From contig DASPIL010000076.1 in the NCBI GenBank assembly GCA_035629175.1, forward strand, positions 62,001 to 126,000: DNA of 64,000 nt. The letters run 5' to 3'. The notes beneath the pieces are model-generated. The model searched no databases. It worked only from the letters and a program-made list of their open reading frames with translations, and was not told the origin of the DNA. Shown here in pieces: positions 1 through 64,000 of this stretch (positions within the stretch are counted from its first letter, which is position 1; each line of letters begins with the position of its first letter). The stretch is from Verrucomicrobiia bacterium (GTDB taxonomy: Bacteria > Verrucomicrobiota > Verrucomicrobiia > Limisphaerales > DASXHY01). Position numbers and translations under genes: made by a program.

Positions 1-2
1 CC

Positions 3-611
3 ACGCTTACGCGAACGCTTCAGGCGGAAGGAATCACATTCGAAAAGTTTCGTCAGCAGATTCGAGATCAATTCATCGTGGAGCAGATGCGCCTGAAGAA
101 CGTTGCTGATGCCACGATGATCTCGCCACACAAGATTGAGCTGTATTACCTCTCGCACACGAATGAGTTCAAGGTGGAGGAACAGGTCAAGCTGCGGATG
201 ATCATCCTCAACAAGCCGGCAGGCGAAACCGAGCAGGCCAGAAAGCTTGCCGATGAAATCGTGGTGAAGTTGAACGAAGGCGCTTCGTTCGCGGAAATGG
301 CGTCGCTGTATTCGCAGGACGCCCGGCGAAATCAGGGCGGCGCTTGGGATTGGGTGGAACGCTCGGTCCTGCGCAAGGAACTGGCCGATGCCGCATTCTC
401 ATTGCGGGCTGGCCAGCGCAGCGAAATCATTGAAACGCCGGAAGCTTGCTATTTGATGCTCGTGGAAGACCGGCGCTCTGCGCATATCCGTCCGTTGAAC
501 GACGTCCGCGAAACAATTGAGAAGACGCTCATTGCCGAGCAACGTGATCGCGTTCAGAGGCAATGGCACGATCGCCTCAAGAAGAAGACCTTCGTTCGCT
601 ACTTCCAGTAA
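3..611 (+). CDS. SurA-like parvulin peptidyl-prolyl isomerase, 5' end missing
   Basis: The reading frame is open from the window edge, so about 202 C-terminal residues are visible and the start lies upstream. The first part (to about residue 60) reads like the helical SurA N-domain region, with phrases such as FEKFRQQIRDQ and an invariant-looking helix ending in KIELYY. It is followed by a parvulin/rotamase domain: LNEGASFAEMASLYSQD, then GGAWDWVERSVL and AAFSLRAGQRSEIIETPEACYLMLVEDR in successive segments. In the family such proteins work in the periplasm, folding outer-membrane proteins. The stop is 4 bases before the pdxA start, so the two are probably cotranscribed, an order (surA-pdxA) also known in Proteobacteria. 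The family assignment is good; the exact subfamily is less certain. Confidence 0.85.
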   Translation, partial: TLTRTLQAEGITFEKFRQQIRDQFIVEQMRLKNVADATMISPHKIELYYLSHTNEFKVEEQVKLRMIILNKPAGETEQARKLADEIVVKLNEGASFAEMASLYSQDARRNQGGAWDWVERSVLRKELADAAFSLRAGQRSEIIETPEACYLMLVEDRRSAHIRPLNDVRETIEKTLIAEQRDRVQRQWHDRLKKKTFVRYFQ

Positions 612-615
612 GGCG

Positions 616-1605
616 ATGAGAATCGGCATCTCGCTGGGCGACGTCACAGGCATTGGGCCGGAAGTCACCCTCAAGGCGCTGGCCGAGGAATTGCCGCGTG
701 ACAGCGCCAGCTACCTGATCGTCGGCGATACCGCTGTTGTCAGCCGGTTGAATGACGTCCTCAAGACCGGCATTGACCTTGGCAATGTCCCCCTGGCCGG
801 AACCATTCCGCGCGTTGCGATTCATGATCCCGTTGCTGAACCTTTACCTGAACACTTGACGCCGGGAGCAGCCGCGGCCGCAACAGCCGCAATCGCATGG
901 GTTCGTCATGCAGGGGAACTTTGTCTGCGAGGCGAACTCGACGGCATGGTGACTGCGCCAGTCAACAAGGAGGCGATCATCCGGGCAGGAATTAACTTCG
1001 TCGGACAGACCGAATATCTTTCGAATCTCGCGGGCGTGCAGAACACCGTCATGATGTTGCTGGGCCACGATGACCGCGGGAGATGGCTGCGGGTGGCGTT
1101 GGTTACGACGCATCTCGCCATAAGGAACGTGGCTCAGGCGATCACGCAGGCAAAGGTGGAATTGGCAATCGACCGCGCGTCTGCGGCGTGCCGCGACCTC
1201 GGCCTGCCGCGCGCGCGAGTCGCCGTTTGCGGCTTAAACCCGCATGCGGGGGAAGGTGGGAAAATCGGCGACGAAGAACTCCTTGTTGTCGGGCCCGCGG
1301 TGGCAGCGTGCCGGGCTCGTGGCTTGGACGTCGTGGGCCCGGTCAGTGCCGACACATTGTTCCATGGAGCGTTGAAAGGAAACTGCGATGCGGTGGTCGC
1401 AATGTATCACGACCAGGGCCTTGCACCCTTGAAGATGGTTGCATTCGACAGCGGTGTGAACTGGACCTTGGGATTGCCATTCGTGCGCACGTCACCCGAC
1501 CACGGCACAGCCTATGATATCGCGGGCAGGGGCATTGCGGAACCATCCAGCATGGTTGCCGCGATTCGGCTGGCGAAGCAGCTGGCAGCAGTGAGGCGGG
1601 GATGA
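616..1605 (+). CDS. pdxA: 4-hydroxythreonine-4-phosphate dehydrogenase
   Basis: Oxidises 4-phosphohydroxy-L-threonine in the cytoplasmic DXP-dependent route to pyridoxal phosphate. The 329-residue product has the normal PdxA length and its hallmark motifs: GDVTGIGPEVTLKAL at the N-terminus, VTAPVNKEAI, GQTEYL, TTHLAI, GLNPHAGEGGKIGDEE and YHDQGLAPLK. The histidines in TTHLAI, GLNPHAGE and TLFHGA sit where the family binds its divalent metal. I chose the ATG at 616 because the protein then begins MRIGISLGD, the family N-terminus. A longer upstream extension in frame has no family similarity and would overlap the SurA-like gene. The gene is 4 bases downstream of that gene and likely in its operon. 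Confidence 0.97.
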   Translation: MRIGISLGDVTGIGPEVTLKALAEELPRDSASYLIVGDTAVVSRLNDVLKTGIDLGNVPLAGTIPRVAIHDPVAEPLPEHLTPGAAAAATAAIAWVRHAGELCLRGELDGMVTAPVNKEAIIRAGINFVGQTEYLSNLAGVQNTVMMLLGHDDRGRWLRVALVTTHLAIRNVAQAITQAKVELAIDRASAACRDLGLPRARVAVCGLNPHAGEGGKIGDEELLVVGPAVAACRARGLDVVGPVSADTLFHGALKGNCDAVVAMYHDQGLAPLKMVAFDSGVNWTLGLPFVRTSPDHGTAYDIAGRGIAEPSSMVAAIRLAKQLAAVRRG

Positions 1606-1615
1606 AGCGAACAGG

Positions 1616-4189
1616 TCAACCCTGCGCTGCGCCGCGAATTTGTCCGCGCGTGACTCCGAGTTGATTCATCACTTTCAAATCGCGCCACAACTGCGATCCA
1701 GTGATTTCACCCCTCAACAACTGCCGATACCTCCCAATCGTTTGCCGAACTTCCCCGGGACTTTCATTCAGAAATTCGATCCGGAACTTGCGAAGCCCGA
1801 GCGCCAGCATTTTATCGACATACTCGGCCCCCGTTTGCGCCATCGCGTTGAACACTGTATTGCGGCAACCCACATCGGCCTTCAGCGGATGTTCTGCTCC
1901 GACCCGATCGCGCAGTTTGACGTCGTGGACGTCACATGGCCGACCGCAGTTGTGATAATCGGTTCCTGCGGACAGGAACGCGCAGAAGACGCAGTGCTCC
2001 ATGTGAAACATCGGCATGTGCTGGTGGATTGTGACTTCCAACCATTCGGGCGGACACGACTCCAACAATGCTTCCAGTTGCGCGTAGTTCAGATCGTAGG
2101 AGGCGGTGACGCGTTCGAGGTTAAAACGGTTCTTAAAATAATCCGCGGCAAGGTGATTCGCCACGTTCAGCGAAAAGTCGCCGACGAGCGGCTTGCCGGC
2201 AAAGAACTTCAAGTGGTCGTAGTTCCGGACAAGATAACCATCCGCGTTGCTGGAACGCACCTGCTCGAGCGTCCATTCTTCCCCGGTTTTGAAAATTCGA
2301 GGCGGCGCCACGAAGATCGCAGGGTGAGGTTCCCTGCTCGATGAAGCGCATCCATGCGCCGTGTGAAAGAGGGTCACGGCGTCGCGATACTTTTTGGGAT
2401 TCTCGAAGTCGCAATAAACAATGCGCGTCCCGCACTCAAGCGCGATTTCCAATTGCTCTAAATTTCGAACGAGAACAACCAGGTCAGCCGAGCTGCGCGC
2501 GGTGTCTGCAGGCCGTGAAGGGGCGTCTCCAGGAATTCGGGCAGGATTGAGCTGCCATCGTTTGGGTTGCGCGCGAAGCCGATCCAACTCGCTCACGAGG
2601 TCGCGGCGAAGCCGATTCAGTTCGCTGACCGGCAGCATGACATTGCCATGAACAAGGTTTTGCAACTCGCCCAATAGAAAGGGTGTGCCGCCCAGGCGGC
2701 CAAGTTGGTCGCGCAGGCGCTGGACGCTCAGGGGCTGTTTCTCCGCCGCAACCAGCGGCATCGTAGATTCAACCTGCGCCGTGTTTCCGAGTTCATCCCG
2801 CGCGACCAGCGTCAGTGGCTTGCCCGCGACGCCATGAACATCAATGTGAATGGGTCGCTGGAATTGTGGTGTCTCGCCAGCAAATGTCTGTCGAACCTGG
2901 CGGTCCAGCTCCGGGTCGCTCGTCTTCCACACCTTGTCCCCCACATGCACACGGTCGAACTGAATTGCGCCATGGCCGAACCGAAGTTCAACCTCGCTTC
3001 GGTTCCCGGCCTTTGAGTTTCGGAGCTCGAAGACGCGTCCTCCTTCCTCCCTTTCCTCAGGATGACCGCCATCGAACACAATGCCATCGCCCGCCTTCAA
3101 TGGGCCGTCCAGTTGCAGCACAACGCCGTCGCGCAGCACTCGAATGACACTGCCCAGGAAGACGCCGCGTTTCTTCCCAAACCTTGCATGGACGAGTTTC
3201 TGATTATTGATTCCGCCAAACCACCCTGTGTACAAGCCCCGGCTGAACGCCATCTCAACCGCGTATTGCCGTTCCTTGCCTGGTCGTTGTGGAGATACGC
3301 CTCCGGGGTTTGACGAACCGCGCAACTCTTCCAGCGTCTCGCGATACGTGCGAGTGATCGCCGCGACGTATTCGGGTGATTTGAGGCGGCCCTCGATTTT
3401 GAGGGAGGCGACGCCCGCGCGGACCAGATCGGGAAGCACGTTCAACCCCGCGAGATCCTGGGGACTCAGCAAATACTTGCGATCGCCGAGCGGCACCGTT
3501 TTTCCATCTGAAACAAGTTCATACGGCATGCGGCAGGCCTGCGCGCATTCACCGCGGTTCGCAGATCGGCCGCCCAGCGCTTCGCTGGTGAGGCATTGGC
3601 CGGAATAGGCAACGCACAATGCACCATGCACGAACACTTCAAGGGGAAGAGAAGCATTGGCGCCTGCTAACGTGGATTGGATCCGCTCGATCTCCTTGAT
3701 GGAGCATTCGCGTGCGAGCACGACGAGCTCGCAACCCAGTTCCCGCGCGAACTGAACTCCGGCTGCGCTGGTAATCGTCATCTGCGTCGACGCGTGAATC
3801 GGAAAGTCGGGCGACAACTCCCGGATCAAGCGGCAGATGCCAACGTCCTGGACGATTGCGGCGTCCACCCCGGAAGCGATGATGCAGCGAAGATATCTCT
3901 CGGCATCTGTGAGTTCGTTCTCGAACACCAGGGTGTTGACTGTGACGTAACCCCGCACACCGCGGCGGTGGAGAAACTCCATGAGCTTGGGAAGATCAGC
4001 CTCCGTGAAGTTTTGGGCGCGCATCCTCGCGTTGAACTTGTCGAGACCAAAGTAAATGGCGTCCGCGCCATTCTCGACCGCGGCCTTGGCGCATTCCCAA
4101 TCCCCCGCCGGTGCCAGCAATTCAGGCAGGGCGAAGGCGCCCCCAACGCTGGGTTGCGGGTTTTGACCCGTGGCTGGGCTGGCGTTCAT
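1616..4189 (-). CDS. U32 family peptidase / RlhA-like rRNA hydroxylation protein
   Basis: An 857-residue protein of the U32 family. The N-terminal TIM-barrel-like part opens with ELLAPAGDWECAKAAVENGA (about residues 23-42). The cysteine cluster HGALCVAYSGQC ... GECAQACR (C192, C199, C215, C219) matches the U32 signature that ligates an Fe-S cluster in characterised members. The middle holds beta-barrel segments, and the C-terminal third contains a second U32-like unit with HMEHCVFCAFLSAG and NCGRPCDVHD. That long layout resembles E. coli RlhA (YdcP), which is needed for 23S rRNA C2501 hydroxylation; older annotations call it collagenase. The rRNA role is an inference from the layout. It is convergent with pdxA (10 bases between stops) and divergent from the SDR gene. 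Confidence 0.85.
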   Translation of the reverse strand: MNASPATGQNPQPSVGGAFALPELLAPAGDWECAKAAVENGADAIYFGLDKFNARMRAQNFTEADLPKLMEFLHRRGVRGYVTVNTLVFENELTDAERYLRCIIASGVDAAIVQDVGICRLIRELSPDFPIHASTQMTITSAAGVQFARELGCELVVLARECSIKEIERIQSTLAGANASLPLEVFVHGALCVAYSGQCLTSEALGGRSANRGECAQACRMPYELVSDGKTVPLGDRKYLLSPQDLAGLNVLPDLVRAGVASLKIEGRLKSPEYVAAITRTYRETLEELRGSSNPGGVSPQRPGKERQYAVEMAFSRGLYTGWFGGINNQKLVHARFGKKRGVFLGSVIRVLRDGVVLQLDGPLKAGDGIVFDGGHPEEREEGGRVFELRNSKAGNRSEVELRFGHGAIQFDRVHVGDKVWKTSDPELDRQVRQTFAGETPQFQRPIHIDVHGVAGKPLTLVARDELGNTAQVESTMPLVAAEKQPLSVQRLRDQLGRLGGTPFLLGELQNLVHGNVMLPVSELNRLRRDLVSELDRLRAQPKRWQLNPARIPGDAPSRPADTARSSADLVVLVRNLEQLEIALECGTRIVYCDFENPKKYRDAVTLFHTAHGCASSSREPHPAIFVAPPRIFKTGEEWTLEQVRSSNADGYLVRNYDHLKFFAGKPLVGDFSLNVANHLAADYFKNRFNLERVTASYDLNYAQLEALLESCPPEWLEVTIHQHMPMFHMEHCVFCAFLSAGTDYHNCGRPCDVHDVKLRDRVGAEHPLKADVGCRNTVFNAMAQTGAEYVDKMLALGLRKFRIEFLNESPGEVRQTIGRYRQLLRGEITGSQLWRDLKVMNQLGVTRGQIRGAAQG

Positions 4190-4272
4190 GGGGGGAACCT
4201 AACAGCGTTTTCCGCACGAAACAAAAAGTTTAGGACCTTGCTGAGGGTTCAAAAATCGGGCAACGCTCCTGC

Positions 4273-5142
4273 ATGCGCGTGTTGATTATTGGCTGCGGGT
4301 ACACGGGAATTGCGCTCGGACGCGAACTGGCTCAACGGGATCATTCTGTCTGCGGGGTGCGACGAAGCCGGTCGTCGGAAAAGGAACTCACGGACAATGG
4401 AATCCAACCGCTGTTCTGTGATGCAACGCAGTTGGCGGATTTGCAAACGCTTCCCCGGAAATGGGACTGGGTGGTGAATTGCATTGGAGCCGAACGCGGC
4501 ACAAGCGAGGAGTATCGCCGCACATATTTGGAAAGCACACGCAATCTCCTTTCCTGGCTGGAGGCCGCGCCTCCGAAACGTTTCGTTTATACCAGCAGCA
4601 CAAGTGTATACGGCCAGGAGGATGGCTCGTGGGTCAGCGAGACCGACCCAGCCGAGCCTGTATCTGAAGCCGGCCGAATCCTCATCGAAGCCGAAGACCT
4701 GCTCCGGAGGGCGTGGAATGCACGATTTTTTCCGGCGATCGTGCTGCGGCTTTCCGGGATCTATGGACCCGGCCGTGGATATTGGTTGAAGCAGTATCTC
4801 GCGGGCGAACCTTTCGATGAATCGTCAGACCGTTTCCTCAACATGGTTCATCTCACCGATGTGGTGGGCGCAATCATCGCAACGCTCGAGCGAGGCGTGG
4901 ATGGGTCGACGGTGAATGTTTCCGATGACGAACCGGCCACGCAGCGAACGGTGTTCAGGTGGTTATCAGAAACATTGCCTCAGCCGCCGCAAAAGGCAGG
5001 CGTGCTAACCGGTCGTCGGCGCGCTGCCACAAACAAGCGGGTTTCGAATCGCAAACTTAAGGAGGAACTGCGCTATCCGTTGAAGTACGCTTCGTTCCGG
5101 GAAGGCTTCTCGGCCGAACTGCGGCGTCTTGGCAAGCTCTAG
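4273..5142 (+). CDS. NAD(P)-dependent epimerase/dehydratase-like SDR protein
   Basis: A 289-residue cytoplasmic extended-SDR protein of the YeeZ-like group. The N-terminus MRVLIIGCGYTGIALGREL carries the Rossmann GxxGxxG loop. The phrase FVYTSSTSVYGQ gives the Ser-Thr-Ser and Tyr region of the active site, followed by RLSGIYGPGRGYWL and the NMVHLTDVVGAI segment typical of NAD-dependent epimerases. The usual YxxxK spacing is not obvious: VYGQEDGSWV follows the tyrosine and no lysine sits at +4. Sugar-nucleotide epimerase activity is therefore doubtful. The start at 4273 leaves an 83-base divergent promoter region with the U32 gene. The substrate is unknown. Confidence 0.75.
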   Translation: MRVLIIGCGYTGIALGRELAQRDHSVCGVRRSRSSEKELTDNGIQPLFCDATQLADLQTLPRKWDWVVNCIGAERGTSEEYRRTYLESTRNLLSWLEAAPPKRFVYTSSTSVYGQEDGSWVSETDPAEPVSEAGRILIEAEDLLRRAWNARFFPAIVLRLSGIYGPGRGYWLKQYLAGEPFDESSDRFLNMVHLTDVVGAIIATLERGVDGSTVNVSDDEPATQRTVFRWLSETLPQPPQKAGVLTGRRRAATNKRVSNRKLKEELRYPLKYASFREGFSAELRRLGKL

Positions 5143-5161
5143 GGCAGCACAAATCCCGCGG

Positions 5162-5189
5162 TTGACGAGGGTGTTCCTGCTGTTACTCT
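5162..5189 (+). promoter_or_regulatory. Possible sigma-70 promoter for the aroF leader
   Basis: TTGACG at 5162-5167 matches the -35 consensus in five of six positions. It is followed after 16 bases by TACTCT at 5184-5189, a poor -10 box. If used, transcription would start near 5196, only about four bases before the leader-peptide ATG at 5200. The leader would then be translated from a leaderless or nearly leaderless mRNA. There is no Shine-Dalgarno sequence in the bases just before 5200, which agrees with this reading but does not prove it. Confidence 0.3.
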
Positions 5190-5199
5190 GGCCCCCGTC

Positions 5200-5280
5200 A
5201 TGCATCGCAGCTTTTTCAGCAGCGGTCGATTCGCCTGGTATTACTTTACCGGGCTGCCTGCCTGCCTGCGATTGCGTTGA
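5200..5280 (+). CDS. Aromatic-rich attenuation leader peptide of aroF
   Basis: A 26-codon reading frame (ATG 5200, TGA 5278-5280) between the SDR gene and the DAHP synthase gene. It encodes Phe at codons 5, 6, 11 and 16, Trp at 13 and Tyr at 14 and 15, so codons 11-16 read F-A-W-Y-Y-F (5230-5247). Seven of 26 residues are aromatic, the end products of the pathway whose first enzyme is encoded next. It is followed by an intrinsic terminator at 5301-5327. This is the layout of leader-peptide attenuators such as trpL and pheL. Expression as a peptide is inferred. No Shine-Dalgarno is seen before the ATG. Confidence 0.75.
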   Translation: MHRSFFSSGRFAWYYFTGLPACLRLR

Positions 5281-5327
5281 ACGTTCATTGAATTAACCCG
5301 CCGCAGGTCCCCACCTGCGGTTTTTTT
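5265..5327 (+). terminator. Attenuator: intrinsic terminator with alternative antiterminator pairing
   Basis: CCGCAGGT (5301-5308) and ACCTGCGG (5313-5320) form a perfect 8-bp stem with a CCCC loop, followed by seven T (5321-5327), a textbook intrinsic terminator 32 bases before the aroF ATG at 5359. CCTGCG at 5265-5270, inside codons 22-24 of the leader peptide, can pair instead with CGCAGG at 5302-5307 and would break the terminator stem. A ribosome stalled at the Trp-Tyr-Tyr-Phe codons (5236-5247) would leave 5265-5270 free; one reaching the stop codon would cover it. An upstream competing pair, GCAGC (5219-5223) with GCTGC (5253-5257), is also possible. Confidence 0.8.
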
Positions 5328-5358
5328 GTGGAGACCTGCAGCCAGCAAGAAAGAATGT

Positions 5359-6378
5359 ATGATCATTGTTCTCAAACCAGGGTTGACGCGGAAGCAGGAA
5401 ACCACCGTTCTCGCCGAAATCCGCAAACGCGGCTACCGGCCTCACGTGATGCGCGGCATCGCGCGCACCGTCGTGGGAGCCATCGGCGATGAATTGAAAC
5501 AGGGATCGCTCGAGACGCTGGCGTCCGTCTTTCCACAGTTCGTGGAGAGCGTGATGCCGGTTCAAAAGCGGTACAAGCTGGTGAGCCGCGAAGCGCATCC
5601 GACGGATTCGACGGTGGCGGTGCGCGACCAGATCATTGGCGGAAAGAAGTTCCAGGTCATGGCAGGCCCCTGCTCCGTGGAGAACGAACAGCAGCTCCTG
5701 ACGACCGCGGAAGCCGTCAAGGCTGCGGGCGCAACGGTCCTGCGCGGCGGTGCGTTCAAGCCGCGCACCTCGCCTTATGAATTCCAGGGCTTGGGAGAAA
5801 AGGGCCTGAAACTCCTTGCCAAGGCGCGGCGCGTGACGGGGTTGCCGGTGATCACCGAACTGTTGTCCGAGGCCCACGCCGAAATGGTTGCTGAATACAC
5901 GGACATCATTCAGATCGGGGCGCGCAACGCCCAAAACTTCCAATTGCTCATCGCCGCAGCGCGAACGGGCAAGCCGGTGCTCCTGAAGCGGGGTTTGTCA
6001 ATGAAGGTCGAGGAATGGCTCCTCGCGGGCGAATACATTCTCGCCAATGAGAATAGCAATCTCATGTTCTGCGAACGCGGCATTCGTACGTTCGAGACCT
6101 ACACGCGCAATACTTTGGACCTGTCGATGATTCCCATCATCAAAAAGGAGAGCCATTGCCCGATCGTGATCGATCCCAGCCAGGGCGCCGGCCGCGCAGA
6201 TCTGGTCGTTGCCATGTGCAAGGGTGCCGTTGCGATGGGAGCGGATGCGTTGCTCATTGAGGTGCATCCCAACCCGGCGGAGGCCTGGAGCGATGGCGCC
6301 CAGCAGGTATCCCTCGAACGGTTCAAAACGCTGATGGAGGAGCTGCGGCCCTTTATTGCCGCAGCTGGAAGGGACTGA
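5359..6378 (+). CDS. aroF: 3-deoxy-7-phosphoheptulonate (DAHP) synthase, class I-beta
   Basis: Condenses phosphoenolpyruvate and erythrose 4-phosphate, the first step of the shikimate pathway to Phe, Tyr and Trp. The 339-residue product starts with a ferredoxin-like regulatory domain (about residues 1-75, MIIVLKPGLT), as in the Thermotoga-type enzyme, followed by the catalytic barrel. Diagnostic motifs are MAGPCSVEN, RGGAFKPRTSPYEFQG, KPVLLKRG and DPSQGAGRADLV. The ATG at 5359 was chosen because it begins the regulatory domain exactly; an extra 11 in-frame codons upstream would run into the terminator. Expression is probably controlled by the leader-peptide attenuator just upstream. The regulatory domain suggests feedback inhibition by an aromatic amino acid as well. 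Confidence 0.95.
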   Translation: MIIVLKPGLTRKQETTVLAEIRKRGYRPHVMRGIARTVVGAIGDELKQGSLETLASVFPQFVESVMPVQKRYKLVSREAHPTDSTVAVRDQIIGGKKFQVMAGPCSVENEQQLLTTAEAVKAAGATVLRGGAFKPRTSPYEFQGLGEKGLKLLAKARRVTGLPVITELLSEAHAEMVAEYTDIIQIGARNAQNFQLLIAAARTGKPVLLKRGLSMKVEEWLLAGEYILANENSNLMFCERGIRTFETYTRNTLDLSMIPIIKKESHCPIVIDPSQGAGRADLVVAMCKGAVAMGADALLIEVHPNPAEAWSDGAQQVSLERFKTLMEELRPFIAAAGRD

Positions 6379-6400
6379 GAAACCGTCGCCGGAAATGAAA

Positions 6401-6432
6401 GATGCGGCGTCCGGGATCCGGAACGCCGCATC
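6401..6432. terminator. Long perfect hairpin between aroF and the small membrane-protein gene
   Basis: GATGCGGCGT (6401-6410) pairs perfectly with ACGCCGCATC (6423-6432), with a second inner CCGG/CCGG pairing (6411-6414 with 6418-6421). It lies 23 bases after the aroF stop and 23 bases after the stop of the convergent small gene. Read on the minus strand it is followed by a T-rich stretch (TTTCATTT). It probably acts as a shared terminator; no long U tail is present on the plus strand. Confidence 0.6.
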
Positions 6433-6454
6433 GGGAGAATCAATTGTCGTTGGA

Positions 6455-6640
6455 TCAGGCCAGATGTGGGTGGCCCACCGCTGCTTCCACTTCGGCGTGT
6501 GCGTGATTGTGATCGGGGCCGAAATGGAATCCGTTTTCATCCTGGAATCCAACCGGCGCATTGGCTGTGGTGATATAACCGATGACAAGTCCGGCAGCGA
6601 CCAATCCTACGAGCATCAAAACGGCGATCATGCCGGTCAT
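6455..6640 (-). CDS. Small histidine-rich membrane protein, unknown function
   Basis: A 61-residue product not recognised as a named family. Residues about 4-24 (MIAVLMLVGLVAAGLVIGYI) form one clear membrane helix. The short tail is rich in His and acidic residues, with pieces GFHFGPDHNHAHAEVE and GHPHL, eight histidines in about 23 residues. A single-pass anchor with a metal-binding tail is the natural reading, but no function can be assigned. It sits between convergent aroF and the NifU-like gene, behind a cluster of inverted repeats (6700-6738). The amino-acid pattern (anchor plus tail) argues against a chance frame. The start could also be the Met at codon 4. It is probably a separate transcription unit. 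Confidence 0.55.
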   Translation of the reverse strand: MTGMIAVLMLVGLVAAGLVIGYITTANAPVGFQDENGFHFGPDHNHAHAEVEAAVGHPHLA

Positions 6641-6699
6641 TCAGCAGGCCTGGTACCAAGGGTTGTCCCGGGGAGCGGGAGTGTTTATCCGGACGCGGA

Positions 6700-6738
6700 G
6701 TGTCCCGTTCGTGTGTCCAGTGTCCCGCAACGGGACAC
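6700..6738. repeat. Cluster of GTGTCCCG inverted and direct repeats
   Basis: GTGTCCCGTT at 6700-6709 is the exact reverse complement of AACGGGACAC at 6729-6738. A second GTGTCCCG at 6720-6727 pairs with CGGGACAC at 6731-6738 around a CAA loop, so the two structures compete for the same arm. A partial copy (TTGTCCCGG) lies at 6664-6672. The block is about 60-100 bases upstream of the small membrane-protein gene on the minus strand and just after the NifU-like gene. It may be an operator, or a terminator of the NifU-like transcript. Confidence 0.55.
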
Positions 6739-6763
6739 AAGGCCCGCAGACCCATCCAGGGTT

Positions 6764-7246
6764 TTAACCTTTGGATTCGTCGAGGAAAACGATCTTGGGA
6801 CCGGTTTTCGGCTGGGCAAAGCTCTCCAGCAACGTCGGAGCGTTCGCGGGGGACGGGGTGGGCGGCAGGTTCTTCGCAGGTTCCAGAGCCGAGCGAAGTG
6901 CGCCTTCAACGAGCTGCGCACAATGGATCTTCATCGGCGGCAAGGGCCCGAGTTCGCCGGAAAGCTCCTCGGTTTTTAGAGCAAGGGCTTCCTCCGCGGT
7001 TTTGCCCCGGATCAGTTCGGTCGCGAGGCTCGCGACGGCAATGGCGGTTTCGCAGCCGAAAGATTGAAAAGTCGCGCGATCAATTACCTTCCGTCCGTTT
7101 TGTTCCTTGAACTTCACCCACAGGCGCAACATCTCGCCGCAGTCCGAGCTGCCCACGGTTCCAATGGCGTCCGCATTCGCGAGCTCGCCCATGTTCTGCG
7201 GATTCGCCAGCAGGTCCTGGATCCTTTTCTGAAGAGTTTCGTTCAT
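6764..7246 (-). CDS. NifU/IscU-like iron-sulfur scaffold protein
   Basis: A 160-residue cytoplasmic protein resembling the N-terminal scaffold domain of NifU. The three cysteines expected of U-type scaffolds are present in SSDCGEMLRLWVKF, QSFGCETAIAVASL and KIHCAQLVEGALRSAL. It starts with a short helical extension (MNETLQKRIQDLLANP). The C-terminal 30 residues after EGALRSALEP are low-complexity and not part of the domain. It lies 21 bases downstream of the rhodanese-like gene on the same strand, an arrangement that suggests a joint role in sulfur or Fe-S handling. A second U-type scaffold (SufU) is encoded 5 kb away, so the two may serve different client proteins. Confidence 0.85.
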   Translation of the reverse strand: MNETLQKRIQDLLANPQNMGELANADAIGTVGSSDCGEMLRLWVKFKEQNGRKVIDRATFQSFGCETAIAVASLATELIRGKTAEEALALKTEELSGELGPLPPMKIHCAQLVEGALRSALEPAKNLPPTPSPANAPTLLESFAQPKTGPKIVFLDESKG

Positions 7247-7267
7247 GTTCTTTGAGTTGGCAGCGGC

Positions 7268-7813
7268 TCAACCAAGTTTATAGCGGCGCATCGCCGGCGC
7301 GACATCTTGGGCCCAGGCGTCGATTCCGCCGCGCAGGCAGCGCACGTTCTGCAGTCCATGGCCCATGAAATAGGCCGCGGCATCCAAGCCCGTTTTTCCC
7401 TGGTGATCAATGACCACGAGCGGTCGCGTATTCGTTCCTTCCGACATGATCTCCCGCATCAGGTCCTGTGAAAGCAGCTGCGAACCCTCGATGTGAACGG
7501 CTTCAAATTCTTCCCGCGACCGCACATCCACGAGGCGCAGTGAGGGATCTTCCTCACGCAAGCGCGCGAGTTCCTGCGCAGACACGAGTACCCGCGCATC
7601 CTGCTCGTGGCTGGACTGGATATGATCGAGAACCTCGGCAACGTCGAGTTTTCCATTGCGTTCGCAAACCTGGGCGAGGGTCTCGTTCGGCTGAAACCCG
7701 CAACTGCTGCAGCCGCCAATATGATAGCGGCGGAACAAGGCGCGTTGCGCCCCGGGATAAACCTGCAGCACCGCGCTCATCGGAGAATCCGGACGAATGG
7801 TTTCAGTGATCAC
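7268..7813 (-). CDS. DUF1858-rhodanese fusion lacking the catalytic cysteine
   Basis: About 181 residues in two domains. The N-terminal 60-70 residues resemble DUF1858/ScdA-N, with YHIGGCSSCGFQPNETL carrying a CxxC pair. The C-terminal 110 residues form a rhodanese fold: LRLVDVRSREEFEAVHIEGS and VRCLRGGIDAW. The active-site loop, normally Cys-x-x-G-x-R, reads VVIDHQGKTG, so the persulfide-forming cysteine is replaced. Sulfurtransferase activity is unlikely and a binding or regulatory role is more likely. I favour the GTG at 7813, which begins the DUF1858 domain. Starting at 7900 would leave only three bases to the divergent neighbour. It precedes the NifU-like gene by 21 bases. Confidence 0.75.
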   Translation of the reverse strand: MITETIRPDSPMSAVLQVYPGAQRALFRRYHIGGCSSCGFQPNETLAQVCERNGKLDVAEVLDHIQSSHEQDARVLVSAQELARLREEDPSLRLVDVRSREEFEAVHIEGSQLLSQDLMREIMSEGTNTRPLVVIDHQGKTGLDAAAYFMGHGLQNVRCLRGGIDAWAQDVAPAMRRYKLG

Positions 7814-7903
7814 GACCTCAGTTTGCACGCGGAAGCGATGACTGTCCAATCCCGCGCACGGCAGTTCTTGTGAGCGATTGCATCGTTCGATTAGTCTCAC
7901 TCA

Positions 7904-8920
7904 ATGGAAGTTTCCGACTGGACCAGTCTCAGCGACGAGCAGTTGCTGGAGAAGCGCATCGCCCAACTGGGACTGCGTCTGGACGGAACTCCCTTGGAAG
8001 CGTTGATTCAGCAGCTTTATGCCGAGCTTTCAGCGAAGGGACTGTCCTTCCATCCGCGCTGCCACATTGGTGATGAATGGTTTGTTCCTGTAAATGTTCC
8101 AGCCATCTTCATTCCCTTCTTCCTGACGCATGACCGTCTGCGTCAGCTGGAGCGCAAGATCATGCTCGACGTTGAAGGCGAATCGGCAGAGTGGTTCATG
8201 AAACTGATCCGGCACGAGGCTGCCCATGCTTATGCGTATGCGTATCAGTTTTTTCGCACCCGCGGCTGGCAGCGGACGTTTGGCAGATCTTCGGCGAACG
8301 AAACTCCCTCGTTCTACCGCCCCCGCCCTTACAGCCGAAGCTTCGTTGTTCACCTGGACGATTGGTACGCCCAAAGCCATCCGGACGAGGACTTCGCAGA
8401 AACTTTTGCCGTGTGGCTGACTCCCGATCACGATTGGCGGAAGCGCTACAGCGGTTGGAAGGCGTTGCAAAAGCTGGAATACGTCGATGCCCTGATGCGT
8501 TCACTGGCGGGGAAGGTGCCTCCCCTTGCTCCCGCCTATGACCCGTCGGATTACGACTGCCTGAATGTGAAGCTCAAAACCTACTACGCTCGCAAGCGGA
8601 AGGTTTATGAAGAATCATTTCCTGATTTTTATGATAACGACCTGCGGCAACTCTTCGGCGCAGCCGCCGAGGGCGGGCACGTCAAAGCCTCTGTCTATCT
8701 GCGGCACCATCGCCGCGAACTGGAAGAGGCCGTGTCTCAGTGGACCAACGAAAGCAAGTATCGGGTGAACCAGTTGCTCGCGCGGCTCATTGAGCGATGC
8801 GACCGGCTTGGCCTGTACATCAAGGCGTATGACCCTCGTCAAAACCTGCAGGTCGCCGCATACATCACAACGCTGGTGATGAACCACCTGTTTACCGGCA
8901 GATTTAAACGAACGAAGTAG
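7904..8920 (+). CDS. Putative zinc-binding metallopeptidase
   Basis: A 338-residue protein resembling the putative zinc-binding metallopeptidase family. The zinc motif HEAAH lies at residues 104-108, and the downstream acidic motif HPDEDFAETFAVWLTP supplies the likely third ligand (Glu) with a conserved sequence around it. No signal peptide or membrane helix is visible, so it should be cytoplasmic. The stop is one base before the start of the ATP-grasp gene, so the pair is translationally coupled. The C-terminal third is helical and has no motif I can name. Substrate is unknown; the neighbour hints at a peptide or peptide-like ligand. Confidence 0.75.
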   Translation: MEVSDWTSLSDEQLLEKRIAQLGLRLDGTPLEALIQQLYAELSAKGLSFHPRCHIGDEWFVPVNVPAIFIPFFLTHDRLRQLERKIMLDVEGESAEWFMKLIRHEAAHAYAYAYQFFRTRGWQRTFGRSSANETPSFYRPRPYSRSFVVHLDDWYAQSHPDEDFAETFAVWLTPDHDWRKRYSGWKALQKLEYVDALMRSLAGKVPPLAPAYDPSDYDCLNVKLKTYYARKRKVYEESFPDFYDNDLRQLFGAAAEGGHVKASVYLRHHRRELEEAVSQWTNESKYRVNQLLARLIERCDRLGLYIKAYDPRQNLQVAAYITTLVMNHLFTGRFKRTK

Positions 8921-8921
8921 C

Positions 8922-9941
8922 ATGGCGAAGAAACTGAAGATCCTCGCGTTATTTGACGCGATAGCTCCCACAACGCTCGACCAGGATCTGAGCGCGGAGC
9001 TCGCAACGGAAGATTGGAAAACCGAGGCGAATGTGCTCGGCGCCCTGCGCGAGCTGCAACACACGGTTGAGCACCTCGCCATTTTCGACGACCTCGATTT
9101 GTTGAGGCAAAAGCTCCAGACGTTTGCGCCCGACATCATTTTCAACCTCGCCGATCAGTTCCGAAACAACCGATCCTTCGATCAGAACATCGCTTCATTT
9201 TTGGAAATGCACGGCGTCTCCTTCACTGGATGCGGCTCGACTGGATTGACCCTGTGCAAGCACAAGGGCATTTCAAAAAAGATTCTGGGGTATCACCGCA
9301 TCAAGGTTCCCGAGTTTGATGTCATCCCCAGAGGCAAGCGCTTTGGACGGCCCAAGCGGCTGCGATTTCCCATCATCGTCAAGCCGCTGAAGGAGGAGGC
9401 ATCGCTCGGAATTTCACAGGCGTCGTTCGTCGAAACCGATGACCAATTTCGAGATCGTGTTCAGTTCATTCACGATAAATACGGCAGCGACGTCATTGCG
9501 GAGGAATACATCGCGGGCCGCGAACTTTACGTCAGTGTGCTCGGCAATCACCGGCTCGAAGTCTTTCCCATCCGCGAACTGGTGTTCCGCGAAGTGCCGC
9601 CCGATGAGCCGCGCATCGCAACCTTCAAGGGCAAGTGGGATGAGGAGTATCGTAGGCGATGGGGATTGCAGAACCAGTTTGCCGAAGGGCTGGACCCTGC
9701 TTTGCAACGCGAGATTGTACAGACCTGCAAGCGAATCTACCGGCTGCTGACGATTGATGGCTATGCACGGGTTGACTTGCGCGTGACGGAGACCGGCCAG
9801 ATTTATTTCATCGAGGCCAATCCGAATCCCATTCTTGCGTCCGACGAGGATTTCGCGGAGTCGGCGTTGAAGGCGGGAATCGCGTATCCCGAGCTCATTG
9901 GACGAATCATCCGGACTGGAATGAACACGGTTCGCGAATAG
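8922..9941 (+). CDS. D-alanine--D-alanine ligase-like ATP-grasp protein
   Basis: A 339-residue ATP-grasp ligase with D-Ala-D-Ala ligase layout. The N-terminal domain ends with PDIIFNLADQFRNN. The middle domain has GVSFTGCGSTGLTLCKHKG and the nucleotide-binding lysine region FPIIVKPLKEEASLGI. The ATP/Mg motif EEYIAGRELYVSVLGN and the metal-binding end YFIEANPNPIL follow. The last differs from the EVNTxPG of true Ddl enzymes, so I doubt a peptidoglycan role. It more likely joins an amino acid to another small molecule or peptide. It is preceded by a metallopeptidase one base away, so peptide ligation and cleavage may be linked. Confidence 0.75.
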   Translation: MAKKLKILALFDAIAPTTLDQDLSAELATEDWKTEANVLGALRELQHTVEHLAIFDDLDLLRQKLQTFAPDIIFNLADQFRNNRSFDQNIASFLEMHGVSFTGCGSTGLTLCKHKGISKKILGYHRIKVPEFDVIPRGKRFGRPKRLRFPIIVKPLKEEASLGISQASFVETDDQFRDRVQFIHDKYGSDVIAEEYIAGRELYVSVLGNHRLEVFPIRELVFREVPPDEPRIATFKGKWDEEYRRRWGLQNQFAEGLDPALQREIVQTCKRIYRLLTIDGYARVDLRVTETGQIYFIEANPNPILASDEDFAESALKAGIAYPELIGRIIRTGMNTVRE

Positions 9942-9983
9942 GTTCCGCGCGAGGCTTCAAGGGCCCAGGAATCGCGGATGTGA

Positions 9984-11222
9984 TTAGGCCGCGAAGAACT
10001 TTTGGATCTCGCGCACCACTTCGACGAAACGATCGACTTCACCCTTCGTGTTGTAGAAATAGAAACTGGCGCGGGCGGTGGACTCGACTCCGAGCTTGTG
10101 CATGAGCGGTTGAGTGCAATGATGCCCGCCGCGCAACGCAACGCCACCCTGGTCGGCGAGCATCACCACATCGTGCGCATGCACGTCCTTCAGCAGGAAG
10201 CTGACGAGCCCGGCACGATTTTGTCTGGGCCCGAAGAGCCGGATATCGTTCAGGGACGCAAGTTTTTCATAGGCATAGCCGGCCAGTTCCTGGTCGTGCT
10301 TCCAGATGTTTTCGCGGCCGATTGCATCGAGATAATCCATGGCCGCGTGCAAACCAACGGGTCCTGAAATATCGGGGGTGCCGGCTTCGAACCGGTGCGG
10401 CGCCTTTTTGAAGTCGCATCGCGAATAACCAACACTCAGGATCATTTCCCCGCCGCCCTGGTAGGGTGGCATGGAGTCCAGCAAATCCTGGCGGCCCCAG
10501 AGCACGCCGACGCCCGTGGGTCCACAGATTTTATGGCCCGAGAAAGCAAAGAAATCGCAGCTGATTTCCTGCACATCGACTGGCATGTGGCCCGCGCTCT
10601 GGGCGCCATCCACCAGCGTTGTGATTCCAAGCTTCCGCGCGCGAGCGCACATCTCCGCCACGGGATTCAAGCTTCCCATGGCGTTCGAGATGTGAACCAT
10701 TGAAAAGAGTTTCACCCTGGGCGTGAGCAGCGCATCCAGGGTTGAGAGGTCGAGAGTTCCCTCATCGCCCGTGACGGGAACATACGCGATCGTCGCCCCG
10801 CGGCGTTGAGCAAGCAACTGCCAGGGAACAATATTGCTGTGATGCTCCACCTCGGTGAGCAGGATGACATCGCCCGGCTTCACATGCTGCGGACCCCACG
10901 TGCTCGCAACCAGGTTGATGGCTTCCGTCGTGCCGCGTGTGAAAACGATTTCATCAGCACTTTTTGCGTTGATGAATTTTGCCGCGCGGGCACGCGCCGA
11001 TTCAAACGCCGCTGTAGCGCGGTTGCTTAATTCGTGAATGCCGCGATGCACGTTGGCGTTATCCCGTTCATAATAACGAACAAGAGCATCAATGACGGCG
11101 CGCGGCTTTTGTGAAGTGGCGGCATTGTCGAAATAGATGAGCGGTTTGCCGTGCACCTGCTGGTTCAGGATTGGAAAGTCCTGCCGCAGGCGAGCCCAAT
11201 CAGGGGTCAGCATTGGTGTCAT
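9984..11222 (-). CDS. sufS: SufS cysteine desulfurase
   Basis: Removes sulfur from cysteine as a persulfide for Fe-S cluster assembly. The 412-residue class V aminotransferase-fold enzyme has the PLP-binding lysine in FSGHKICGPTGVGVLWG, the pocket sequence TRGTTEAINLVA and the catalytic cysteine in LRGGHHCTQPL. The GHHC loop is typical of the SufS/CsdA group 2 desulfurases. N-terminal LRQDFPILNQQVHGKPLIYF is the family opening. It is the last gene of the minus-strand suf run (sufD, sufU, sufT, sufS). SufU nearby is the expected sulfur acceptor. About 67 bases separate it from the SufT stop. Confidence 0.96.
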   Translation of the reverse strand: MTPMLTPDWARLRQDFPILNQQVHGKPLIYFDNAATSQKPRAVIDALVRYYERDNANVHRGIHELSNRATAAFESARARAAKFINAKSADEIVFTRGTTEAINLVASTWGPQHVKPGDVILLTEVEHHSNIVPWQLLAQRRGATIAYVPVTGDEGTLDLSTLDALLTPRVKLFSMVHISNAMGSLNPVAEMCARARKLGITTLVDGAQSAGHMPVDVQEISCDFFAFSGHKICGPTGVGVLWGRQDLLDSMPPYQGGGEMILSVGYSRCDFKKAPHRFEAGTPDISGPVGLHAAMDYLDAIGRENIWKHDQELAGYAYEKLASLNDIRLFGPRQNRAGLVSFLLKDVHAHDVVMLADQGGVALRGGHHCTQPLMHKLGVESTARASFYFYNTKGEVDRFVEVVREIQKFFAA

Positions 11223-11289
11223 CGCGCGTTTGAAAAAAAAGCCCGTTGCGACGGAATCAGCGACGGTGCGCGTGAGGATGGCTCCGGGA

Positions 11290-11850
11290 TCATAGCAGCC
11301 CCAATTGCAGCTTCGCAGCCTCGGTCATCATGCCCTGATTCCATTGCGGTTCCCAAACCAGTTCAACTGAAACGTCGTCGATCGTTTCAATCGAGAGAAG
11401 CTTGTTCTGGACGTCCTGTTGCAGGACCGGCCCCATGCCGCAGCCGGGCGCGGTGAGGGTCATCTTTACATCCGCTTTGAAACTGTTGGACGAACCTGCA
11501 ATCGGTTCCACGTGACAGTCATAAATCAATCCAAGGTCAACAATGTTCACCGGGATTTCGGGATCGTAACAGGTTCGCAGCTGGGTCCAGATTTCCTTCT
11601 CCACCTGTTCAGGGGTTTGGGGAGCGGCGCCGGAAGGGGCCTTAGGTTTTTCGACCCGCTGCAACCCGAGCGCATCGGCGTTCTGGCCCTCAATGCGAAA
11701 CATGTTCCCGTTCACGACGACGGTGTAGCTGCCACCCAGCGATTGTGTGATGTAGGCAGTTTCTCCCTTCTGCAAAGTCACCTTGGTTCCGACCGGCACG
11801 ATGGCTGCCTCGACGTCGCGGCTGAGAATGATGGGATCGTTGTTGTACAT
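11290..11850 (-). CDS. sufT: SufT-like Fe-S assembly protein (MIP18/DUF59 domain)
   Basis: The 186-residue product matches the longer SufT form. An N-terminal beta-rich domain (residues about 1-75, with GTKVTLQKGETAYITQSLGG) is followed by a MIP18/DUF59 domain with CYDPEIPVNIVDLGLIYDC and LTAPGCGMGPVL. The second cysteine is the conserved one of the family. SufT is thought to help mature Fe-S proteins. I chose the ATG at 11850 because it gives the family N-terminus (MYNNDP); an upstream extension would run into sufU. It is 17 bases after the sufU stop, in the suf operon. Confidence 0.88.
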   Translation of the reverse strand: MYNNDPIILSRDVEAAIVPVGTKVTLQKGETAYITQSLGGSYTVVVNGNMFRIEGQNADALGLQRVEKPKAPSGAAPQTPEQVEKEIWTQLRTCYDPEIPVNIVDLGLIYDCHVEPIAGSSNSFKADVKMTLTAPGCGMGPVLQQDVQNKLLSIETIDDVSVELVWEPQWNQGMMTEAAKLQLGLL

Positions 11851-11867
11851 AACTGAAATAGTTCCGA

Positions 11868-12326
11868 TCAGGTCTGCTCGTTTTCGGTGCTCACAGGCTT
11901 CTGCTCGTTGCCTTGCAAGGCTGCCATGAGGGCGTGCCATGCCAGAATCGCGCACTTTACACGGGCCGGAAAGCGATACACGCCAGCGAACACTGCCAGT
12001 TTTCCGACGTCTTCATGGACCTTTCCCGTCATGACCATGTCATGCACCCTGTGGAAACTGGCTTCAGCCTCGGCCTTGGTCTTGCCTTTCACGCTTTCGG
12101 TCAGCAGCGAAGCCGACGCCTTCGAAATGCAGCACCCTGAGCCAACAAAGCTTGCATCCGTGATGCGGTCGCCCTGCATCACGAGGAAGAGCTTCAGGTT
12201 ATCGCCACAGAGCGGGTTGTGTCCCTGGGCTGAACAGGTGGCTGCCGGAGTTTCGTGAAAGTTCCGTGGCTTCTTGCAATGGTCGAGAATGACCTGCTGG
12301 TAAAGATCATTGAGGTCGTCAAACAT
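11868..12326 (-). CDS. sufU: SufU zinc-dependent sulfur acceptor/scaffold
   Basis: A 152-residue U-type protein of the SUF system that accepts sulfur from SufS. It begins MFDDLNDLYQQVILDHCKKP, the SufU N-terminus. Conserved ligands are in HNPLCGDNL, GSGCCISKASASLL and FPARVKCAILAW. The roughly 20-residue segment between the second and third cysteine motifs that distinguishes SufU from IscU is present (VHDMVMTGKVHED region). The ATG at 12326 is chosen for that N-terminus; 16 extra residues upstream do not fit the family. It lies between sufD and sufT. Confidence 0.93.
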   Translation of the reverse strand: MFDDLNDLYQQVILDHCKKPRNFHETPAATCSAQGHNPLCGDNLKLFLVMQGDRITDASFVGSGCCISKASASLLTESVKGKTKAEAEASFHRVHDMVMTGKVHEDVGKLAVFAGVYRFPARVKCAILAWHALMAALQGNEQKPVSTENEQT

Positions 12327-12422
12327 GGGAGCAAACGTCTCCGGAGAGGAATCCCGAAACGCCGGCTGTGCCAAAGCGGAACAAATTGCAAAACAGCGTT
12401 GGAGGATTTCCGATTGCGGACT

Positions 12423-13763
12423 TCATCTCAGGTGAGGATTGGCTTCCAGCCGATCCCAGACAATGCGATCCAACTCGTCACGCACAGACTCGCAGCGGAT
12501 GCGCTCAATGATTTCGCCGGCGAAAGCATGAATCAACATGCGGCGGGCAGTGTCCTGGCTCAGGCCGCGCGAGCGCAGGTAGAAGATCGATTCGTCGTTC
12601 AACTGGCCGATCGTTGCCCCGTGCGTGCATTTGACGTCGTCCGCGTAGATCTCCAGCTGCGGTTTCGTATCGGCCGTGGCATCGTCAGAAAGCAGCAGGT
12701 TCTTGTTTGTCTGCTTTGCGTCGGTCTTTTGGGCAAGCTGTTGCACGAGAATCCGGCCGTGAAATACGCCCTTCGATTTGTCGTCCAGAATCCCGTTAAA
12801 ATATTCATGACTGGCGCAATGCGGCTCGGCGTGTTCCACGATCATGTGATGATCCGCCAGTTGCTCGCCGCGGGTCAGATATAAACCGTTCAAAACGCAT
12901 TCAAGCCCTTCGCCTGCCAGTTTGGTGCGAATGTTGTTCCGCGCTAGCCTGGCGCCCAGTGAGAACGAATGAACGTTCACACGGCTGGCGCGGCCGAACT
13001 GGCCATGAATCGTTGCGACATGAAAAGAATCCGCAGCCTCGTCCTGGACCTTGATCAACTCCACATGCGCACCGTCGCCTGCAATCAATTCCGTCACGGC
13101 ATTGGTCAAATAGGGCGCCGTTGACGTGTGAACGTAGTTCTCGGTGACGACCAGCCGGCTGTTCGCATCGGCAAGGATCAGGTTGCGCGGCTGGATGGTG
13201 GTGCCCTGCTGTTTCGCGGACGAAACAAAAATCAAATGCACGGGTTCGGGCACTTCCATGCCCGCGGGCACATGAATGAACACGCCATCCGCGAAGTATG
13301 CCTGGTTCAGCGCCGCAAACGCGTTTCCAGCAGTTCGCGCATATTGCGTGAGATGTTTCTCCAAACCGCCGTGACCGTTTGCAAGGGCATCGCTCAAGTT
13401 CTGGACTACGACACCTGCAGGGAGGCTTCCGATGCTGGACAGCGATCGGGCGAAATGGCCATTGATGAACACGAGCCGGTGCCCGGCAATGGCCCCGAAC
13501 GGAGCGCGCTCGACCGCGGCTGAAATCGATTCGCTTGTGCTCCCGTCAGCGGATGGCTGGAACGGAAGCCGCGCGATGGGTGCGACGTTGGTGAACCGCC
13601 AGTCCTCATCCTGCAACGTGGGAAACCCCTGGTCAGCGAAACTTGCAAGCCCCGCTTTCCGCAGCGGTTGCAGCCACGAGGGCTGTTGCAGACCTGAAGT
13701 GAAGCCATCGAATGCTTCCACGTGCGGGTCGGTTTGCTTCTTCTGTTCCATCGACTGAACCAT
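12423..13763 (-). CDS. sufD: SufD Fe-S cluster assembly protein
   Basis: The 446-residue product belongs to the SufB/SufD family. The C-terminal core carries HAEPHCASHEYFNGILDDKS, VFHGRILV, CTHGATIGQLNDESIFYL, and LIHAFAGEIIERI. The N-terminal half has the looser sequence and the FPTLQDEDWRFTNV motif typical of SufD. SufD normally works as SufBC2D, but neither sufB nor sufC is in the window. The ATG at 13763 is preceded by GGAG nine bases upstream (in TTGGAGC), which decides the start over the TTG at 13778. It is the first gene of the suf run. Confidence 0.93.
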   Translation of the reverse strand: MVQSMEQKKQTDPHVEAFDGFTSGLQQPSWLQPLRKAGLASFADQGFPTLQDEDWRFTNVAPIARLPFQPSADGSTSESISAAVERAPFGAIAGHRLVFINGHFARSLSSIGSLPAGVVVQNLSDALANGHGGLEKHLTQYARTAGNAFAALNQAYFADGVFIHVPAGMEVPEPVHLIFVSSAKQQGTTIQPRNLILADANSRLVVTENYVHTSTAPYLTNAVTELIAGDGAHVELIKVQDEAADSFHVATIHGQFGRASRVNVHSFSLGARLARNNIRTKLAGEGLECVLNGLYLTRGEQLADHHMIVEHAEPHCASHEYFNGILDDKSKGVFHGRILVQQLAQKTDAKQTNKNLLLSDDATADTKPQLEIYADDVKCTHGATIGQLNDESIFYLRSRGLSQDTARRMLIHAFAGEIIERIRCESVRDELDRIVWDRLEANPHLR

Positions 13764-13847
13764 AATTGAATGCTCCAACGAATGTACTAAAATTTGAGTC
13801 CGCTAGTGTTCCATGCCGCCCCGGGTTCCGCAAGTTCTTCAAAAGAC

Positions 13848-14189
13848 TCATTGGTTGGCGTAAATCCGCGCCTCCGCCTCCGTGATTCGGCCGTCCTTGT
13901 TGGAATCGCAGGAATCAACCGCGCGATTAAATTCAACGTTCTTCCCCGGAACAATCTTGCGTTCGTGGCTGAACACGATGGGCAATGATACATGCGTCGA
14001 GCTTTCGGACTTGTCGCGAGACCCGGATTGCTTCGTCATGGTTTCGTAAAAGAGCCGCGCCGCGCCGTCGCTCTCGAATTCAACGGGCGTCCGCTCCGCA
14101 TCCCTGTAAACCGTTTGACTGTGTGTGATGCAACCGCTTGCCAGAGCGGCGAGCATGAGTGTTGTCAGGACTTTGATGGTGTTGTTCAT
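13848..14189 (-). CDS. Small lipoprotein with an EF-hand
   Basis: A 113-residue secreted lipoprotein. The signal sequence MNNTIKVLTTLMLAALASGC ends in the lipobox LASGC, so the mature protein is anchored by its cysteine (residue 20). The C-terminal part contains DSNKDGRITEAEARIY, a canonical EF-hand calcium loop (D-x-N-x-D-G-x-I-x-x-x-E). The family is otherwise unknown. It lies 13 bases beyond the kinase stop and may share its transcript, or may be driven by its own promoter. The ATG at 14189 was chosen as the only start that gives a clean signal peptide. It is convergent with no neighbour; sufD follows 84 bases after its stop. Confidence 0.75.
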   Translation of the reverse strand: MNNTIKVLTTLMLAALASGCITHSQTVYRDAERTPVEFESDGAARLFYETMTKQSGSRDKSESSTHVSLPIVFSHERKIVPGKNVEFNRAVDSCDSNKDGRITEAEARIYANQ

Positions 14190-14202
14190 ATTCGATCTGA
14201 AT

Positions 14203-17200
14203 CTATTGATTTGCGAGTTCGCGCAAGGCTGCGTCGCGCCGCGCAAAACTGGTGATCATGCGCGCCAGCTCCATCGCTTCGTTGCGGCGGCCGAGATGCG
14301 CCAGGTGGCGCGCACTGGCGCCGGCTGCCTCGTCGCGGGCACTAAACGACACCATCGCTCGAAGCGCCTGCCGTGCTGTCTCGACGTCCCCGCCTTCCGC
14401 CGCGTCGCGCGCCAGCTGCGCCAGAGCCGCGTCGCGTTTTGTGAATGCGAGAATGTCCAGTGCTGCGGAAAGCCGGTTTGTAAAAGCCGCGGGCCGGTTT
14501 GTAAGGCTTGAAGTATCCACGTCTGAAAAGGAACCTGATTCGTTTGTTGCGGCTGTCTCTGGCAGCGATTCCACACGAAAATCATCTGGAACTTCGGTCC
14601 AACGCGTTGTGCTTGAAACGCGAGGTTCCGAGAGGCGGCCGGGCCGAAGCGAAACATCTTCAATCCTAAAGCGCCTCATCGGCGCGATTCTGAATCGTAC
14701 GCCAGCAACGTCGGTCATCGTCAGGTTTCGAAATGTCAGGTTCACGTGGTTCAACGTTATTGCTCCGTGGTCCAGGGTGCTTTCGTTAGTGTAGTAATTA
14801 TAAGAGGCGCCGCTGCCGGAAAGCAGATTAAGCGAGTGCGTCCATCCTTCATTCCAGTAGATGGGATGGCTGCCTGTGAGGATCAGTGAATTGCTGACAG
14901 AGGTGAGTTGAACATTCACATTCCACTTCAAACCTCCCGCGGTGATTCGGATAGCGGCCGCATCGCCTGACTGGAAACCGGGAATCGGCTGGTCGATAAG
15001 CCAGGTGCCGACCTGGTTCACGACAACGTCACAGTCCAGGGTCGTCTGGGACGGCGGAACCTCAATGGTTGCCGAACTGAAGTGCGATACCCGCCCGCGC
15101 CCAAAGCTCGCGCGGGGAGCTGTCATGATCCGTTCGTTGCGCATCTCAAACCCATGGATAGCCCCAAGCGGCGTGAACAGAACGACATACTTATCGATAG
15201 ATTCCCCCGCCGATCTTGCATACACAGGCGGCCGCAGAACGTCAAAAATTCCGTGAATCTGCGGGGCATTGGTCATGAGAACTCCCCTCGGATCCCACCA
15301 TGCTTCGTTGGTTCCGTCTCTTTTACCGATCGCCACCATATGCAGCGGTTCGCGGGAGCCGAGCGAGGCAATAAAGAGCGGCTGCGGCTCGCGAGCCAAT
15401 GCGGGCTGCGGCTTTGACGCCGCCGCGGGTGCGGGGGCCGCGACCTCTGATTCGATGCGCGTCTCGCGGATGAGGTTGGGATTTGCGCGGAACCTGTCAT
15501 TTCGTCGCAAAAGCGAGCGCGGGGACGCGGGGATCCAGCCCGCGCGCTTTAAATCCACAGGTTGAAACGCGATCGGAAACGTTTTTGTTTCGGCATCGAA
15601 CAGGCTGGTTTGATTCTGCACCTGGATGTGCAGATGCGGCTGGCTCGTGTTGCCCGAATTTCCAACGCGGGCGATGAGTTGTCCGGTTTTCACGGGATCG
15701 CCCTTTCGCACGAGGATGCTCGCTTTCTGCAAATGGCCGAGCATCACAAAGACGCCATTGGTCATTCGAAGCACGATGTGATTGCCCGCTGGATTGTTGG
15801 GATCGGTTCGACCGATCGGATTGTCGGGCAATCCGTCTACCACATTCGCAACGGTGGCGTCGGCGGGCGCATACACGGGTTCGTTCCAGGCGAAATAATC
15901 ATCAATGCCGCTCCGGGCGTGCTGGCGGTCCTGGCCGTTAACGATGCGAATCAAATCAAGGGCATGACGTTGCTCGAGGTGGGTGTAATGAAGATTTACA
16001 AGCGCGCTCGGACCGCCATTGCCGACCAGCCATTCTGCAGCCACGGGCGACGCGAGCACCACAGTCGAAGCGGGCTGAGTTGACCAATGGATGCGCACCA
16101 GTTGTGTGGCAATGAACAGGCTGCCAGCTGCAAGGGAGAGGTTCGTGGCGATCTGAATGCGCTTTCCCGGAAGCAATTCCAGCAGGATAAGAATGACTGC
16201 GCACGCAAGATAGAGCGCGCGAATGACGGCGTATTGGTTTGCAGTGAACTGCGCGGGAACGATGCACGTCTCGAGCACGCACACGGTACAAATCCAAAAG
16301 AGCCATTTGTTGATGACGGCCCAGCGATGCTGGCGCAAACCCGGAATGAATGGCGTTCTCCACAAACGCAGCTCGAGGGCGCCGCGGTATAATCGCCAGA
16401 GTACCAAGCCGATATAGACCGGGATTGCGAGCAGCATGCAGAGGAAAAGGACGTTGAAGAAGTTCCCCATGCGATACGCAGCCCAACCGAGCACAATGAG
16501 AAGTGTCGCCGCAAGCGCATCCATTGCGAACAATGCAATGCTCTTTGCCCGGCTTGCGCGCGCCCCAGGGAGGGGCGGCGGAACGGGTTCATTGACTGGG
16601 TTGCTCGAGAACGTTTCCACGCGCGTCTTGAAGTGGCTTGCCTGCTGGTAACGGCGCTCGGGTTCCTTCTCCAAGGCGCGCAGCACGATATCATCAAGCC
16701 GGACATCGACCTGCACTTTAGCCGAAGGCGGTTGAAACCGTCCGAGCGGCAGTTCGCCTGTCAGCATTTCGTAGAAGACAACGCCCAGCGAATAGATGTC
16801 AGCCCTGTGATCCACGTCCTGCGGGTTTTCAACTTGTTCGGGTGCCATGTAGTGCGGCGTCCCCATGATGTCCTTGGCTCCTGTGAGCCGAAAATCCGCG
16901 GGTTCCTGCCCCAGGATTTTTGCCAGCCCGAAATCCGCAATCTTCACCCTGCCCTTTCGATCGAGCAGGACATTCTCGGGTTTAATGTCGCGATGAACGA
17001 TCCCTTCGTCATGGGCAAACTGCAGCGCTGCACAAATCTGAGGAATGACCGCGAGCGCCTCCCGGGGTGTCAGTCTGCCGGCCTGCTGAACCTGGCGCAG
17101 GTTGCGGCCATCCACGAATTCCATGATGAAATAGCTGAGGCCGCCAGCCTGGCCGAAGTCGTAAACAGCAACAATATTGGGATGATTCAGCCGTGCCAGT

Positions 17201-17718
17201 GCTCGGGCTTCGCGCGAGAAACGGCTGCCGAAATCGAGCTCATTGTTCGGGGGCGCGAGAATCTTCAATGCCACGTTCCGATCCAGCGCTGGCTGCCGCG
17301 CCTTGTAAACGGCGCCCATCCCGCCTTTGCCGAGGGGGCCAAGGATCTCCAGTTGGGGAAACAGTTTGGCGAGTTCTTCCAGGGTCGGCGGGATAAATGC
17401 GTGCTGTTGTGAAACGCCGGGAGCGCTATCGATTCCCTGCTTCATCACGCACGCCGGGCATAATCCCTGGGCAACGTCGCCGCGCAAATTCGTGCCGCAT
17501 TGGGGACATGTGCGCGGGATGATCTCGGTCTCGGCGGCAGGTGTGGTATTCTGCGCCCCTGCCTTCGTTCGCCCGCCCAGCTGGCTTCGGAGCAAGGAGA
17601 GCAGCGCAATGATTCCAGTCACGATGGCGAGGACCACGAGCAGTCCCAGCATGAGCAGGAAAACCCGCGACAACGCATCGCTAACCATTGAAGCAATGAC
17701 AGGTTCGAACGTGTTCAT
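14203..17718 (-). CDS. Membrane Ser/Thr protein kinase fused to an M23 peptidase-like domain
   Basis: A 1171-residue protein. A membrane helix (about residues 18-42) is followed by a zinc-ribbon CPQCGTNLRG ... CPACV (C71-C90). The kinase domain (about 125-385) has LGPLGKGGMGAVY, K152 in VALKIL, HRDIKPEN (D244) and DFG (D262). Several membrane helices (about 392-530) come next. Then an M23/LytM-like domain: GIDDYFAWNEPVYAPADATV, MLGHLQKASILVRKGDPV and PHLHIQ. The C-terminal region holds beta-rich segments and ends with helical repeats. The topology puts the M23-like part outside the cytoplasm. It is 62 bases downstream of the ECF sigma gene, suggesting one signalling unit. Confidence 0.88.
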   Translation of the reverse strand: MNTFEPVIASMVSDALSRVFLLMLGLLVVLAIVTGIIALLSLLRSQLGGRTKAGAQNTTPAAETEIIPRTCPQCGTNLRGDVAQGLCPACVMKQGIDSAPGVSQQHAFIPPTLEELAKLFPQLEILGPLGKGGMGAVYKARQPALDRNVALKILAPPNNELDFGSRFSREARALARLNHPNIVAVYDFGQAGGLSYFIMEFVDGRNLRQVQQAGRLTPREALAVIPQICAALQFAHDEGIVHRDIKPENVLLDRKGRVKIADFGLAKILGQEPADFRLTGAKDIMGTPHYMAPEQVENPQDVDHRADIYSLGVVFYEMLTGELPLGRFQPPSAKVQVDVRLDDIVLRALEKEPERRYQQASHFKTRVETFSSNPVNEPVPPPLPGARASRAKSIALFAMDALAATLLIVLGWAAYRMGNFFNVLFLCMLLAIPVYIGLVLWRLYRGALELRLWRTPFIPGLRQHRWAVINKWLFWICTVCVLETCIVPAQFTANQYAVIRALYLACAVILILLELLPGKRIQIATNLSLAAGSLFIATQLVRIHWSTQPASTVVLASPVAAEWLVGNGGPSALVNLHYTHLEQRHALDLIRIVNGQDRQHARSGIDDYFAWNEPVYAPADATVANVVDGLPDNPIGRTDPNNPAGNHIVLRMTNGVFVMLGHLQKASILVRKGDPVKTGQLIARVGNSGNTSQPHLHIQVQNQTSLFDAETKTFPIAFQPVDLKRAGWIPASPRSLLRRNDRFRANPNLIRETRIESEVAAPAPAAASKPQPALAREPQPLFIASLGSREPLHMVAIGKRDGTNEAWWDPRGVLMTNAPQIHGIFDVLRPPVYARSAGESIDKYVVLFTPLGAIHGFEMRNERIMTAPRASFGRGRVSHFSSATIEVPPSQTTLDCDVVVNQVGTWLIDQPIPGFQSGDAAAIRITAGGLKWNVNVQLTSVSNSLILTGSHPIYWNEGWTHSLNLLSGSGASYNYYTNESTLDHGAITLNHVNLTFRNLTMTDVAGVRFRIAPMRRFRIEDVSLRPGRLSEPRVSSTTRWTEVPDDFRVESLPETAATNESGSFSDVDTSSLTNRPAAFTNRLSAALDILAFTKRDAALAQLARDAAEGGDVETARQALRAMVSFSARDEAAGASARHLAHLGRRNEAMELARMITSFARRDAALRELANQ

Positions 17719-17780
17719 CTCACCGCTTACTGAAGGAACGAAATCGAAACGTTACGCATTTTTTGCAATTTCCGTATCCC

Positions 17781-18533
17781 TCACGCGGACAACGCGGCAA
17801 AGAGGTTCCTCAGCTCATCCTCCACTTCGTCAGGACTGGCGACCGTGCGGGCGATCTCTGCGCGCAGCAACTCGCGATACCGTTGGCGGAGTCGGTGGAC
17901 GGCCACCTTCACCGCGCCTTCGGTACTTTTCAGCCGCGCGGCAATCTGCAAATACGGCATGGATCCGCTGGGTTCGGTGAGCGTCTGTTTCAGATGGTCG
18001 AACAATGCCTCCCTGCCCGCTTCCACATATTCCTGGCGCAGGCGCTGCAACACTTCGTCCAAAAGCGTCAATGCCCATCGCCGTTCGAAGATCCGTTCAG
18101 CTGTCATGCGGTCGGCCAGCTCGATGCCGCAGCGAGTCTCGGCCGAATCGATATCGATTGAGATTGGCGTCTGTCCGCCACCTCGCTTTTGAGCCGCGGC
18201 GCGGTCCCATTCATTGGCGAGGAAATGCTTGAGGGTTCCCAGAAGGAAAGAACGGAACCGGCCTCGATTGCGGTCGGCCGCGCCAATCCAGTTTTTCTCG
18301 AGAATTCGTGCGAAGAAGCCCTGTGTCAGGTCCTGCGCGTCATGGGGACTGTATCCCTGACGTCGTATGAAAGCATAGATGGGTGGCCAGTAGCTTTTGC
18401 ACAGGAGCTCCAGGGCTTGCCGCGCCTGCGTGGAATCGTTCCCGCCAGCCGCAAGCACAACGGTCCAGTGGGTCGGCACGAAAGCCGGGCCCCCTGGGGC
18501 GCGTGTGTCGCAGTCGTGGTCGGTGGGTGGCAT
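17781..18533 (-). CDS. ECF-type RNA polymerase sigma factor
   Basis: A 250-residue sigma-70-like factor. Region 2 includes YAFIRRQGYSPHDAQDLTQG and FFARILEKNW, a pattern typical of ECF factors. The helix-turn-helix of region 4 is LQIAARLKSTEGAVKVAVHRLRQRY. The N-terminal part (VPTHWTVVLAAGG) and the loop between the domains are those of the factors paired with protein kinases in Planctomycetes and Verrucomicrobia. I prefer the ATG at 18533 (MPPTDHDCD) to an upstream one at 18575; either would fit. The kinase-M23 gene follows it. It is divergent from the esterase gene at 18664. Confidence 0.88.
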   Translation of the reverse strand: MPPTDHDCDTRAPGGPAFVPTHWTVVLAAGGNDSTQARQALELLCKSYWPPIYAFIRRQGYSPHDAQDLTQGFFARILEKNWIGAADRNRGRFRSFLLGTLKHFLANEWDRAAAQKRGGGQTPISIDIDSAETRCGIELADRMTAERIFERRWALTLLDEVLQRLRQEYVEAGREALFDHLKQTLTEPSGSMPYLQIAARLKSTEGAVKVAVHRLRQRYRELLRAEIARTVASPDEVEDELRNLFAALSA

Positions 18534-18663
18534 TGCCTTCGCCCGGAGCATTCCTGATTTGCGTGGAACCTCCAACGAGAAAATGACGCTGCACGAGCGG
18601 AGTCATTCCAGGAAGCCTTCGGAAACGCTTGCCGCTTCACTTCGGCCTTCCCATGCTGCGGCC

Positions 18664-20619
18664 ATGAAAGTTTCGGGCAGGCTCCTTGCCGTTCTGATGG
18701 TGTGCGCATCCGCCTGCGCCCAGGCGCCTCTTGGGAATGAGCAATTCCGTGACTACTTGCGGGACGAGACCATGCGACTGTCAGAGGCGTGCCTTTCAGA
18801 AATCAATTCGCTGACCGATTGGAATTCGCGCCGCGATGAATATCGACGGCAACTTCAGGAGATGCTTGGGCTCTGGCCCCTGCCGCTTCGCACCGACCTG
18901 AAGCCAGTGGTGACCGGCACAGTGGATCACCCTGAGTTTACGGTCGAGAAACTGCACTTTCAGGCCATGCCCGGGCTGTATTGCACCGCTGCATTGTTTA
19001 TTCCGAAGGGCATCACCGCGCCTGCCCCCGCGATCTTGTACGAATGCGGACACTGGCAATCGGTGACCAACGGGATCAGCTATGGGAACAAGGCGGCCTA
19101 TCAGGCAGACGGGGCGTGGTACGCCCGCAATGGATATGTCTGCATGGTGCTCGACACCGTGTTGGCGGGTGAGATTCGCGGAATTCACACGGGCACGCGG
19201 GATCGCGGATTATGGTGGTGGAACTCGCGCGGCTACACACCAGCGGGAGTGGAAGCCTGGTTCGGCATCCGCGCTTTGGATTTCCTCAGCACGCGTGTGG
19301 AAGTGGACACGAATCGATTTGGCATCACGGGTCACTCTGGAGGCGGGGCATACAGCTGGATGGTCACAGCATTGGACGATCGCATCAAGGCCGCTGCGCC
19401 TCTCGCGGGGATGGCAGACATTCGGAGTCACATCCTGGATCCCATCATGGACAGCCATTGTGACTGCAATTTTTTCGTCAATTACTACGGTTGGGATTTT
19501 CCGCAGGTGGCGGCCTTGGCTGCGCCGCGGCCCCTGCTGCTCGGTGGTACGGACAATGATCGCCTCTTTAACCTGCCGAACACCCTGCGAATCCACGACC
19601 AGTTGCGGCGCATTTATCAGATCCACAATGCAACCAGTCAATTGGGACTCATCATCGCACCTGGCGGGCACGACGAAACGCCGGAGTTGCAGGTGGCCGT
19701 GATGCGGTGGTTTGACCGACATTTGAAGGGTGCTCAAAGGCCGGTCGAGAATGCTGCGACACGTTTCTTTGCACCGCAGGAATTGAAAGTGTTTGCGACT
19801 TTGCCGGCGGATTCTATCAACACCAACATCGCGCTGACGTTTGGCCCTGTTGCGGGATCGGCACTCCCAGCGGGCGCCGACCTGCGGAGCGTGCTCGTGA
19901 CAAAAGTCTTTTCAGGCTGGCCCAAGGGGCGCGACCCATTAAATCTTCACCAGGCATTTTCTGGGGAGCGTGAAGGTCTGCGGCTTTCTGCGTGGGACTT
20001 CACGAGCCAGCGGAATGTGCGGCTTCGCATCTATCGACTCGATGCCTCCGCGACTTCTGTCCGCAGCAATATCACCTTGTCGGTTTTGGATGAAAGCGGA
20101 TGGACAAACGCGATTGCGCGGCTGGGCGGTTTGTTCGGGCGGGAGCTGACGAATGAGCTTCGCGGGGCGGTCGTTGAGGGATCTCAAATCAGCCTGGACT
20201 CGTTGAAGGAACAGGTGCAGCGCAGTTCGCTGATGTTCTTCGCGCCGCGCGGGGTGGGTTTGGATGCGTGGGCTGGGGACGAGCGGGCGCATTCGAGGAT
20301 TCGACGCCGATTCATGCTGCTGGGCCAGACGCGTGACAGCATGCGGGTGTGGGACATTCGCCGCGCGGTGCAGGTTGTTCGGGAGTTAAATGCGGGCATC
20401 GAAGTCCAGGTGATTCTGCGCGCCAGCAGTGAGATGGGGGTGAACACGTTGTATGCGGCGCTCTTTGAACCGTCGGTTCGGACACTGCAGCTCGGGCCGC
20501 TGCCGCAATCACATATTTATGGTCCTGACTATTTAGGAATTCTGCGCGTGTGCGACATTCCGCAAGTGGTGAACGCAGTGAAAGCTCACGCCCGAATCGA
20601 GGGAGAACCATCGCCCTGA
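18664..20619 (+). CDS. Secreted alpha/beta-hydrolase (esterase-like)
   Basis: A 651-residue exported protein. The signal peptide is MKVSGRLLAVLMVCASACAQ, cut near CAQAP. An alpha/beta-hydrolase domain follows, with the nucleophile elbow GITGHSGGGAYSW (Ser225), then AAPLAGMADIRSH, the acidic segment LLGGTDNDRLF and the histidine in IIAPGGHDETPEL. The layout is like acetyl-xylan-esterase/dienelactone-hydrolase type proteins. The C-terminal 250 residues are beta-rich and unassigned. The ATG at 18664 was chosen because it opens the signal peptide; the long upstream frame has none. Substrate unknown. It overlaps the hpt start by one base (TGATG). Confidence 0.8.
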   Translation: MKVSGRLLAVLMVCASACAQAPLGNEQFRDYLRDETMRLSEACLSEINSLTDWNSRRDEYRRQLQEMLGLWPLPLRTDLKPVVTGTVDHPEFTVEKLHFQAMPGLYCTAALFIPKGITAPAPAILYECGHWQSVTNGISYGNKAAYQADGAWYARNGYVCMVLDTVLAGEIRGIHTGTRDRGLWWWNSRGYTPAGVEAWFGIRALDFLSTRVEVDTNRFGITGHSGGGAYSWMVTALDDRIKAAAPLAGMADIRSHILDPIMDSHCDCNFFVNYYGWDFPQVAALAAPRPLLLGGTDNDRLFNLPNTLRIHDQLRRIYQIHNATSQLGLIIAPGGHDETPELQVAVMRWFDRHLKGAQRPVENAATRFFAPQELKVFATLPADSINTNIALTFGPVAGSALPAGADLRSVLVTKVFSGWPKGRDPLNLHQAFSGEREGLRLSAWDFTSQRNVRLRIYRLDASATSVRSNITLSVLDESGWTNAIARLGGLFGRELTNELRGAVVEGSQISLDSLKEQVQRSSLMFFAPRGVGLDAWAGDERAHSRIRRRFMLLGQTRDSMRVWDIRRAVQVVRELNAGIEVQVILRASSEMGVNTLYAALFEPSVRTLQLGPLPQSHIYGPDYLGILRVCDIPQVVNAVKAHARIEGEPSP

Positions 20620-21224
20620 TGCAACCTGCCCAGTCAAAAGTGCGGACAAGCTCTCGAAACCGGGTGCCAGCTGAGTGGCGGCACGAGGTCGAGCGGGTTC
20701 TGATTGGCGAGGCACAGCTCGCCCGGCGCGTGCGGATGCTGGCGCGGACGGTTGAGGTGGATTTCCGTGGACGCGAGATGGTGATTGTTTCACTGCTCAG
20801 CGGCACAGTCATGTTCCTGGCCGACCTCATTCGCCACCTTTCGCTGCCGCTGCGGTTGGATTTTATGGGCGTGTCGAGTTACGGCAGCGGAACTGAGAGC
20901 GGCCAGCTGGTGTTCACGAAGGAGTTGCGACTGGACGTTCGGGGTCGTGACGTGCTGCTTGTCGACGACATTCTCGATACGGGGCGAACCATGAAGCGCG
21001 TGTTGGAGAAGCTGCAGTTGCTCAAGCCGCGGCGCATCCGCACCTGTGTGCTGTTGGACAAGGCAGCCAGGCGTGTCGAAAGGATTGAAGCTGACTACGT
21101 CGGATTTCGCATTCCTGACAAGTTCGTCGTTGGATATGGGCTCGATTACGCCGAACGATTCCGCAACTTGCCGTTTGTGGGTGTGTTGAAGGAACATGTT
21201 TACCAGTCAGCAGCAGGAACTTGA
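20619..21224 (+). CDS. hpt: Hypoxanthine phosphoribosyltransferase
   Basis: Converts hypoxanthine (and usually guanine) with PRPP to the nucleotide in purine salvage. The 201-residue protein has the PRPP-binding loop DVLLVDDILDTGRTMKRVL and the preceding LLSGTVMFLADLIRHL and MGVSSYGSGTESG, all matching the HPRT family, and DYVGFRIPDKFVVGYGLDYAERFRNLP at the C-terminal end in two conserved blocks. The ATG at 20619 overlaps the esterase stop as TGATG, so the gene is probably coupled to it. It is followed by moaD after 7 bases. Confidence 0.96.
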   Translation: MQPAQSKVRTSSRNRVPAEWRHEVERVLIGEAQLARRVRMLARTVEVDFRGREMVIVSLLSGTVMFLADLIRHLSLPLRLDFMGVSSYGSGTESGQLVFTKELRLDVRGRDVLLVDDILDTGRTMKRVLEKLQLLKPRRIRTCVLLDKAARRVERIEADYVGFRIPDKFVVGYGLDYAERFRNLPFVGVLKEHVYQSAAGT

Positions 21225-21231
21225 AGCAGGC

Positions 21232-21477
21232 ATGCGCGTTAACGTGACATTTTATTCGTACTTCCGTGATCTCACGGGCTGTTCGACTTCCATGCAGGAA
21301 GTTCCCAACCAGTTCACGCTTGGAGAACTGCAGGCGAAACTCATTGCGGAATACCCGCGGCTGGGGCCGATGCAACGCTCCACGCTGATGGCTGTTGGCG
21401 TTGACTATCAGCCCCGTGAGTATGTCCTGCGTGAAGGTGACGAGATCTCGCTGTTTCCTCCAGTACAGGGAGGGTGA
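21232..21477 (+). CDS. moaD: MoaD molybdopterin synthase sulfur carrier subunit
   Basis: The 81-residue ubiquitin-like protein carries sulfur for molybdopterin synthase. It begins MRVNVTFYSYFRDLTG and ends in FPPVQGG, with the terminal Gly-Gly that is made a thiocarboxylate. The length is normal for MoaD. The ATG at 21232 was chosen for the family N-terminus. It lies seven bases after the hpt stop and is followed by moaE, its partner. Confidence 0.93.
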   Translation: MRVNVTFYSYFRDLTGCSTSMQEVPNQFTLGELQAKLIAEYPRLGPMQRSTLMAVGVDYQPREYVLREGDEISLFPPVQGG

Positions 21478-21514
21478 GCATTCAAATCAAACTGCGTAAA
21501 CATTGCTCCCAGGG

Positions 21515-21901
21515 ATGAAACGGAATTTGACCATTACGACGGACGCAATCGATGAAGCGCGGCTCGTGGCAAGCCGCAGCATGTCTGCGGGCATGGGCGC
21601 TGCCCTTTATTTCGTTGGCGTGGTGCGCGGACACGAAGGCGACGCAGCGATTTCAGGGATCGAGTACGAGACATTTCAGAAGATGGCGGAGCATCAGTTC
21701 CAACTGTTGTTCGACCAGATGGAACGGCAATGGCCAATTGAGTCCGTACGCCTCGTTCACAGGGTGGGCATGGTCCGAGTGAATGAACCTTCGCTGTGGG
21801 TGGAAATCATTGCCCCGCACCGCGGCGAGGGGTTTGCCGCATGCCAGTGGCTGATCGACGAGATGAAGCGTGTCGTGCCGATCTGGAAGAACCCGCGATG
21901 A
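21515..21901 (+). CDS. moaE: MoaE molybdopterin synthase catalytic subunit
   Basis: The 128-residue large subunit of molybdopterin synthase, which uses MoaD thiocarboxylate to make the dithiolene. Typical motifs are ALYFVGVVRGHEGD, GIEYETFQKMAE, LVHRVGMVRVNEPSLWVEI and APHRGEGFAACQWLIDEMKRVVPIWKN split over the C-terminal half. The final WK is conserved. The ATG at 21515 has an AGGG sequence immediately before it, and a TTG 12 bases further up would not add a family residue. It is convergent with the PTS genes: its stop is three bases before the end of the PTS fusion gene. Confidence 0.95.
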   Translation: MKRNLTITTDAIDEARLVASRSMSAGMGAALYFVGVVRGHEGDAAISGIEYETFQKMAEHQFQLLFDQMERQWPIESVRLVHRVGMVRVNEPSLWVEIIAPHRGEGFAACQWLIDEMKRVVPIWKNPR

Positions 21902-21904
21902 AAA

Positions 21905-24424
21905 TCACGCGCGCGGCAATCGGCCGTTCAGCACTGCGCAAAGGGCGGCGGCATCAGGCGCCTGCTCGATGCTTTGCCGGAATTCCTCGTGCATGATCTG
22001 GCGCGCGAGCGACGAAATGATCTTCATGTGTGCGGAGGCGCCGTCCAGGTCACGGATTACAATCAGCATCAGCGTCTGCACGGGTTTGTCGTCAGTAGAT
22101 CCCCATTCCACGGGCTGCCGCAGGCGCAGGAGCACGAGTGAATTGGCCTGGATGCTGGTGGTCTTGCAGTGCGGAATGGCAAAGCCGTGGCCAAACCCTG
22201 TGGAATAGCTGTTCTCCCGCTCCCACACTGCAGCTTCCAGCGCACGGGGTTGTTCGGTGCGCCCGGTAATATACAACAGGTCGACCGCACGCTTGATCGC
22301 CTCCTCCTTCGTCAGCGCATCGACGTCCACCACGACAAGGTCCTCCGCGAGCAACGGCGCGGAGTGCTGCACAAAAAAATCCTCCAGCAAGGCAGTGACT
22401 TCCGCAACCGTGCGGCATCGCAATGCTTCGGCGAGCAACCGTTCGCATTCCGATTTTTCAAAGCGAGCGAGTTCCGCCTTGAGCCCGGCGATGAAAGGGG
22501 CCGACACGCTGACCTCGTTGATACCGAGCCCGACCAGCAACGGCAGGGCACGTTTCAAGCCACCCATTTCCCCGCACAGGCCAATCCATTTCCCGTGGGC
22601 TCGTGCCTTGCTGGCGATTTCGTTGAGCAGGCGCAGAAAGGCGGGCTGGAGCGGATTGTAAAGGGTCGCCACCTGCGCATTCGTTCGATCGACCGCCATG
22701 AAATACTGCAGCAGGTCGTTGGAACCGATGCTGAAGAAATCAACCTGCTCGCTGAGATCCTGGATGATGAAAGCGGATGAGGGAACCTCGAGCATCACGC
22801 CCAGCCGCATTTCCCGATCGAAGCGTTTTCCTTCAGCGAGGCACCGCTCCTGTTCCTCGGAAATAACCTGCTTCACCCAAAGAACTTCTTCCATCGCCGC
22901 GACCATAGGAATCATCACCCGCAGGGGGCCATGCGCGGACGCGCGCACCAGGGCGCGAATCTGCGTGCGGAACAGGTCTTCAAATCCTGGATACATCCGC
23001 ACCGCGCGATAGCCGAGAAAAGGATTCTGCTCGAGTGCCAGGTTCAGATAGGCCAGCGGCTTGTCGCCGCCAATATCCATCGTACGAATAATAACTGGAC
23101 GGCCATCAGCGGTTTCCAGCACGCGATGATAAATTTGAAACTGTTCCGCTTCATCGGGCGGACTGACCCGGTCCAGGAAGAGCATCTCAGTTCGGAACAG
23201 GCCGATGCCTTCTGCTCCCGAGACAAACGCCCGCTCGGCTTCTTCAACAGTCGCAATGTTCGCGGCCATTTCGATCGGATGTCCGTCAAGCGTCCTGGCG
23301 GGGCGCACGCTGAACCCCCGCAGCACCGCTTCACGCCCATCGAGACGCTCCCGTTCCATCGCATAGTAGCGCCGCGCCGTGTGTGTCAGCTTCGTGACAA
23401 GCACGCCGAGGTCGGCATCCAGAACCGCTTCGCAATGATCAGCAAGGCTCGCGTCCACGCGTTCAACATTGGTCAAAGTCGGGATTCCAAACGAGCGCGC
23501 CAGGATCACAGTGTGCGAAGTCGTTCCCGTTTCAGCGAGCACAAGGCCGCGCACGAGGCACGGATCCAGGGCGAGAAACTGGCAGGGGGTCAACGCGTCG
23601 GCGACGACAATGGAATCCTGCGACAACGTGAGTGAACGATGCGCAACGGCGCTTACATACACGCGTTGCAGCAACTGGCTGCAGACGTCCTTGATGTCCA
23701 GCGCGCGCTCCCGCAGCAGCGGATTGTCACTGGCCCAGAACAATTGCGAGAAATGCGATTCGGCATCCGCGATGGCTCCCGCAGCCGTGCGGCGGCGTTT
23801 CGCAACGGCTTCGAAGAGGCAGGCGCGGAATTCCTCGTCGCGCGCAAAGGCGCGGTGTGCGATCAGCAGCTCGGTTTCAACTGTCCGGCCCGCGATTGCG
23901 GCACGGCGGCTGTACCATTCGATCAGTTCTTCGAGTCCGCGGGCAATCCGTTGCTGTTCCTTCTCGACGTCCTGCACTCCATCGGTTGCCAGTCCATCGG
24001 GCAGGGTGAAGCCCGCGACGCGCACGATCGCGCCATGCGCGATCCCGGGAACCATCGGAACGCCGCGGCGCAGCGTCGTGCCGCTGCGAGCCAGGCAGGG
24101 CGGGACGCGCCATTCGCCATCCGCCGCGGGCGTTGCCGGGACGGTGGCCTCCTGGCGGGGGAGCGTATTGCGGATGAATGAGCCGAGCACAGCCATTGCC
24201 CGCTGTTCATCCATGCCCGCGACTTTTAGGAGGCAGGGATCGCTGAAGCGGATGTCTGCGCCGACCAGGGAAAGGATGCTCTTGGCGTTTGCGCTTTGCC
24301 CGGTGCGCTGGTTCAACAAGGTTACTTCGGATGAAAATCCCCGGGCCACCTCTTCCAACGCACTTGCCGGACGGGCGTGCACGCCGTTGGGTAACGGACA
24401 GGAAAAGGAGAAATCCAGCGACAT
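21905..24424 (-). CDS. PTS HPr-EI-EIIA(Fru) fusion protein
   Basis: An 839-residue multiphosphoryl transfer protein. The N-terminal HPr domain (residues 1-88) has LPNGVHARPASAL with the phospho-His at residue 16. Enzyme I follows, about residues 115-690, with TGTTSHTVILARSFGIP, FRTEMLFLDR and SIGSNDLLQYFMAVDR. The C-terminal 140 residues are an EIIA-Fru domain with GHGFAIPHCKT. In the cytoplasm it would take phosphate from PEP and pass it to its own EIIA and then to EIIB. It is the last gene of a three-gene run (EIIC, EIIB, this). A fused chain means no separate ptsI/ptsH is needed for this system. The stop lies next to the moaE stop. Confidence 0.93.
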   Translation of the reverse strand: MSLDFSFSCPLPNGVHARPASALEEVARGFSSEVTLLNQRTGQSANAKSILSLVGADIRFSDPCLLKVAGMDEQRAMAVLGSFIRNTLPRQEATVPATPAADGEWRVPPCLARSGTTLRRGVPMVPGIAHGAIVRVAGFTLPDGLATDGVQDVEKEQQRIARGLEELIEWYSRRAAIAGRTVETELLIAHRAFARDEEFRACLFEAVAKRRRTAAGAIADAESHFSQLFWASDNPLLRERALDIKDVCSQLLQRVYVSAVAHRSLTLSQDSIVVADALTPCQFLALDPCLVRGLVLAETGTTSHTVILARSFGIPTLTNVERVDASLADHCEAVLDADLGVLVTKLTHTARRYYAMERERLDGREAVLRGFSVRPARTLDGHPIEMAANIATVEEAERAFVSGAEGIGLFRTEMLFLDRVSPPDEAEQFQIYHRVLETADGRPVIIRTMDIGGDKPLAYLNLALEQNPFLGYRAVRMYPGFEDLFRTQIRALVRASAHGPLRVMIPMVAAMEEVLWVKQVISEEQERCLAEGKRFDREMRLGVMLEVPSSAFIIQDLSEQVDFFSIGSNDLLQYFMAVDRTNAQVATLYNPLQPAFLRLLNEIASKARAHGKWIGLCGEMGGLKRALPLLVGLGINEVSVSAPFIAGLKAELARFEKSECERLLAEALRCRTVAEVTALLEDFFVQHSAPLLAEDLVVVDVDALTKEEAIKRAVDLLYITGRTEQPRALEAAVWERENSYSTGFGHGFAIPHCKTTSIQANSLVLLRLRQPVEWGSTDDKPVQTLMLIVIRDLDGASAHMKIISSLARQIMHEEFRQSIEQAPDAAALCAVLNGRLPRA

Positions 24425-24426
24425 GG

Positions 24427-24720
24427 TTACAGTTGAGCAAAGATGGCTTCGGGATTCTTCATCGCCGCCTGGACCGGAACCTTGATCTTGCGAACCCCGT
24501 CAAACCGCTCGGGTTCCTCGATGGCGATGTCAACCGCCAGGATGGCGACACCGGCCGCCTGGATTTCGGTGGGCGAGAGCTTGTTTTCAATTCCCATCGC
24601 GCCCTGTGTTTCCACCTTGATGGTGTGGCCCAGCTTGCGTGCGGTTTTCTCCAGCTGCTCGGCAGCCATGTAAGTGTGTGCAATCCCCGTGGGACAGGCG
24701 GTAACAGCAACAATCTTCAT
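24427..24720 (-). CDS. PTS fructose-type EIIB subunit
   Basis: The 97-residue EIIB-Fru protein. MKIVAVTACPTGIAHTYMAA holds the phosphocysteine loop (CPTGIAHT). GHTIKVETQGAMGIEN and AVDIAIEEPERFDG complete the domain. It gets phosphate from EIIA and passes it to the sugar carried by EIIC. It overlaps the EIIC stop by four bases (ATGA) and ends two bases before the fused HPr-EI-EIIA gene. Sugar specificity (fructose, mannose or another) cannot be decided from sequence alone. Confidence 0.95.
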   Translation of the reverse strand: MKIVAVTACPTGIAHTYMAAEQLEKTARKLGHTIKVETQGAMGIENKLSPTEIQAAGVAILAVDIAIEEPERFDGVRKIKVPVQAAMKNPEAIFAQL

Positions 24721-25799
24721 TTCATCTCTCCTTGGGCGGCCACACGGGATTCCGTGAGCCGTTTCGCCAAATTAATTGTGAGCGCCGTGGTCAAGGCGCC
24801 GGCGGCGATCGCAATGACATACATGAGTTTGCCGTCCACCACTGGCAGCACAATGGGTCCGCCATGCGGCGCGTGATTGCCGACGTTTCCGAGCATCGCA
24901 AGAGTCGCGGCGACCATGGATCCAAGCATGATCGATGGTATCACGCGGAACGGATCCCCGGCGGCGAAGGGAATTGCGCCTTCCGTGATGCCAATCGTGC
25001 CCATGCCGAGAGCGGCCAGTCCGGACTCGCGTTGTTCCGATGTCCACCGTTTGCGGGCGAGCAGCGTCGCAAGGCCGAGGCCGAGGGGCGGGGTACAGAT
25101 CGCGGCGGCGCAGGCGCCCATGATTGCGTAGTTTTGCTGTTGGATCATTGCGGCCCCGAAAAAGAATGCCGCCTTGTTGACCGGCCCGCCCATGTCGAAG
25201 GCGATCATCGCGCCGAGCACCATTGCCAGGAGCACCTGCGAGCCGCTCTGCAAATTCTCGAGAAAATGGCCCATCGCGATCATGATTCCCGCAATCGGAA
25301 CGTTCAGCGCCAGCATCAAAAGCCCAACGGGGACGGACGACAGAATGGGCAGGATGATGATGGGCATGACCGGGCGCAGCCAGCGCGACACGGGAATTCG
25401 CTTGATCAGATTGACCACATGGCCGGCAACCAATCCGATGATTAATGCCCCGAGAAATCCCGCGCTGGCGCTGCGATCACCAACGGTCTGGGGCATGGCT
25501 GCGATAAAGCCACCGACAAACCCAGGCAGCAGCGCCGGCTTCCCCGCCATCCCGTACGCGATAAACCCGGCAAGCACTGCGGGAAACAGGTCGAAGGCCT
25601 TGGAGCCGATCGTGAACAGTTGCTGAATAATGACGGGAGCCTGGCTGAGATCGGGGCGTCCGAGATCGTCCACGTGGTTGAATTGGAAAGCGTAAGCCAG
25701 CGCCACCGCGATCAGAATGCCGCCACATGCGATGAAAGGAATGACATGTGAGACGCCTGTCAGCAGATACTGCTTGTGATTTTGCAGCACTTCCTTCAT
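24717..25799 (-). CDS. PTS fructose-type EIIC permease
   Basis: The 360-residue EIIC-Fru membrane permease. It starts MKEVLQNHKQYLLTGVSHVI and has about ten hydrophobic helices with typical EIIC-Fru blocks: PFIACGGILIAVALAYAF, GKPALLPGFVGGF, GAMIAFDMGGPVNKAAFFFG and GITEGAIPFAAGDPFRVIPS. It moves the sugar across the inner membrane while EIIB phosphorylates it. It is the first gene of the PTS operon. A palindrome 146-177 bases upstream (25945-25976) may be an operator. The stop overlaps EIIB by four bases. Confidence 0.95.
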   Translation of the reverse strand: MKEVLQNHKQYLLTGVSHVIPFIACGGILIAVALAYAFQFNHVDDLGRPDLSQAPVIIQQLFTIGSKAFDLFPAVLAGFIAYGMAGKPALLPGFVGGFIAAMPQTVGDRSASAGFLGALIIGLVAGHVVNLIKRIPVSRWLRPVMPIIILPILSSVPVGLLMLALNVPIAGIMIAMGHFLENLQSGSQVLLAMVLGAMIAFDMGGPVNKAAFFFGAAMIQQQNYAIMGACAAAICTPPLGLGLATLLARKRWTSEQRESGLAALGMGTIGITEGAIPFAAGDPFRVIPSIMLGSMVAATLAMLGNVGNHAPHGGPIVLPVVDGKLMYVIAIAAGALTTALTINLAKRLTESRVAAQGEMK

Positions 25800-25944
25800 G
25801 CGATTGCGCAGCCTTGAAATAACGTGGCGGCCATGTTTGTCACCGTAAAAGTAAGGGCTTCGGCGAATCTCCCTGAAAGGAGAAAAATGTGCTCTTTATT
25901 GAAGAAATGTAACCGCCGGGGAGCCGCTGAGTCGAATGCCATAT

Positions 25945-25976
25945 CGGAAAAAATTGACGACGTGCAACTTTTTCCG
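25945..25976. promoter_or_regulatory. Imperfect palindrome upstream of the PTS operon, possible operator
   Basis: CGGAAAAAATTG (25945-25956) and CAACTTTTTCCG (25965-25976) form an inverted repeat of 12 bases per arm with one mismatch and an 8-base centre. The site lies between the EIIC start (25799) and the 3' end of the pseudopilin gene (26070). It has no T-run after it, so it does not look like an intrinsic terminator. A dimeric repressor for the PTS operon could bind here. No regulator gene is adjacent. Confidence 0.4.
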
Positions 25977-26023
25977 GCTTGGCTCCGCCTGATCGCGCAC
26001 GGCGCAATCCTCTGTCACGCGGC

Positions 26024-26054
26024 GAGCTGGAGGTGTGCGCGACGCCTCCAGCTC
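26024..26054 (-). terminator. Hairpin after the pseudopilin gene
   Basis: GAGCTGGAGG (26024-26033) pairs perfectly with CCTCCAGCTC (26045-26054) over an 11-base loop. It begins 15 bases beyond the stop of the pseudopilin gene on the minus strand. No U tract follows in either direction, so it could be a processing or rho-assisted site rather than a simple intrinsic terminator. Confidence 0.55.
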
Positions 26055-26069
26055 ACGCACAAAGCCTGC

Positions 26070-26909
26070 TCAGGGAGCGAACGTCAGCCACGGATTCGTA
26101 ATGTGCGCCGTCCAGCCTTTGTGCCACGTCAGCGTCTTGATGTCCTGCAGCTTCACAGCCTGGGCATGGCCGTCGGCGAATACCATGTCGATGGATCCCG
26201 GGATCGGTTGATTGAACTTCGCCGTCCCGCGTTTCAACGGATGCCGCGCGACCATGATGCGATCCATCTTCGTCTTCGGCACATCGTCCGGAGTTCCGAG
26301 CATCAGGTCGAGGTTAGGGGTGATGGTCGACGACACCTCGATCCAAGTGTCGAGATAGGCTGCGTCGAAGAACACAGGCGTCTGGACCGGTTGCCGGATG
26401 TTGACCTCCTTGCGGAAGTAGAGCGCCTGGTTTTCGTAAGGGTGATTGCTGTAGAGCCAACCGTTCATCCCGTAGCTGCCGTAGTTCAGATTCGGATCGG
26501 AAATGCGGTTCCAGTACCATGCGGAGGTCGCATTGCCCTTCTCGGTCGTAAGCGTGCCGCGGTCAGGAGCAACGGGGCAGGTGCGAAGCTTTCCAACCTT
26601 CGATTGATAATCAATGAGCGTGGCCATCCAAAGCGACCAGTCGCCCTCCGTTTCACGCGCCTTGATTCCAACGCCCGCAAAATCGCCCTGATACATGGCG
26701 TACGCGACGCCGAGCTGCTTGAGATTGCTGATGCATTGCGCCTGGTATGCCTTCGCCTTGGCGCGCGCAAGCGCTGGCAGAAGCATTGCAGCGAGAATGG
26801 CAATGATTGCGATAACCACCAGAAGTTCGATCAAGGTAAAGCCCCTGGTGCTCTGCGAAGAGGGGGAAGGCCAGCCGATAACTTTTAAACCGTTCATAGC
26901 AGCGAACAT
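26070..26909 (-). CDS. Pseudopilin-like protein with type IV prepilin methylation motif
   Basis: A 279-residue protein. After a short basic leader the prepilin peptidase site is at [17 protein letters not shown], with Gly-Phe at the cleavage point and Glu at +5. It is followed by the usual [20 protein letters not shown] helix. The C-terminal domain is globular with [13 protein letters not shown], the histidine/aspartate-glycine pattern seen in many verrucomicrobial pseudopilins. The family occurs in large numbers in these bacteria and may be displayed on or secreted across the envelope. Start chosen at 26909; an in-frame ATG at 26894 is also possible. No pilus machinery gene is nearby. Confidence 0.88.
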
Positions 26910-27037
26910 GATTCGTGCGCTGCAGTGGTCGCAACAATCGGAAAAACGTAGCCTTTTTTGCAGAATTGTAACTCCGCGAAGGCTGCGCCGGTGGTTTCAA
27001 TCCGGAGCGAGTCTCGATGCCGCAGTGAAGAGGACGA

Positions 27038-28324
27038 TCAAACAGTGCGCAGCACTTCACGCGCTGCGCGGATTGTTTTCTCAATGTCGCCGGAGCTGTG
27101 GGCCGTCGAAAGAAATCCTGCTTCGAATTGCGACGGTGCAAAGTAAACGCCCTGTTCCAGCATGCCGTGGAAGAACTTTTTGAAGCGTTCGCGATCACTC
27201 TTCATAGCGTCCCCCAGATTCCGCACGGGCTCGCTGGTGAAATAGCTGCAGAACATGGATCCGCAAACATTGAATTGAACGGGAATACCGGCGGATTTGG
27301 CCGCGTCCTTCATGCCCGATTCCAGCTGCTCGCTGAGTTCCTCGAGCCTGCAGTAAGCGCCGCTGCTCTGGAGTTCCTCGAGTGCTGCAATGCCCGCCGC
27401 CATGGCGATTGGATTCCCGCTCAGTGTGCCTGCCTGGTAGACGGGCCCGAGCGGCGCAAGGTGGTCCATGATGTCAGCGCGTCCGCCGAACGCACCCACT
27501 GGCAGGCCGCCGCCAATCACTTTCCCGAAACAGCTCAGATCCGGTTCGATGTTGAAACGTTCCTGCGCGCCGCCTTTGGCAAGTCGAAATCCGGTCATTA
27601 CTTCGTCGAAGATCAACAACGCGCCGTTTTCGCGGGTGATTTTCCGCAAACCTTCCAGGTAGCCCGGCAGCGGCAAATACAAGCCGGCGTTTCCCGGCAC
27701 GGGTTCAATGATGATTCCAGCAATCTGATCCTGATTGGCGTTGAAGGCAGCTTTCACAGCCTCGAGATCGTTATACGGAAGCACGATCGTGTGCTGCGTA
27801 AAAGCGGCTGGAACTCCCGCGCTGTCAGGATGGCCGAAGGTCAGCGCCCCGGAACCCGCCTTGACCAGCAGCGAATCCGCGTGCCCGTGATAGCATCCGT
27901 CGAACTTGATGATCTTGTCGCGCCGTGTGTATCCGCGCGCGAGCCGGATGGCGCTCATGCATGCCTCCGTCCCGCTATTTGTCATTCGAACTTTTTGCGC
28001 TGCCGGCACCAGGCTGCGGATGAGCTTTGCCATCGTCACCTCGTAAGGATTGGGAATCCCGAAACTCGTGCCGCGTTCCGCCGCGTTCTTGACGGCAGAA
28101 ATGATCCGTCGATGCGCATGGCCAAGGATCGCCGGCCCCCAGGTCAGAACGTAATCAATGTAGGCGTTGCCATCGACGTCCCACACGTGGGCGCCCGCTG
28201 CGCGATCGACGAAGAACGGCTGGCCGCCCACAGCACGAAAAGCGCGGACTGGCGAATTCACGCCGCCGGGAATGAAGTTCAGCGCCTCAGCGAAGAGGGC
28301 GTCGGATTTGGAACGCGTTAACAT
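27038..28324 (-). CDS. hemL: Glutamate-1-semialdehyde 2,1-aminomutase
   Basis: Makes 5-aminolevulinate from glutamate-1-semialdehyde in the C5 route to haem. The 428-residue class III PLP enzyme has the cofactor lysine in [17 protein letters not shown] and family blocks [55 protein letters not shown] and [16 protein letters not shown]. The length is normal. About 52 bases separate it from the end of nadE on the same strand, so it may be cotranscribed with nadE and the DUF192 gene upstream of it. Confidence 0.97.
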
Positions 28325-28376
28325 AGCGGGGTCAATCTGCGCCAGCGCCGCCCGCGCTGAAAGTTTTCTTTCGGCC

Positions 28377-30014
28377 CTACGCTCCCGAGAATTTCTGGGC
28401 GATCGGGATCCGCCGCCCCACGCCGAACGCTTTCGTCGTGACGCGCAGCCCGGGCGCCGCTTGCCGCCGTTTATACTCGTTCAGATCGATCAGACGGATC
28501 ACCCGGCGGACTATGGCTTCATCGAAACCCGCAGCCACGATGTCCACGCCCGATTTTCCCTGAACCACGTAAAGATCAAGAATCGCATCGAGCAGTTCGT
28601 AGGGTGGCAGTGAATCCTGGTCACGCTGATCCGGCCGCAATTCCGCAGAGGGAGCTTTCGTGATTGAAGATTGAGGAATGATTTCGCGCTCCCGGTTGAT
28701 CCAGCGGGCCAGCCGATACACGGTGGTTTTGGGAACATCGCTGATTACCGCCAATCCCCCGCACATGTCGCCGTACAACGTGCAATAGCCCACGGCGAGT
28801 TCGCTCTTGTTGCCGGTCGTCAGGACAAGCGACCCAAACTTGTTCGACATCGCCATGAGCATCATCCCACGCAACCGCGCCTGCATGTTCTCCTCGGTCG
28901 TGTCCTCTGCGCGGCCCGCAAACAGGGGCTGCAGCGTTTGTTTCACGGCTTCGAAGCTGCCCTGTATCGGAACCACGTCATACTGAATCCCCAGGCATTC
29001 AGCGAGCAGGCGCGCGTCGGTGAGACTGTGGTCCGACGAAAACTGGGAGGGCAACGCCACGCCACGAACATTTTCCCGTCCGAGCGCGGCGACAGCGAGC
29101 ACGGCCGTCACGGCGGAATCGATGCCGCCGCTCAAGCCGAGCACCGCGGCGCGGAACCCGCATTTGTGCAGGTAATCCTTCAGCCCCAGCACCAGTGCCT
29201 GATACAGCGCTTCCTCTTCGCCAACCCGCAGTTCAGGGGCAGGCGCCGCGGTCTCCGTATCGACGACCACGAGGTCCTCCTCGAAGACTTTCGCCTGTGC
29301 GATCAGTTGTCCACGGCCGTTGAACACGAAGCTGCCGCCATCGAAAATCAGCTCGTCATTTCCGCCGACCTGGTTGCACAGCACCACTGGCCGGCCTGTT
29401 TTCAGCGCCAGGCTGCGGAGCATTTCATAGCGAGTTCGATTCTTGCCGATATGCCACGGGGAAGCCGAGAGGTTGAACAGGATCTCGGCGCCCGATTCGG
29501 ACAGGTCGACGGGTGGATTGTGCCGATACCTGCGTTCCGGCCAGAAGTCGTCGTCGTTCCAGATATCTTCGCAGATCGTGATCCCGATCTTGCGGCCGTT
29601 TACGAAGACGGGCTGGTTTTCTGTCGCGGGCTCAAAGTATCGGTCTTCGTCAAAAACGTCGTACGTGGGCAGGAGAGTCTTTGAGCGAATGGCGCCCACC
29701 TTGCCGTGTTGCAGCAACGCGGCGGCGTTGGCCACTGCGCGTCCGGGTTGCACACGATTGGGTTCAACAAAGCCAGCGAGCAGCGCTGTGTCGCCCGTCG
29801 CCGCGGCGATCCTCTCCAGCGCTGCGAGGTTGTTCGCAACGAAACGTTTTCGCAGAAGCAGATCGCGCGGGGGATAACCTGTTACGCTCAATTCCGGGCA
29901 GACGACAATTTCAGCACCGCATTGCACGGCTTTGCGATAGGCACCGAGGATCAGCGCCTCATTCCCGGCAAAGTCTCCAACCGTGGGATTAATCTGTGCG
30001 AGTGCGACGCGCAT
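28377..30014 (-). CDS. nadE: Glutamine-dependent NAD+ synthetase
   Basis: Makes NAD+ from nicotinic acid adenine dinucleotide, using ammonia from glutamine. The 545-residue protein has an N-terminal nitrilase-type amidase domain (about residues 1-260; [34 protein letters not shown] and the cysteine in ITICEDIW). The C-terminal synthetase domain has the P-loop [15 protein letters not shown] and [18 protein letters not shown]. The short form (about 550 residues) is common in bacteria. It lies 3 bases after the DUF192 gene stop and is probably in one transcript with it. Confidence 0.97.
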
Positions 30015-30017
30015 GGC

Positions 30018-30563
30018 TCACGGTTTTCTAAAAAAGGTTTCCTGCAATGTTCCTTCCGTGGATCGCACGATCGCACCCACTCCAATCTGATGCCGCTCGA
30101 ACCAGCCGTGGGGCATCTCGAGAACGAACTGCACGTCATCCGAATAGGACGGGATGCTTCGTTCATCGTGCGGTTTCATGTCAATGAGCTGCAGGATTTC
30201 CCCGCTCGGACTGATGTAGGCGCCCGAAAGGGGGATCAGACAATTCCGCATGTAAAAGCTGCGTTGATCGGGCCGGGGGAAAACGAAGAGCATGCCCTCC
30301 CCGTCGGGGAGATTCGTGCGGAACATCATCCCGGTGGCAATCTCAACAGGCATTCGGGCGACCTCTGCCGTCACAGAGTTCGTGCCTACGTGAAGGTGAA
30401 CGGCCGGCAGGCGCGGCTGCGCTGCAAGGAGATGGCCGCGCAGGGGATCGACCGCGGGCCGGGTTGCGACCGGGAGCGGAGCAGGAAGCGGGGCTTCCTC
30501 CTGGCACCCCGCGAGAAGGCACGACAGCAGGAGCAGGGCTGAACCGGCGCTTTGAAATTGCAT
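30018..30563 (-). CDS. DUF192 lipoprotein
   Basis: A 181-residue secreted protein of the DUF192 family. The signal sequence MQFQSAGSALLLLSCLLAGC ends in the lipobox LLAGC, so the mature chain starts at a lipidated cysteine. The DUF192 core has VHLHVGTNSVTAEVARMPVE, TGMMFRTNLPDGEGMLFVF, FYMRNCLIPLSGAYIS and FVLEMPHGWFERHQIGVG, in several blocks. DUF192 proteins have a compact beta fold with no defined catalytic activity. The ATG at 30563 opens the signal peptide; a TTG 12 codons earlier is less likely. It stops 3 bases before nadE. Confidence 0.88.
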   Translation of the reverse strand: MQFQSAGSALLLLSCLLAGCQEEAPLPAPLPVATRPAVDPLRGHLLAAQPRLPAVHLHVGTNSVTAEVARMPVEIATGMMFRTNLPDGEGMLFVFPRPDQRSFYMRNCLIPLSGAYISPSGEILQLIDMKPHDERSIPSYSDDVQFVLEMPHGWFERHQIGVGAIVRSTEGTLQETFFRKP

Positions 30564-30904
30564 TGCGGCAACAATGGCGGAGGACTTTTTCGTTTTCAAT
30601 ATTGGAACCCCGCAAAATCATCCATCTGCATGACGCGCCAGAGCCAGGGCGGCCGGTAAGTTGGAAGTCCGAAGATGAGCGGGCGTCGGGGAAACATGCT
30701 TGCAGCCGGAGTGGCGAGTGACTGCGAGTGCAGCGTGGGATGCGCAACGGCTTCCATTTAGCATTCCCGCCGGCCCAACCTGTCGGGTCACAATGCGTCT
30801 TGCGTTGGCCCGAGTTGCTGGTGTTCTTTTGGCGGCAGCGGAACGAGTTCCGTTCCATCACGGGTAGATAACTGACAAAACCGCTCACAATCGACCAACT
30901 GACT
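30564..30904. other. 341-bp intergenic region upstream of the sugar transporter and DUF192 genes
   Basis: A divergent region between the DUF192 gene and the MFS gene. It holds two sites. GCAAAATCATCCATCTGCAT (30612-30631) has a close copy at 53979-53998. A palindrome CGGAAC-GA-GTTCCG (30839-30852) lies 53 bases before the MFS start. I see no convincing tRNA, small RNA or terminator and no other gene. No Shine-Dalgarno is clear before the MFS start. Confidence 0.5.
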
Positions 30905-32053
30905 ATGCAACTTAGAACGCTTCCGATCTTCCTCGCGTTTCTCCTCATGGGCGTCGCCGATGCCATGGGGCCCTTGTCCGACGCAGTGAAGAAGAACTAC
31001 GACCTGTCGCGCGTCATGGCCACGATGATGCCGTTCTTTGTCTTCATCGCGTTTGCCATCTTCAGCGTGCCTGGCGGGGTGCTCGCAGCCCGCATTGGAA
31101 AGAAGAAGGTGCTCTTGCTCGGCCTCGCGTTGAACACCGTCGCGGCCGGGATTCCCGCTTTCATGAATCCTACGTACACCGTTTTGCTGGCGTGCATCTT
31201 TGTGCTGGGAGTTGGAACCACGCTTTTGCAAGTCGCCGGAAATCCCATCATGCGGGATGTGAGCGCGCAAGGTGACTACAGCCGCAACCTGGCGCTCGCG
31301 CAGGGCTTCAAGGGAATCGGCAGCTCGCTGTCGGCCTATCTTCCCGCGCTGATCACGGGCGTGGCATTTCTGGCTGCGATGAACTGGCGCGGAGTATTTC
31401 CGGTGTTCTTTGTCTTGATGGCCATCGCACTCGTGGCAGTCGCCACGTTGAAAGTTGACGAAACCAAGGCGCCGACACCTCCAAGCATCGGCAGTTCGCT
31501 CGCGTTGCTGGGCAATCCCACGTTCGCGCTGGCCGTGCTGGGAATCTTTGTGTACGTGGGCGCGGAAGTCTGCATGGCCACATTCCTCAAGCCTACGCTC
31601 GAAGGACTCGGACTCGACGAGAAAAAGGCGGCACTGCTCGGGCCGACGATGTTCTTCGGCTTGCTCACGGTGGGCCGTCTCATCGCTGGCAGCATCAAAG
31701 TGAGTCCGCGCGCGTTCTTCCGCCTCTCGGCATTCCTCGGGCTGGTCGGATTGATCCTGATCATCACGAACGTGAAGGCCCTGGCGATTGCCGGGGTCGT
31801 GCTTGGCGCTTTTGGATTCGCGAATATCTGGCCGATGCTTTTCTCCATCACCGTCGAGGAGAAACCCGAACGCGGGAGCGAGTTGTCGGGCCTCATGTGC
31901 ATGGCCATATCGGGCGGCGCGATCGTGCCTCTGGTCATGAGCAAACTGGTCGACAACGGCATGAAAACGATGGCCTTCATCGTCCCGGCGATCTGCTTTG
32001 CCTACCTGCTCCTCATCTCCATGCGCGGCGGACGCAAGCCCGCGGCGGCCTGA
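30905..32053 (+). CDS. MFS sugar permease (FucP/GlcP-like)
   Basis: A 382-residue major facilitator with twelve hydrophobic segments and no signal peptide. The N-terminal half has FLLMGVADAMGPLSDAVKKN, a conserved start of the FucP-type family, then VPGGVLAARIGKKKVLLLG and MRDVSAQGDYSRNLALAQG. The second half has GRLIAGSIKVSPRAFFRLS and GFANIWPMLFSITVEEKP. The family imports fucose, glucose, galactose or mannose with protons. It lies 15 bases before a ROK-like kinase and heads the glycan-use cluster, so uptake of a monosaccharide (mannose is an inference from the following GH genes) is plausible. Confidence 0.88.
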   Translation: MQLRTLPIFLAFLLMGVADAMGPLSDAVKKNYDLSRVMATMMPFFVFIAFAIFSVPGGVLAARIGKKKVLLLGLALNTVAAGIPAFMNPTYTVLLACIFVLGVGTTLLQVAGNPIMRDVSAQGDYSRNLALAQGFKGIGSSLSAYLPALITGVAFLAAMNWRGVFPVFFVLMAIALVAVATLKVDETKAPTPPSIGSSLALLGNPTFALAVLGIFVYVGAEVCMATFLKPTLEGLGLDEKKAALLGPTMFFGLLTVGRLIAGSIKVSPRAFFRLSAFLGLVGLILIITNVKALAIAGVVLGAFGFANIWPMLFSITVEEKPERGSELSGLMCMAISGGAIVPLVMSKLVDNGMKTMAFIVPAICFAYLLLISMRGGRKPAAA

Positions 32054-32068
32054 ACTATCAATCACACC

Positions 32069-33175
32069 ATGAGTATCCAAAGAGACCAGCGCGTCGTGAT
32101 GACGCTTGATGCAGGGGGCACCAGCTTTCGTTTCGCAGCGATGCGGGCGGGGCGTTTTGTCACGGACACCATCACCGTCCCGTCGTGTGCGGATAACCTC
32201 GACCGCTGCCTTGCCAGCATCGTTGAAGGGTTCACCCGCGTTAAGGCGGCCTGCCCCGCCGCTCCCAGTGCGATCAGTTTCGCCTTTCCCGGGCCCGCCG
32301 ACTATCCGTCAGGAATCATTGGCGACCTCGGCAATCTGCCCGCTTTCCGCGGCGGCATCGCACTCGGGCCCATGTTGAAGAAGAAGTTTCGCGTGCCGGT
32401 GTTCATCAACAACGACGGGGATTTGTTCGCTTACGGCGAGGCCATCGCGGGCTTCCTTCCCTACGTCAACGACCTGCTGAAGAAAGCCGGCAGCCCCAAG
32501 CGATATCGCAATCTTCTGGGAATCACACTCGGCACCGGCTTTGGTGGCGGCATCGTGCGGGACGGCGAGTTGTTTGTTGGCGACAACTCCATTGCCGGCG
32601 AAGTGTGGCTGTTGCGCAACAAGCTTAATCCGCAGATGAATGCCGAGGAAGGAGCAAGCATCCGGGCTGTCCGGCGCGTGTATGCCGAACAGGCAGGGAT
32701 CACGGCGGCTGAAGCCCCCGAACCCAAGGATATTGCGCTGATCGGACAGGGGCGCGCCAGGGGCGACAAGGCGGCAGCCCGCGAAGCTTTCCGGCAGCTC
32801 GGCGAAGTCGTTGGCGATGGCCTTGCGCAGGCCCTCACGTTGCTTGACGGTCTGGCTGTCATTGGTGGCGGAATTTCCGGCGCTGCGCCGCTGTTTCTGC
32901 CAGCGGTCGTGGATGAGTTGAACGGCACCTATACAAAGCCAGATGGAACAAAGTTTCCGCGGCTTGCATCGAGGGCGTTCAACCTGGAAAACGCGGGCGA
33001 TCGGAACAAGTTCCTGCGCGGCAAGGTCCGCGAAGTCACGGTTCCTGGAACAAAGACAACCCTGAAGTATGATTCATTGCCGCGAATCGGGGTCGGTTTA
33101 TCCCGCCTGGGAACCAGCCAGGCGATAGCGGTGGGCGCGTGCGCCTTTGCGTTGCGCGCCCTGGACGAAGCCTGA
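32069..33175 (+). CDS. ROK-family sugar kinase, zinc motif absent
   Basis: A 368-residue kinase of the ROK type. It starts MSIQRDQRVVMTLDAGGTSF with the DxGGT phosphate loop; FAFPGPADYPSG, VFINNDGDLFAYGEA (Asn-Asp pair at the sugar site) and ITLGTGFGGGIVRDGEL follow. The CxCGxxGCxE zinc motif and the GEIGH motif of bacterial glucokinases are missing; NSIAGEVWLL stands at that position. It is thus a divergent kinase, perhaps for mannose, glucose or a related sugar. It follows the MFS transporter by 15 bases, which fits uptake then phosphorylation in the cytoplasm. Confidence 0.8.
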   Translation: MSIQRDQRVVMTLDAGGTSFRFAAMRAGRFVTDTITVPSCADNLDRCLASIVEGFTRVKAACPAAPSAISFAFPGPADYPSGIIGDLGNLPAFRGGIALGPMLKKKFRVPVFINNDGDLFAYGEAIAGFLPYVNDLLKKAGSPKRYRNLLGITLGTGFGGGIVRDGELFVGDNSIAGEVWLLRNKLNPQMNAEEGASIRAVRRVYAEQAGITAAEAPEPKDIALIGQGRARGDKAAAREAFRQLGEVVGDGLAQALTLLDGLAVIGGGISGAAPLFLPAVVDELNGTYTKPDGTKFPRLASRAFNLENAGDRNKFLRGKVREVTVPGTKTTLKYDSLPRIGVGLSRLGTSQAIAVGACAFALRALDEA

Positions 33176-33239
33176 TCCAGGATTCGGAAATCCTGCGGCT
33201 GCACACGAGAGCAACGTTAACGAACCATTTGCATTTCAT

Positions 33240-34655
33240 ATGACGCGACGAGATTTCATTCAAAATACGGCGCTGGCGGTGGCTGGCGCGGTGGTGGCCC
33301 CGCAGCTTTCGGCTGCGCCGATGGCTTTTCCGGTTGTCCGGCCTGCCCGTTCCAAAAGGCATTTCAAGAGCGCGGCAGTCGAACGCGTGATTGAAAAAGT
33401 GCGATCGAACGCGGGGAACAAGGAACTCGGCTGGATGTTCGAGAACTGCTTTCCCAACACGCTCGACACGACGGTCGACTTCCAGGTCGTGAATGGCCGT
33501 CCCGACACGTACGTGATCACAGGCGACATCGACGCCATGTGGCTGCGCGACAGCTCCGCCCAGGTCTGGCCGTATCTGCCGTTGATGGGCGAGGACAAGC
33601 CATTGCAGCAGTTGATTGCCGGAGTGATCAACCGCCAGACGCGATGCATCCTCAAGGACCCTTACGCCAACGCCTTCTACAAGGATGACAACAAGCAGGG
33701 TGAGTGGAAGACCGACCTTACGGACATGAAGCCTGGGGTTCATGAACGAAAATGGGAAATTGATTCGCTCTGCTACCCGATTCGCCTGGGGCATGAGTAC
33801 TGGAAATTGTCGAAGGACACCGCGCCGTTTGACGCGGAATGGCACCAGGCGGTCCGGCTGACGCTGCAAACGTTTCGTGAACAGCAGCGCAAGGACGGCA
33901 ACGGGCCATACCGTTTCATGCGCCGCACCGAAATTGCGACGGACACAGTTCCGGGCCGCGGCTATGGAAACCCGGCGAAGCCTGTGGGGCTCATCTACTC
34001 CATCTTCCGTCCGAGCGATGATGCCACGATTTTTCCCTACCTCGTTCCATCCAACTTCTTTGCCGTTGTCAGCATGCGCCAGGCGGCTGAGATGGTGGAA
34101 TCGATTCGGAACGACCAGGACCTGGCGAGGGAATGCCGCGCCTTGGCCGATGAAGTGGAGACCGCGCTGCGCGAACACGCGATTGTCAATCACCCAAAGG
34201 CCGGCCGCGTGTATGCGTTCGAAGTGGACGCTTACGGAAATTACTACTGCACGGACGACGGCAACATTCCGAGCCTCTTGTCCCTTCCGTACCTCGGCGC
34301 AGTGAAACGCGAGGATCCGATTTACGAAAGCACCCGGCGCCTGCTCCTGTCGGCCGACAATCCTTATTATTGCATTGGCAAAGCCGCGAAGGGCCTGGGC
34401 GGGCCGCACGTTGGAGTCGACATGATCTGGCCGCTTGGCGTGGTGATGGAAGGCCTGACGTCGACGAACGAAAACGAGATCCGCGAATGTTTGGTGACTC
34501 TGCAACGCACGCATGCAGGGACAGGCTTCATGCATGAAGCTTTCCACAAGGACGATCCGAGGAAATTCACACGATCGTGGTTTGCGTGGGCGAATACGAT
34601 CTTCGGTGAATTCGTCCTTAAAACCTTTAACGAACGCCCGCATCTGCTGAGCTGA
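33240..34655 (+). CDS. GH125-like exo-alpha-1,6-mannosidase, Tat-exported
   Basis: A 471-residue enzyme of the GH125 family. The N-terminus MTRRDFIQNTALAVAGAVVA is a twin-arginine signal. The family signatures are TGDIDAMWLRDSSAQVWPYL, RKWEIDSLCYPIRLGHEYW, YIVPSNFF-like YLVPSNFFAVVSM and GPHVGVDMIWPLGVVMEGLT. In known members it removes alpha-1,6-linked mannose from the non-reducing end of mannans or N-glycans. It follows the ROK kinase by 64 bases. It is likely periplasmic, taking up oligosaccharides made by the endo-acting GH76 and GH85 enzymes. A CCATTTGCATT motif sits 4 bases before the ATG (33226-33236). Confidence 0.9.
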   Translation: MTRRDFIQNTALAVAGAVVAPQLSAAPMAFPVVRPARSKRHFKSAAVERVIEKVRSNAGNKELGWMFENCFPNTLDTTVDFQVVNGRPDTYVITGDIDAMWLRDSSAQVWPYLPLMGEDKPLQQLIAGVINRQTRCILKDPYANAFYKDDNKQGEWKTDLTDMKPGVHERKWEIDSLCYPIRLGHEYWKLSKDTAPFDAEWHQAVRLTLQTFREQQRKDGNGPYRFMRRTEIATDTVPGRGYGNPAKPVGLIYSIFRPSDDATIFPYLVPSNFFAVVSMRQAAEMVESIRNDQDLARECRALADEVETALREHAIVNHPKAGRVYAFEVDAYGNYYCTDDGNIPSLLSLPYLGAVKREDPIYESTRRLLLSADNPYYCIGKAAKGLGGPHVGVDMIWPLGVVMEGLTSTNENEIRECLVTLQRTHAGTGFMHEAFHKDDPRKFTRSWFAWANTIFGEFVLKTFNERPHLLS

Positions 34656-34718
34656 ATTGAAATGATGAGTGTCAATGTAGAATGGCCGGGAGCGCAGGCT
34701 TCCATTGGAACATCGTTG

Positions 34719-36560
34719 ATGAAATGGACGGGGAAGCCGGGTGTGCTCGCGCTTGCGTTGATGGTTCCTTTGTTCGCGCATGCGGAAGCTTTCAGGTTGA
34801 AGAGTCCAGACGGCAAAGTGCACGTGCAGGTGCAGACCGGATCGCGGTTGAAGTACGCCGTTGAATTTCATGGTTCAACCGTGGTTCAACCCTCCGCTCT
34901 CGGAGTGACGGTCGATGGCGATGATCTTGGCGCGCAGGTTTCACCCGCTGGCAAGCCGGAAGCCGATGAAGTGCGGGAGCGATACGTCACGCGCGGCGTG
35001 CATACGAACGCGTTGAACCACTACCGCTGGTTGACGATTCCGCTGGCCGGAGGTTCAGGCAAAACCCGCTGGCAACTCGAACTCCGCGCGTACAACGATG
35101 GCGTGGCTTATCGTTATCAGGTTCCAGGGGAGGGAAAGCGCCACATCGACGGCGAGGCCTCCGAATGGCGCATCCCCGAAGGCACGATGTTCTGGCATCA
35201 GAGCGCCGACAACCGATCTTACGAGGCGCGTTATGTGCCCGACATAGTGGGGCAAAGCTCCAGCCGGCATCGCTTGATGGCGCCCGCGACTTTGAAATTC
35301 GCCGGCAACACGGGTTACGGAATGATGACTGAGGCGAACCTCGTCAGGTACAGCGACATGGCGTTGCACGCCAGCGGCACGAACAGCTTCAAGGCGGTGC
35401 TGCACGACGATCCTAATGGCTGGGATCACACTGGCGAAATCGTTTCCCCGTGGCGCGTCACGCTGCTCGCGCGTGACCTGAATGCGCTCGTGAACAGTGA
35501 CCTGATTCGAAACCTGTGTCCGCCTCCAGCACCTGAATTGGCGCACGCGGAATGGATCAAGCCCGGCCGTTCCATCTGGCATTGGCTCACGGGCGGAGGT
35601 CCGAAGCTGGCTGAGCAGAAGACGTGGATCAATGGGACGCGGGACATGGGCTATGAATATTACCTCGTCGATGACGGATGGCGCGATTGGAACGGAGGCG
35701 GCGACAACGCGTGGAAGGCGCTGCAGGAACTGACAGTTTATGCAAAGTCTCAAAACGTCGGCATCTGGGCGTGGGTGCATTCCAAATATGTGTTCAAGCC
35801 GGAGGAGCGCGTTGAATACTTCAAGCGCGCCAAAGATCTCGGCATTGCCGGCCTCAAGATTGATTTCATGGAACCGGCGAATCACGTCTGGGTGCAGTGG
35901 TATGAGGACGTGCTGCGCGACGCTGCAAAGTTCCAGTTGATGATCGACTTCCACGGCTGCGTAAAACCGACGGGGCGGGAGCGAACGTGGCCGAACGAAA
36001 TGACGCGCGAAGGCATTTCCGGCCGAGAGCAGGGAAAGAATCCTTCGCCACATGACACGACGCTTCCGTTTTTGCGGTACGTTCAAGGACACGCAGATTA
36101 TACGCCCACATTGCTCAATCCCCGCAGGCTGGATGGATCTTCCTTCGCGCACGAGCTCGCGATGGCGATCGCATACACATCGCCTTATCTCTGCCTGGGG
36201 GACAACCCGACGAACTACCTGAACAGCGCCGCGGTCGATGTGCTCAAGGCGCTGCCGCCCGTATGGGATGAGACCATCGTGCTGCCAGGCAGCGAGATTG
36301 GGCAAATTGCGTCGCTCGCGCGCAGGCAGGGCGCGCAATGGTTCATCGGCGTCATCAACGCGCAAATGCCCCGCCGGGAAGTCGTGGCGCTGGATTTTCT
36401 CGGGGCTGGCCAGTTCAAATTGATTGAGCTTGCGGACGATTCCGACCGAGCCGACGCCTTTGTCCGAACAGAACGGGTCGTCACCCGTAAGGACAAGCTG
36501 ACGCTGCCTTTGCGGCGCGACGGCGGTTATGTGGCGTGGCTTGTGCCGATGAGGAAGTAA
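34719..36560 (+). CDS. GH97 family exo-glycosidase, secreted
   Basis: A 613-residue GH97 enzyme. The signal peptide is MKWTGKPGVLALALMVPLFA, cut near AHA-EAF. An N-terminal beta-sandwich (to about 250) precedes the barrel, with YYLVDDGWRDWNGGGDNAWK, AWVHSKY, and GLKIDFMEPANH with Asp382. Asp in this position is the nucleophile of retaining GH97 alpha-galactosidases. FHGCVKPTGRERTWPNEMTR and SPYLCLGDNPTNYLNS complete the motifs. The inferred role is alpha-galactose or alpha-glucose removal. I chose the ATG at 34719 because it opens the signal peptide; the frame also extends to an ATG at 34662. Confidence 0.88.
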   Translation: MKWTGKPGVLALALMVPLFAHAEAFRLKSPDGKVHVQVQTGSRLKYAVEFHGSTVVQPSALGVTVDGDDLGAQVSPAGKPEADEVRERYVTRGVHTNALNHYRWLTIPLAGGSGKTRWQLELRAYNDGVAYRYQVPGEGKRHIDGEASEWRIPEGTMFWHQSADNRSYEARYVPDIVGQSSSRHRLMAPATLKFAGNTGYGMMTEANLVRYSDMALHASGTNSFKAVLHDDPNGWDHTGEIVSPWRVTLLARDLNALVNSDLIRNLCPPPAPELAHAEWIKPGRSIWHWLTGGGPKLAEQKTWINGTRDMGYEYYLVDDGWRDWNGGGDNAWKALQELTVYAKSQNVGIWAWVHSKYVFKPEERVEYFKRAKDLGIAGLKIDFMEPANHVWVQWYEDVLRDAAKFQLMIDFHGCVKPTGRERTWPNEMTREGISGREQGKNPSPHDTTLPFLRYVQGHADYTPTLLNPRRLDGSSFAHELAMAIAYTSPYLCLGDNPTNYLNSAAVDVLKALPPVWDETIVLPGSEIGQIASLARRQGAQWFIGVINAQMPRREVVALDFLGAGQFKLIELADDSDRADAFVRTERVVTRKDKLTLPLRRDGGYVAWLVPMRK

Positions 36561-36583
36561 CTGTTTCGTGTCCGGAGTCGCGC

Positions 36584-39496
36584 ATGGTGAAAGTGAGTTT
36601 GAATGTGAGAAATAAATCGAAATGCGCGTGGATCCGGGATGCGGCCTCCGCACTGGAGGAAAAAGCGCATGCGCTTCGTGCGCTGGGATTTCGCGTGTCC
36701 GCCGTCTTGACGGTGGCTGTGGCGGCGTTGGCCTTCTTCAACGGGCAGGGAACTTCCCGCGGCTTTGTCGCCGCGGACCAGCAGACCATGGTGAACTCGT
36801 TCAGCAACGCGTTCTATTTCACCTCGAGCGGGAACCGGGCGTATTTTCGCAACACCACGGCGGGGGGCACGACCTGGTTTTGGGGACGCGCAAACCAGAT
36901 GGAAATGCTAATCGACCTCTACGAGCACACAACGAACAGCGTGTACCTGGCTCAGTTTGCGCGCCTTTACAACGGCTTCGTCTCGGACTACGGCACAGAT
37001 TGGATTTGGAACGAATTCAACGATGACATCATCTGGATGGTCATTGCGTGTTCCCGAGCGTACCAGAAAACCGGCAACACCACGTATCGCGACGTTGCCA
37101 AGTTCAACTTTGACAAGTGTTACCAGCGCGCATGGTCCCCTGACCTGGGTGGCGGCCTTTGGTGGAAATCACCGCTCAACACCTCCAAAAACGCGTGCGT
37201 CAATGGACCGGCAGCCATCGCGTCGTACCTGATCTACCAGAACTTCAACGACACGAATTACCTGAACAGGGCCCGCGAGATTTATCTTTGGCTGCGGTCC
37301 AATCTCGTGAACACCAACACGGGCCAGGTTTACGACAGCATCTACTTCACGGGAACCAAGGATCAGACACCGATCACCTACAACGAAGGCACCTACATTG
37401 GTGCGGCGAATTATCTCGGTTACACCAATGACGCATTTGTCGCGGCGAATTACACCCGCAACAACATGGGCACTGCAAACCTCCTCCCGAACTACGACGA
37501 GCATAACGACCTGGGCGGTTTCAACGGCATCTTCGTGCGATGGATGGTCAAGTTCATGAACGATCGCAATCTTCAGGATACCTTTCTGCCCTGGCTGCAA
37601 CAAAACGCCAACGCGGCTTGGAATGTGCGCCGCGCGTCGGACAACCTGTCGTGGTCGAAGTGGGTCGAGCAAACCCCGGCCGGCACACGCTATTCATTTG
37701 GATGCTGGGGCTCAGTGCTGATCATCAACCTCGTTCCGCCGACGCAGAACCCCGGCGGCCCGGCCGTTCTTCTCGCCGCGAGCGACGGCGGCATCAGCAG
37801 CAGCTATAACAGCGGCCTGAATTGGTCCGATGGCGCGGCTCCCAGCTGGCAGAAGAATTATGTCGTTGCCGATGCGCGAGTTCTCCGCACGCCGCACGAC
37901 AATCTGCATCACAGTTTCCTCGGCAGCTCCCTCACTCTTTCAAACGGCGGCGTTCTCGCTTTAAAGAACACAAGCGGCGGACGCGTTCTTTCCATAGGCA
38001 CCGACCTGATTCTTGACAACGGCGAGATTGGCAATTGGGCGGCCAACAGCGCGACGCTCGCCGGCAAGATCACGCTCCGGCCGGGCGGTGGACGCATTGA
38101 CTCGCAGGGCAACGCAACCACGATCACGGCTTTGATTGGCGGGCCGGGCCGACTGCGTTTCGTTGCGAATCCATCGAGCGCGGTGAACGGAACCATCACT
38201 CTCACGGGTTCGAATACGTATTCTGGCGGAACGGCGATTGAAGCCCCGCACATTGTTCAATTGAACGGTGGCACACTGGGAAGTCCAAGCAGCCCCTTGA
38301 TCTTTACCAATGCCGGCCGGGGTTACGGAACCCTGAATCTTAATGGGACGGATCTCTCGATTGGCACGCTTCAGGGCGGTGGAGGTACCATTCTTAACAA
38401 CAAGGCGGGAACCACAAACGTCCTGACCATTGGCACGGGGAACTTTGGCGGCAGTGTCTTCCATGGCCTCATCAACAACGGCGCAGGCCGGCTTGCTTTG
38501 CACAAGGTCGGCAGCGGCGCAATGACGCTGGCGGGAACCAGCGGATTTACAGGCGGCACGTTGATCGCAGGCGGCACCCTGCAGCTCGGTGACGGATTGT
38601 CGCGCAACGGAAGCATCGGCGGCGAGGTGACCAACAACGCTGCGTTGATCTTTGCGAATCCCCTGATTCAAACGTTCTCTGGAACCATTCGCGGCAGCGG
38701 AGCTGTAACGAAGAGAAACGCCACGCGGCTGACGTTTTCGATGCCCTGCAGTTACACAGGTCCGACGACGATTGAGGCTGGCACGCTGGCGCTCAGCGGC
38801 ATTGGTTCGGTGAGCAACACCGCCAGCATTTCGATTGCGGCTGACGCGGTGCTCGACGTCATGTCACGCGCCGACCAGGCCCTGACGTTGCACAATGGGC
38901 AAAGTCTTTTGGGCGGCGGAAATGTGAATGGATCGCTGCACGCAAACGTCGGATCCACGATTCAGCCGGGACCCGGCATCGGAACGCTGACGATCCAGGG
39001 CGGCGTGACGCTCAAAGGATTGGTCTTTTTGCAACTGAGCCGCGCCACTGAACAGAACAGTGATTGTCTGGCTGGCACGGGCATGATCGAGGGCGGCGGC
39101 ACGCTTACCGTGGTGAACGCGGGCGAGACGCTTGAAGCTGGTAATTATTTCAGATTGTTCAACCAGCCGGTGAGCGGGTTTGCATCGGTGAACCTCCCGT
39201 TACTGAATCCAGGATTGATGTGGGTTGACCGGCTTGCAACCGATGGAAGTGTTCAAGTCGTAGCCAGCGCGGCGGTCGATGCAACCGCAGTCCAGCTCAG
39301 CGCCGCTGAAGGCGGCCTGACAGTTTTCTGGCCAGCTGATCACGTCGGATGGCGTTTGCAGGTTCAGACGAACGATTCCGTCACCGGCTTGACGGGTGAA
39401 TGGATCGACGTTCGGGGTTCGGTCACCAATTCATCGATGGGTGTCCCTGTGGAACAATTTGGTGACAACGCCTTCTTCCGCCTCGTGTTTCCGTAA
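36584..39496 (+). CDS. GH76 mannanase fused to autotransporter-type beta-strand repeats
   Basis: A 970-residue protein. A hydrophobic segment (residues about 33-51, VSAVLTVAVAALAFF) gives an export signal. A GH76 catalytic domain (about 60-390) carries NEFNDDIIWMVIACSRAYQ with the catalytic Asp-Asp at D147-D148. The family acts on alpha-1,6-mannan. From about residue 395 come beta-strand repeats such as GSNTYSGGTAIEAPHIVQLN and GTSGFTGGTLIAGGTLQLG, as in autotransporter passengers. The last 65 residues (TVFWPADHVGWRLQVQTN ... FFRLVFP) form a module shared with two other proteins here. No outer-membrane barrel is present. Paralog of the gene at 60862. Confidence 0.88.
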   Translation: MVKVSLNVRNKSKCAWIRDAASALEEKAHALRALGFRVSAVLTVAVAALAFFNGQGTSRGFVAADQQTMVNSFSNAFYFTSSGNRAYFRNTTAGGTTWFWGRANQMEMLIDLYEHTTNSVYLAQFARLYNGFVSDYGTDWIWNEFNDDIIWMVIACSRAYQKTGNTTYRDVAKFNFDKCYQRAWSPDLGGGLWWKSPLNTSKNACVNGPAAIASYLIYQNFNDTNYLNRAREIYLWLRSNLVNTNTGQVYDSIYFTGTKDQTPITYNEGTYIGAANYLGYTNDAFVAANYTRNNMGTANLLPNYDEHNDLGGFNGIFVRWMVKFMNDRNLQDTFLPWLQQNANAAWNVRRASDNLSWSKWVEQTPAGTRYSFGCWGSVLIINLVPPTQNPGGPAVLLAASDGGISSSYNSGLNWSDGAAPSWQKNYVVADARVLRTPHDNLHHSFLGSSLTLSNGGVLALKNTSGGRVLSIGTDLILDNGEIGNWAANSATLAGKITLRPGGGRIDSQGNATTITALIGGPGRLRFVANPSSAVNGTITLTGSNTYSGGTAIEAPHIVQLNGGTLGSPSSPLIFTNAGRGYGTLNLNGTDLSIGTLQGGGGTILNNKAGTTNVLTIGTGNFGGSVFHGLINNGAGRLALHKVGSGAMTLAGTSGFTGGTLIAGGTLQLGDGLSRNGSIGGEVTNNAALIFANPLIQTFSGTIRGSGAVTKRNATRLTFSMPCSYTGPTTIEAGTLALSGIGSVSNTASISIAADAVLDVMSRADQALTLHNGQSLLGGGNVNGSLHANVGSTIQPGPGIGTLTIQGGVTLKGLVFLQLSRATEQNSDCLAGTGMIEGGGTLTVVNAGETLEAGNYFRLFNQPVSGFASVNLPLLNPGLMWVDRLATDGSVQVVASAAVDATAVQLSAAEGGLTVFWPADHVGWRLQVQTNDSVTGLTGEWIDVRGSVTNSSMGVPVEQFGDNAFFRLVFP

Positions 39497-39563
39497 GGCG
39501 GCCGGGATTTTCTGGTGTGTTCTGGCGCGGCCGCGGTTCTGCGCCATGGCCGATTTAATTATT

Positions 39564-41834
39564 ATGCGTAAATGGATTCAACTGGTTCTGGGTGCAACGG
39601 CCATCAGCTTCATGGCCGCGACAGTCACTGCGGCTGAGTGGTCTGCAAAGGAGGCACGGCTGATGACGCGCTGGGCGGAGGACGTTTCGCCTCGGAACGC
39701 ACACCGCGAATACCCTCGCCCGCAGCTCGTGCGCGATGATTGGCAAAACCTGAACGGGCTTTGGGATTACGCGATCACAGGCAAGGACGCGGGGCGGCCC
39801 GCGGCCTGGGACGGCAGGATTCTCGTGCCGTTCCCTGTCGAATCCGCGCTGTCCGGCGTCATGCGCCGCGTCACCGAAACCAACCGCGTCTGGTATCGCC
39901 GCACGTTCAGCCTGCCGCGCAAATGGAAGCAACATCGCTTGATGCTGCACTTCGGGGCCGTTGACTGGGAGGCCGTCGTCTACGTGAACGGCAAGGAACT
40001 CGGCACGCATCGCGGTGGTTACGACGGTTTCAGCTTTGATATCACGGACGCCCTCCGCCCTTCCGGCGAGCAGGAGATAGTCGTTGCGGTTTTCGATCCC
40101 ACGAATCGCGGCAAGCAACCGCTCGGGAAGCAGTCGCTGAATCCAAACAGCATCTGGTATGTGCCGACGAGTGGGATCTGGCAGACCGTTTGGATTGAGC
40201 CCGTCGCCGAAACCCATTTGAAATCGTTCAAGGTCGTTACTGATATTGACCAGGGGACAGTCACGTTCGACTTCAACAAGGCCGGAGCAAATGATGCAAG
40301 CGTAGCGGTTACGATTCGTGATGGACGGCGCCGGGTGGCACAGGGCAGCACGGCCGGAAGCAGGCTTACGCTGAGGGTGCCGAAGGCGAAACTCTGGTCG
40401 ACCGACACTCCGTTTCTCTACAACGTCAAGCTGACCGTTCACGCGAATGGGCGGCGGGTGGACGAAGTGGACAGCTATTTCGGCATGCGCAAGATAGCGC
40501 TGGGCCGCGACGAATACGGCATCGTTCGGTTGTTCCTCAACAACAAGCCGCTGTTCCAATACGGCACGCTGGACCAGGGCTTCTGGCCTGACGGGCTTTA
40601 TACTGCGCCGACGGATGAAGCGCTCCGGTTCGACATTGAAATTACCAAGCGCCTCGGCTTCAACATGGCTCGCAAGCACGTGAAGGTGGAACCCGCGCGC
40701 TGGTACTACTGGTGCGACAAGCTCGGATTGCTCGTGTGGCAGGACATGCCGAGCGGCGAAGCTCATATCCGGTCAGACGAACCTGACATTCAGCGCACTC
40801 CCGAGTCGGCCGCCCAGTTTGAAACGGAACTGCGTCGGATGATCGAAGGATTCCAGAACCACCCCAGCATTGTGATGTGGGTTCCGTTCAATGAGGGATG
40901 GGGGCAGTTCGACACCGCCCGCATTGCAGCGATGGTAAAGCGGCTCGATCCCACACGGCTGGTCAACAGCGTTTCGGGCTGGGCCGACCGTGGTGTTGGA
41001 GATGTATTCGACTGGCACAATTATCCCGGCCCCGCTGCGCCGCCCCGCGAGGATAAACGCGCCGTTGTATTGGGCGAATTCGGCGGCCTTGGGCTGCCGA
41101 TCAAAGGGCACACGTGGCAGGATGAGCAGAACTGGGGTTACGTGAATTACGCCGACACCGACGAACTCACGAGTGCTTACCTGCGACTGCTGGAGAAACT
41201 GCATCCGCTCACGGGCGAACGGGGATTGGCGGCGGCAGTCTACACGCAGACGACGGACGTGGAAGGTGAAGTGAACGGGCTCCTCACCTACGACCGTGAA
41301 GTTGTTAAGATGGACGCGAAGGTGATCGCGGAAGCTGCGCGCAAACTATACTCCCCGCCGGTTATGACCCGGACATCTGTCATCGTTCCCGCTGCCGATT
41401 CAGCCGCGGCGGTCTGGCGTTTCACGACCAACGCACCCGCCGCTGATTGGTTCACGACAGGATTCAGCGATGCTGGCTGGCTGCAGGGGCGCAGCGGGTT
41501 TGGCACCACGAATACGCCTGGAGCTATTGTGGGAACCACCTGGAACACGCCGTCGATATGGATGCGGCGCGAGGTGAATCTCACGGCCAGCCAGTTGCGG
41601 CACCTTCAGCTGTGGTTGCACCACGACGACGACGTGGAGGTCTACGCGAATGGAAAGCGAATTTTCCGTTCCAACGGGTTCATGCGCAATTACGAATCGG
41701 TGCCGTTGTCGCCCGGCAGCCGCGGAATGTTCAAACCCGGACGCAATGTCATTGCCGTGCATTGTCGTTCTCAAATGGGCGGGCAATTTGTTGACGTCGG
41801 ATTGGTCGAGGTAAAACCGGTGAACGGAAACTGA
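39564..41834 (+). CDS. GH2 family beta-glycosidase, secreted
   Basis: A 756-residue GH2 enzyme. The signal peptide is MRKWIQLVLGATAISFMAAT. The N-terminal sugar-binding and immunoglobulin domains (RDDWQNLNGLWDYAITGKDA, VYVNGKELGTHRGGYDGFSF) are followed by the barrel. The acid/base is in MWVPFNEGWGQ (Asn443-Glu444) and the nucleophile in VVLGEFGGLGL (Glu505). It ends with a jelly-roll-like domain (RREVNLTASQLRHLQLWLHH). GH2 covers beta-galactosidase, beta-mannosidase and beta-glucuronidase; the sequence alone does not decide. The chosen ATG opens the signal peptide. Its stop is 4 bases before the GH85 gene. Confidence 0.9.
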   Translation: MRKWIQLVLGATAISFMAATVTAAEWSAKEARLMTRWAEDVSPRNAHREYPRPQLVRDDWQNLNGLWDYAITGKDAGRPAAWDGRILVPFPVESALSGVMRRVTETNRVWYRRTFSLPRKWKQHRLMLHFGAVDWEAVVYVNGKELGTHRGGYDGFSFDITDALRPSGEQEIVVAVFDPTNRGKQPLGKQSLNPNSIWYVPTSGIWQTVWIEPVAETHLKSFKVVTDIDQGTVTFDFNKAGANDASVAVTIRDGRRRVAQGSTAGSRLTLRVPKAKLWSTDTPFLYNVKLTVHANGRRVDEVDSYFGMRKIALGRDEYGIVRLFLNNKPLFQYGTLDQGFWPDGLYTAPTDEALRFDIEITKRLGFNMARKHVKVEPARWYYWCDKLGLLVWQDMPSGEAHIRSDEPDIQRTPESAAQFETELRRMIEGFQNHPSIVMWVPFNEGWGQFDTARIAAMVKRLDPTRLVNSVSGWADRGVGDVFDWHNYPGPAAPPREDKRAVVLGEFGGLGLPIKGHTWQDEQNWGYVNYADTDELTSAYLRLLEKLHPLTGERGLAAAVYTQTTDVEGEVNGLLTYDREVVKMDAKVIAEAARKLYSPPVMTRTSVIVPAADSAAAVWRFTTNAPAADWFTTGFSDAGWLQGRSGFGTTNTPGAIVGTTWNTPSIWMRREVNLTASQLRHLQLWLHHDDDVEVYANGKRIFRSNGFMRNYESVPLSPGSRGMFKPGRNVIAVHCRSQMGGQFVDVGLVEVKPVNGN

Positions 41835-41837
41835 GCG

Positions 41838-44800
41838 ATGCGGGTTTCGAAGTTAGTGGGAATCCGCCCCCGCGCCCGGGCGCTCGGGGTCGTCGTCGCA
41901 ATCACCGTCGTTGGTTTCAATGCAAGCGCGCAAATGCTTGGGGAACCCGTGGCCAAACGATGGATGCCTGCGGACATCCTGAACTGGAGCCCGGGCACCG
42001 ATCCTGACGCGGCCTACAACCGCAGTTCAGTTCCGCTCGCGCCGCGCATTTCCAATCCCGCGCTGAACTTCAATCCGCACGCCCGCATCAATGAAGCGCG
42101 GGTGATGCCGCTCGTGGCATTTAATTCCACCCCGGTTGTTTCATCGCAGGGTTCGCGCACCACAAACTTCTACGCAGTCAATTACTGGCAATACATGCAT
42201 TCGCTCGTCGGCTGGGGCGGTGTCATCTATACCCCGCCTGCGCACATTGTCGACGCGGCGCATCGGAATGGCGTGCCCGTGACAGGCACGGTCTTCCTGG
42301 CTCCTTACGTGTACGGAGGAAACATCCAATACGTGAATCAGTTCCTGCAGAAGAATGGAACGAACTTTCCCGTTGCGGACAAAATGATCGAGGCGGCCCG
42401 CTACCTTGGGCTGCAGGGCTGGTTCATCAATCAGGAAACCGAGAATGGAAACGCGGCAATCGCGAATGCCATGCGCGACTTCATCCTGTACTTCCGCGCG
42501 AAGGCGCCTGAACTCACAATCCAATGGTACGATTCCATGGTTGAAGCGGGGCATATCTCCTGGCAGAACCAGCTCAATTCACAAAACGACTGGTATATGA
42601 AATGGGGCGCGAGCCCGGTTTCTCATGAGATGTTCCTCAATTTCTGGTGGGGCTCAAATTGGGGGGATTCAACACGGATACCGAATTCGCGGACACATGC
42701 GCTGAGCCTTGGGCTGAATCCTTACGACATCTACGCCGGCATCGACACGGAAGGCGGCGGCTATCACACCAGCGGAATCGACTGGAACAATCTTTTTCCC
42801 GAAGGCCAGCCGCATCGGCTGTCCCTCGGGATCTATCGCCCCGAGTGGACCTTCAATGCGTCATCCGGATTTGCCGATTTCCAGGCGCGCGACAACCGCT
42901 ATTGGATCGGTCCCAATGGCGATCCTTCCAATACGTCCAGCGCCGAATCCTGGAAGGGCATTGCGCATTACATACCCGCGAATTCGCCAGTCACATCCCT
43001 GCCTTTCGTCACCAGCTTCAACACCGGAGTGGGAACCAACTTCGTGGTAAATGGAGAATCCGTGATGAGCGGCCCATGGAACAATCTCAGCCTGCAGGAC
43101 ATCCTGCCGACATGGCGATGGCTGATTCGCAGCAGTGGCGCGAAGCTGACGCCGACGCTCGATTGGAGTGATGCCTATCACGGCGGAACGGTCTTGCGCT
43201 TCAATGGCACGCTGAGCGCCACGAACCACGTCCTGCTGTACCAGGCGAGCCTGCCGGTGTCAGTCGATACGCAGCTGCGTGTGGCGTACAAGGCGGGCAG
43301 CATCGGGGCGAGTCGAATGGAACTGGGCGTCGCGTTCGAGGATAGTCCTGAGACGCACGAGTTTTTCCCTGTGCCTGCGACGACGAACACAGGCTGGAAC
43401 CTGGCGCAAGTGAGTCTCGGCGCCCATGCGGCACGCAGGATCGCAGTGTTGTCGCTGCGGTTCGGCGCGGCGGTTTCGGTGCCGAATTATTCAATGAAGA
43501 TCGGGCAGCTCGCTGTCTTTGACGGCGCAGTCACCACGCCCGCGACGGTTTCGAATATCGCGATTGACCGCCAATACAATTTGGGCTGGACCAACTACGC
43601 GTTGCGGTTGAAGTGGGACCACGCGATCGATCCCGTTTATTACTACAATATCTACCGCCGCAATCCGGACAACTCGCGCAGCTGGCTTTGGGCGACGCCA
43701 AACAACGTCGTTTACCTGCCGGCACTCACGCGCCGAAATAATGAAGCGGTCACGGCGATTGAAGTGGAAACGGTGGGGCGGGATTTCGGCGTTTCAACTG
43801 CAACGTTCGATTTTGTCTGGATCGACCCCGAGACCGTGACGCTGACTGCATCCGACTCTGCGGGGATGTCGAGCTTTGACAACGGATTGAACTGGTCGGA
43901 TGGATTGCAGCCCGCAGCAACCAATTTATATCTGGTCGGCGGCGGATTGAGCCTTCGCACGCCTGAAACAAATTCCAGCGTGACGTTTCAGGGTGGCGCT
44001 TTAGTCGTGACGAATGGCGGCGCATTGCGGCTCAAGGGCACGTCGAACGGCAGCGTGACAACGATCGGGCAATCCCCGGGCGCGGGTCTTTTTCTTGCCA
44101 ATGGAATCGTCAGCGATTGGGCGAATCGCCCACAGACTTTATCGGGCTACATCAACTTGGGGGATGGCGGTGGTACATTCGAGCCGCAGTCCAGCACCCT
44201 GACGGTCGCGTCCGTGATCACCGGCAATGGCCCATTGATCGTGGATGGCCCGAGCGGCATCACGGGTGGGACCGTGGTGCTGGCTGGTGCAAACGCCTAC
44301 AGCGGCCTCACTGTCTTGAATGCGGCGAACACGCTCCGGTTGTCGGAATCAGGCACGCTCGGATCCGGCGCGAGTTCATTGGTCTTCAGCAACAACGCGG
44401 ATCGCGGTTTCGGCACGCTGGATCTCAACGGCCGCAACGCTGCGGTTAACCATCTGATCGGGCCTGGAGGCTGGATTCTGAACAACGGCGGTGGCAACGC
44501 AGTTCTCACAATCGGCGCGAGCAATGCAACAGGCGGACTTTTTACAGGCGTCATCACGGATCACACCATGGGTGATGGAACCATCGCGCTCAACAAGACC
44601 GGTTCAGGCCTCATGACGTTGGGTGGCGCGAGCAATGTTTTCGGCGGCGGGCTGAATGTGACGAGCGGCACGCTCATCATCAGCAATGCGTCATCGGTGG
44701 TTGTCGGCCACGGCGCGGGTTCGCTCGGCGTCGCTTCCGGACCCGTGGCGGAAAGTTCCATGATTGGGTTGCTGGATGTCATCCACACCAAACACTTTGC

Positions 44801-46472
44801 TGTGGATGTGGATACAATCGCCGTCGGGACAACGACTGCCGCGGGAGGAAGCCCGGCCATCAACGGCGGTTTGAAGCTCGGAACGAACAGCGTGCTGAGA
44901 GCTGCGGAATCCATTGTGGTGGGTGACATGGACAATGCCTTCAACACGCTCGTCCAATCCGTCACGACCGCCCCGAACGGCGTCACGATCGTCAACACTC
45001 CGAACCTCACGATAGGCGGCAGCAAGGCGAGCGCGTCGTTCACACTCGGCGCGGGTTCCTTGTTGCAGGCCGGCACCAGCAGTGATCGCACGAGCTTGCG
45101 CCTGGGTGTTTCGGCGGGTGGTGGAAGTGGCACGTACACGGGCAACTTCAATGCGGCCGCAGGCATTCTGAAGGCGTATCTGCGTCGCATCGAACTCGGA
45201 TTCCTCAGCAACGGCAGCAGCGGCAACGAAAATGGATTGCTCACCATCAGCAGCAATCCATCGAATCACCTCGACATTGCGGGGTCCGGCATTCTGGTCA
45301 CGATTGGCCGGTTCATCAGCGGCAGTGGCGCAGGCAAGGCGACAGGAACGCTGACGATTGGCAACCTCGACGCAACCAGCGCGATCACTTCGACGGACAA
45401 CAGCGCTGCCATTCTTCTCGGTGCGACTGCGAATTCATCGGGAACGTTGAATCTCAATGGAGGCACCCTGACCATCACGACTGCAGGGCCGGCAATCTCT
45501 GGCGGTGCGGGCACGAGCACGCTGCTCTTGAATGGCATCACGCTGAAGCCTGGCGTCAACAGCTCCGCGTTCATCACCAACCTGACGACGGCGACTGTCG
45601 GTGTGAACGGCGTTACGTTCGACACTTCCGGATTCAACATCGTTGTCGCGCAAGCTCTCGGCAATGGAGGTGGCGGGGTTCGCAAGTTCGGAATGGGCAT
45701 GCTGACCTTAACCCGTCCAAACGCCTATGTGGGACCAACGTTCATTGGTGAGGGAACGCTGGCGCTTGCAAATCTCGGAGCCATCGCCAGCAGTTCCGTC
45801 GTGGTGATTTCGAACGGGGCGGTGCTCGACGTAGCCGGGCGCGCGGATCAGATGCTCACCATCGGCACGGGCAAAACGTTGCGGGGCAGCGGCACCGTCG
45901 TCGGCCGCCTGACGGTTTCGTCGGGAGCGATTGTGCGGCCTGGCGATGCCATCGGAACCCTGACGGTTCACAGCAACATCAACATGAGCGGGACGGCCCT
46001 GTTGGAGTTGAATCGGACCAACGCGCCGAATGCCGATCAGATGGTTTCACTCAGTGGATCCATTTCGGCTTCCGGCCCGATCAGCGTCGCGAACCTCGGC
46101 CCTGAGCTGGAACCCGGTGACACCTTTCTGCTGTTCAATGTGCCCATCACCGGAGTTCCTGCGCTCGACCTTCCCGCACTGCGCCCTGGCTTGGCATGGA
46201 CGAATTTGCTCGGCGTAAACGGAACGATCGCTGTTGTGCAAACCATGGCGACGACTCCGACGAACATACAAATGCGCGTGTCGGCCGCGGCGCTGACATT
46301 GTCGTGGCCGGCAGAACACATTGGCTGGCGGCTGCAGGTGCAGACAAATGCGTTGGGAGCGGGCCTGGGATCTCATTGGTACGATGTCTTCCAATCGAGT
46401 GCGACAAACCAGCTTATTCTGCCGCTCGCGATCGATGAAGGCTGGGTTCTATTTCGCCTCGTCAGGCCGTAA
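41838..46472 (+). CDS. GH85 endo-beta-N-acetylglucosaminidase with beta-strand repeats
   Basis: A 1544-residue secreted protein. The signal peptide region is MRVSKLVGIRPRARALGVVV. The GH85 domain (about residues 30-480) has YWQYMHSLVGWGGVIYTPPA and GWFINQETENGN, with catalytic Asn198 and Glu200. TIQWYDSMVEAGHISWQNQL and MFLNFWWGSNW follow. Characterised GH85 enzymes cut the chitobiose core of N-glycans. After a beta-sandwich region (about 480-650), autotransporter-associated beta-strand repeats run to about 1480 (ANAYSGLTVLNAANTLRLSE). The end is the shared module (LSWPAEHIGWRLQVQTN ... LFRLVRP). No outer-membrane barrel is seen. It starts 4 bases after the GH2 stop. Confidence 0.9.
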   Translation: MRVSKLVGIRPRARALGVVVAITVVGFNASAQMLGEPVAKRWMPADILNWSPGTDPDAAYNRSSVPLAPRISNPALNFNPHARINEARVMPLVAFNSTPVVSSQGSRTTNFYAVNYWQYMHSLVGWGGVIYTPPAHIVDAAHRNGVPVTGTVFLAPYVYGGNIQYVNQFLQKNGTNFPVADKMIEAARYLGLQGWFINQETENGNAAIANAMRDFILYFRAKAPELTIQWYDSMVEAGHISWQNQLNSQNDWYMKWGASPVSHEMFLNFWWGSNWGDSTRIPNSRTHALSLGLNPYDIYAGIDTEGGGYHTSGIDWNNLFPEGQPHRLSLGIYRPEWTFNASSGFADFQARDNRYWIGPNGDPSNTSSAESWKGIAHYIPANSPVTSLPFVTSFNTGVGTNFVVNGESVMSGPWNNLSLQDILPTWRWLIRSSGAKLTPTLDWSDAYHGGTVLRFNGTLSATNHVLLYQASLPVSVDTQLRVAYKAGSIGASRMELGVAFEDSPETHEFFPVPATTNTGWNLAQVSLGAHAARRIAVLSLRFGAAVSVPNYSMKIGQLAVFDGAVTTPATVSNIAIDRQYNLGWTNYALRLKWDHAIDPVYYYNIYRRNPDNSRSWLWATPNNVVYLPALTRRNNEAVTAIEVETVGRDFGVSTATFDFVWIDPETVTLTASDSAGMSSFDNGLNWSDGLQPAATNLYLVGGGLSLRTPETNSSVTFQGGALVVTNGGALRLKGTSNGSVTTIGQSPGAGLFLANGIVSDWANRPQTLSGYINLGDGGGTFEPQSSTLTVASVITGNGPLIVDGPSGITGGTVVLAGANAYSGLTVLNAANTLRLSESGTLGSGASSLVFSNNADRGFGTLDLNGRNAAVNHLIGPGGWILNNGGGNAVLTIGASNATGGLFTGVITDHTMGDGTIALNKTGSGLMTLGGASNVFGGGLNVTSGTLIISNASSVVVGHGAGSLGVASGPVAESSMIGLLDVIHTKHFAVDVDTIAVGTTTAAGGSPAINGGLKLGTNSVLRAAESIVVGDMDNAFNTLVQSVTTAPNGVTIVNTPNLTIGGSKASASFTLGAGSLLQAGTSSDRTSLRLGVSAGGGSGTYTGNFNAAAGILKAYLRRIELGFLSNGSSGNENGLLTISSNPSNHLDIAGSGILVTIGRFISGSGAGKATGTLTIGNLDATSAITSTDNSAAILLGATANSSGTLNLNGGTLTITTAGPAISGGAGTSTLLLNGITLKPGVNSSAFITNLTTATVGVNGVTFDTSGFNIVVAQALGNGGGGVRKFGMGMLTLTRPNAYVGPTFIGEGTLALANLGAIASSSVVVISNGAVLDVAGRADQMLTIGTGKTLRGSGTVVGRLTVSSGAIVRPGDAIGTLTVHSNINMSGTALLELNRTNAPNADQMVSLSGSISASGPISVANLGPELEPGDTFLLFNVPITGVPALDLPALRPGLAWTNLLGVNGTIAVVQTMATTPTNIQMRVSAAALTLSWPAEHIGWRLQVQTNALGAGLGSHWYDVFQSSATNQLILPLAIDEGWVLFRLVRP

Positions 46473-46518
46473 CGCGGCGCCCCGATGACTCAAAGGGGAT
46501 ACAACAAACGAAAAGCTT

Positions 46519-49500
46519 ATGCGTAAACTGATGCTGTTGATTTTGTTTCTGACCGCTGGCACTGCGATGGCCGCGTCGTTGTCGGTTGCAGGCCTGCGAT
46601 GCGAATACCGCGAGAACCCGATTGGAATCGATACCCACGAGCCGCGACTCGCCTGGGTTCTTGAATCCAACAAGCGCGGCGTGCGGCAAACCGCGTATGA
46701 AATCCTCGTTGCGACGAGCGAGGATCAGCTGAAGCGGGACCGCGGTGACCTGTGGCAGACCGGGCGCGTGGAATCCGATAACTCCATCCAGGTCGTGTAT
46801 GGCGGGAAGCGCCTTGGCAGCGGCGAGACCTGTTTTTGGAAGGTCCGTGTGTGGGATCAATCGGGAGCAGTGTCCCCGTGGAGCAAACCCGCCCGCTGGA
46901 CCGCTGGGCTGTTCAATGCCGGTGATTGGCAGGCCCGCTGGATAGGACTGGAACGCACTGCAAATCCAAACGACAGCGCAGCGGTCCTTCATCGCCTGCT
47001 GGATCTTGAAGGCTGTTCATGGATATGGCTGCACGGCACCCGACCCGGCGATCAACCTTCAGGCAAGGCTTGGTTTCGCAATACGTTTGACCTGCATCAG
47101 GGCGCGGTTAAGGCAGCGACATTCGTCCTCACTGCGGATGATCGATTTCAACTGTTCGTCAACGGAAACGCAGTGGGATCGGAACATCGGAACTGGAAAC
47201 AGCTCGCCAGCCGCGATGTGTCGTCTCACCTCAAACCCGGCCAGAATGTCCTCGCGATTGAAGCCGAAAATTTCGGAAACAATCCCGCGGGCTTGATTGG
47301 CAAGCTCGCGATTGTGTTTGCCAATGGCGCCACACAAACGATTGCGATCGACGGAACATGGCAGAGCAGCAATGTCGCTGCGGCGGATTGGATTGGGGCA
47401 AGTTTTGCCGGCCCGGGATGGCAGTCCGCCTCCGAGGTCGCGGTTTATGGGGATTCGCAGTGGGGCCGGCTGGAGCGTAACGCGATGTACCCGGCTCCGT
47501 TTTTTCGCAAGCCATTTGCCGTCACGAAGCCACTTTCCCGTGCGATCGTTTTTGCATCCGCGCTGGGCGTTTATGAATTGCACTTGAACGGAAAACCCCT
47601 CGGGAACGATGTGCTGTCGCCGGGTTGGACCGATTTTTCGAAGCGGGTTCACTACCTCGGCTACGATGTCACTGAGCAAATCGCGCGCGGCGAGAACGTG
47701 ATGGGGGCGATTCTCGGCGACGGCTGGTACGCCAGCTATCTGGCCTTCATAGGCCGGCGCAATTATTACGGCAGCGATCCGCGTTTGCTTGTGCAGTTGC
47801 AACTGGAGTATCGCGATGGAACCCGGGAGATCATTGGCACCGATGAGACGTGGCAGGGAGCTGTTGGCCCGATTCGCGAAGCGGATCTGTTGATGGGCTG
47901 CGTCTACGATGCGCGCGCAGAATTCAACGGGTGGAACCGCCGCGGATTTGCCGCGGAGGGTTGGCAGCCGGCAACAGTGGATTCAGCCGTAAAGGTGAAC
48001 GTGATGGCGCATCCCGGCGAACCGATGCGGCGCACGCAGGAAATCCGTGCCAGGGCAGTAAGCGAACCGCGACCGGGGGTGTACGTCATTGACTTTGGCC
48101 AGAACCTTGTGGGTTGGGCCCGCGTCCGCCTGCATGGGAAGGAAGGGCAAAAGGTGGTCGTCCGGCACGCTGAGATGTTGAATCCGGATGGAACGCTGTA
48201 CACGGCCAACCTGCGTTCGGCTGCTTCGACCGACACTTATATTCTTTCCGGGAAAGGGCCCCGCGAATTCGATCCCATCTTTACCTTTCACGGATTTCAA
48301 TACGTTGAAATTACGGGAATTGATTACCGCCCGGAGATATCCGACGTGACAGGCGTGGTGGTGCATTCTGATTTGCGTCGGACCGGCTGGTTTGAATGTT
48401 CGGAACCGCTGGTGAACAAGCTTGTGCTGAATTCAATCTGGGGTCAGCGCGGCAACTTCCTGGATGTTCCGACCGATTGCCCGCAACGCGACGAACGCGC
48501 GGGCTGGACGGGCGACGCGCAGGTGTTCATGAAGACCGCGTGCCTCAATCTGGACTCGCCTGCGTTCTACACAAAATGGCTGCGCGATCTCTGTGAAGAT
48601 TCACAGCGCGCGGATGGCGCCTTTGGCGACGTCGCACCCCACCTGAATGTTGTCGGCTTCGGCAATACCGGCTGGACCGACGCAGGCCCCGTCTGCGTGT
48701 GGCGCATGTTCGAGATGTACGGTGATATGCGGGTCCTGCGGGAACATTATGATGCACTCGTGCGGCACACGGATTACCTGGTCAATTCGAGTACCAATCT
48801 CGTGCGCGACACAGGCTCGTTCGGGGACTGGCTGCGGCTTGCCGGCCCGCAAAAATCCGATGCCATTGGAACGGCGTACTTCGCCTACAGCGTGCAGGTG
48901 ATGACACGGATCGCCCGCACGCTTGGACGGCAGGCTGATGCCGAGAAATTTGAGAAGCTCGCCAATGACATTCGAGACGTTTTCGTAAAAAAGTTCGTCA
49001 AGGCAGATGGCCGCATCCTCGACAGCAGGAATGAAACGGGCCAGACGCTATATGCGCTGGCATTCGGGATTGATCTTTTGCCTGAAGATATGAAGAAGCG
49101 GGTTGCTGAACAGTTCGTTGGCAGCCTTGCAAAAGAGAACAATCACATCGCCACAGGTTTTCTTGGAACGCCATTCATCCTGTTTGCCCTGCAGAAGGCA
49201 GGACATCCCGAGCTCGCATATCAACTCGTGTTGAACCGTACGTATCCTGGATGGCTGCAACAGGTGCTCTGGGGCTCGACCACCATGTGGGAACGCTGGG
49301 ATGGATGGAGGCCTGACAAGGGCTTCCAGGATCCCGGAATGAACTCGTTCAACCACTACTGGCTCGGGTGTGTGAGCGAATGGCTTTTTACTCAGGTGGC
49401 AGGCATCGACACAGCCGACGGCGGTTTTGGCAGAATTGTGATTCGCCCCGAATTGGTGAAGCCCTCACAAGGATTCAATTGGGTGAAGTCCAAATACGTT

Positions 49501-49758
49501 TCAATCCGCGGACCCGTTGTCAGCCGCTGGAAACGGGAGGGCGATGCCTTCGAGCTCGAGGTTTCAATTCCTGCAAACAGCACGGCCTCAGTGCATGTCC
49601 CTGCAAGTGATGCAGCAGGAGTGACGGAAGGAGGAAAGCCGGCGACAGGATCTGCGGGAGTAAAGTTCATCAATATGGAAGCAGGGAAGGCTGTATTCGA
49701 AGTGGGATCCGGCTCGTATCGATTCCGTTCATCGGGGATGGAAAAATTAGGACTGTGA
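46519..49758 (+). CDS. GH78 alpha-L-rhamnosidase, secreted
   Basis: A 1079-residue enzyme. The signal peptide is MRKLMLLILFLTAGTAMAAS. N-terminal beta domains (RCEYRENPIGIDTHEPRLAW, a family opening) are followed by several beta-sandwiches, then the (alpha/alpha)6 barrel with FLDVPTDCPQRDERAGWTGD and AFGDVAPHLNVVGFGNTGWT. The C-terminal part has TMWERWDGWRPDKGFQDPGM and a final beta domain. GH78 enzymes release L-rhamnose. Rhamnose is not part of N-glycans, so this member widens the range of substrates of the cluster. The ATG at 46519 opens the signal peptide. It is 46 bases after the GH85 gene. Confidence 0.93.
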   Translation: MRKLMLLILFLTAGTAMAASLSVAGLRCEYRENPIGIDTHEPRLAWVLESNKRGVRQTAYEILVATSEDQLKRDRGDLWQTGRVESDNSIQVVYGGKRLGSGETCFWKVRVWDQSGAVSPWSKPARWTAGLFNAGDWQARWIGLERTANPNDSAAVLHRLLDLEGCSWIWLHGTRPGDQPSGKAWFRNTFDLHQGAVKAATFVLTADDRFQLFVNGNAVGSEHRNWKQLASRDVSSHLKPGQNVLAIEAENFGNNPAGLIGKLAIVFANGATQTIAIDGTWQSSNVAAADWIGASFAGPGWQSASEVAVYGDSQWGRLERNAMYPAPFFRKPFAVTKPLSRAIVFASALGVYELHLNGKPLGNDVLSPGWTDFSKRVHYLGYDVTEQIARGENVMGAILGDGWYASYLAFIGRRNYYGSDPRLLVQLQLEYRDGTREIIGTDETWQGAVGPIREADLLMGCVYDARAEFNGWNRRGFAAEGWQPATVDSAVKVNVMAHPGEPMRRTQEIRARAVSEPRPGVYVIDFGQNLVGWARVRLHGKEGQKVVVRHAEMLNPDGTLYTANLRSAASTDTYILSGKGPREFDPIFTFHGFQYVEITGIDYRPEISDVTGVVVHSDLRRTGWFECSEPLVNKLVLNSIWGQRGNFLDVPTDCPQRDERAGWTGDAQVFMKTACLNLDSPAFYTKWLRDLCEDSQRADGAFGDVAPHLNVVGFGNTGWTDAGPVCVWRMFEMYGDMRVLREHYDALVRHTDYLVNSSTNLVRDTGSFGDWLRLAGPQKSDAIGTAYFAYSVQVMTRIARTLGRQADAEKFEKLANDIRDVFVKKFVKADGRILDSRNETGQTLYALAFGIDLLPEDMKKRVAEQFVGSLAKENNHIATGFLGTPFILFALQKAGHPELAYQLVLNRTYPGWLQQVLWGSTTMWERWDGWRPDKGFQDPGMNSFNHYWLGCVSEWLFTQVAGIDTADGGFGRIVIRPELVKPSQGFNWVKSKYVSIRGPVVSRWKREGDAFELEVSIPANSTASVHVPASDAAGVTEGGKPATGSAGVKFINMEAGKAVFEVGSGSYRFRSSGMEKLGL

Positions 49759-49989
49759 TTTTGAGAAGCATCGAGGGCCAGTTTGCGGGCTGCTGTTTAG
49801 ACTGGCCTCTCGGCACGCCCCGCCGCCGCGGATTTCGAATTGACGCGCATTGAAGTTCACCTTGCGCCCGCGACGCCTGCATTTCTCACCTTCAACACCG
49901 GCTCGCTTGGCGGCGCGATCTAGGATGTGATCCTTTGCCGTTGCAGGCCCGTTCCAGCCTTCGCTATTCTCTGTAGCGTGCCGCACTGT

Positions 49990-52900
49990 ATGTACCTCAA
50001 GTTTACATTCCTGCTGCTGGTCTTCAGCGCTGGCGTTTCGAATCTGTATTCAGCGGAAGTTCTTGTCCGGACCGAAACCCCCGTGCGCAAGGTGGTTCGG
50101 CAATACGCACTGACGTCGGCGAACGACTTCCTGCAGCGCGATCCTCAGGATTGGCGGCTCCTTGCATCAAATGATGGCGGCAGAACCTGGGCGACTCTTG
50201 ACGTGCGCGCGGGTGAAGGTTTTTCCGAACGACATCAGCGCCGGGTCTTCAGCATCGCAAACACAAATGCCTTCAACCTCTACCGTTTGCAGATTGATCG
50301 GGTGCGCGAACCCAAGGCCGCGAATTCGGTTCAACTGGCGGAGCTCGAACTCATCGGAGAAGACGACAACGGAAGTTCCATGCCGATCCTCGCCGACGTA
50401 ATCAGCGCGCAGGGCGACAACCCGCCGCTGGAAAGCGTGGCCCAACTGTTCGACGGGCAAGTCGAAACGAAATGGCTCGATCGACCCGCAAATCGTACAA
50501 CGTGCGCGTCCTGGGTGCAGTGGCAGTACGTTCGGCCCGTGGGAATCACTGTGACAAACATCGCGCAGCTGGTTGCGCTGCGGGGGCGCGCCAGCGAAGG
50601 GTATGTCGCGCGTTTGGCCGTCGTATATGCGGGCGAAAGCACGCGTTCTGGATTCGTTGAGCTGCTCGACAACACCGGCGCACTGGAAATTCCCGCGCCG
50701 CCTGAACTGCTTGCCTGCCGCCCTGCGCAACGTGTCACGATCGACGCGATCACCGCGGTCGTGGAGGGAGAACCCAGTGTCACCCAGTGCCGCGTGCAGG
50801 TGGCGGACACGGCGATTCCAAAAGGCCCCCGCAAGGTGATTCTCGAGGAGCCGCTGGAAGAGGGTGAGAATTTCATCTGGGCGGAAGTGGAAGGCGAGAT
50901 CCAGCGGGTTCAGGACAACAACGGAATTGTCTTCCTGGAGATTGCCGACGGGGAACGACAGCTGCCAATTCGGCTGCGCCGCACTGCGATATTTGATCCA
51001 TCGTTGCAGCCGGGGATTTCGATCCGCGCCCGCGGAATTGTTCGCGCCGGATTCGATGTGACGGGAAGGTGGGTGGCGTCCTCGTTGTGGGCCGCAGGTC
51101 CCGAGGCGATTGCACCGCTTGAAAATGAGGAAGCGTCGGCTCGTTCATCGAGTGTCATTACAAAACCGCGTCGTCAGCCTCTGCCAGGCATTACGCGCAT
51201 CGGCGAGATCCGCGCATTGAGCCAGCAGGTCCTTGCCTCACGCCCGCATGTAACCGTTCGGGGGGTGATCACGGGTTTGATTGGAGCATTTGTCCAGGAT
51301 GACACGGGCGGAATTCAGGTGGCTTTCAAACCGGAAGACAGCCGGCGATTGCGCGAACTCGGACAGTATGTGGAGGTGGTTGGCTGGCTCGGATTGAGCG
51401 ATGCGTCGACGCCGATTATCTCGGCAGATCGGGTCACAGTCCTTGGCCCCGGCCGCCTGCCCAACCCTGAACAACCGCATTGGGAATCGCTTGCCAGCGG
51501 CCGCGAAGACTCTGTCTGGGTGGAAATGCAGGGCGTTGTGCGGGCGACGGACGGGGCGCATTTGCTGACGAACTGCGATGGCCGGCAGGTAACGGCCAGC
51601 CTGGGTGCCGCGGCGGCGCCGTTGGTTAATCAGCTGGTGGACGCATCGGTCCGAATCCGTGGAGTGGCAGTTGCAGCGCTGGACGATTGGGGTCGAATGC
51701 GCGGTGTGCATGTGCTGATCCCTTCGTTGGAATACCTGGATGTGGAACGAAATCCTGATCCGCCATTCTCGCAGCCCGTTCAACCCGTTCGCAATCTCCT
51801 GAAGGCGGGCGGCGCAGGGACGCATGCGCATCGCGTGCGCGTCGCGGGTGTGCTCACGTTCCAGGACGGCCAGCGGCTGTTCCTGCAGGACGAAACCGGG
51901 GCTGCAATGGCGATTTTCAAACAGGAGGTGGCTCTCGACTCCAAATTCGGCCGATCGCAATGGTCCTTCTGGCGGACCCCCAGCACACCTGCCGCGCAGG
52001 GTCGCACAAAACGATTCATGCCCGGCGACCTTGTTGAAGTCGTTGGCTTCCAGGATTCCCACGGCTATTCGCCGGTGCTGACGGAAGCTCTGGTGCGGCG
52101 TGTCGGTTCCCGGGGTGATGTGGCAATCCGCGAGATCTCTGACACGAGTTTCGTCGACTGGAAATTGGATGCCATGCTCGTTCGCCTTCAGGGTTCCCTC
52201 GTGGGGCAGCAGGTGCGAGGCGAGCAGGTGGTGCTGGAATTGGTTTCGCATGGGCGGACAGTCCAGGCATTCATGCCCGCTGGCTTCGGCGAACTCCAGA
52301 ATCTCGCGGCCGGGTCGGGCCTGGAAATCACGGGCATCTGGCAAATGGATCCCGTGCCTTATGCGGAACTCGGACGCAGCGTCGGCGCGGTGCGCGTCCT
52401 CACGCGTTCGCCCGCGGATGTTCTCGTGCGCTCCCGGCCTTCGTGGTGGACAGTGCAGCGCGCGCTCACAGTCGTCGGGGGAATGGCTTTTGTCCTGGCA
52501 GCGGCGTCGGTCTGGATCACCCAGCTGCACCGAAAAGTTGAGGAGCGCACCGCGCAACTCGCCAGCGAGATTCACAAACGCGAACGAACGGAAAAGCAGC
52601 GGGCGCTTGAGGAGGAACGATCCCGGATTGCTCGCGACCTGCACGACGATCTGGGCGCAGCGCTGACGCAGATTCGGTTTTTGAGCGCCATCGAAAGCCG
52701 CGATGTGGCAGTGCCGAGTGGAACTCGTTCGCGGCTCGAGCAGGTCTCGGAAAAATCCCGGCAGCTGGTCGCTTCGCTCGATGAGATTGTGTGGGCCATC
52801 AATCCGGCAAATGACTCGCTGGCAAACCTCGCCAGTTATCTCTGCCATGTTGCCGTTGAGTTGTTTGCCACCACGCCAATCCGATGCCGGCTGGACGTGG

Positions 52901-53280
52901 AGGAATCGCTGCCGCCCCTTTCGTTGACGACCGAGGTGCGGCACAATGTTTATCTGGCCGTGCGCGAGGCATTAAATAATGTGGCCAAACATTCGAAGGC
53001 GACGGAGGCGTGGTTCAAGCTTCGCTGCCGGGACAATGTCCTGGAAATTTCGGTTGAGGATAATGGGCAGGGAATCCAGGGCCTCGCTGCTGTGGATGCC
53101 GGCGAAGGTTTGCGCAATATGCGGCAGCGAATGGAATCCGCGGGAGGCCATTTCGCCTGTGAAAGTCGCGAGAATTCCGGCACGGTTTGTCGCATGTCCC
53201 TGCCCCTCCTGCAGACCGTCGCCGCGAATCCCACGATTGCCAACGGCAACGGAAACGGGGCAGTTAACCTCGACCGTTGA
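49990..53280 (+). CDS. Membrane sensor histidine kinase with repeated OB-like sensor units
   Basis: A 1096-residue kinase of the NarL-associated type. The signal sequence is MYLKFTFLLLVFSAGVSN. The large external part (to about 815) starts with a discoidin-like segment (LLASNDGGRTWATLDV ... YRLQIDRVREP) and then holds about five short beta-rich units resembling OB folds, for example HVTVRGVITGLIGAFVQDDT and HRVRVAGVLTFQDGQRLFLQ. One membrane helix (about 822-842) precedes a HisKA_3 domain with RIARDLHDDLGAALTQI (His885) and a HATPase with VREALNNVAKHSKATEA and DNGQGI. It is 10 bases upstream of its response regulator. The ligand is unknown; the neighbouring genes suggest a glycan or its products. 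Confidence 0.88.
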   Translation: MYLKFTFLLLVFSAGVSNLYSAEVLVRTETPVRKVVRQYALTSANDFLQRDPQDWRLLASNDGGRTWATLDVRAGEGFSERHQRRVFSIANTNAFNLYRLQIDRVREPKAANSVQLAELELIGEDDNGSSMPILADVISAQGDNPPLESVAQLFDGQVETKWLDRPANRTTCASWVQWQYVRPVGITVTNIAQLVALRGRASEGYVARLAVVYAGESTRSGFVELLDNTGALEIPAPPELLACRPAQRVTIDAITAVVEGEPSVTQCRVQVADTAIPKGPRKVILEEPLEEGENFIWAEVEGEIQRVQDNNGIVFLEIADGERQLPIRLRRTAIFDPSLQPGISIRARGIVRAGFDVTGRWVASSLWAAGPEAIAPLENEEASARSSSVITKPRRQPLPGITRIGEIRALSQQVLASRPHVTVRGVITGLIGAFVQDDTGGIQVAFKPEDSRRLRELGQYVEVVGWLGLSDASTPIISADRVTVLGPGRLPNPEQPHWESLASGREDSVWVEMQGVVRATDGAHLLTNCDGRQVTASLGAAAAPLVNQLVDASVRIRGVAVAALDDWGRMRGVHVLIPSLEYLDVERNPDPPFSQPVQPVRNLLKAGGAGTHAHRVRVAGVLTFQDGQRLFLQDETGAAMAIFKQEVALDSKFGRSQWSFWRTPSTPAAQGRTKRFMPGDLVEVVGFQDSHGYSPVLTEALVRRVGSRGDVAIREISDTSFVDWKLDAMLVRLQGSLVGQQVRGEQVVLELVSHGRTVQAFMPAGFGELQNLAAGSGLEITGIWQMDPVPYAELGRSVGAVRVLTRSPADVLVRSRPSWWTVQRALTVVGGMAFVLAAASVWITQLHRKVEERTAQLASEIHKRERTEKQRALEEERSRIARDLHDDLGAALTQIRFLSAIESRDVAVPSGTRSRLEQVSEKSRQLVASLDEIVWAINPANDSLANLASYLCHVAVELFATTPIRCRLDVEESLPPLSLTTEVRHNVYLAVREALNNVAKHSKATEAWFKLRCRDNVLEISVEDNGQGIQGLAAVDAGEGLRNMRQRMESAGGHFACESRENSGTVCRMSLPLLQTVAANPTIANGNGNGAVNLDR

Positions 53281-53290
53281 TTGAGTACTG

Positions 53291-53914
53291 ATGACCCGCA
53301 TTGCCATAGTTGAAGACAACCGCGAATTCCGCAACACGCTCTCGCGTTACGTGGATGAGGCGCCGGGACACCGATGTGTCGGCGCGTTCGGTTCGGCGGA
53401 GGAAGCGCTGCCCGCCATTCCCAAGCTTGCGCCCGATGTGGTGCTCATGGATATCCATCTGCCCAACATGTCTGGTGTGGCGTGTACACGGCGTTTGAAG
53501 GATGTGTGTCCCTCCGTGCAGATTCTGATTCTAACGGTGTACGAAGATAGCGAGCGCGTGTTTGGTGCGCTGAAGGCAGGGGCAAGCGGTTACCTTCTGA
53601 AGCGCGCAGACCCGGCGGACATTCTGCGCGCCATCCAGGAAGTGAAGCAGGGAGGAGCCCCGATGAGCAGCCAGATTGCGCGCCGTGTCGTTCAATCGTT
53701 TCGCGACGAAACTCCGCAGGATCCGCCGCGTGTTGAGAAGTTGTCGCAGCGCGAGGAGGAAATCCTGCAGGAGCTGGCGAAGGGTTATTCGACCAAGGAG
53801 ATCGCTGATCGCACGTCGGTCAGCGTCAACACTGTGCGCACTCATCTTCAACACATCTACGAAAAGCTCCACGTGCGTTCACGCACGGAGGCAGTGCTCA
53901 AGTACCTTCAATAG
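53291..53914 (+). CDS. NarL/FixJ-family response regulator
   Basis: A 207-residue regulator. The receiver has the acidic pocket (EDN at residues 8-10) and phospho-Asp54 in VVLMDIHLPNMSG; LTVYEDSERVFGALKAGASG and the lysine in LLKRADP follow. The C-terminal LuxR-type helix-turn-helix has LSQREEEILQELAKGYSTKE and NTVRTHLQHIYEKLHVRSRT. It is the partner of the histidine kinase 10 bases upstream. Probable targets are the adjacent glycan genes, an inference from position. Confidence 0.95.
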   Translation: MTRIAIVEDNREFRNTLSRYVDEAPGHRCVGAFGSAEEALPAIPKLAPDVVLMDIHLPNMSGVACTRRLKDVCPSVQILILTVYEDSERVFGALKAGASGYLLKRADPADILRAIQEVKQGGAPMSSQIARRVVQSFRDETPQDPPRVEKLSQREEEILQELAKGYSTKEIADRTSVSVNTVRTHLQHIYEKLHVRSRTEAVLKYLQ

Positions 53915-54154
53915 GCTGTCATTTCGACAGTCGCTGAGGGTTTTCGCTGGAGGATCCTTCGTTGGCGCGTGTTCTCGGGCAAAATCATCCATTTGCATTA
54001 TGGAAGCATTTGCCTGGCGGTTTCACTCTTGGAACAGATCGCAAATGCTGCCGAGAAAGAATCTCAGCCCCCGCCTCCAGTGACCCACTCACGGGTTGGC
54101 CCGCTCTGATGCCTGGCTGCAGTTGCAGGACGATCGGAAAACCAAACGAGCACG
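53915..54154. other. 240-bp intergenic region holding a repeated site
   Basis: No gene or RNA is seen. A weak hairpin CTGTC-ATTTC-GACAG (53916-53930) follows the response regulator. GCAAAATCATCCATTTGCAT (53979-53998) matches 30612-30631 with one difference in 20. A site for the response regulator or another regulator is possible. Confidence 0.35.
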
Positions 54155-57100
54155 ATGAAAACTTCAATGCTGCGCAACCTGCTGACCGGCGCGAGCGTCG
54201 GTCTCAGCCTCCTGGCATTCACCCCTGTGGCGAAGTCAGCGACATTTCAATGGACCAACACCACGTCGGGGGCGTTCACCGACGCGTCCAACTGGACAAA
54301 CACGGCGTCACCATTTGGAAACGGGGTGCCCGCGACTGGCGACAATGCCGTCAACAATATTGCGGGATCAACAACGCTGATCAGCGATGGCGATTTCGTT
54401 GCGGTTAACAACCTTCAGCCAAACGAGGGCGCGCTGTCCATGACGGGTGGCGAGATTACCGTGAATGCCCTGCAATTGATCGGCCCCGGCAGCATCACGA
54501 TCAGCGGAGGCACCGTCACAGCTGCGGTGGACACACGCATTCAGGGCGGGGGAACATGGACGATCAACGGCGGAACGTTGAATCTGCCGAAGATGGTCGT
54601 GGGCGCGCAATCGGGCGCAGGCAACCAGTTGATCGTTTCCGGCAGCGCCTATGTAAATCAGAATCAGTCGGGTGGCGGGTCAGCGCTGTGGGTGGGCGGT
54701 AATAACGGCGGCTCGGGTTCCATGGTGCTGCGCGACAACGCCATCTGGATCAACTCCAATGCAAGTCTCAACGGCGGTGATGCCAATCCAATCGTCGTGA
54801 TTGGAAACACTGGTTCCGGGCAGGGCACCTTCACGATTCAGGACAACGCCACCTTCAGTTACCAGAACGTTTTGCGGCTTGGACGCAATGCCGGCAACAC
54901 GGGGACGCTTAATCTCAACGGTGGAACCATGACTGTGCGCGGGATCGAACGGCAAAGCGGCGCCGCCAGCGTGAATGCAAACGGCGGAACCCTGCAGGCC
55001 GTTGCCGCGACAACGAACTTCTTCATCAATCTCACAAACGCGGTGAACCTCGCTGAAGGCGGGCTTCGATTTGACACGGCAGGATTCCCGGTTCGATTCA
55101 ACAACGCGTTTGGCGGGGTCGGCGGGCTGACCAAGCTCGGGCCTGAGACGCTCACGCTCGCGGCCGCCAACTCTTATTCCGGTCCGACCGTTGTCGATTC
55201 AGGCACGCTGGCCCTTGTGGGCGCGGGCGCGATCAGCAGCAGTTCGGCCATCGCGGTGAATGCATTCTCGACGCTCGACCTCGCGGGCCTCGCTGCTCCG
55301 TTCGTTGTCCCAGGCACATTGACGCTGAATGACGGAACCTTGAACGCCGATTTCACGAGCACGAACATCACAGTGGGAACGTTTGGAACAGCAGGCTCCG
55401 TCAATACGATTAACATCACCGGTCTTCCTCCGGTAACGTCCATCCCGGCGCGAATCACGCTCATCAAATACTCGAGCGCGGCGCCGGGCCTGGTTGATGG
55501 CGATAACCATTTCACTGCGCTCACGGCCAATTACCCAACAACCGGGAGCCCGGTCGCGCATCTCACAAACAACGTTGCGAACAAGTCGATTGACCTGGTC
55601 ATCACGAGCATGATTCTTGCGCCCGTCATCACGCGCGACCCGCAGCCCGACAGTGCCTATCCCGGATTTGCAGCGCACTTTTCAGTGGAACTCGAAAGCA
55701 CGAATTCTCCTGCATATCAGTGGCGTCGCAACGGCACGCCATTGAGTGACGGTGGAACCATTTCGGGTGCGAACGAGGCCGTCCTGGTCCTGAACAATGT
55801 TACTGCCGCCGACCTGGGCAACTATGACGTGGTCGTCACCAATGCCAGCGGCATGGATATCAGCGCGATTGCGGCATTGACACTTCGCTCACCGACAGGG
55901 TTCGAGGCCGCGGCTGTGAGTGAGGATCCCACCGCGCTCTATCTTTTCAACGAGACGAGCGATCCGACATCCGGCACCGCGGTGGCCCACGATTACGCGG
56001 GCGATCACGATGGACTGTATGGCGTCACGGCCCAGAACGGCCTTCATGGCATCGCTGGCCCAGTGCCTGCGCTGGGATTCCCGGGATTTGAGGATTCCAA
56101 CACCTCGCTGCGTGTCTCCGGTTTTACGCCGGATTCGCACGTCGTGATTCCTCCGCTCAACCTGCACACGAACACCGTTACCTTCGCCGCCTGGATCAAG
56201 CCCGGCCTGCCGCCTGCGAACGCGGGTCTGATCTTCAGCCGCAGTTCGGGAACAACGGCCGGCTTTAACTTCACAGGCAGCGCCGATGCAAATGGCCAGC
56301 GAACGCTGGGTTACACCTGGAATAATGAAGGCGGGACCTTTAACTGGAATTCGCAAATCGCGCCGCCTTCAGAAATCTGGTCTTTCGTCGCGCTTGTGAT
56401 CACGCCGACAAATGCAACGGTTTACGTGTTTAACGCCAACGGACTGCTGGCTTCATCACAGAACTATAATCACGTCGTTCAGGGTTTTGCAGGGAACACC
56501 TACATCGGGGAGGATCCTTTCTCTGGCGGGAACCGGCAGTTTGATGGGTCGATCGACAGCATGGCGATTTATCGCAAGGCACTGACACAGGACGAGCTTA
56601 CAGCGCTGTACGCCGCGGGTTCGGGGATTTCCACGTTTGCCCCGACGATTTTTGCGCAGCCCGCGACACAGAGCGTCTACGAGCAACAAACCGTTCGCCT
56701 CTCGGTTGGGGCAAGCGGTTCCCTGCCGCTGGCTTATCAATGGCAGCGGTTCGATGGCGTCAACTTTGTCGATGTCTCAAATGGCGGCCGATTCAGCGGA
56801 GCAACTGGTCCATCACTCACGATCAGCAACATCACGCCCGCCGACGCAGGCGATTACGTGCTGGTGGTTACGAATCTGCATGGACCGGCCATCAGCCAGC
56901 CGGCGACGATTTCAGTCAATCCTGTCAGTGCAGCCGAGGAGATCACGAACTCCGTGGTGCAGCCCGGGGGCCAGGATTGGAACACGGGAAGCGCCTGGAG
57001 CGATGGCCTGGCTGCGAATGTGTCGGCAGTTTCGAAGCCTGGCAGCACGTATCACGTGGTGGTGGGCGGCGGGTTGCGCACTCCGAACACGACAGCGAGC

Positions 57101-58033
57101 GTTACTTTCCCCGGTGAGGTGCTCACCATTTACGGCAGCGGTGTCTTCGATTCAACCCACGCCGGGATTGCATCGCTGATTTTGAAAGGTCGTGGCGCGG
57201 GTGAAACCGTGTTCCCGCGGTTGGTCATGAACGGAGGCCAGATCCTGTCGTTCACGGATAACAACGATCCAACGAGCCTTGGAGGCGAGATCGAGATCGC
57301 GGCCAACACGCCGATTTCGGGATCAACGACGAGCGGTGGCCGATCGATCACGATCAACGCGAAGCTCACAGGCAGCGCAACGATTGAATACCGCGGTTTC
57401 CAGAACGCGACTTTCCAGCCAAACGCGAATACTGCACTCAATGTGGCCGGAGCAGTGAACACATTTAGCGGAACCTGGAACGTCCTGGGAGGAACGCTGG
57501 TCGGCAGCGCCGCAGGTTCGCTCGGCACGAATTCGATCATTGTTGAAACCAATGCTGCATTGCAAGCGAGTTACGATATTAACAGTCCGGCTGCTACGCT
57601 CACCTTGAACGGGCGTTTCAACCTGACGCGAAATCATACGTTCGGGTCGGTCACTGCCGGGGGCATTGTGCTTGCAGCAGGAACCTACACCGCTGCGCAG
57701 CTGACAGCGGCTTACCCAAACCACTTTCCGGCCACGTGGACAGGCGTGACGGGCGCAACCGCGGAAACATCAGCCACGGGAAGTCTGACCGTCATTGGCG
57801 GAGGCACCGCGGCAACACCTGCGAACCTGACTATGTCCTTCGGCGGTGGCGCGCTGTCACTGTCCTGGCCCCAGACGCATCAGGGCTGGGTTCTGCAGGT
57901 GCAGACTAATTCGCTGGCCACGGGATTGGCTTCAAACTGGACGGATGTCCCCGCCAGCGCATCGATGACATCAACGAACATTCCCGCGACGCCAGGTAAT
58001 CCCGCAGTGTTCTACCGCCTGCGCCGTCCCTGA
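54155..58033 (+). CDS. Large surface protein with beta-strand repeats, Ig-like and LamG-like domains
   Basis: A 1292-residue secreted protein with signal peptide region [20 protein letters not shown]. The first 480 residues are autotransporter-associated beta-strand repeats ([54 protein letters not shown]). Then an Ig-like unit (about 488-570, [32 protein letters not shown]), a LamG/concanavalin-like domain (about 590-825, [45 protein letters not shown]) and a second Ig-like unit (to about 925). Further beta repeats follow. The last 65 residues ([16 protein letters not shown] ... VFYRLRRP) are the module shared with the GH76 and GH85 proteins. No enzyme domain is seen. A carbohydrate-binding or adhesion role is inferred. 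Confidence 0.85.
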
Positions 58034-58055
58034 GGCGTCACTTAATCCGTCTGTC

Positions 58056-58083
58056 GTGCGGCTGCGTTCCAACGCAGCCGCAC
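58056..58083. terminator. Perfect 13-bp hairpin between the surface protein and pseudopilin genes
   Basis: GTGCGGCTGCGTT (58056-58068) pairs perfectly with AACGCAGCCGCAC (58071-58083) over a two-base CC loop. It lies 22 bases after the surface-protein stop and 9 bases before the pseudopilin ATG. There is no T run after it. It may terminate the upstream transcript, protect its 3' end or control translation of the next gene. Confidence 0.6.
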
Positions 58084-58092
58084 TTGAGAGTT

Positions 58093-58824
58093 ATGACGAC
58101 ACCGAAATCTCCACGTCACGCATTCACCTTGATCGAGTTGCTGGTCGTGATTGCCATCATCGCCATCCTTGCGGCCATGCTGTTGCCGGCCCTCAGCAGG
58201 GCCAAGCAAAAGGCTGCGTCCGTTCAATGCATTTCGAACCTGAAGCAGACGGGAATCGCCATTGCGATGTATGTGGAGGATAACGGCGATAAACTTCCAG
58301 GACCTGCCCTCACTGGTGTCAGCTCCGCCTATGGCAACAAGCCCGATCATCCCGATCCCAAAGCACAGTACGGAAACTTCGCTTTTTATCTCGCGAAATA
58401 CATGGGCGGCAAGGATCCGGGCTCAATGGGCAGCGTGCAGGTGAATTATCTTCCGGCGATGTTTTGTCCGGGCTATGGAAAGTTCTCCAAGGAATCGCCC
58501 AATGAAGCAATAACCCGCGTTAATTACGCCCTGACGGTAGGCCACTCAAACGGGAACGTTCGCGTCCCTTCGCATCCGGTTCCGTTCGGCTATCCGAACA
58601 GCCCTACCGGAACGCCCCATGCGCCGATGAAGCTCGCGGCTGTGAGCGGCTATGGGCCGTTGACGGACATCTATGCCGTGTCCGATGTTGACCGCAAGCT
58701 GCTTGGCGGTGGCTGGCAGAACCTTGCCGAAAGCTCGAATCACGGCATTACTCGCAATCGACTTTACTTTGATTGGCACGTGAAAGCCTTCAAGGGTACA
58801 AATGTAAATGCAGTCGCCAACTGA
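58093..58824 (+). CDS. Pseudopilin-like protein
   Basis: A 243-residue protein with the same prepilin motif as the gene at 26070: [20 protein letters not shown], followed by a hydrophobic helix and [20 protein letters not shown]. The cleavage residue is Ala rather than Gly before the Phe (HA-FTLIELL). The C-terminal domain has [21 protein letters not shown] short family of this type occurs often in Verrucomicrobia. The ATG at 58093 is preceded by GAGAG at a short distance, and by a strong hairpin 9 bases upstream. It ends inside the preferred-start region of the next gene. Confidence 0.88.
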
Positions 58825-58894
58825 CCACCGCAGTGTGACGGAAGCAGATTCTCTGGAGCGCCGGCCGATTTTGGAAACTGACGGCAGAGAATCA

Positions 58895-60640
58895 ATGGAG
58901 GCTGGATCCCCGGGAATCTCGCGGCGTTCGTTTCTAGGCACCACGTCAATCGCGATCACCGCCGCGCTTGCCACGCCAGGGTTCGCGATGAGTTCTGAAA
59001 CGCGGCGCAAGGTCGACGTATGTGTCTATGGCGGAACTTCGGGCGGAGTGATTGCCGCCGTTGCTCTCGCCCGTCTTGGCCGTTCTGTTCTGTTGATCGA
59101 AACGACCCGTCATCTTGGCGGCATGACAGCGGGCGGCCTGGGCTGGATCGATTACGGTCGCGCGCCAACGATCGGCGGCTTGACGAAAAAATATTTCGAC
59201 AGCGTGCGAGCATACTACGCCGCGTTGAATGTTCGAAGCAACGGCTGGAGCGTCGAGCCACACGTCGCCGAGCGCTTGTTTGAGAAGCTGGTTGCTGACA
59301 ACCATGTTGAAGTCATTCGCGAGACGCGCCTGAATTCGGTCGGGAAATCGCGACGCCGCATTCGCACCATTACTCTGGACAAAGCGCCCGTGGATTCCCG
59401 GGGCGCACCTTCGCCCCGCCCCTTGGAGCGCCGCTACCTCACAATCGAGGCGTCCATGTTCATTGATTGTTCCTACGAAGGCGACCTGCTCGCAGCAGCG
59501 GGCGTGACGTATCGCACCGATCGTGAGGGGCGTGACGAGTTCGGCGAACAGCTCGGGGGCGTGTGCCTTTCCGCGGTGTTCAGCGATCGCAACGAAGGCG
59601 GCGGAGCGGCGCGCCGTTCTGTGAAGCATCCCGTGCGTCTGGATCCCTACAGGCGGCCCGGCGATCCCGCAAGCGGCCTGCTGCCGCTGGTATCCAAGGC
59701 CTCGCTCGGCCGCGAAGGCCGGAGGCATGCCGGAGTTCAGGCCTATAATTTCCGGCTTTGCCTCACCAGGAACGATCCCATCCCGATTGCGGCGCCTTCG
59801 AATTACGATCCAAATCGATTCGAACTCGTGCGTCGTTACATCACTGAGGTGGAACGGATGGGCGATCCGCTTGAGCCGGGCGACCTGTACTTCAATTTCG
59901 GCCACAGGATTCCCCGCAATCATCCACGCCTGCTGAAGATCACGCAGCTCATGCGTGGCAAGACCGACGTGAACAACGGCCTTTGCAACATCTCGATGGA
60001 TTTTGCCAGCGGAGGCTCCGAGCGGTATGCCGAGGGCAGCTGGGCTGAACGTGCGAAGATCTGGCATGCGCATGAAGAGTATCAGCGAGGATATCTCTAT
60101 TTTCTGCGAACGGATGAAGGACTGCCTGAATGGTTGCGTCGAGAAATTGCCGCCTGGGGCCTGCCGAAGGATGAGTTTCAGGACACAGGCGGCTGGCCGA
60201 CGCAGCTCTACATTCGCCAGGCGCGTCGCATGGCCAGCAGATTCGTGATCTCGCAGCCGCATTGCGAAAACCCGGCCAAACGCGACGACTCCGTCGGGAT
60301 GGGCAGTTACTCCCTCGATTCCCATGTGGTGCAACGCCTGGTCCATCAAGGCATCGTTGCGCATGAAGGGTATTTTTATCGGCGGATTGGGGAGCCGTAT
60401 CCCGTTCCGTATGCAGCCATTGTTCCGCGTGAAGACGAATGTGAAAACCTGCTCGTCACATTCTGTGTGTCGACCACGCACGTCGCGTTTTCGTCTGTGC
60501 GGATGGAGCCGCCATTCATGATCCTCAGCGAGTCCGCTGCGCTTGCAGCCGACCAGGCGTTGCAGGATGGGACAAGCATCCAGCGGGTCAACCTTTCCAA
60601 ACTTCGCCGGCGTTTGCTGGACGCAGAACAGATTGTTTGA
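58895..60640 (+). CDS. Tat-exported FAD-dependent oxidoreductase (FAD_oxidored type)
   Basis: A 581-residue protein. The signal has ISRRSFLGTTSIAITAALA (twin-arginine). VDVCVYGGTSGGVIAAVALA is the dinucleotide-binding loop and LLIETTRHLGGMTAGGLGWI the typical FAD_oxidored continuation; MFIDCSYEGDLLAAAGVTY is a second signature. The family is found near polysaccharide lyases and glycosidases and is often misnamed xanthan lyase. It probably acts on a carbohydrate or its derivative in the periplasm. I chose the ATG at 58895 because it places the twin arginines near the N-terminus; an ATG at 58808 overlaps the previous gene by 17 bases. Confidence 0.85.
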   Translation: MEAGSPGISRRSFLGTTSIAITAALATPGFAMSSETRRKVDVCVYGGTSGGVIAAVALARLGRSVLLIETTRHLGGMTAGGLGWIDYGRAPTIGGLTKKYFDSVRAYYAALNVRSNGWSVEPHVAERLFEKLVADNHVEVIRETRLNSVGKSRRRIRTITLDKAPVDSRGAPSPRPLERRYLTIEASMFIDCSYEGDLLAAAGVTYRTDREGRDEFGEQLGGVCLSAVFSDRNEGGGAARRSVKHPVRLDPYRRPGDPASGLLPLVSKASLGREGRRHAGVQAYNFRLCLTRNDPIPIAAPSNYDPNRFELVRRYITEVERMGDPLEPGDLYFNFGHRIPRNHPRLLKITQLMRGKTDVNNGLCNISMDFASGGSERYAEGSWAERAKIWHAHEEYQRGYLYFLRTDEGLPEWLRREIAAWGLPKDEFQDTGGWPTQLYIRQARRMASRFVISQPHCENPAKRDDSVGMGSYSLDSHVVQRLVHQGIVAHEGYFYRRIGEPYPVPYAAIVPREDECENLLVTFCVSTTHVAFSSVRMEPPFMILSESAALAADQALQDGTSIQRVNLSKLRRRLLDAEQIV

Positions 60641-60654
60641 GTTTCATGATGCGA

Positions 60655-60854
60655 AGAGCCGCCGGAATCACTGGCGGGCGGCCGTGGTCCCGGGCACGGT
60701 GTTGAACAGCGACGACAATTTCGTTTCGCTGCTGCCGGGTGAATCGCGCACAATTCGGGTGGCGTTCAGCGACACGGCAGCCGAATTGACACCGGTTCCG
60801 CTGCTTTTGAGTTGGAACGCGGAACGCAAATGGCATCGACCGAAAACAGATTGA
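60655..60854 (+). pseudogene. Remnant of a GH2 beta-mannosidase-like gene (3' end only)
   Basis: Between the FAD enzyme and the GH76-BSP gene there is a frame with about 65 residues resembling the C-terminal Ig-like domain of GH2 beta-mannosidases and exo-glucosaminidases: VLNSDDNFVSLLPGESRTIR, VAFSDTAAE and VPLLLSWNAERKW. No catalytic part precedes it; upstream the frame runs into the FAD gene. It looks like the last part of a lost gene. The similarity is to the DNYFxLLPGE pattern at the end of that family. A short independent protein cannot be excluded. Confidence 0.5.
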
Positions 60855-60861
60855 GAAATCA

Positions 60862-62652
60862 ATGAAATCAAAGCTGGAACTTTCAGGACTGCGCGCCGCG
60901 TTGTTGCTATTAATCGGGGCGACGCATTTGCTTTTTGCATCTCCTGCGCACGCCTTCACTGCGACTGACGCCAAAACGCTTTTCAAAGCGTATAATGATG
61001 CTTTCTATTTCGAAGCGGGGACAAACGGGTATTACAAGGAATCCACCGAGGGCGGGAAAACTTACTTCTGGGAGCGCGCAGAACAGTTGGAAATGATCCT
61101 CGATGTTTATGAACGCTCGCGCGACCCGAAATGCCTCACCCTGTTCAGCAACATTTTCAATGGATTTTTGAGTGATCACACCAGCAACTGGCGAAAGAAT
61201 GATTTCAATGACGACATCATGTGGATGGTCATTGCCTGCTCGCGTGCCTATCAGCATACGGGCAACCCGGTGTTCCGCGACGTGGCGAAGCAGAATTTTG
61301 ACATGTGTTTTGAACGGGGCTGGTCGGCGGACCTGGGCGGTGGACTCTTTTGGAAGGTCGATAATCTCTCGAAGAATGCCTGTGTGAACGGACCAGGGGC
61401 GATCGCGGCACACCTCCTTTATCAGATTCACGGGGACACAAACTACCTCGCAAAATCGGAAGCAATGTTTCAATGGCTGCGCGCGACGCTGTTCAATACA
61501 AACACGGGTGCTGTCCACGACAACATCAATCTTCGCGGAAACAGGGATCTGCGCACCTACACTTACAACCAGGGAACGTTTGTCGGCGCAGCCAATCTTC
61601 TCGGCCGCACGAATGACGCGCTGCTTGCTGCTGATTACACGATGAATGTGATCAGCCGCGGCGGGTTGATGCCGCGTTATGGTGAGAGCGGCGACGGGGG
61701 AGGATTCAACGGCATCTGTGCGCGCTGGATTTCGAGGTTCATGGTCCAGCGGGGCCTTGAGAACCGCTATGGTGGCTGGCTCCAATATAATGCCGAAACT
61801 GCATGGGATGTTCGTCGTGCTGCCGACAATCTTTCGTGGCCGCGGTGGCGCCAGCGCACACCGCAAACAACCCTTCATTCCTGGGCGTGCAGCAGCTCGG
61901 TCGTGACCATGCACGCCGTGCCGCCAACTGAAGGGCCTGGCGGGATCAAATATCCCGGCGTTGTCCCGCGAGACCGTGCTTCCAGGACGGATGCGGCCAC
62001 GAGCGGATTGCCATCGGAATTCAGCTGGACTGGAAATGCAAAAGCCGCCGATGGTTCGCTCATCGCTGTCATCAAGGTGAACACCGAAGACACCCCGGAT
62101 CTCACCGGCTGGGGCCGCCGGGCGGGCGAGTTGTGCGCCGAGTGGTATCCGCGGATTTCAGCGTTGCTTGCGAGCGATGGATTCACCCCGCCGGACGATG
62201 TTCGGCTGACATTCCGCAACGACTACGACGGGGTGGCCTCCACCCGGGGAAGCCGCATCGATATCTCAGCCCATTACGTTCGCGGTGCCACTAATGATTT
62301 CGGCATGGTTATCCGGGAGTTGGTTCATGTGGTGCAGGGTTACCCGCGGAACCGGAATGCGAGCTGGGTGGCGCAGGGTTTGGCGGAGTACGTGCGAATG
62401 GTGCATTTTGAGCCGCAGGCATCTCGACCGCGGTTCGATCTGGATACGACGGGCTACCGCGATAACCCGAAAGCGGCGGCGTGTTTTCTCGAGTGGATCG
62501 AGAAGCACCACGATTCAAAAATAATATCTGAGTTGAATCGTGCTCTGCGTGCCGGGACGTTTCGGCCAGCCCTTTTGGAGCAACGAACAGGAAAGCCTCT
62601 CGAAGCGCTCTGGAATGAATTCAAAACAATACTCCACAGCACAAAAGCATGA
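60862..62652 (+). CDS. GH76 fused to a basic-secretory-protein-like domain
   Basis: A 596-residue secreted protein. The signal is MKSKLELSGLRAALLLLIGA. The GH76 domain (about 35-355) has DFNDDIMWMVIACSRAYQHT with Asp117-Asp118 and is close to the GH76 of the gene at 36584. From about 395 to 590 is a BSP-family domain (VNTEDTPDLTGWGRRAGELC, NASWVAQGLAEYVRMVHFEP). Its expected HExxH zinc motif reads R485-E-L-V-H489, so the first ligand is Arg. Peptidase activity is doubtful. A mannan enzyme combined with a peptidase-like domain would fit mannoproteins as targets. It overlaps the GH105 gene by four bases (ATGA). Confidence 0.87.
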   Translation: MKSKLELSGLRAALLLLIGATHLLFASPAHAFTATDAKTLFKAYNDAFYFEAGTNGYYKESTEGGKTYFWERAEQLEMILDVYERSRDPKCLTLFSNIFNGFLSDHTSNWRKNDFNDDIMWMVIACSRAYQHTGNPVFRDVAKQNFDMCFERGWSADLGGGLFWKVDNLSKNACVNGPGAIAAHLLYQIHGDTNYLAKSEAMFQWLRATLFNTNTGAVHDNINLRGNRDLRTYTYNQGTFVGAANLLGRTNDALLAADYTMNVISRGGLMPRYGESGDGGGFNGICARWISRFMVQRGLENRYGGWLQYNAETAWDVRRAADNLSWPRWRQRTPQTTLHSWACSSSVVTMHAVPPTEGPGGIKYPGVVPRDRASRTDAATSGLPSEFSWTGNAKAADGSLIAVIKVNTEDTPDLTGWGRRAGELCAEWYPRISALLASDGFTPPDDVRLTFRNDYDGVASTRGSRIDISAHYVRGATNDFGMVIRELVHVVQGYPRNRNASWVAQGLAEYVRMVHFEPQASRPRFDLDTTGYRDNPKAAACFLEWIEKHHDSKIISELNRALRAGTFRPALLEQRTGKPLEALWNEFKTILHSTKA

Positions 62653-63800
62653 AACGTAAATGCTTCGCAGCCTGGGTGCTGGTTTTAATGACCGTGGCAG
62701 GCGGGTGCGTCACGAATTCAAGTCGGGACGCTGCGCGCAACTATCTTCACGCCTTTCCCCCAGGTGCATCACCGCAGGAAGTCGGCACGCGCGTCGCCAG
62801 GAGATTTATTGCAAGCCCGCATCCGAACTTCGGGAATCCGAATCCGCCTGGAGAAATCACGTACCCGGAAAGCGTCGCGTGGTGGGGCGCCCTGACCTTT
62901 GCCGACCTATCTGGAGATACTGCCCTCCGGCAACAGCTCGTCAGCCGTTTTGAGCCGCTTTTCAACCAGGAACGAAAACTGGTGCCGCGTCCGGGGCATG
63001 TGGATGCAACCGTCTTCGGGGCTGTCCCGCTTGAGATTTATCTGCAAACCGGGGATGGCCGCTGCCGCGAGCTGGGCCAACGATTCGCCGATGCGCAATG
63101 GCAAGCGCCTGAATCTGCGCGCAATCGGATGAACGCTGAGCTGCGGAGCTGGGTCGATCAGGGTTACAGCTGGCAGACGCGGCTGTGGATTGATGACATG
63201 TTCATGATCACGATGATCCAGGCGCAGGCATTCCGTGCGACGAAAGATCCTGTATACATCGATCGTGCCGCCCGGGAAATGGTGTTGTATCTGGAAAAAC
63301 TGCAGCAAACGAACGGCTTGTTTTATCATGCACCCGACGTGCCTTTCTTCTGGGGCCGCGGCAACGGTTGGATGGCGGCAGGCATGACTGAATTGCTGCG
63401 CGCATTGCCTGAGTCACACCCCCACCGCCGGGCAATCCTGGCCGGATATCGGCGCATGATGGAATCGCTGCTTCGGTATCAATCCGGCACCGGCATGTGG
63501 CGCCAACTAGTCGATCATCCAGAGTCATGGCCCGAAAGCTCCTGCACGGGGATGTTCACGTTCGCAATGATCACAGGTGTGAAGTGTGGCTGGCTGGAGG
63601 CGGAGATTTATGGGCCTGCCGCACGGAAGGGGTGGCTGGCGCTCATCGGCTATATTGATGCGAACGGCGACGTTCGAGATGTCTGTGAAGGCACAAACAA
63701 AAAGAACAGTCTCAAATACTATTTGAATCGGAAACGCCTGGTTGGCGACATGCACGGCCAGGCGCCGGTCCTTTGGTGCGCCTCGGCACTCCTGCGGTAA
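62649..63800 (+). CDS. GH105-like unsaturated uronyl hydrolase, lipoprotein
   Basis: A 383-residue lipoprotein. MKRKCFAAWVLVLMTVAGGC ends in the lipobox AGGC. The (alpha/alpha)6 barrel has LWIDDMFMITMIQAQAFRAT with Asp182/Asp183, FWGRGNGWMAAGMTELLRAL, RYQSGTGMWRQLVDHPESWP and SSCTGMFTFAMITGVKCGWL. These are GH105/GH88 features: hydrolysis of unsaturated uronyl residues left by lyases, for example of rhamnogalacturonan. No lyase is in the window. The start overlaps the GH76-BSP stop by four bases, so the two are coupled. Anchored in a membrane facing the periplasm or outside. Confidence 0.87.
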   Translation: MKRKCFAAWVLVLMTVAGGCVTNSSRDAARNYLHAFPPGASPQEVGTRVARRFIASPHPNFGNPNPPGEITYPESVAWWGALTFADLSGDTALRQQLVSRFEPLFNQERKLVPRPGHVDATVFGAVPLEIYLQTGDGRCRELGQRFADAQWQAPESARNRMNAELRSWVDQGYSWQTRLWIDDMFMITMIQAQAFRATKDPVYIDRAAREMVLYLEKLQQTNGLFYHAPDVPFFWGRGNGWMAAGMTELLRALPESHPHRRAILAGYRRMMESLLRYQSGTGMWRQLVDHPESWPESSCTGMFTFAMITGVKCGWLEAEIYGPAARKGWLALIGYIDANGDVRDVCEGTNKKNSLKYYLNRKRLVGDMHGQAPVLWCASALLR

Positions 63801-63916
63801 CGATCCGAACTCGTAACGCCCATTCTCCCTTCCCCCGCGTCCGAACCCTTCACGGCTCCACCATTTGATGGATTGTAATTTTAGGCGGAAGCGGTTCTTA
63901 TCCATGCATTCTGCCT

Positions 63917-64000
63917 ATGAAGCCGCAATACACCGCTCCCGTTCGCCGCATCGATCGTTCCTCCACTGGCTTCACGTTGATCGAACTTCTCGTGGTCATC
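63917..64000 (+). CDS. Pseudopilin-like protein, cut by the window edge
   Basis: The first 28 codons are visible: a short basic leader (MKPQYTAPVRRIDRSS) and the prepilin site [12 protein letters not shown] with Gly-Phe and Glu at +5. It continues past the end of the window. It is the third such gene here. The upstream 116 bases carry an AT-rich stretch (63867-63886) that could be a promoter. Confidence 0.85.
   Translation, partial: MKPQYTAPVRRIDRSSTGFTLIELLVVI

Follow-up and report, generated by a model that had tools for sequence, protein, structure and literature searches.

In Corynebacterium glutamicum, the DAHP synthase gene aroF has a leader upstream, aroR, with the codon run Phe-Tyr-Phe (PMC11802643; Neshat et al. 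2014 cited therein), a leader also detected in PMC4046766, and its transcription rises under Phe limitation, independently of Tyr (PMC11802643). Morbach 2000, a reference of PMC4046766, announces in its title a leader peptide for ilvBNC that lacks a ribosome binding site. In Geobacteraceae, the conserved RNA element Gmet_R0069 (= GSUR082) lies upstream of aroG-2 and has been proposed to take part, maybe, in regulation; the accessible part of that paper gives no leader peptide for it (PMC2700814). As for the terminator survey of PMC2965389, it does not mention DAHP synthase, and it leaves nearly all attenuators of some phyla unassigned. No described case of a verrucomicrobial attenuator of this kind was found in the openly searchable literature, and an earlier sequence-only reading of the locus presented here had likewise known of none.

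The window is a 64,000-nt stretch of a Verrucomicrobiia bacterium (order Limisphaerales; contig DASPIL010000076.1, positions 62,001 to 126,000 of the forward strand). It carries aroF at 5359..6378 (+), with its ATG at 5359; matches to PF00793 and to the N-terminal ferredoxin-like regulatory domain PF18152 bear out the assignment of its product as a class I-beta DAHP synthase. Upstream, an SDR-family gene on the same strand (4273-5142) ends 57 nt before a short leader ORF, MHRSFFSSGRFAWYYFTGLPACLRLR, which, read base by base, runs over 26 codons from ATG to TGA at 5200-5280 (+). Its regulatory codons, F5 F6 ... F11 A12 W13 Y14 Y15 F16, occupy 5212..5247 (+), and dinucleotide-shuffled versions of such regions yield a 7-codon window with five aromatics in about 0.4% of cases. 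Between the leader and aroF, CCGCAGGT (5301-5308), a CCCC loop and ACCTGCGG (5313-5320) form a hairpin without mismatches, ahead of seven T (5321-5327); its stem reaches 9 bp if the pair G5300-U5321 is counted. In addition, CCTGCG at 5265-5270 is exactly complementary to CGCAGG at 5302-5307, to which a G-U pair (5264-5308) could add a seventh. The sequence-only reading had described the frame with F-A-W-Y-Y-F at codons 11-16 and two more Phe, the 8-bp stem with seven T and the six-base alternative pairing, all of which proved exact; a promoter before the leader and a 1:2 protector hairpin, both described below, were absent from it. The locus thus combines the elements of a trp-type attenuator, namely an enriched leader ORF, an intrinsic terminator, a 2:3 antiterminator past the stall codons and a 1:2 protector, and we hold it very probable that aroF is controlled by ribosome-mediated transcription attenuation of this type.

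Within the order, aroF orthologues (69-85% identity) were found in 116 genomes, and 68 upstream regions were read. A short Phe/Trp/Tyr-rich frame is present in 56 of these 68 regions, for instance MNSSRFYFTSSFAGWFYFRPAGWRMRLR, MNRSFYRNYWFWFGRYFDRKACA and MTRSNQRFFEGWWFGYFSRH (M also stands for alternative start codons), and nearly all 56 leaders are then followed by a CCGCAGG..CCTGCGG-T(n) terminator. Every one of the 56 leaders has Phe; Trp is found in 53 and Tyr in 52, and the full set in 50, with codon totals of 208 F, 96 Y and 82 W. Aromatic codons make up 26% of the frame, whereas the two remaining forward frames reach 7% and 9% and those of the opposite strand 1-6%, these composition figures being inflated by the choice of leader loci partly for their aromatic content. 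The comparisons with shuffles and control genes are unaffected by this choice: an unbiased scan finds at least four aromatics in the top 7-codon window of 72% of the loci vs. 3% of dinucleotide shuffles, and none of 57 regions upstream of trpE or pheA in 28 relatives of the same order has an aromatic leader. Among the aligned aromatic codons, 362 of 529 cells are kept, synonymous or swapped among F/Y/W, and 167 are non-aromatic. Third codon positions show a mild excess (594 vs. 473 and 461), which is not the main evidence, since it is expected where RNA pairing and coding overlap. The sequence-only reading had named as fatal to its proposal either aromatic codons changing at random between relatives or homologous upstream regions devoid of both frame and terminator; neither pattern was seen, and with frame, terminator and antiterminator conserved across the order, its attenuator reading is supported.

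In about 12 orthologues the leader was lost or never present. Two of the loci read (L028 and L030) keep the promoter and the terminator, with a short frame lacking the aromatic cluster that runs through the terminator; they may be remnants of an attenuator, or else follow another logic.

Concerning the RNA, 97.6% of the cells from 50 relatives show region 3 (the terminator 5' arm and target of region 2; 5301..5308, +) paired with region 4, and among these relatives the terminator changes on both sides at three pairs. Region 4, with the U7 tract, spans 5313..5327 (+). Region 2 (5264..5280, +) comprises the (G)CCTGCG antiterminator strand at 5264-5270 and the 3' strand of the 1:2 hairpin at 5266-5280, its partner being region 1 at 5198..5210 (+), which thus pairs with the end of the leader. 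Over the 56 loci, the 2:3 pairing is better than in shuffles (mean z -1.39, Stouffer z -10.4), as is that of the first 30 nt of the leader with region 2 (Stouffer z -10.4), vs. no pairing for a control segment 30-60 nt before the leader (Stouffer +1.5); Stouffer values treat related loci as independent, so that shared ancestry leads to an overstated significance. Taken alone, the 2:3 pairing of the window is weak (z -0.77, p 0.20), and the case for it therefore rests on conservation. The start of region 2 is usually 6-20 nt past the end of the aromatic cluster. At two loci (L057 and L058) the antiterminator element sits on or straddles the leader stop codon, outside the reading frame, and is still kept, hence as RNA and not for its Leu-Arg codons; at another (L064) both strands have changed together, TTCCTGTG pairing with CGCAGGAA.

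The RNA fold called for by the sequence-only reading gives each of the three hairpins under the matching ribosome position: 1:2 forms on ribosome-free RNA, the terminator when a ribosome occupies the stop codon, and 2:3 when the ribosome is stalled and arm 4 has yet to be transcribed. As soon as arm 4 exists, the terminator of the window beats 2:3 at equilibrium, and the attenuator model consequently depends on the order of folding, 2:3 having to form first for read-through. The terminator 5' arm and loop (5303-5313) are also complementary to 5328-5340 (GTGGAGACCTGC), directly after the T tract (-23 kcal/mol). This complementarity is conserved among relatives (Stouffer z -6.8, again with related loci counted as independent), and the segment is transcribed too late for antiterminator action.

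Before the leader, a -35 hexamer TTGACG (5162..5167, +) and an extended -10 element, TGTTACTCT (TGn-TAnnnT; 5181..5189, +), form a promoter that is conserved in relatives: TTGAC, a spacer of 15-18 nt (mostly 16) and TAnnnT, often with TGn, stand 6-11 nt before the leader start at 43 of the 56 loci vs. 0.02% of shuffles. In the window, 10 nt separate the -10 element from the leader start codon. RNA polymerase usually starts about 7 nt after the -10 element, and with a promoter this close the leader mRNA is probably leaderless or near-leaderless. The C. glutamicum attenuators examined in the Neshat study are reportedly leaderless transcripts. None of the 56 leaders is preceded by a Shine-Dalgarno-like motif, which is not telling in itself, because 50 of the 56 aroF genes also lack one. 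Downstream, the gap between the T tract and aroF measures 31 nt in the window (median of 32 nt in relatives), which is too short for an internal promoter; any aroF transcript must therefore cross the terminator. At one locus (L054, on the same contig as L076), the same promoter stands directly before aroF, leader and terminator being deleted. This is the arrangement expected if the leader promoter is the aroF promoter.

The proposed sequence of events is as follows. RNA polymerase would start at, or a few bases from, the leader start codon, so that a 70S ribosome would begin at the mRNA 5' end without a Shine-Dalgarno site. With Phe-, Tyr- and Trp-tRNAs charged, the ribosome would reach the stop codon and cover region 2, leaving the 3:4 terminator to form and transcription to stop before aroF; if no ribosome were loaded, the 1:2 pairing would likewise let the terminator form. 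Should an aromatic tRNA run short, the ribosome would stall in the aromatic run and cover region 1, and region 2 would then pair with region 3 while region 4 is still untranscribed, resulting in read-through into aroF. The codon content of the window leader suggests that all three of Phe, Tyr and Trp may be sensed.

A more trivial explanation would be that the hairpin merely ends the SDR-family gene, the aromatic frame being fortuitous and aroF having its own promoter. The upstream gene is indeed on the same strand and close by, and CCGCAGG..CCTGCGG also serves as an ordinary terminator after another gene of the genome (a second copy, on contig C43, considered as a candidate and rejected, follows a small ferredoxin-like frame with no leader). 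However, the short distance from T tract to aroF, a conserved promoter that precedes the leader instead of lying downstream of the terminator, and an aromatic frame that is conserved and frame-specific in 56 loci and missing at trpE/pheA make this explanation highly improbable. We give no more credit to a translation-control or metabolite-binding element (riboswitch, T-box) working with no ribosome stalling. The RNA is structured (energy z -2.85), as such an element would be, but the window and 14 related loci gave no Rfam family match at gathering score, two tRNAs apart, and nothing relevant at E<=10, and what is conserved is the reading-frame content and the 1:2/2:3/3:4 switch, with no aptamer-like core.

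With ribosome-mediated attenuation retained as the preferred reading, the attenuator might still sense a single aromatic amino acid, most likely Phe, the Trp and Tyr codons being tolerated. Phe is the most abundant aromatic and the one found in every leader, and the response of C. glutamicum aroR to Phe and not to Tyr (PMC11802643) calls for caution about tri-aromatic sensing here. All three aromatics nevertheless occur together in 50 of the 56 leaders, Trp, a single-codon amino acid that is usually scarce, is found in 53, and F/Y/W exchanges take place within the aligned cluster. Sensing of one amino acid therefore seems unlikely, with a real chance of being correct.

The same genome encodes a second DAHP synthase, of class I-alpha (L272, contig C107), before which no aromatic leader was found; no class II DAHP synthase was found in this genome. 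Among 28 relatives, some hold a single class I type and others both, so that for some members of the order the attenuated enzyme may be the sole entry point.

Beyond this order, an aromatic leader stands before the class I-beta DAHP synthase gene in a few other Verrucomicrobiia (L089 and L207-L210). Most other orders of the class have the enzyme without an aromatic leader, L207-L210 being the exceptions, and the element is therefore not class-wide. Such leaders were also found in Geobacter and other Desulfuromonadia (e.g. FYFWFGFYFRPSARVEL), Rokubacteria (WFGFGYFYFAEVRP), NC10, Bryobacter-type Acidobacteria and Oscillibacter, a Firmicute, their sequences being unrelated to those of the order of the window. 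At L091-L101 (Geobacter and related Desulfuromonadia), a FYFWFGFYF leader is accompanied by alternative pairings. These are exact between CGTCTGCCC and GGGCAGACG at four Geobacter-type loci (L092, L096, L097 and L100), as they are between GGTCCGCCC and GGGCGGACC at two loci of Rokubacteria (L109 and L114) and between CGAGTGGG and CCCACTCG at L150. That independent lineages arrive at the same switch using different sequences speaks for the attenuator reading. The automatic 2:3 test over 22 loci outside the order gave a Stouffer z of -5.6, with related loci treated as independent; several of the 22 have no 2:3 signal, either because the scan took a second, more distal hairpin or because the pairing is absent. 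We would put equal weight for and against a broader proposal: that in at least six phyla an unrecognised set of attenuators on class I-beta DAHP synthases integrates shortages of the three aromatic tRNAs in a single decision at shikimate entry, with ribosomes starting at the mRNA 5' end in several lineages, and replaces separate trp and phe branch attenuators.

The finding is real and the mechanism proposed for it is a textbook one; its place, its breadth, its codon mix and its apparent leaderless start are new to us. It places classical attenuation in Verrucomicrobiota, gives an annotation rule ready for use in a sizeable group of uncultured bacteria, and provides a test case for attenuation on leaderless mRNA, with ribosome loading independent of Shine-Dalgarno sites. 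If all three amino acids are truly sensed, it would be a natural tri-aromatic sensor at pathway entry. It also offers a possible explanation for the unexplained RNA element before Geobacter aroG-2.

That element, Gmet_R0069, likewise lies before a Thermotoga-type DAHP synthase gene, where the Geobacter-type loci of the present analysis have both an aromatic leader and alternative pairings; gene type and place, rather than coordinates, make it probable that the two are the same. With trpL, pheL and hisL of Enterobacteria, the window attenuator shares the 1:2, 2:3 and 3:4 hairpins, codons for pathway products and an intrinsic terminator; it differs from them in acting on the common entry enzyme and not on a branch, in a leader that apparently starts without a 5' UTR, and in having no Rfam leader match. 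Its closest relative is the aroR-aroF attenuator of C. glutamicum, where an aromatic leader also stands before a DAHP synthase gene and ribosome-mediated transcription attenuation also acts at shikimate entry. That system belongs to Actinobacteria and has Phe-Tyr-Phe, with no Trp mentioned, whereas the present one is found in Verrucomicrobiota, combines Trp, Tyr and Phe, and, unlike aroR, precedes a Thermotoga-type class I-beta DAHP synthase.
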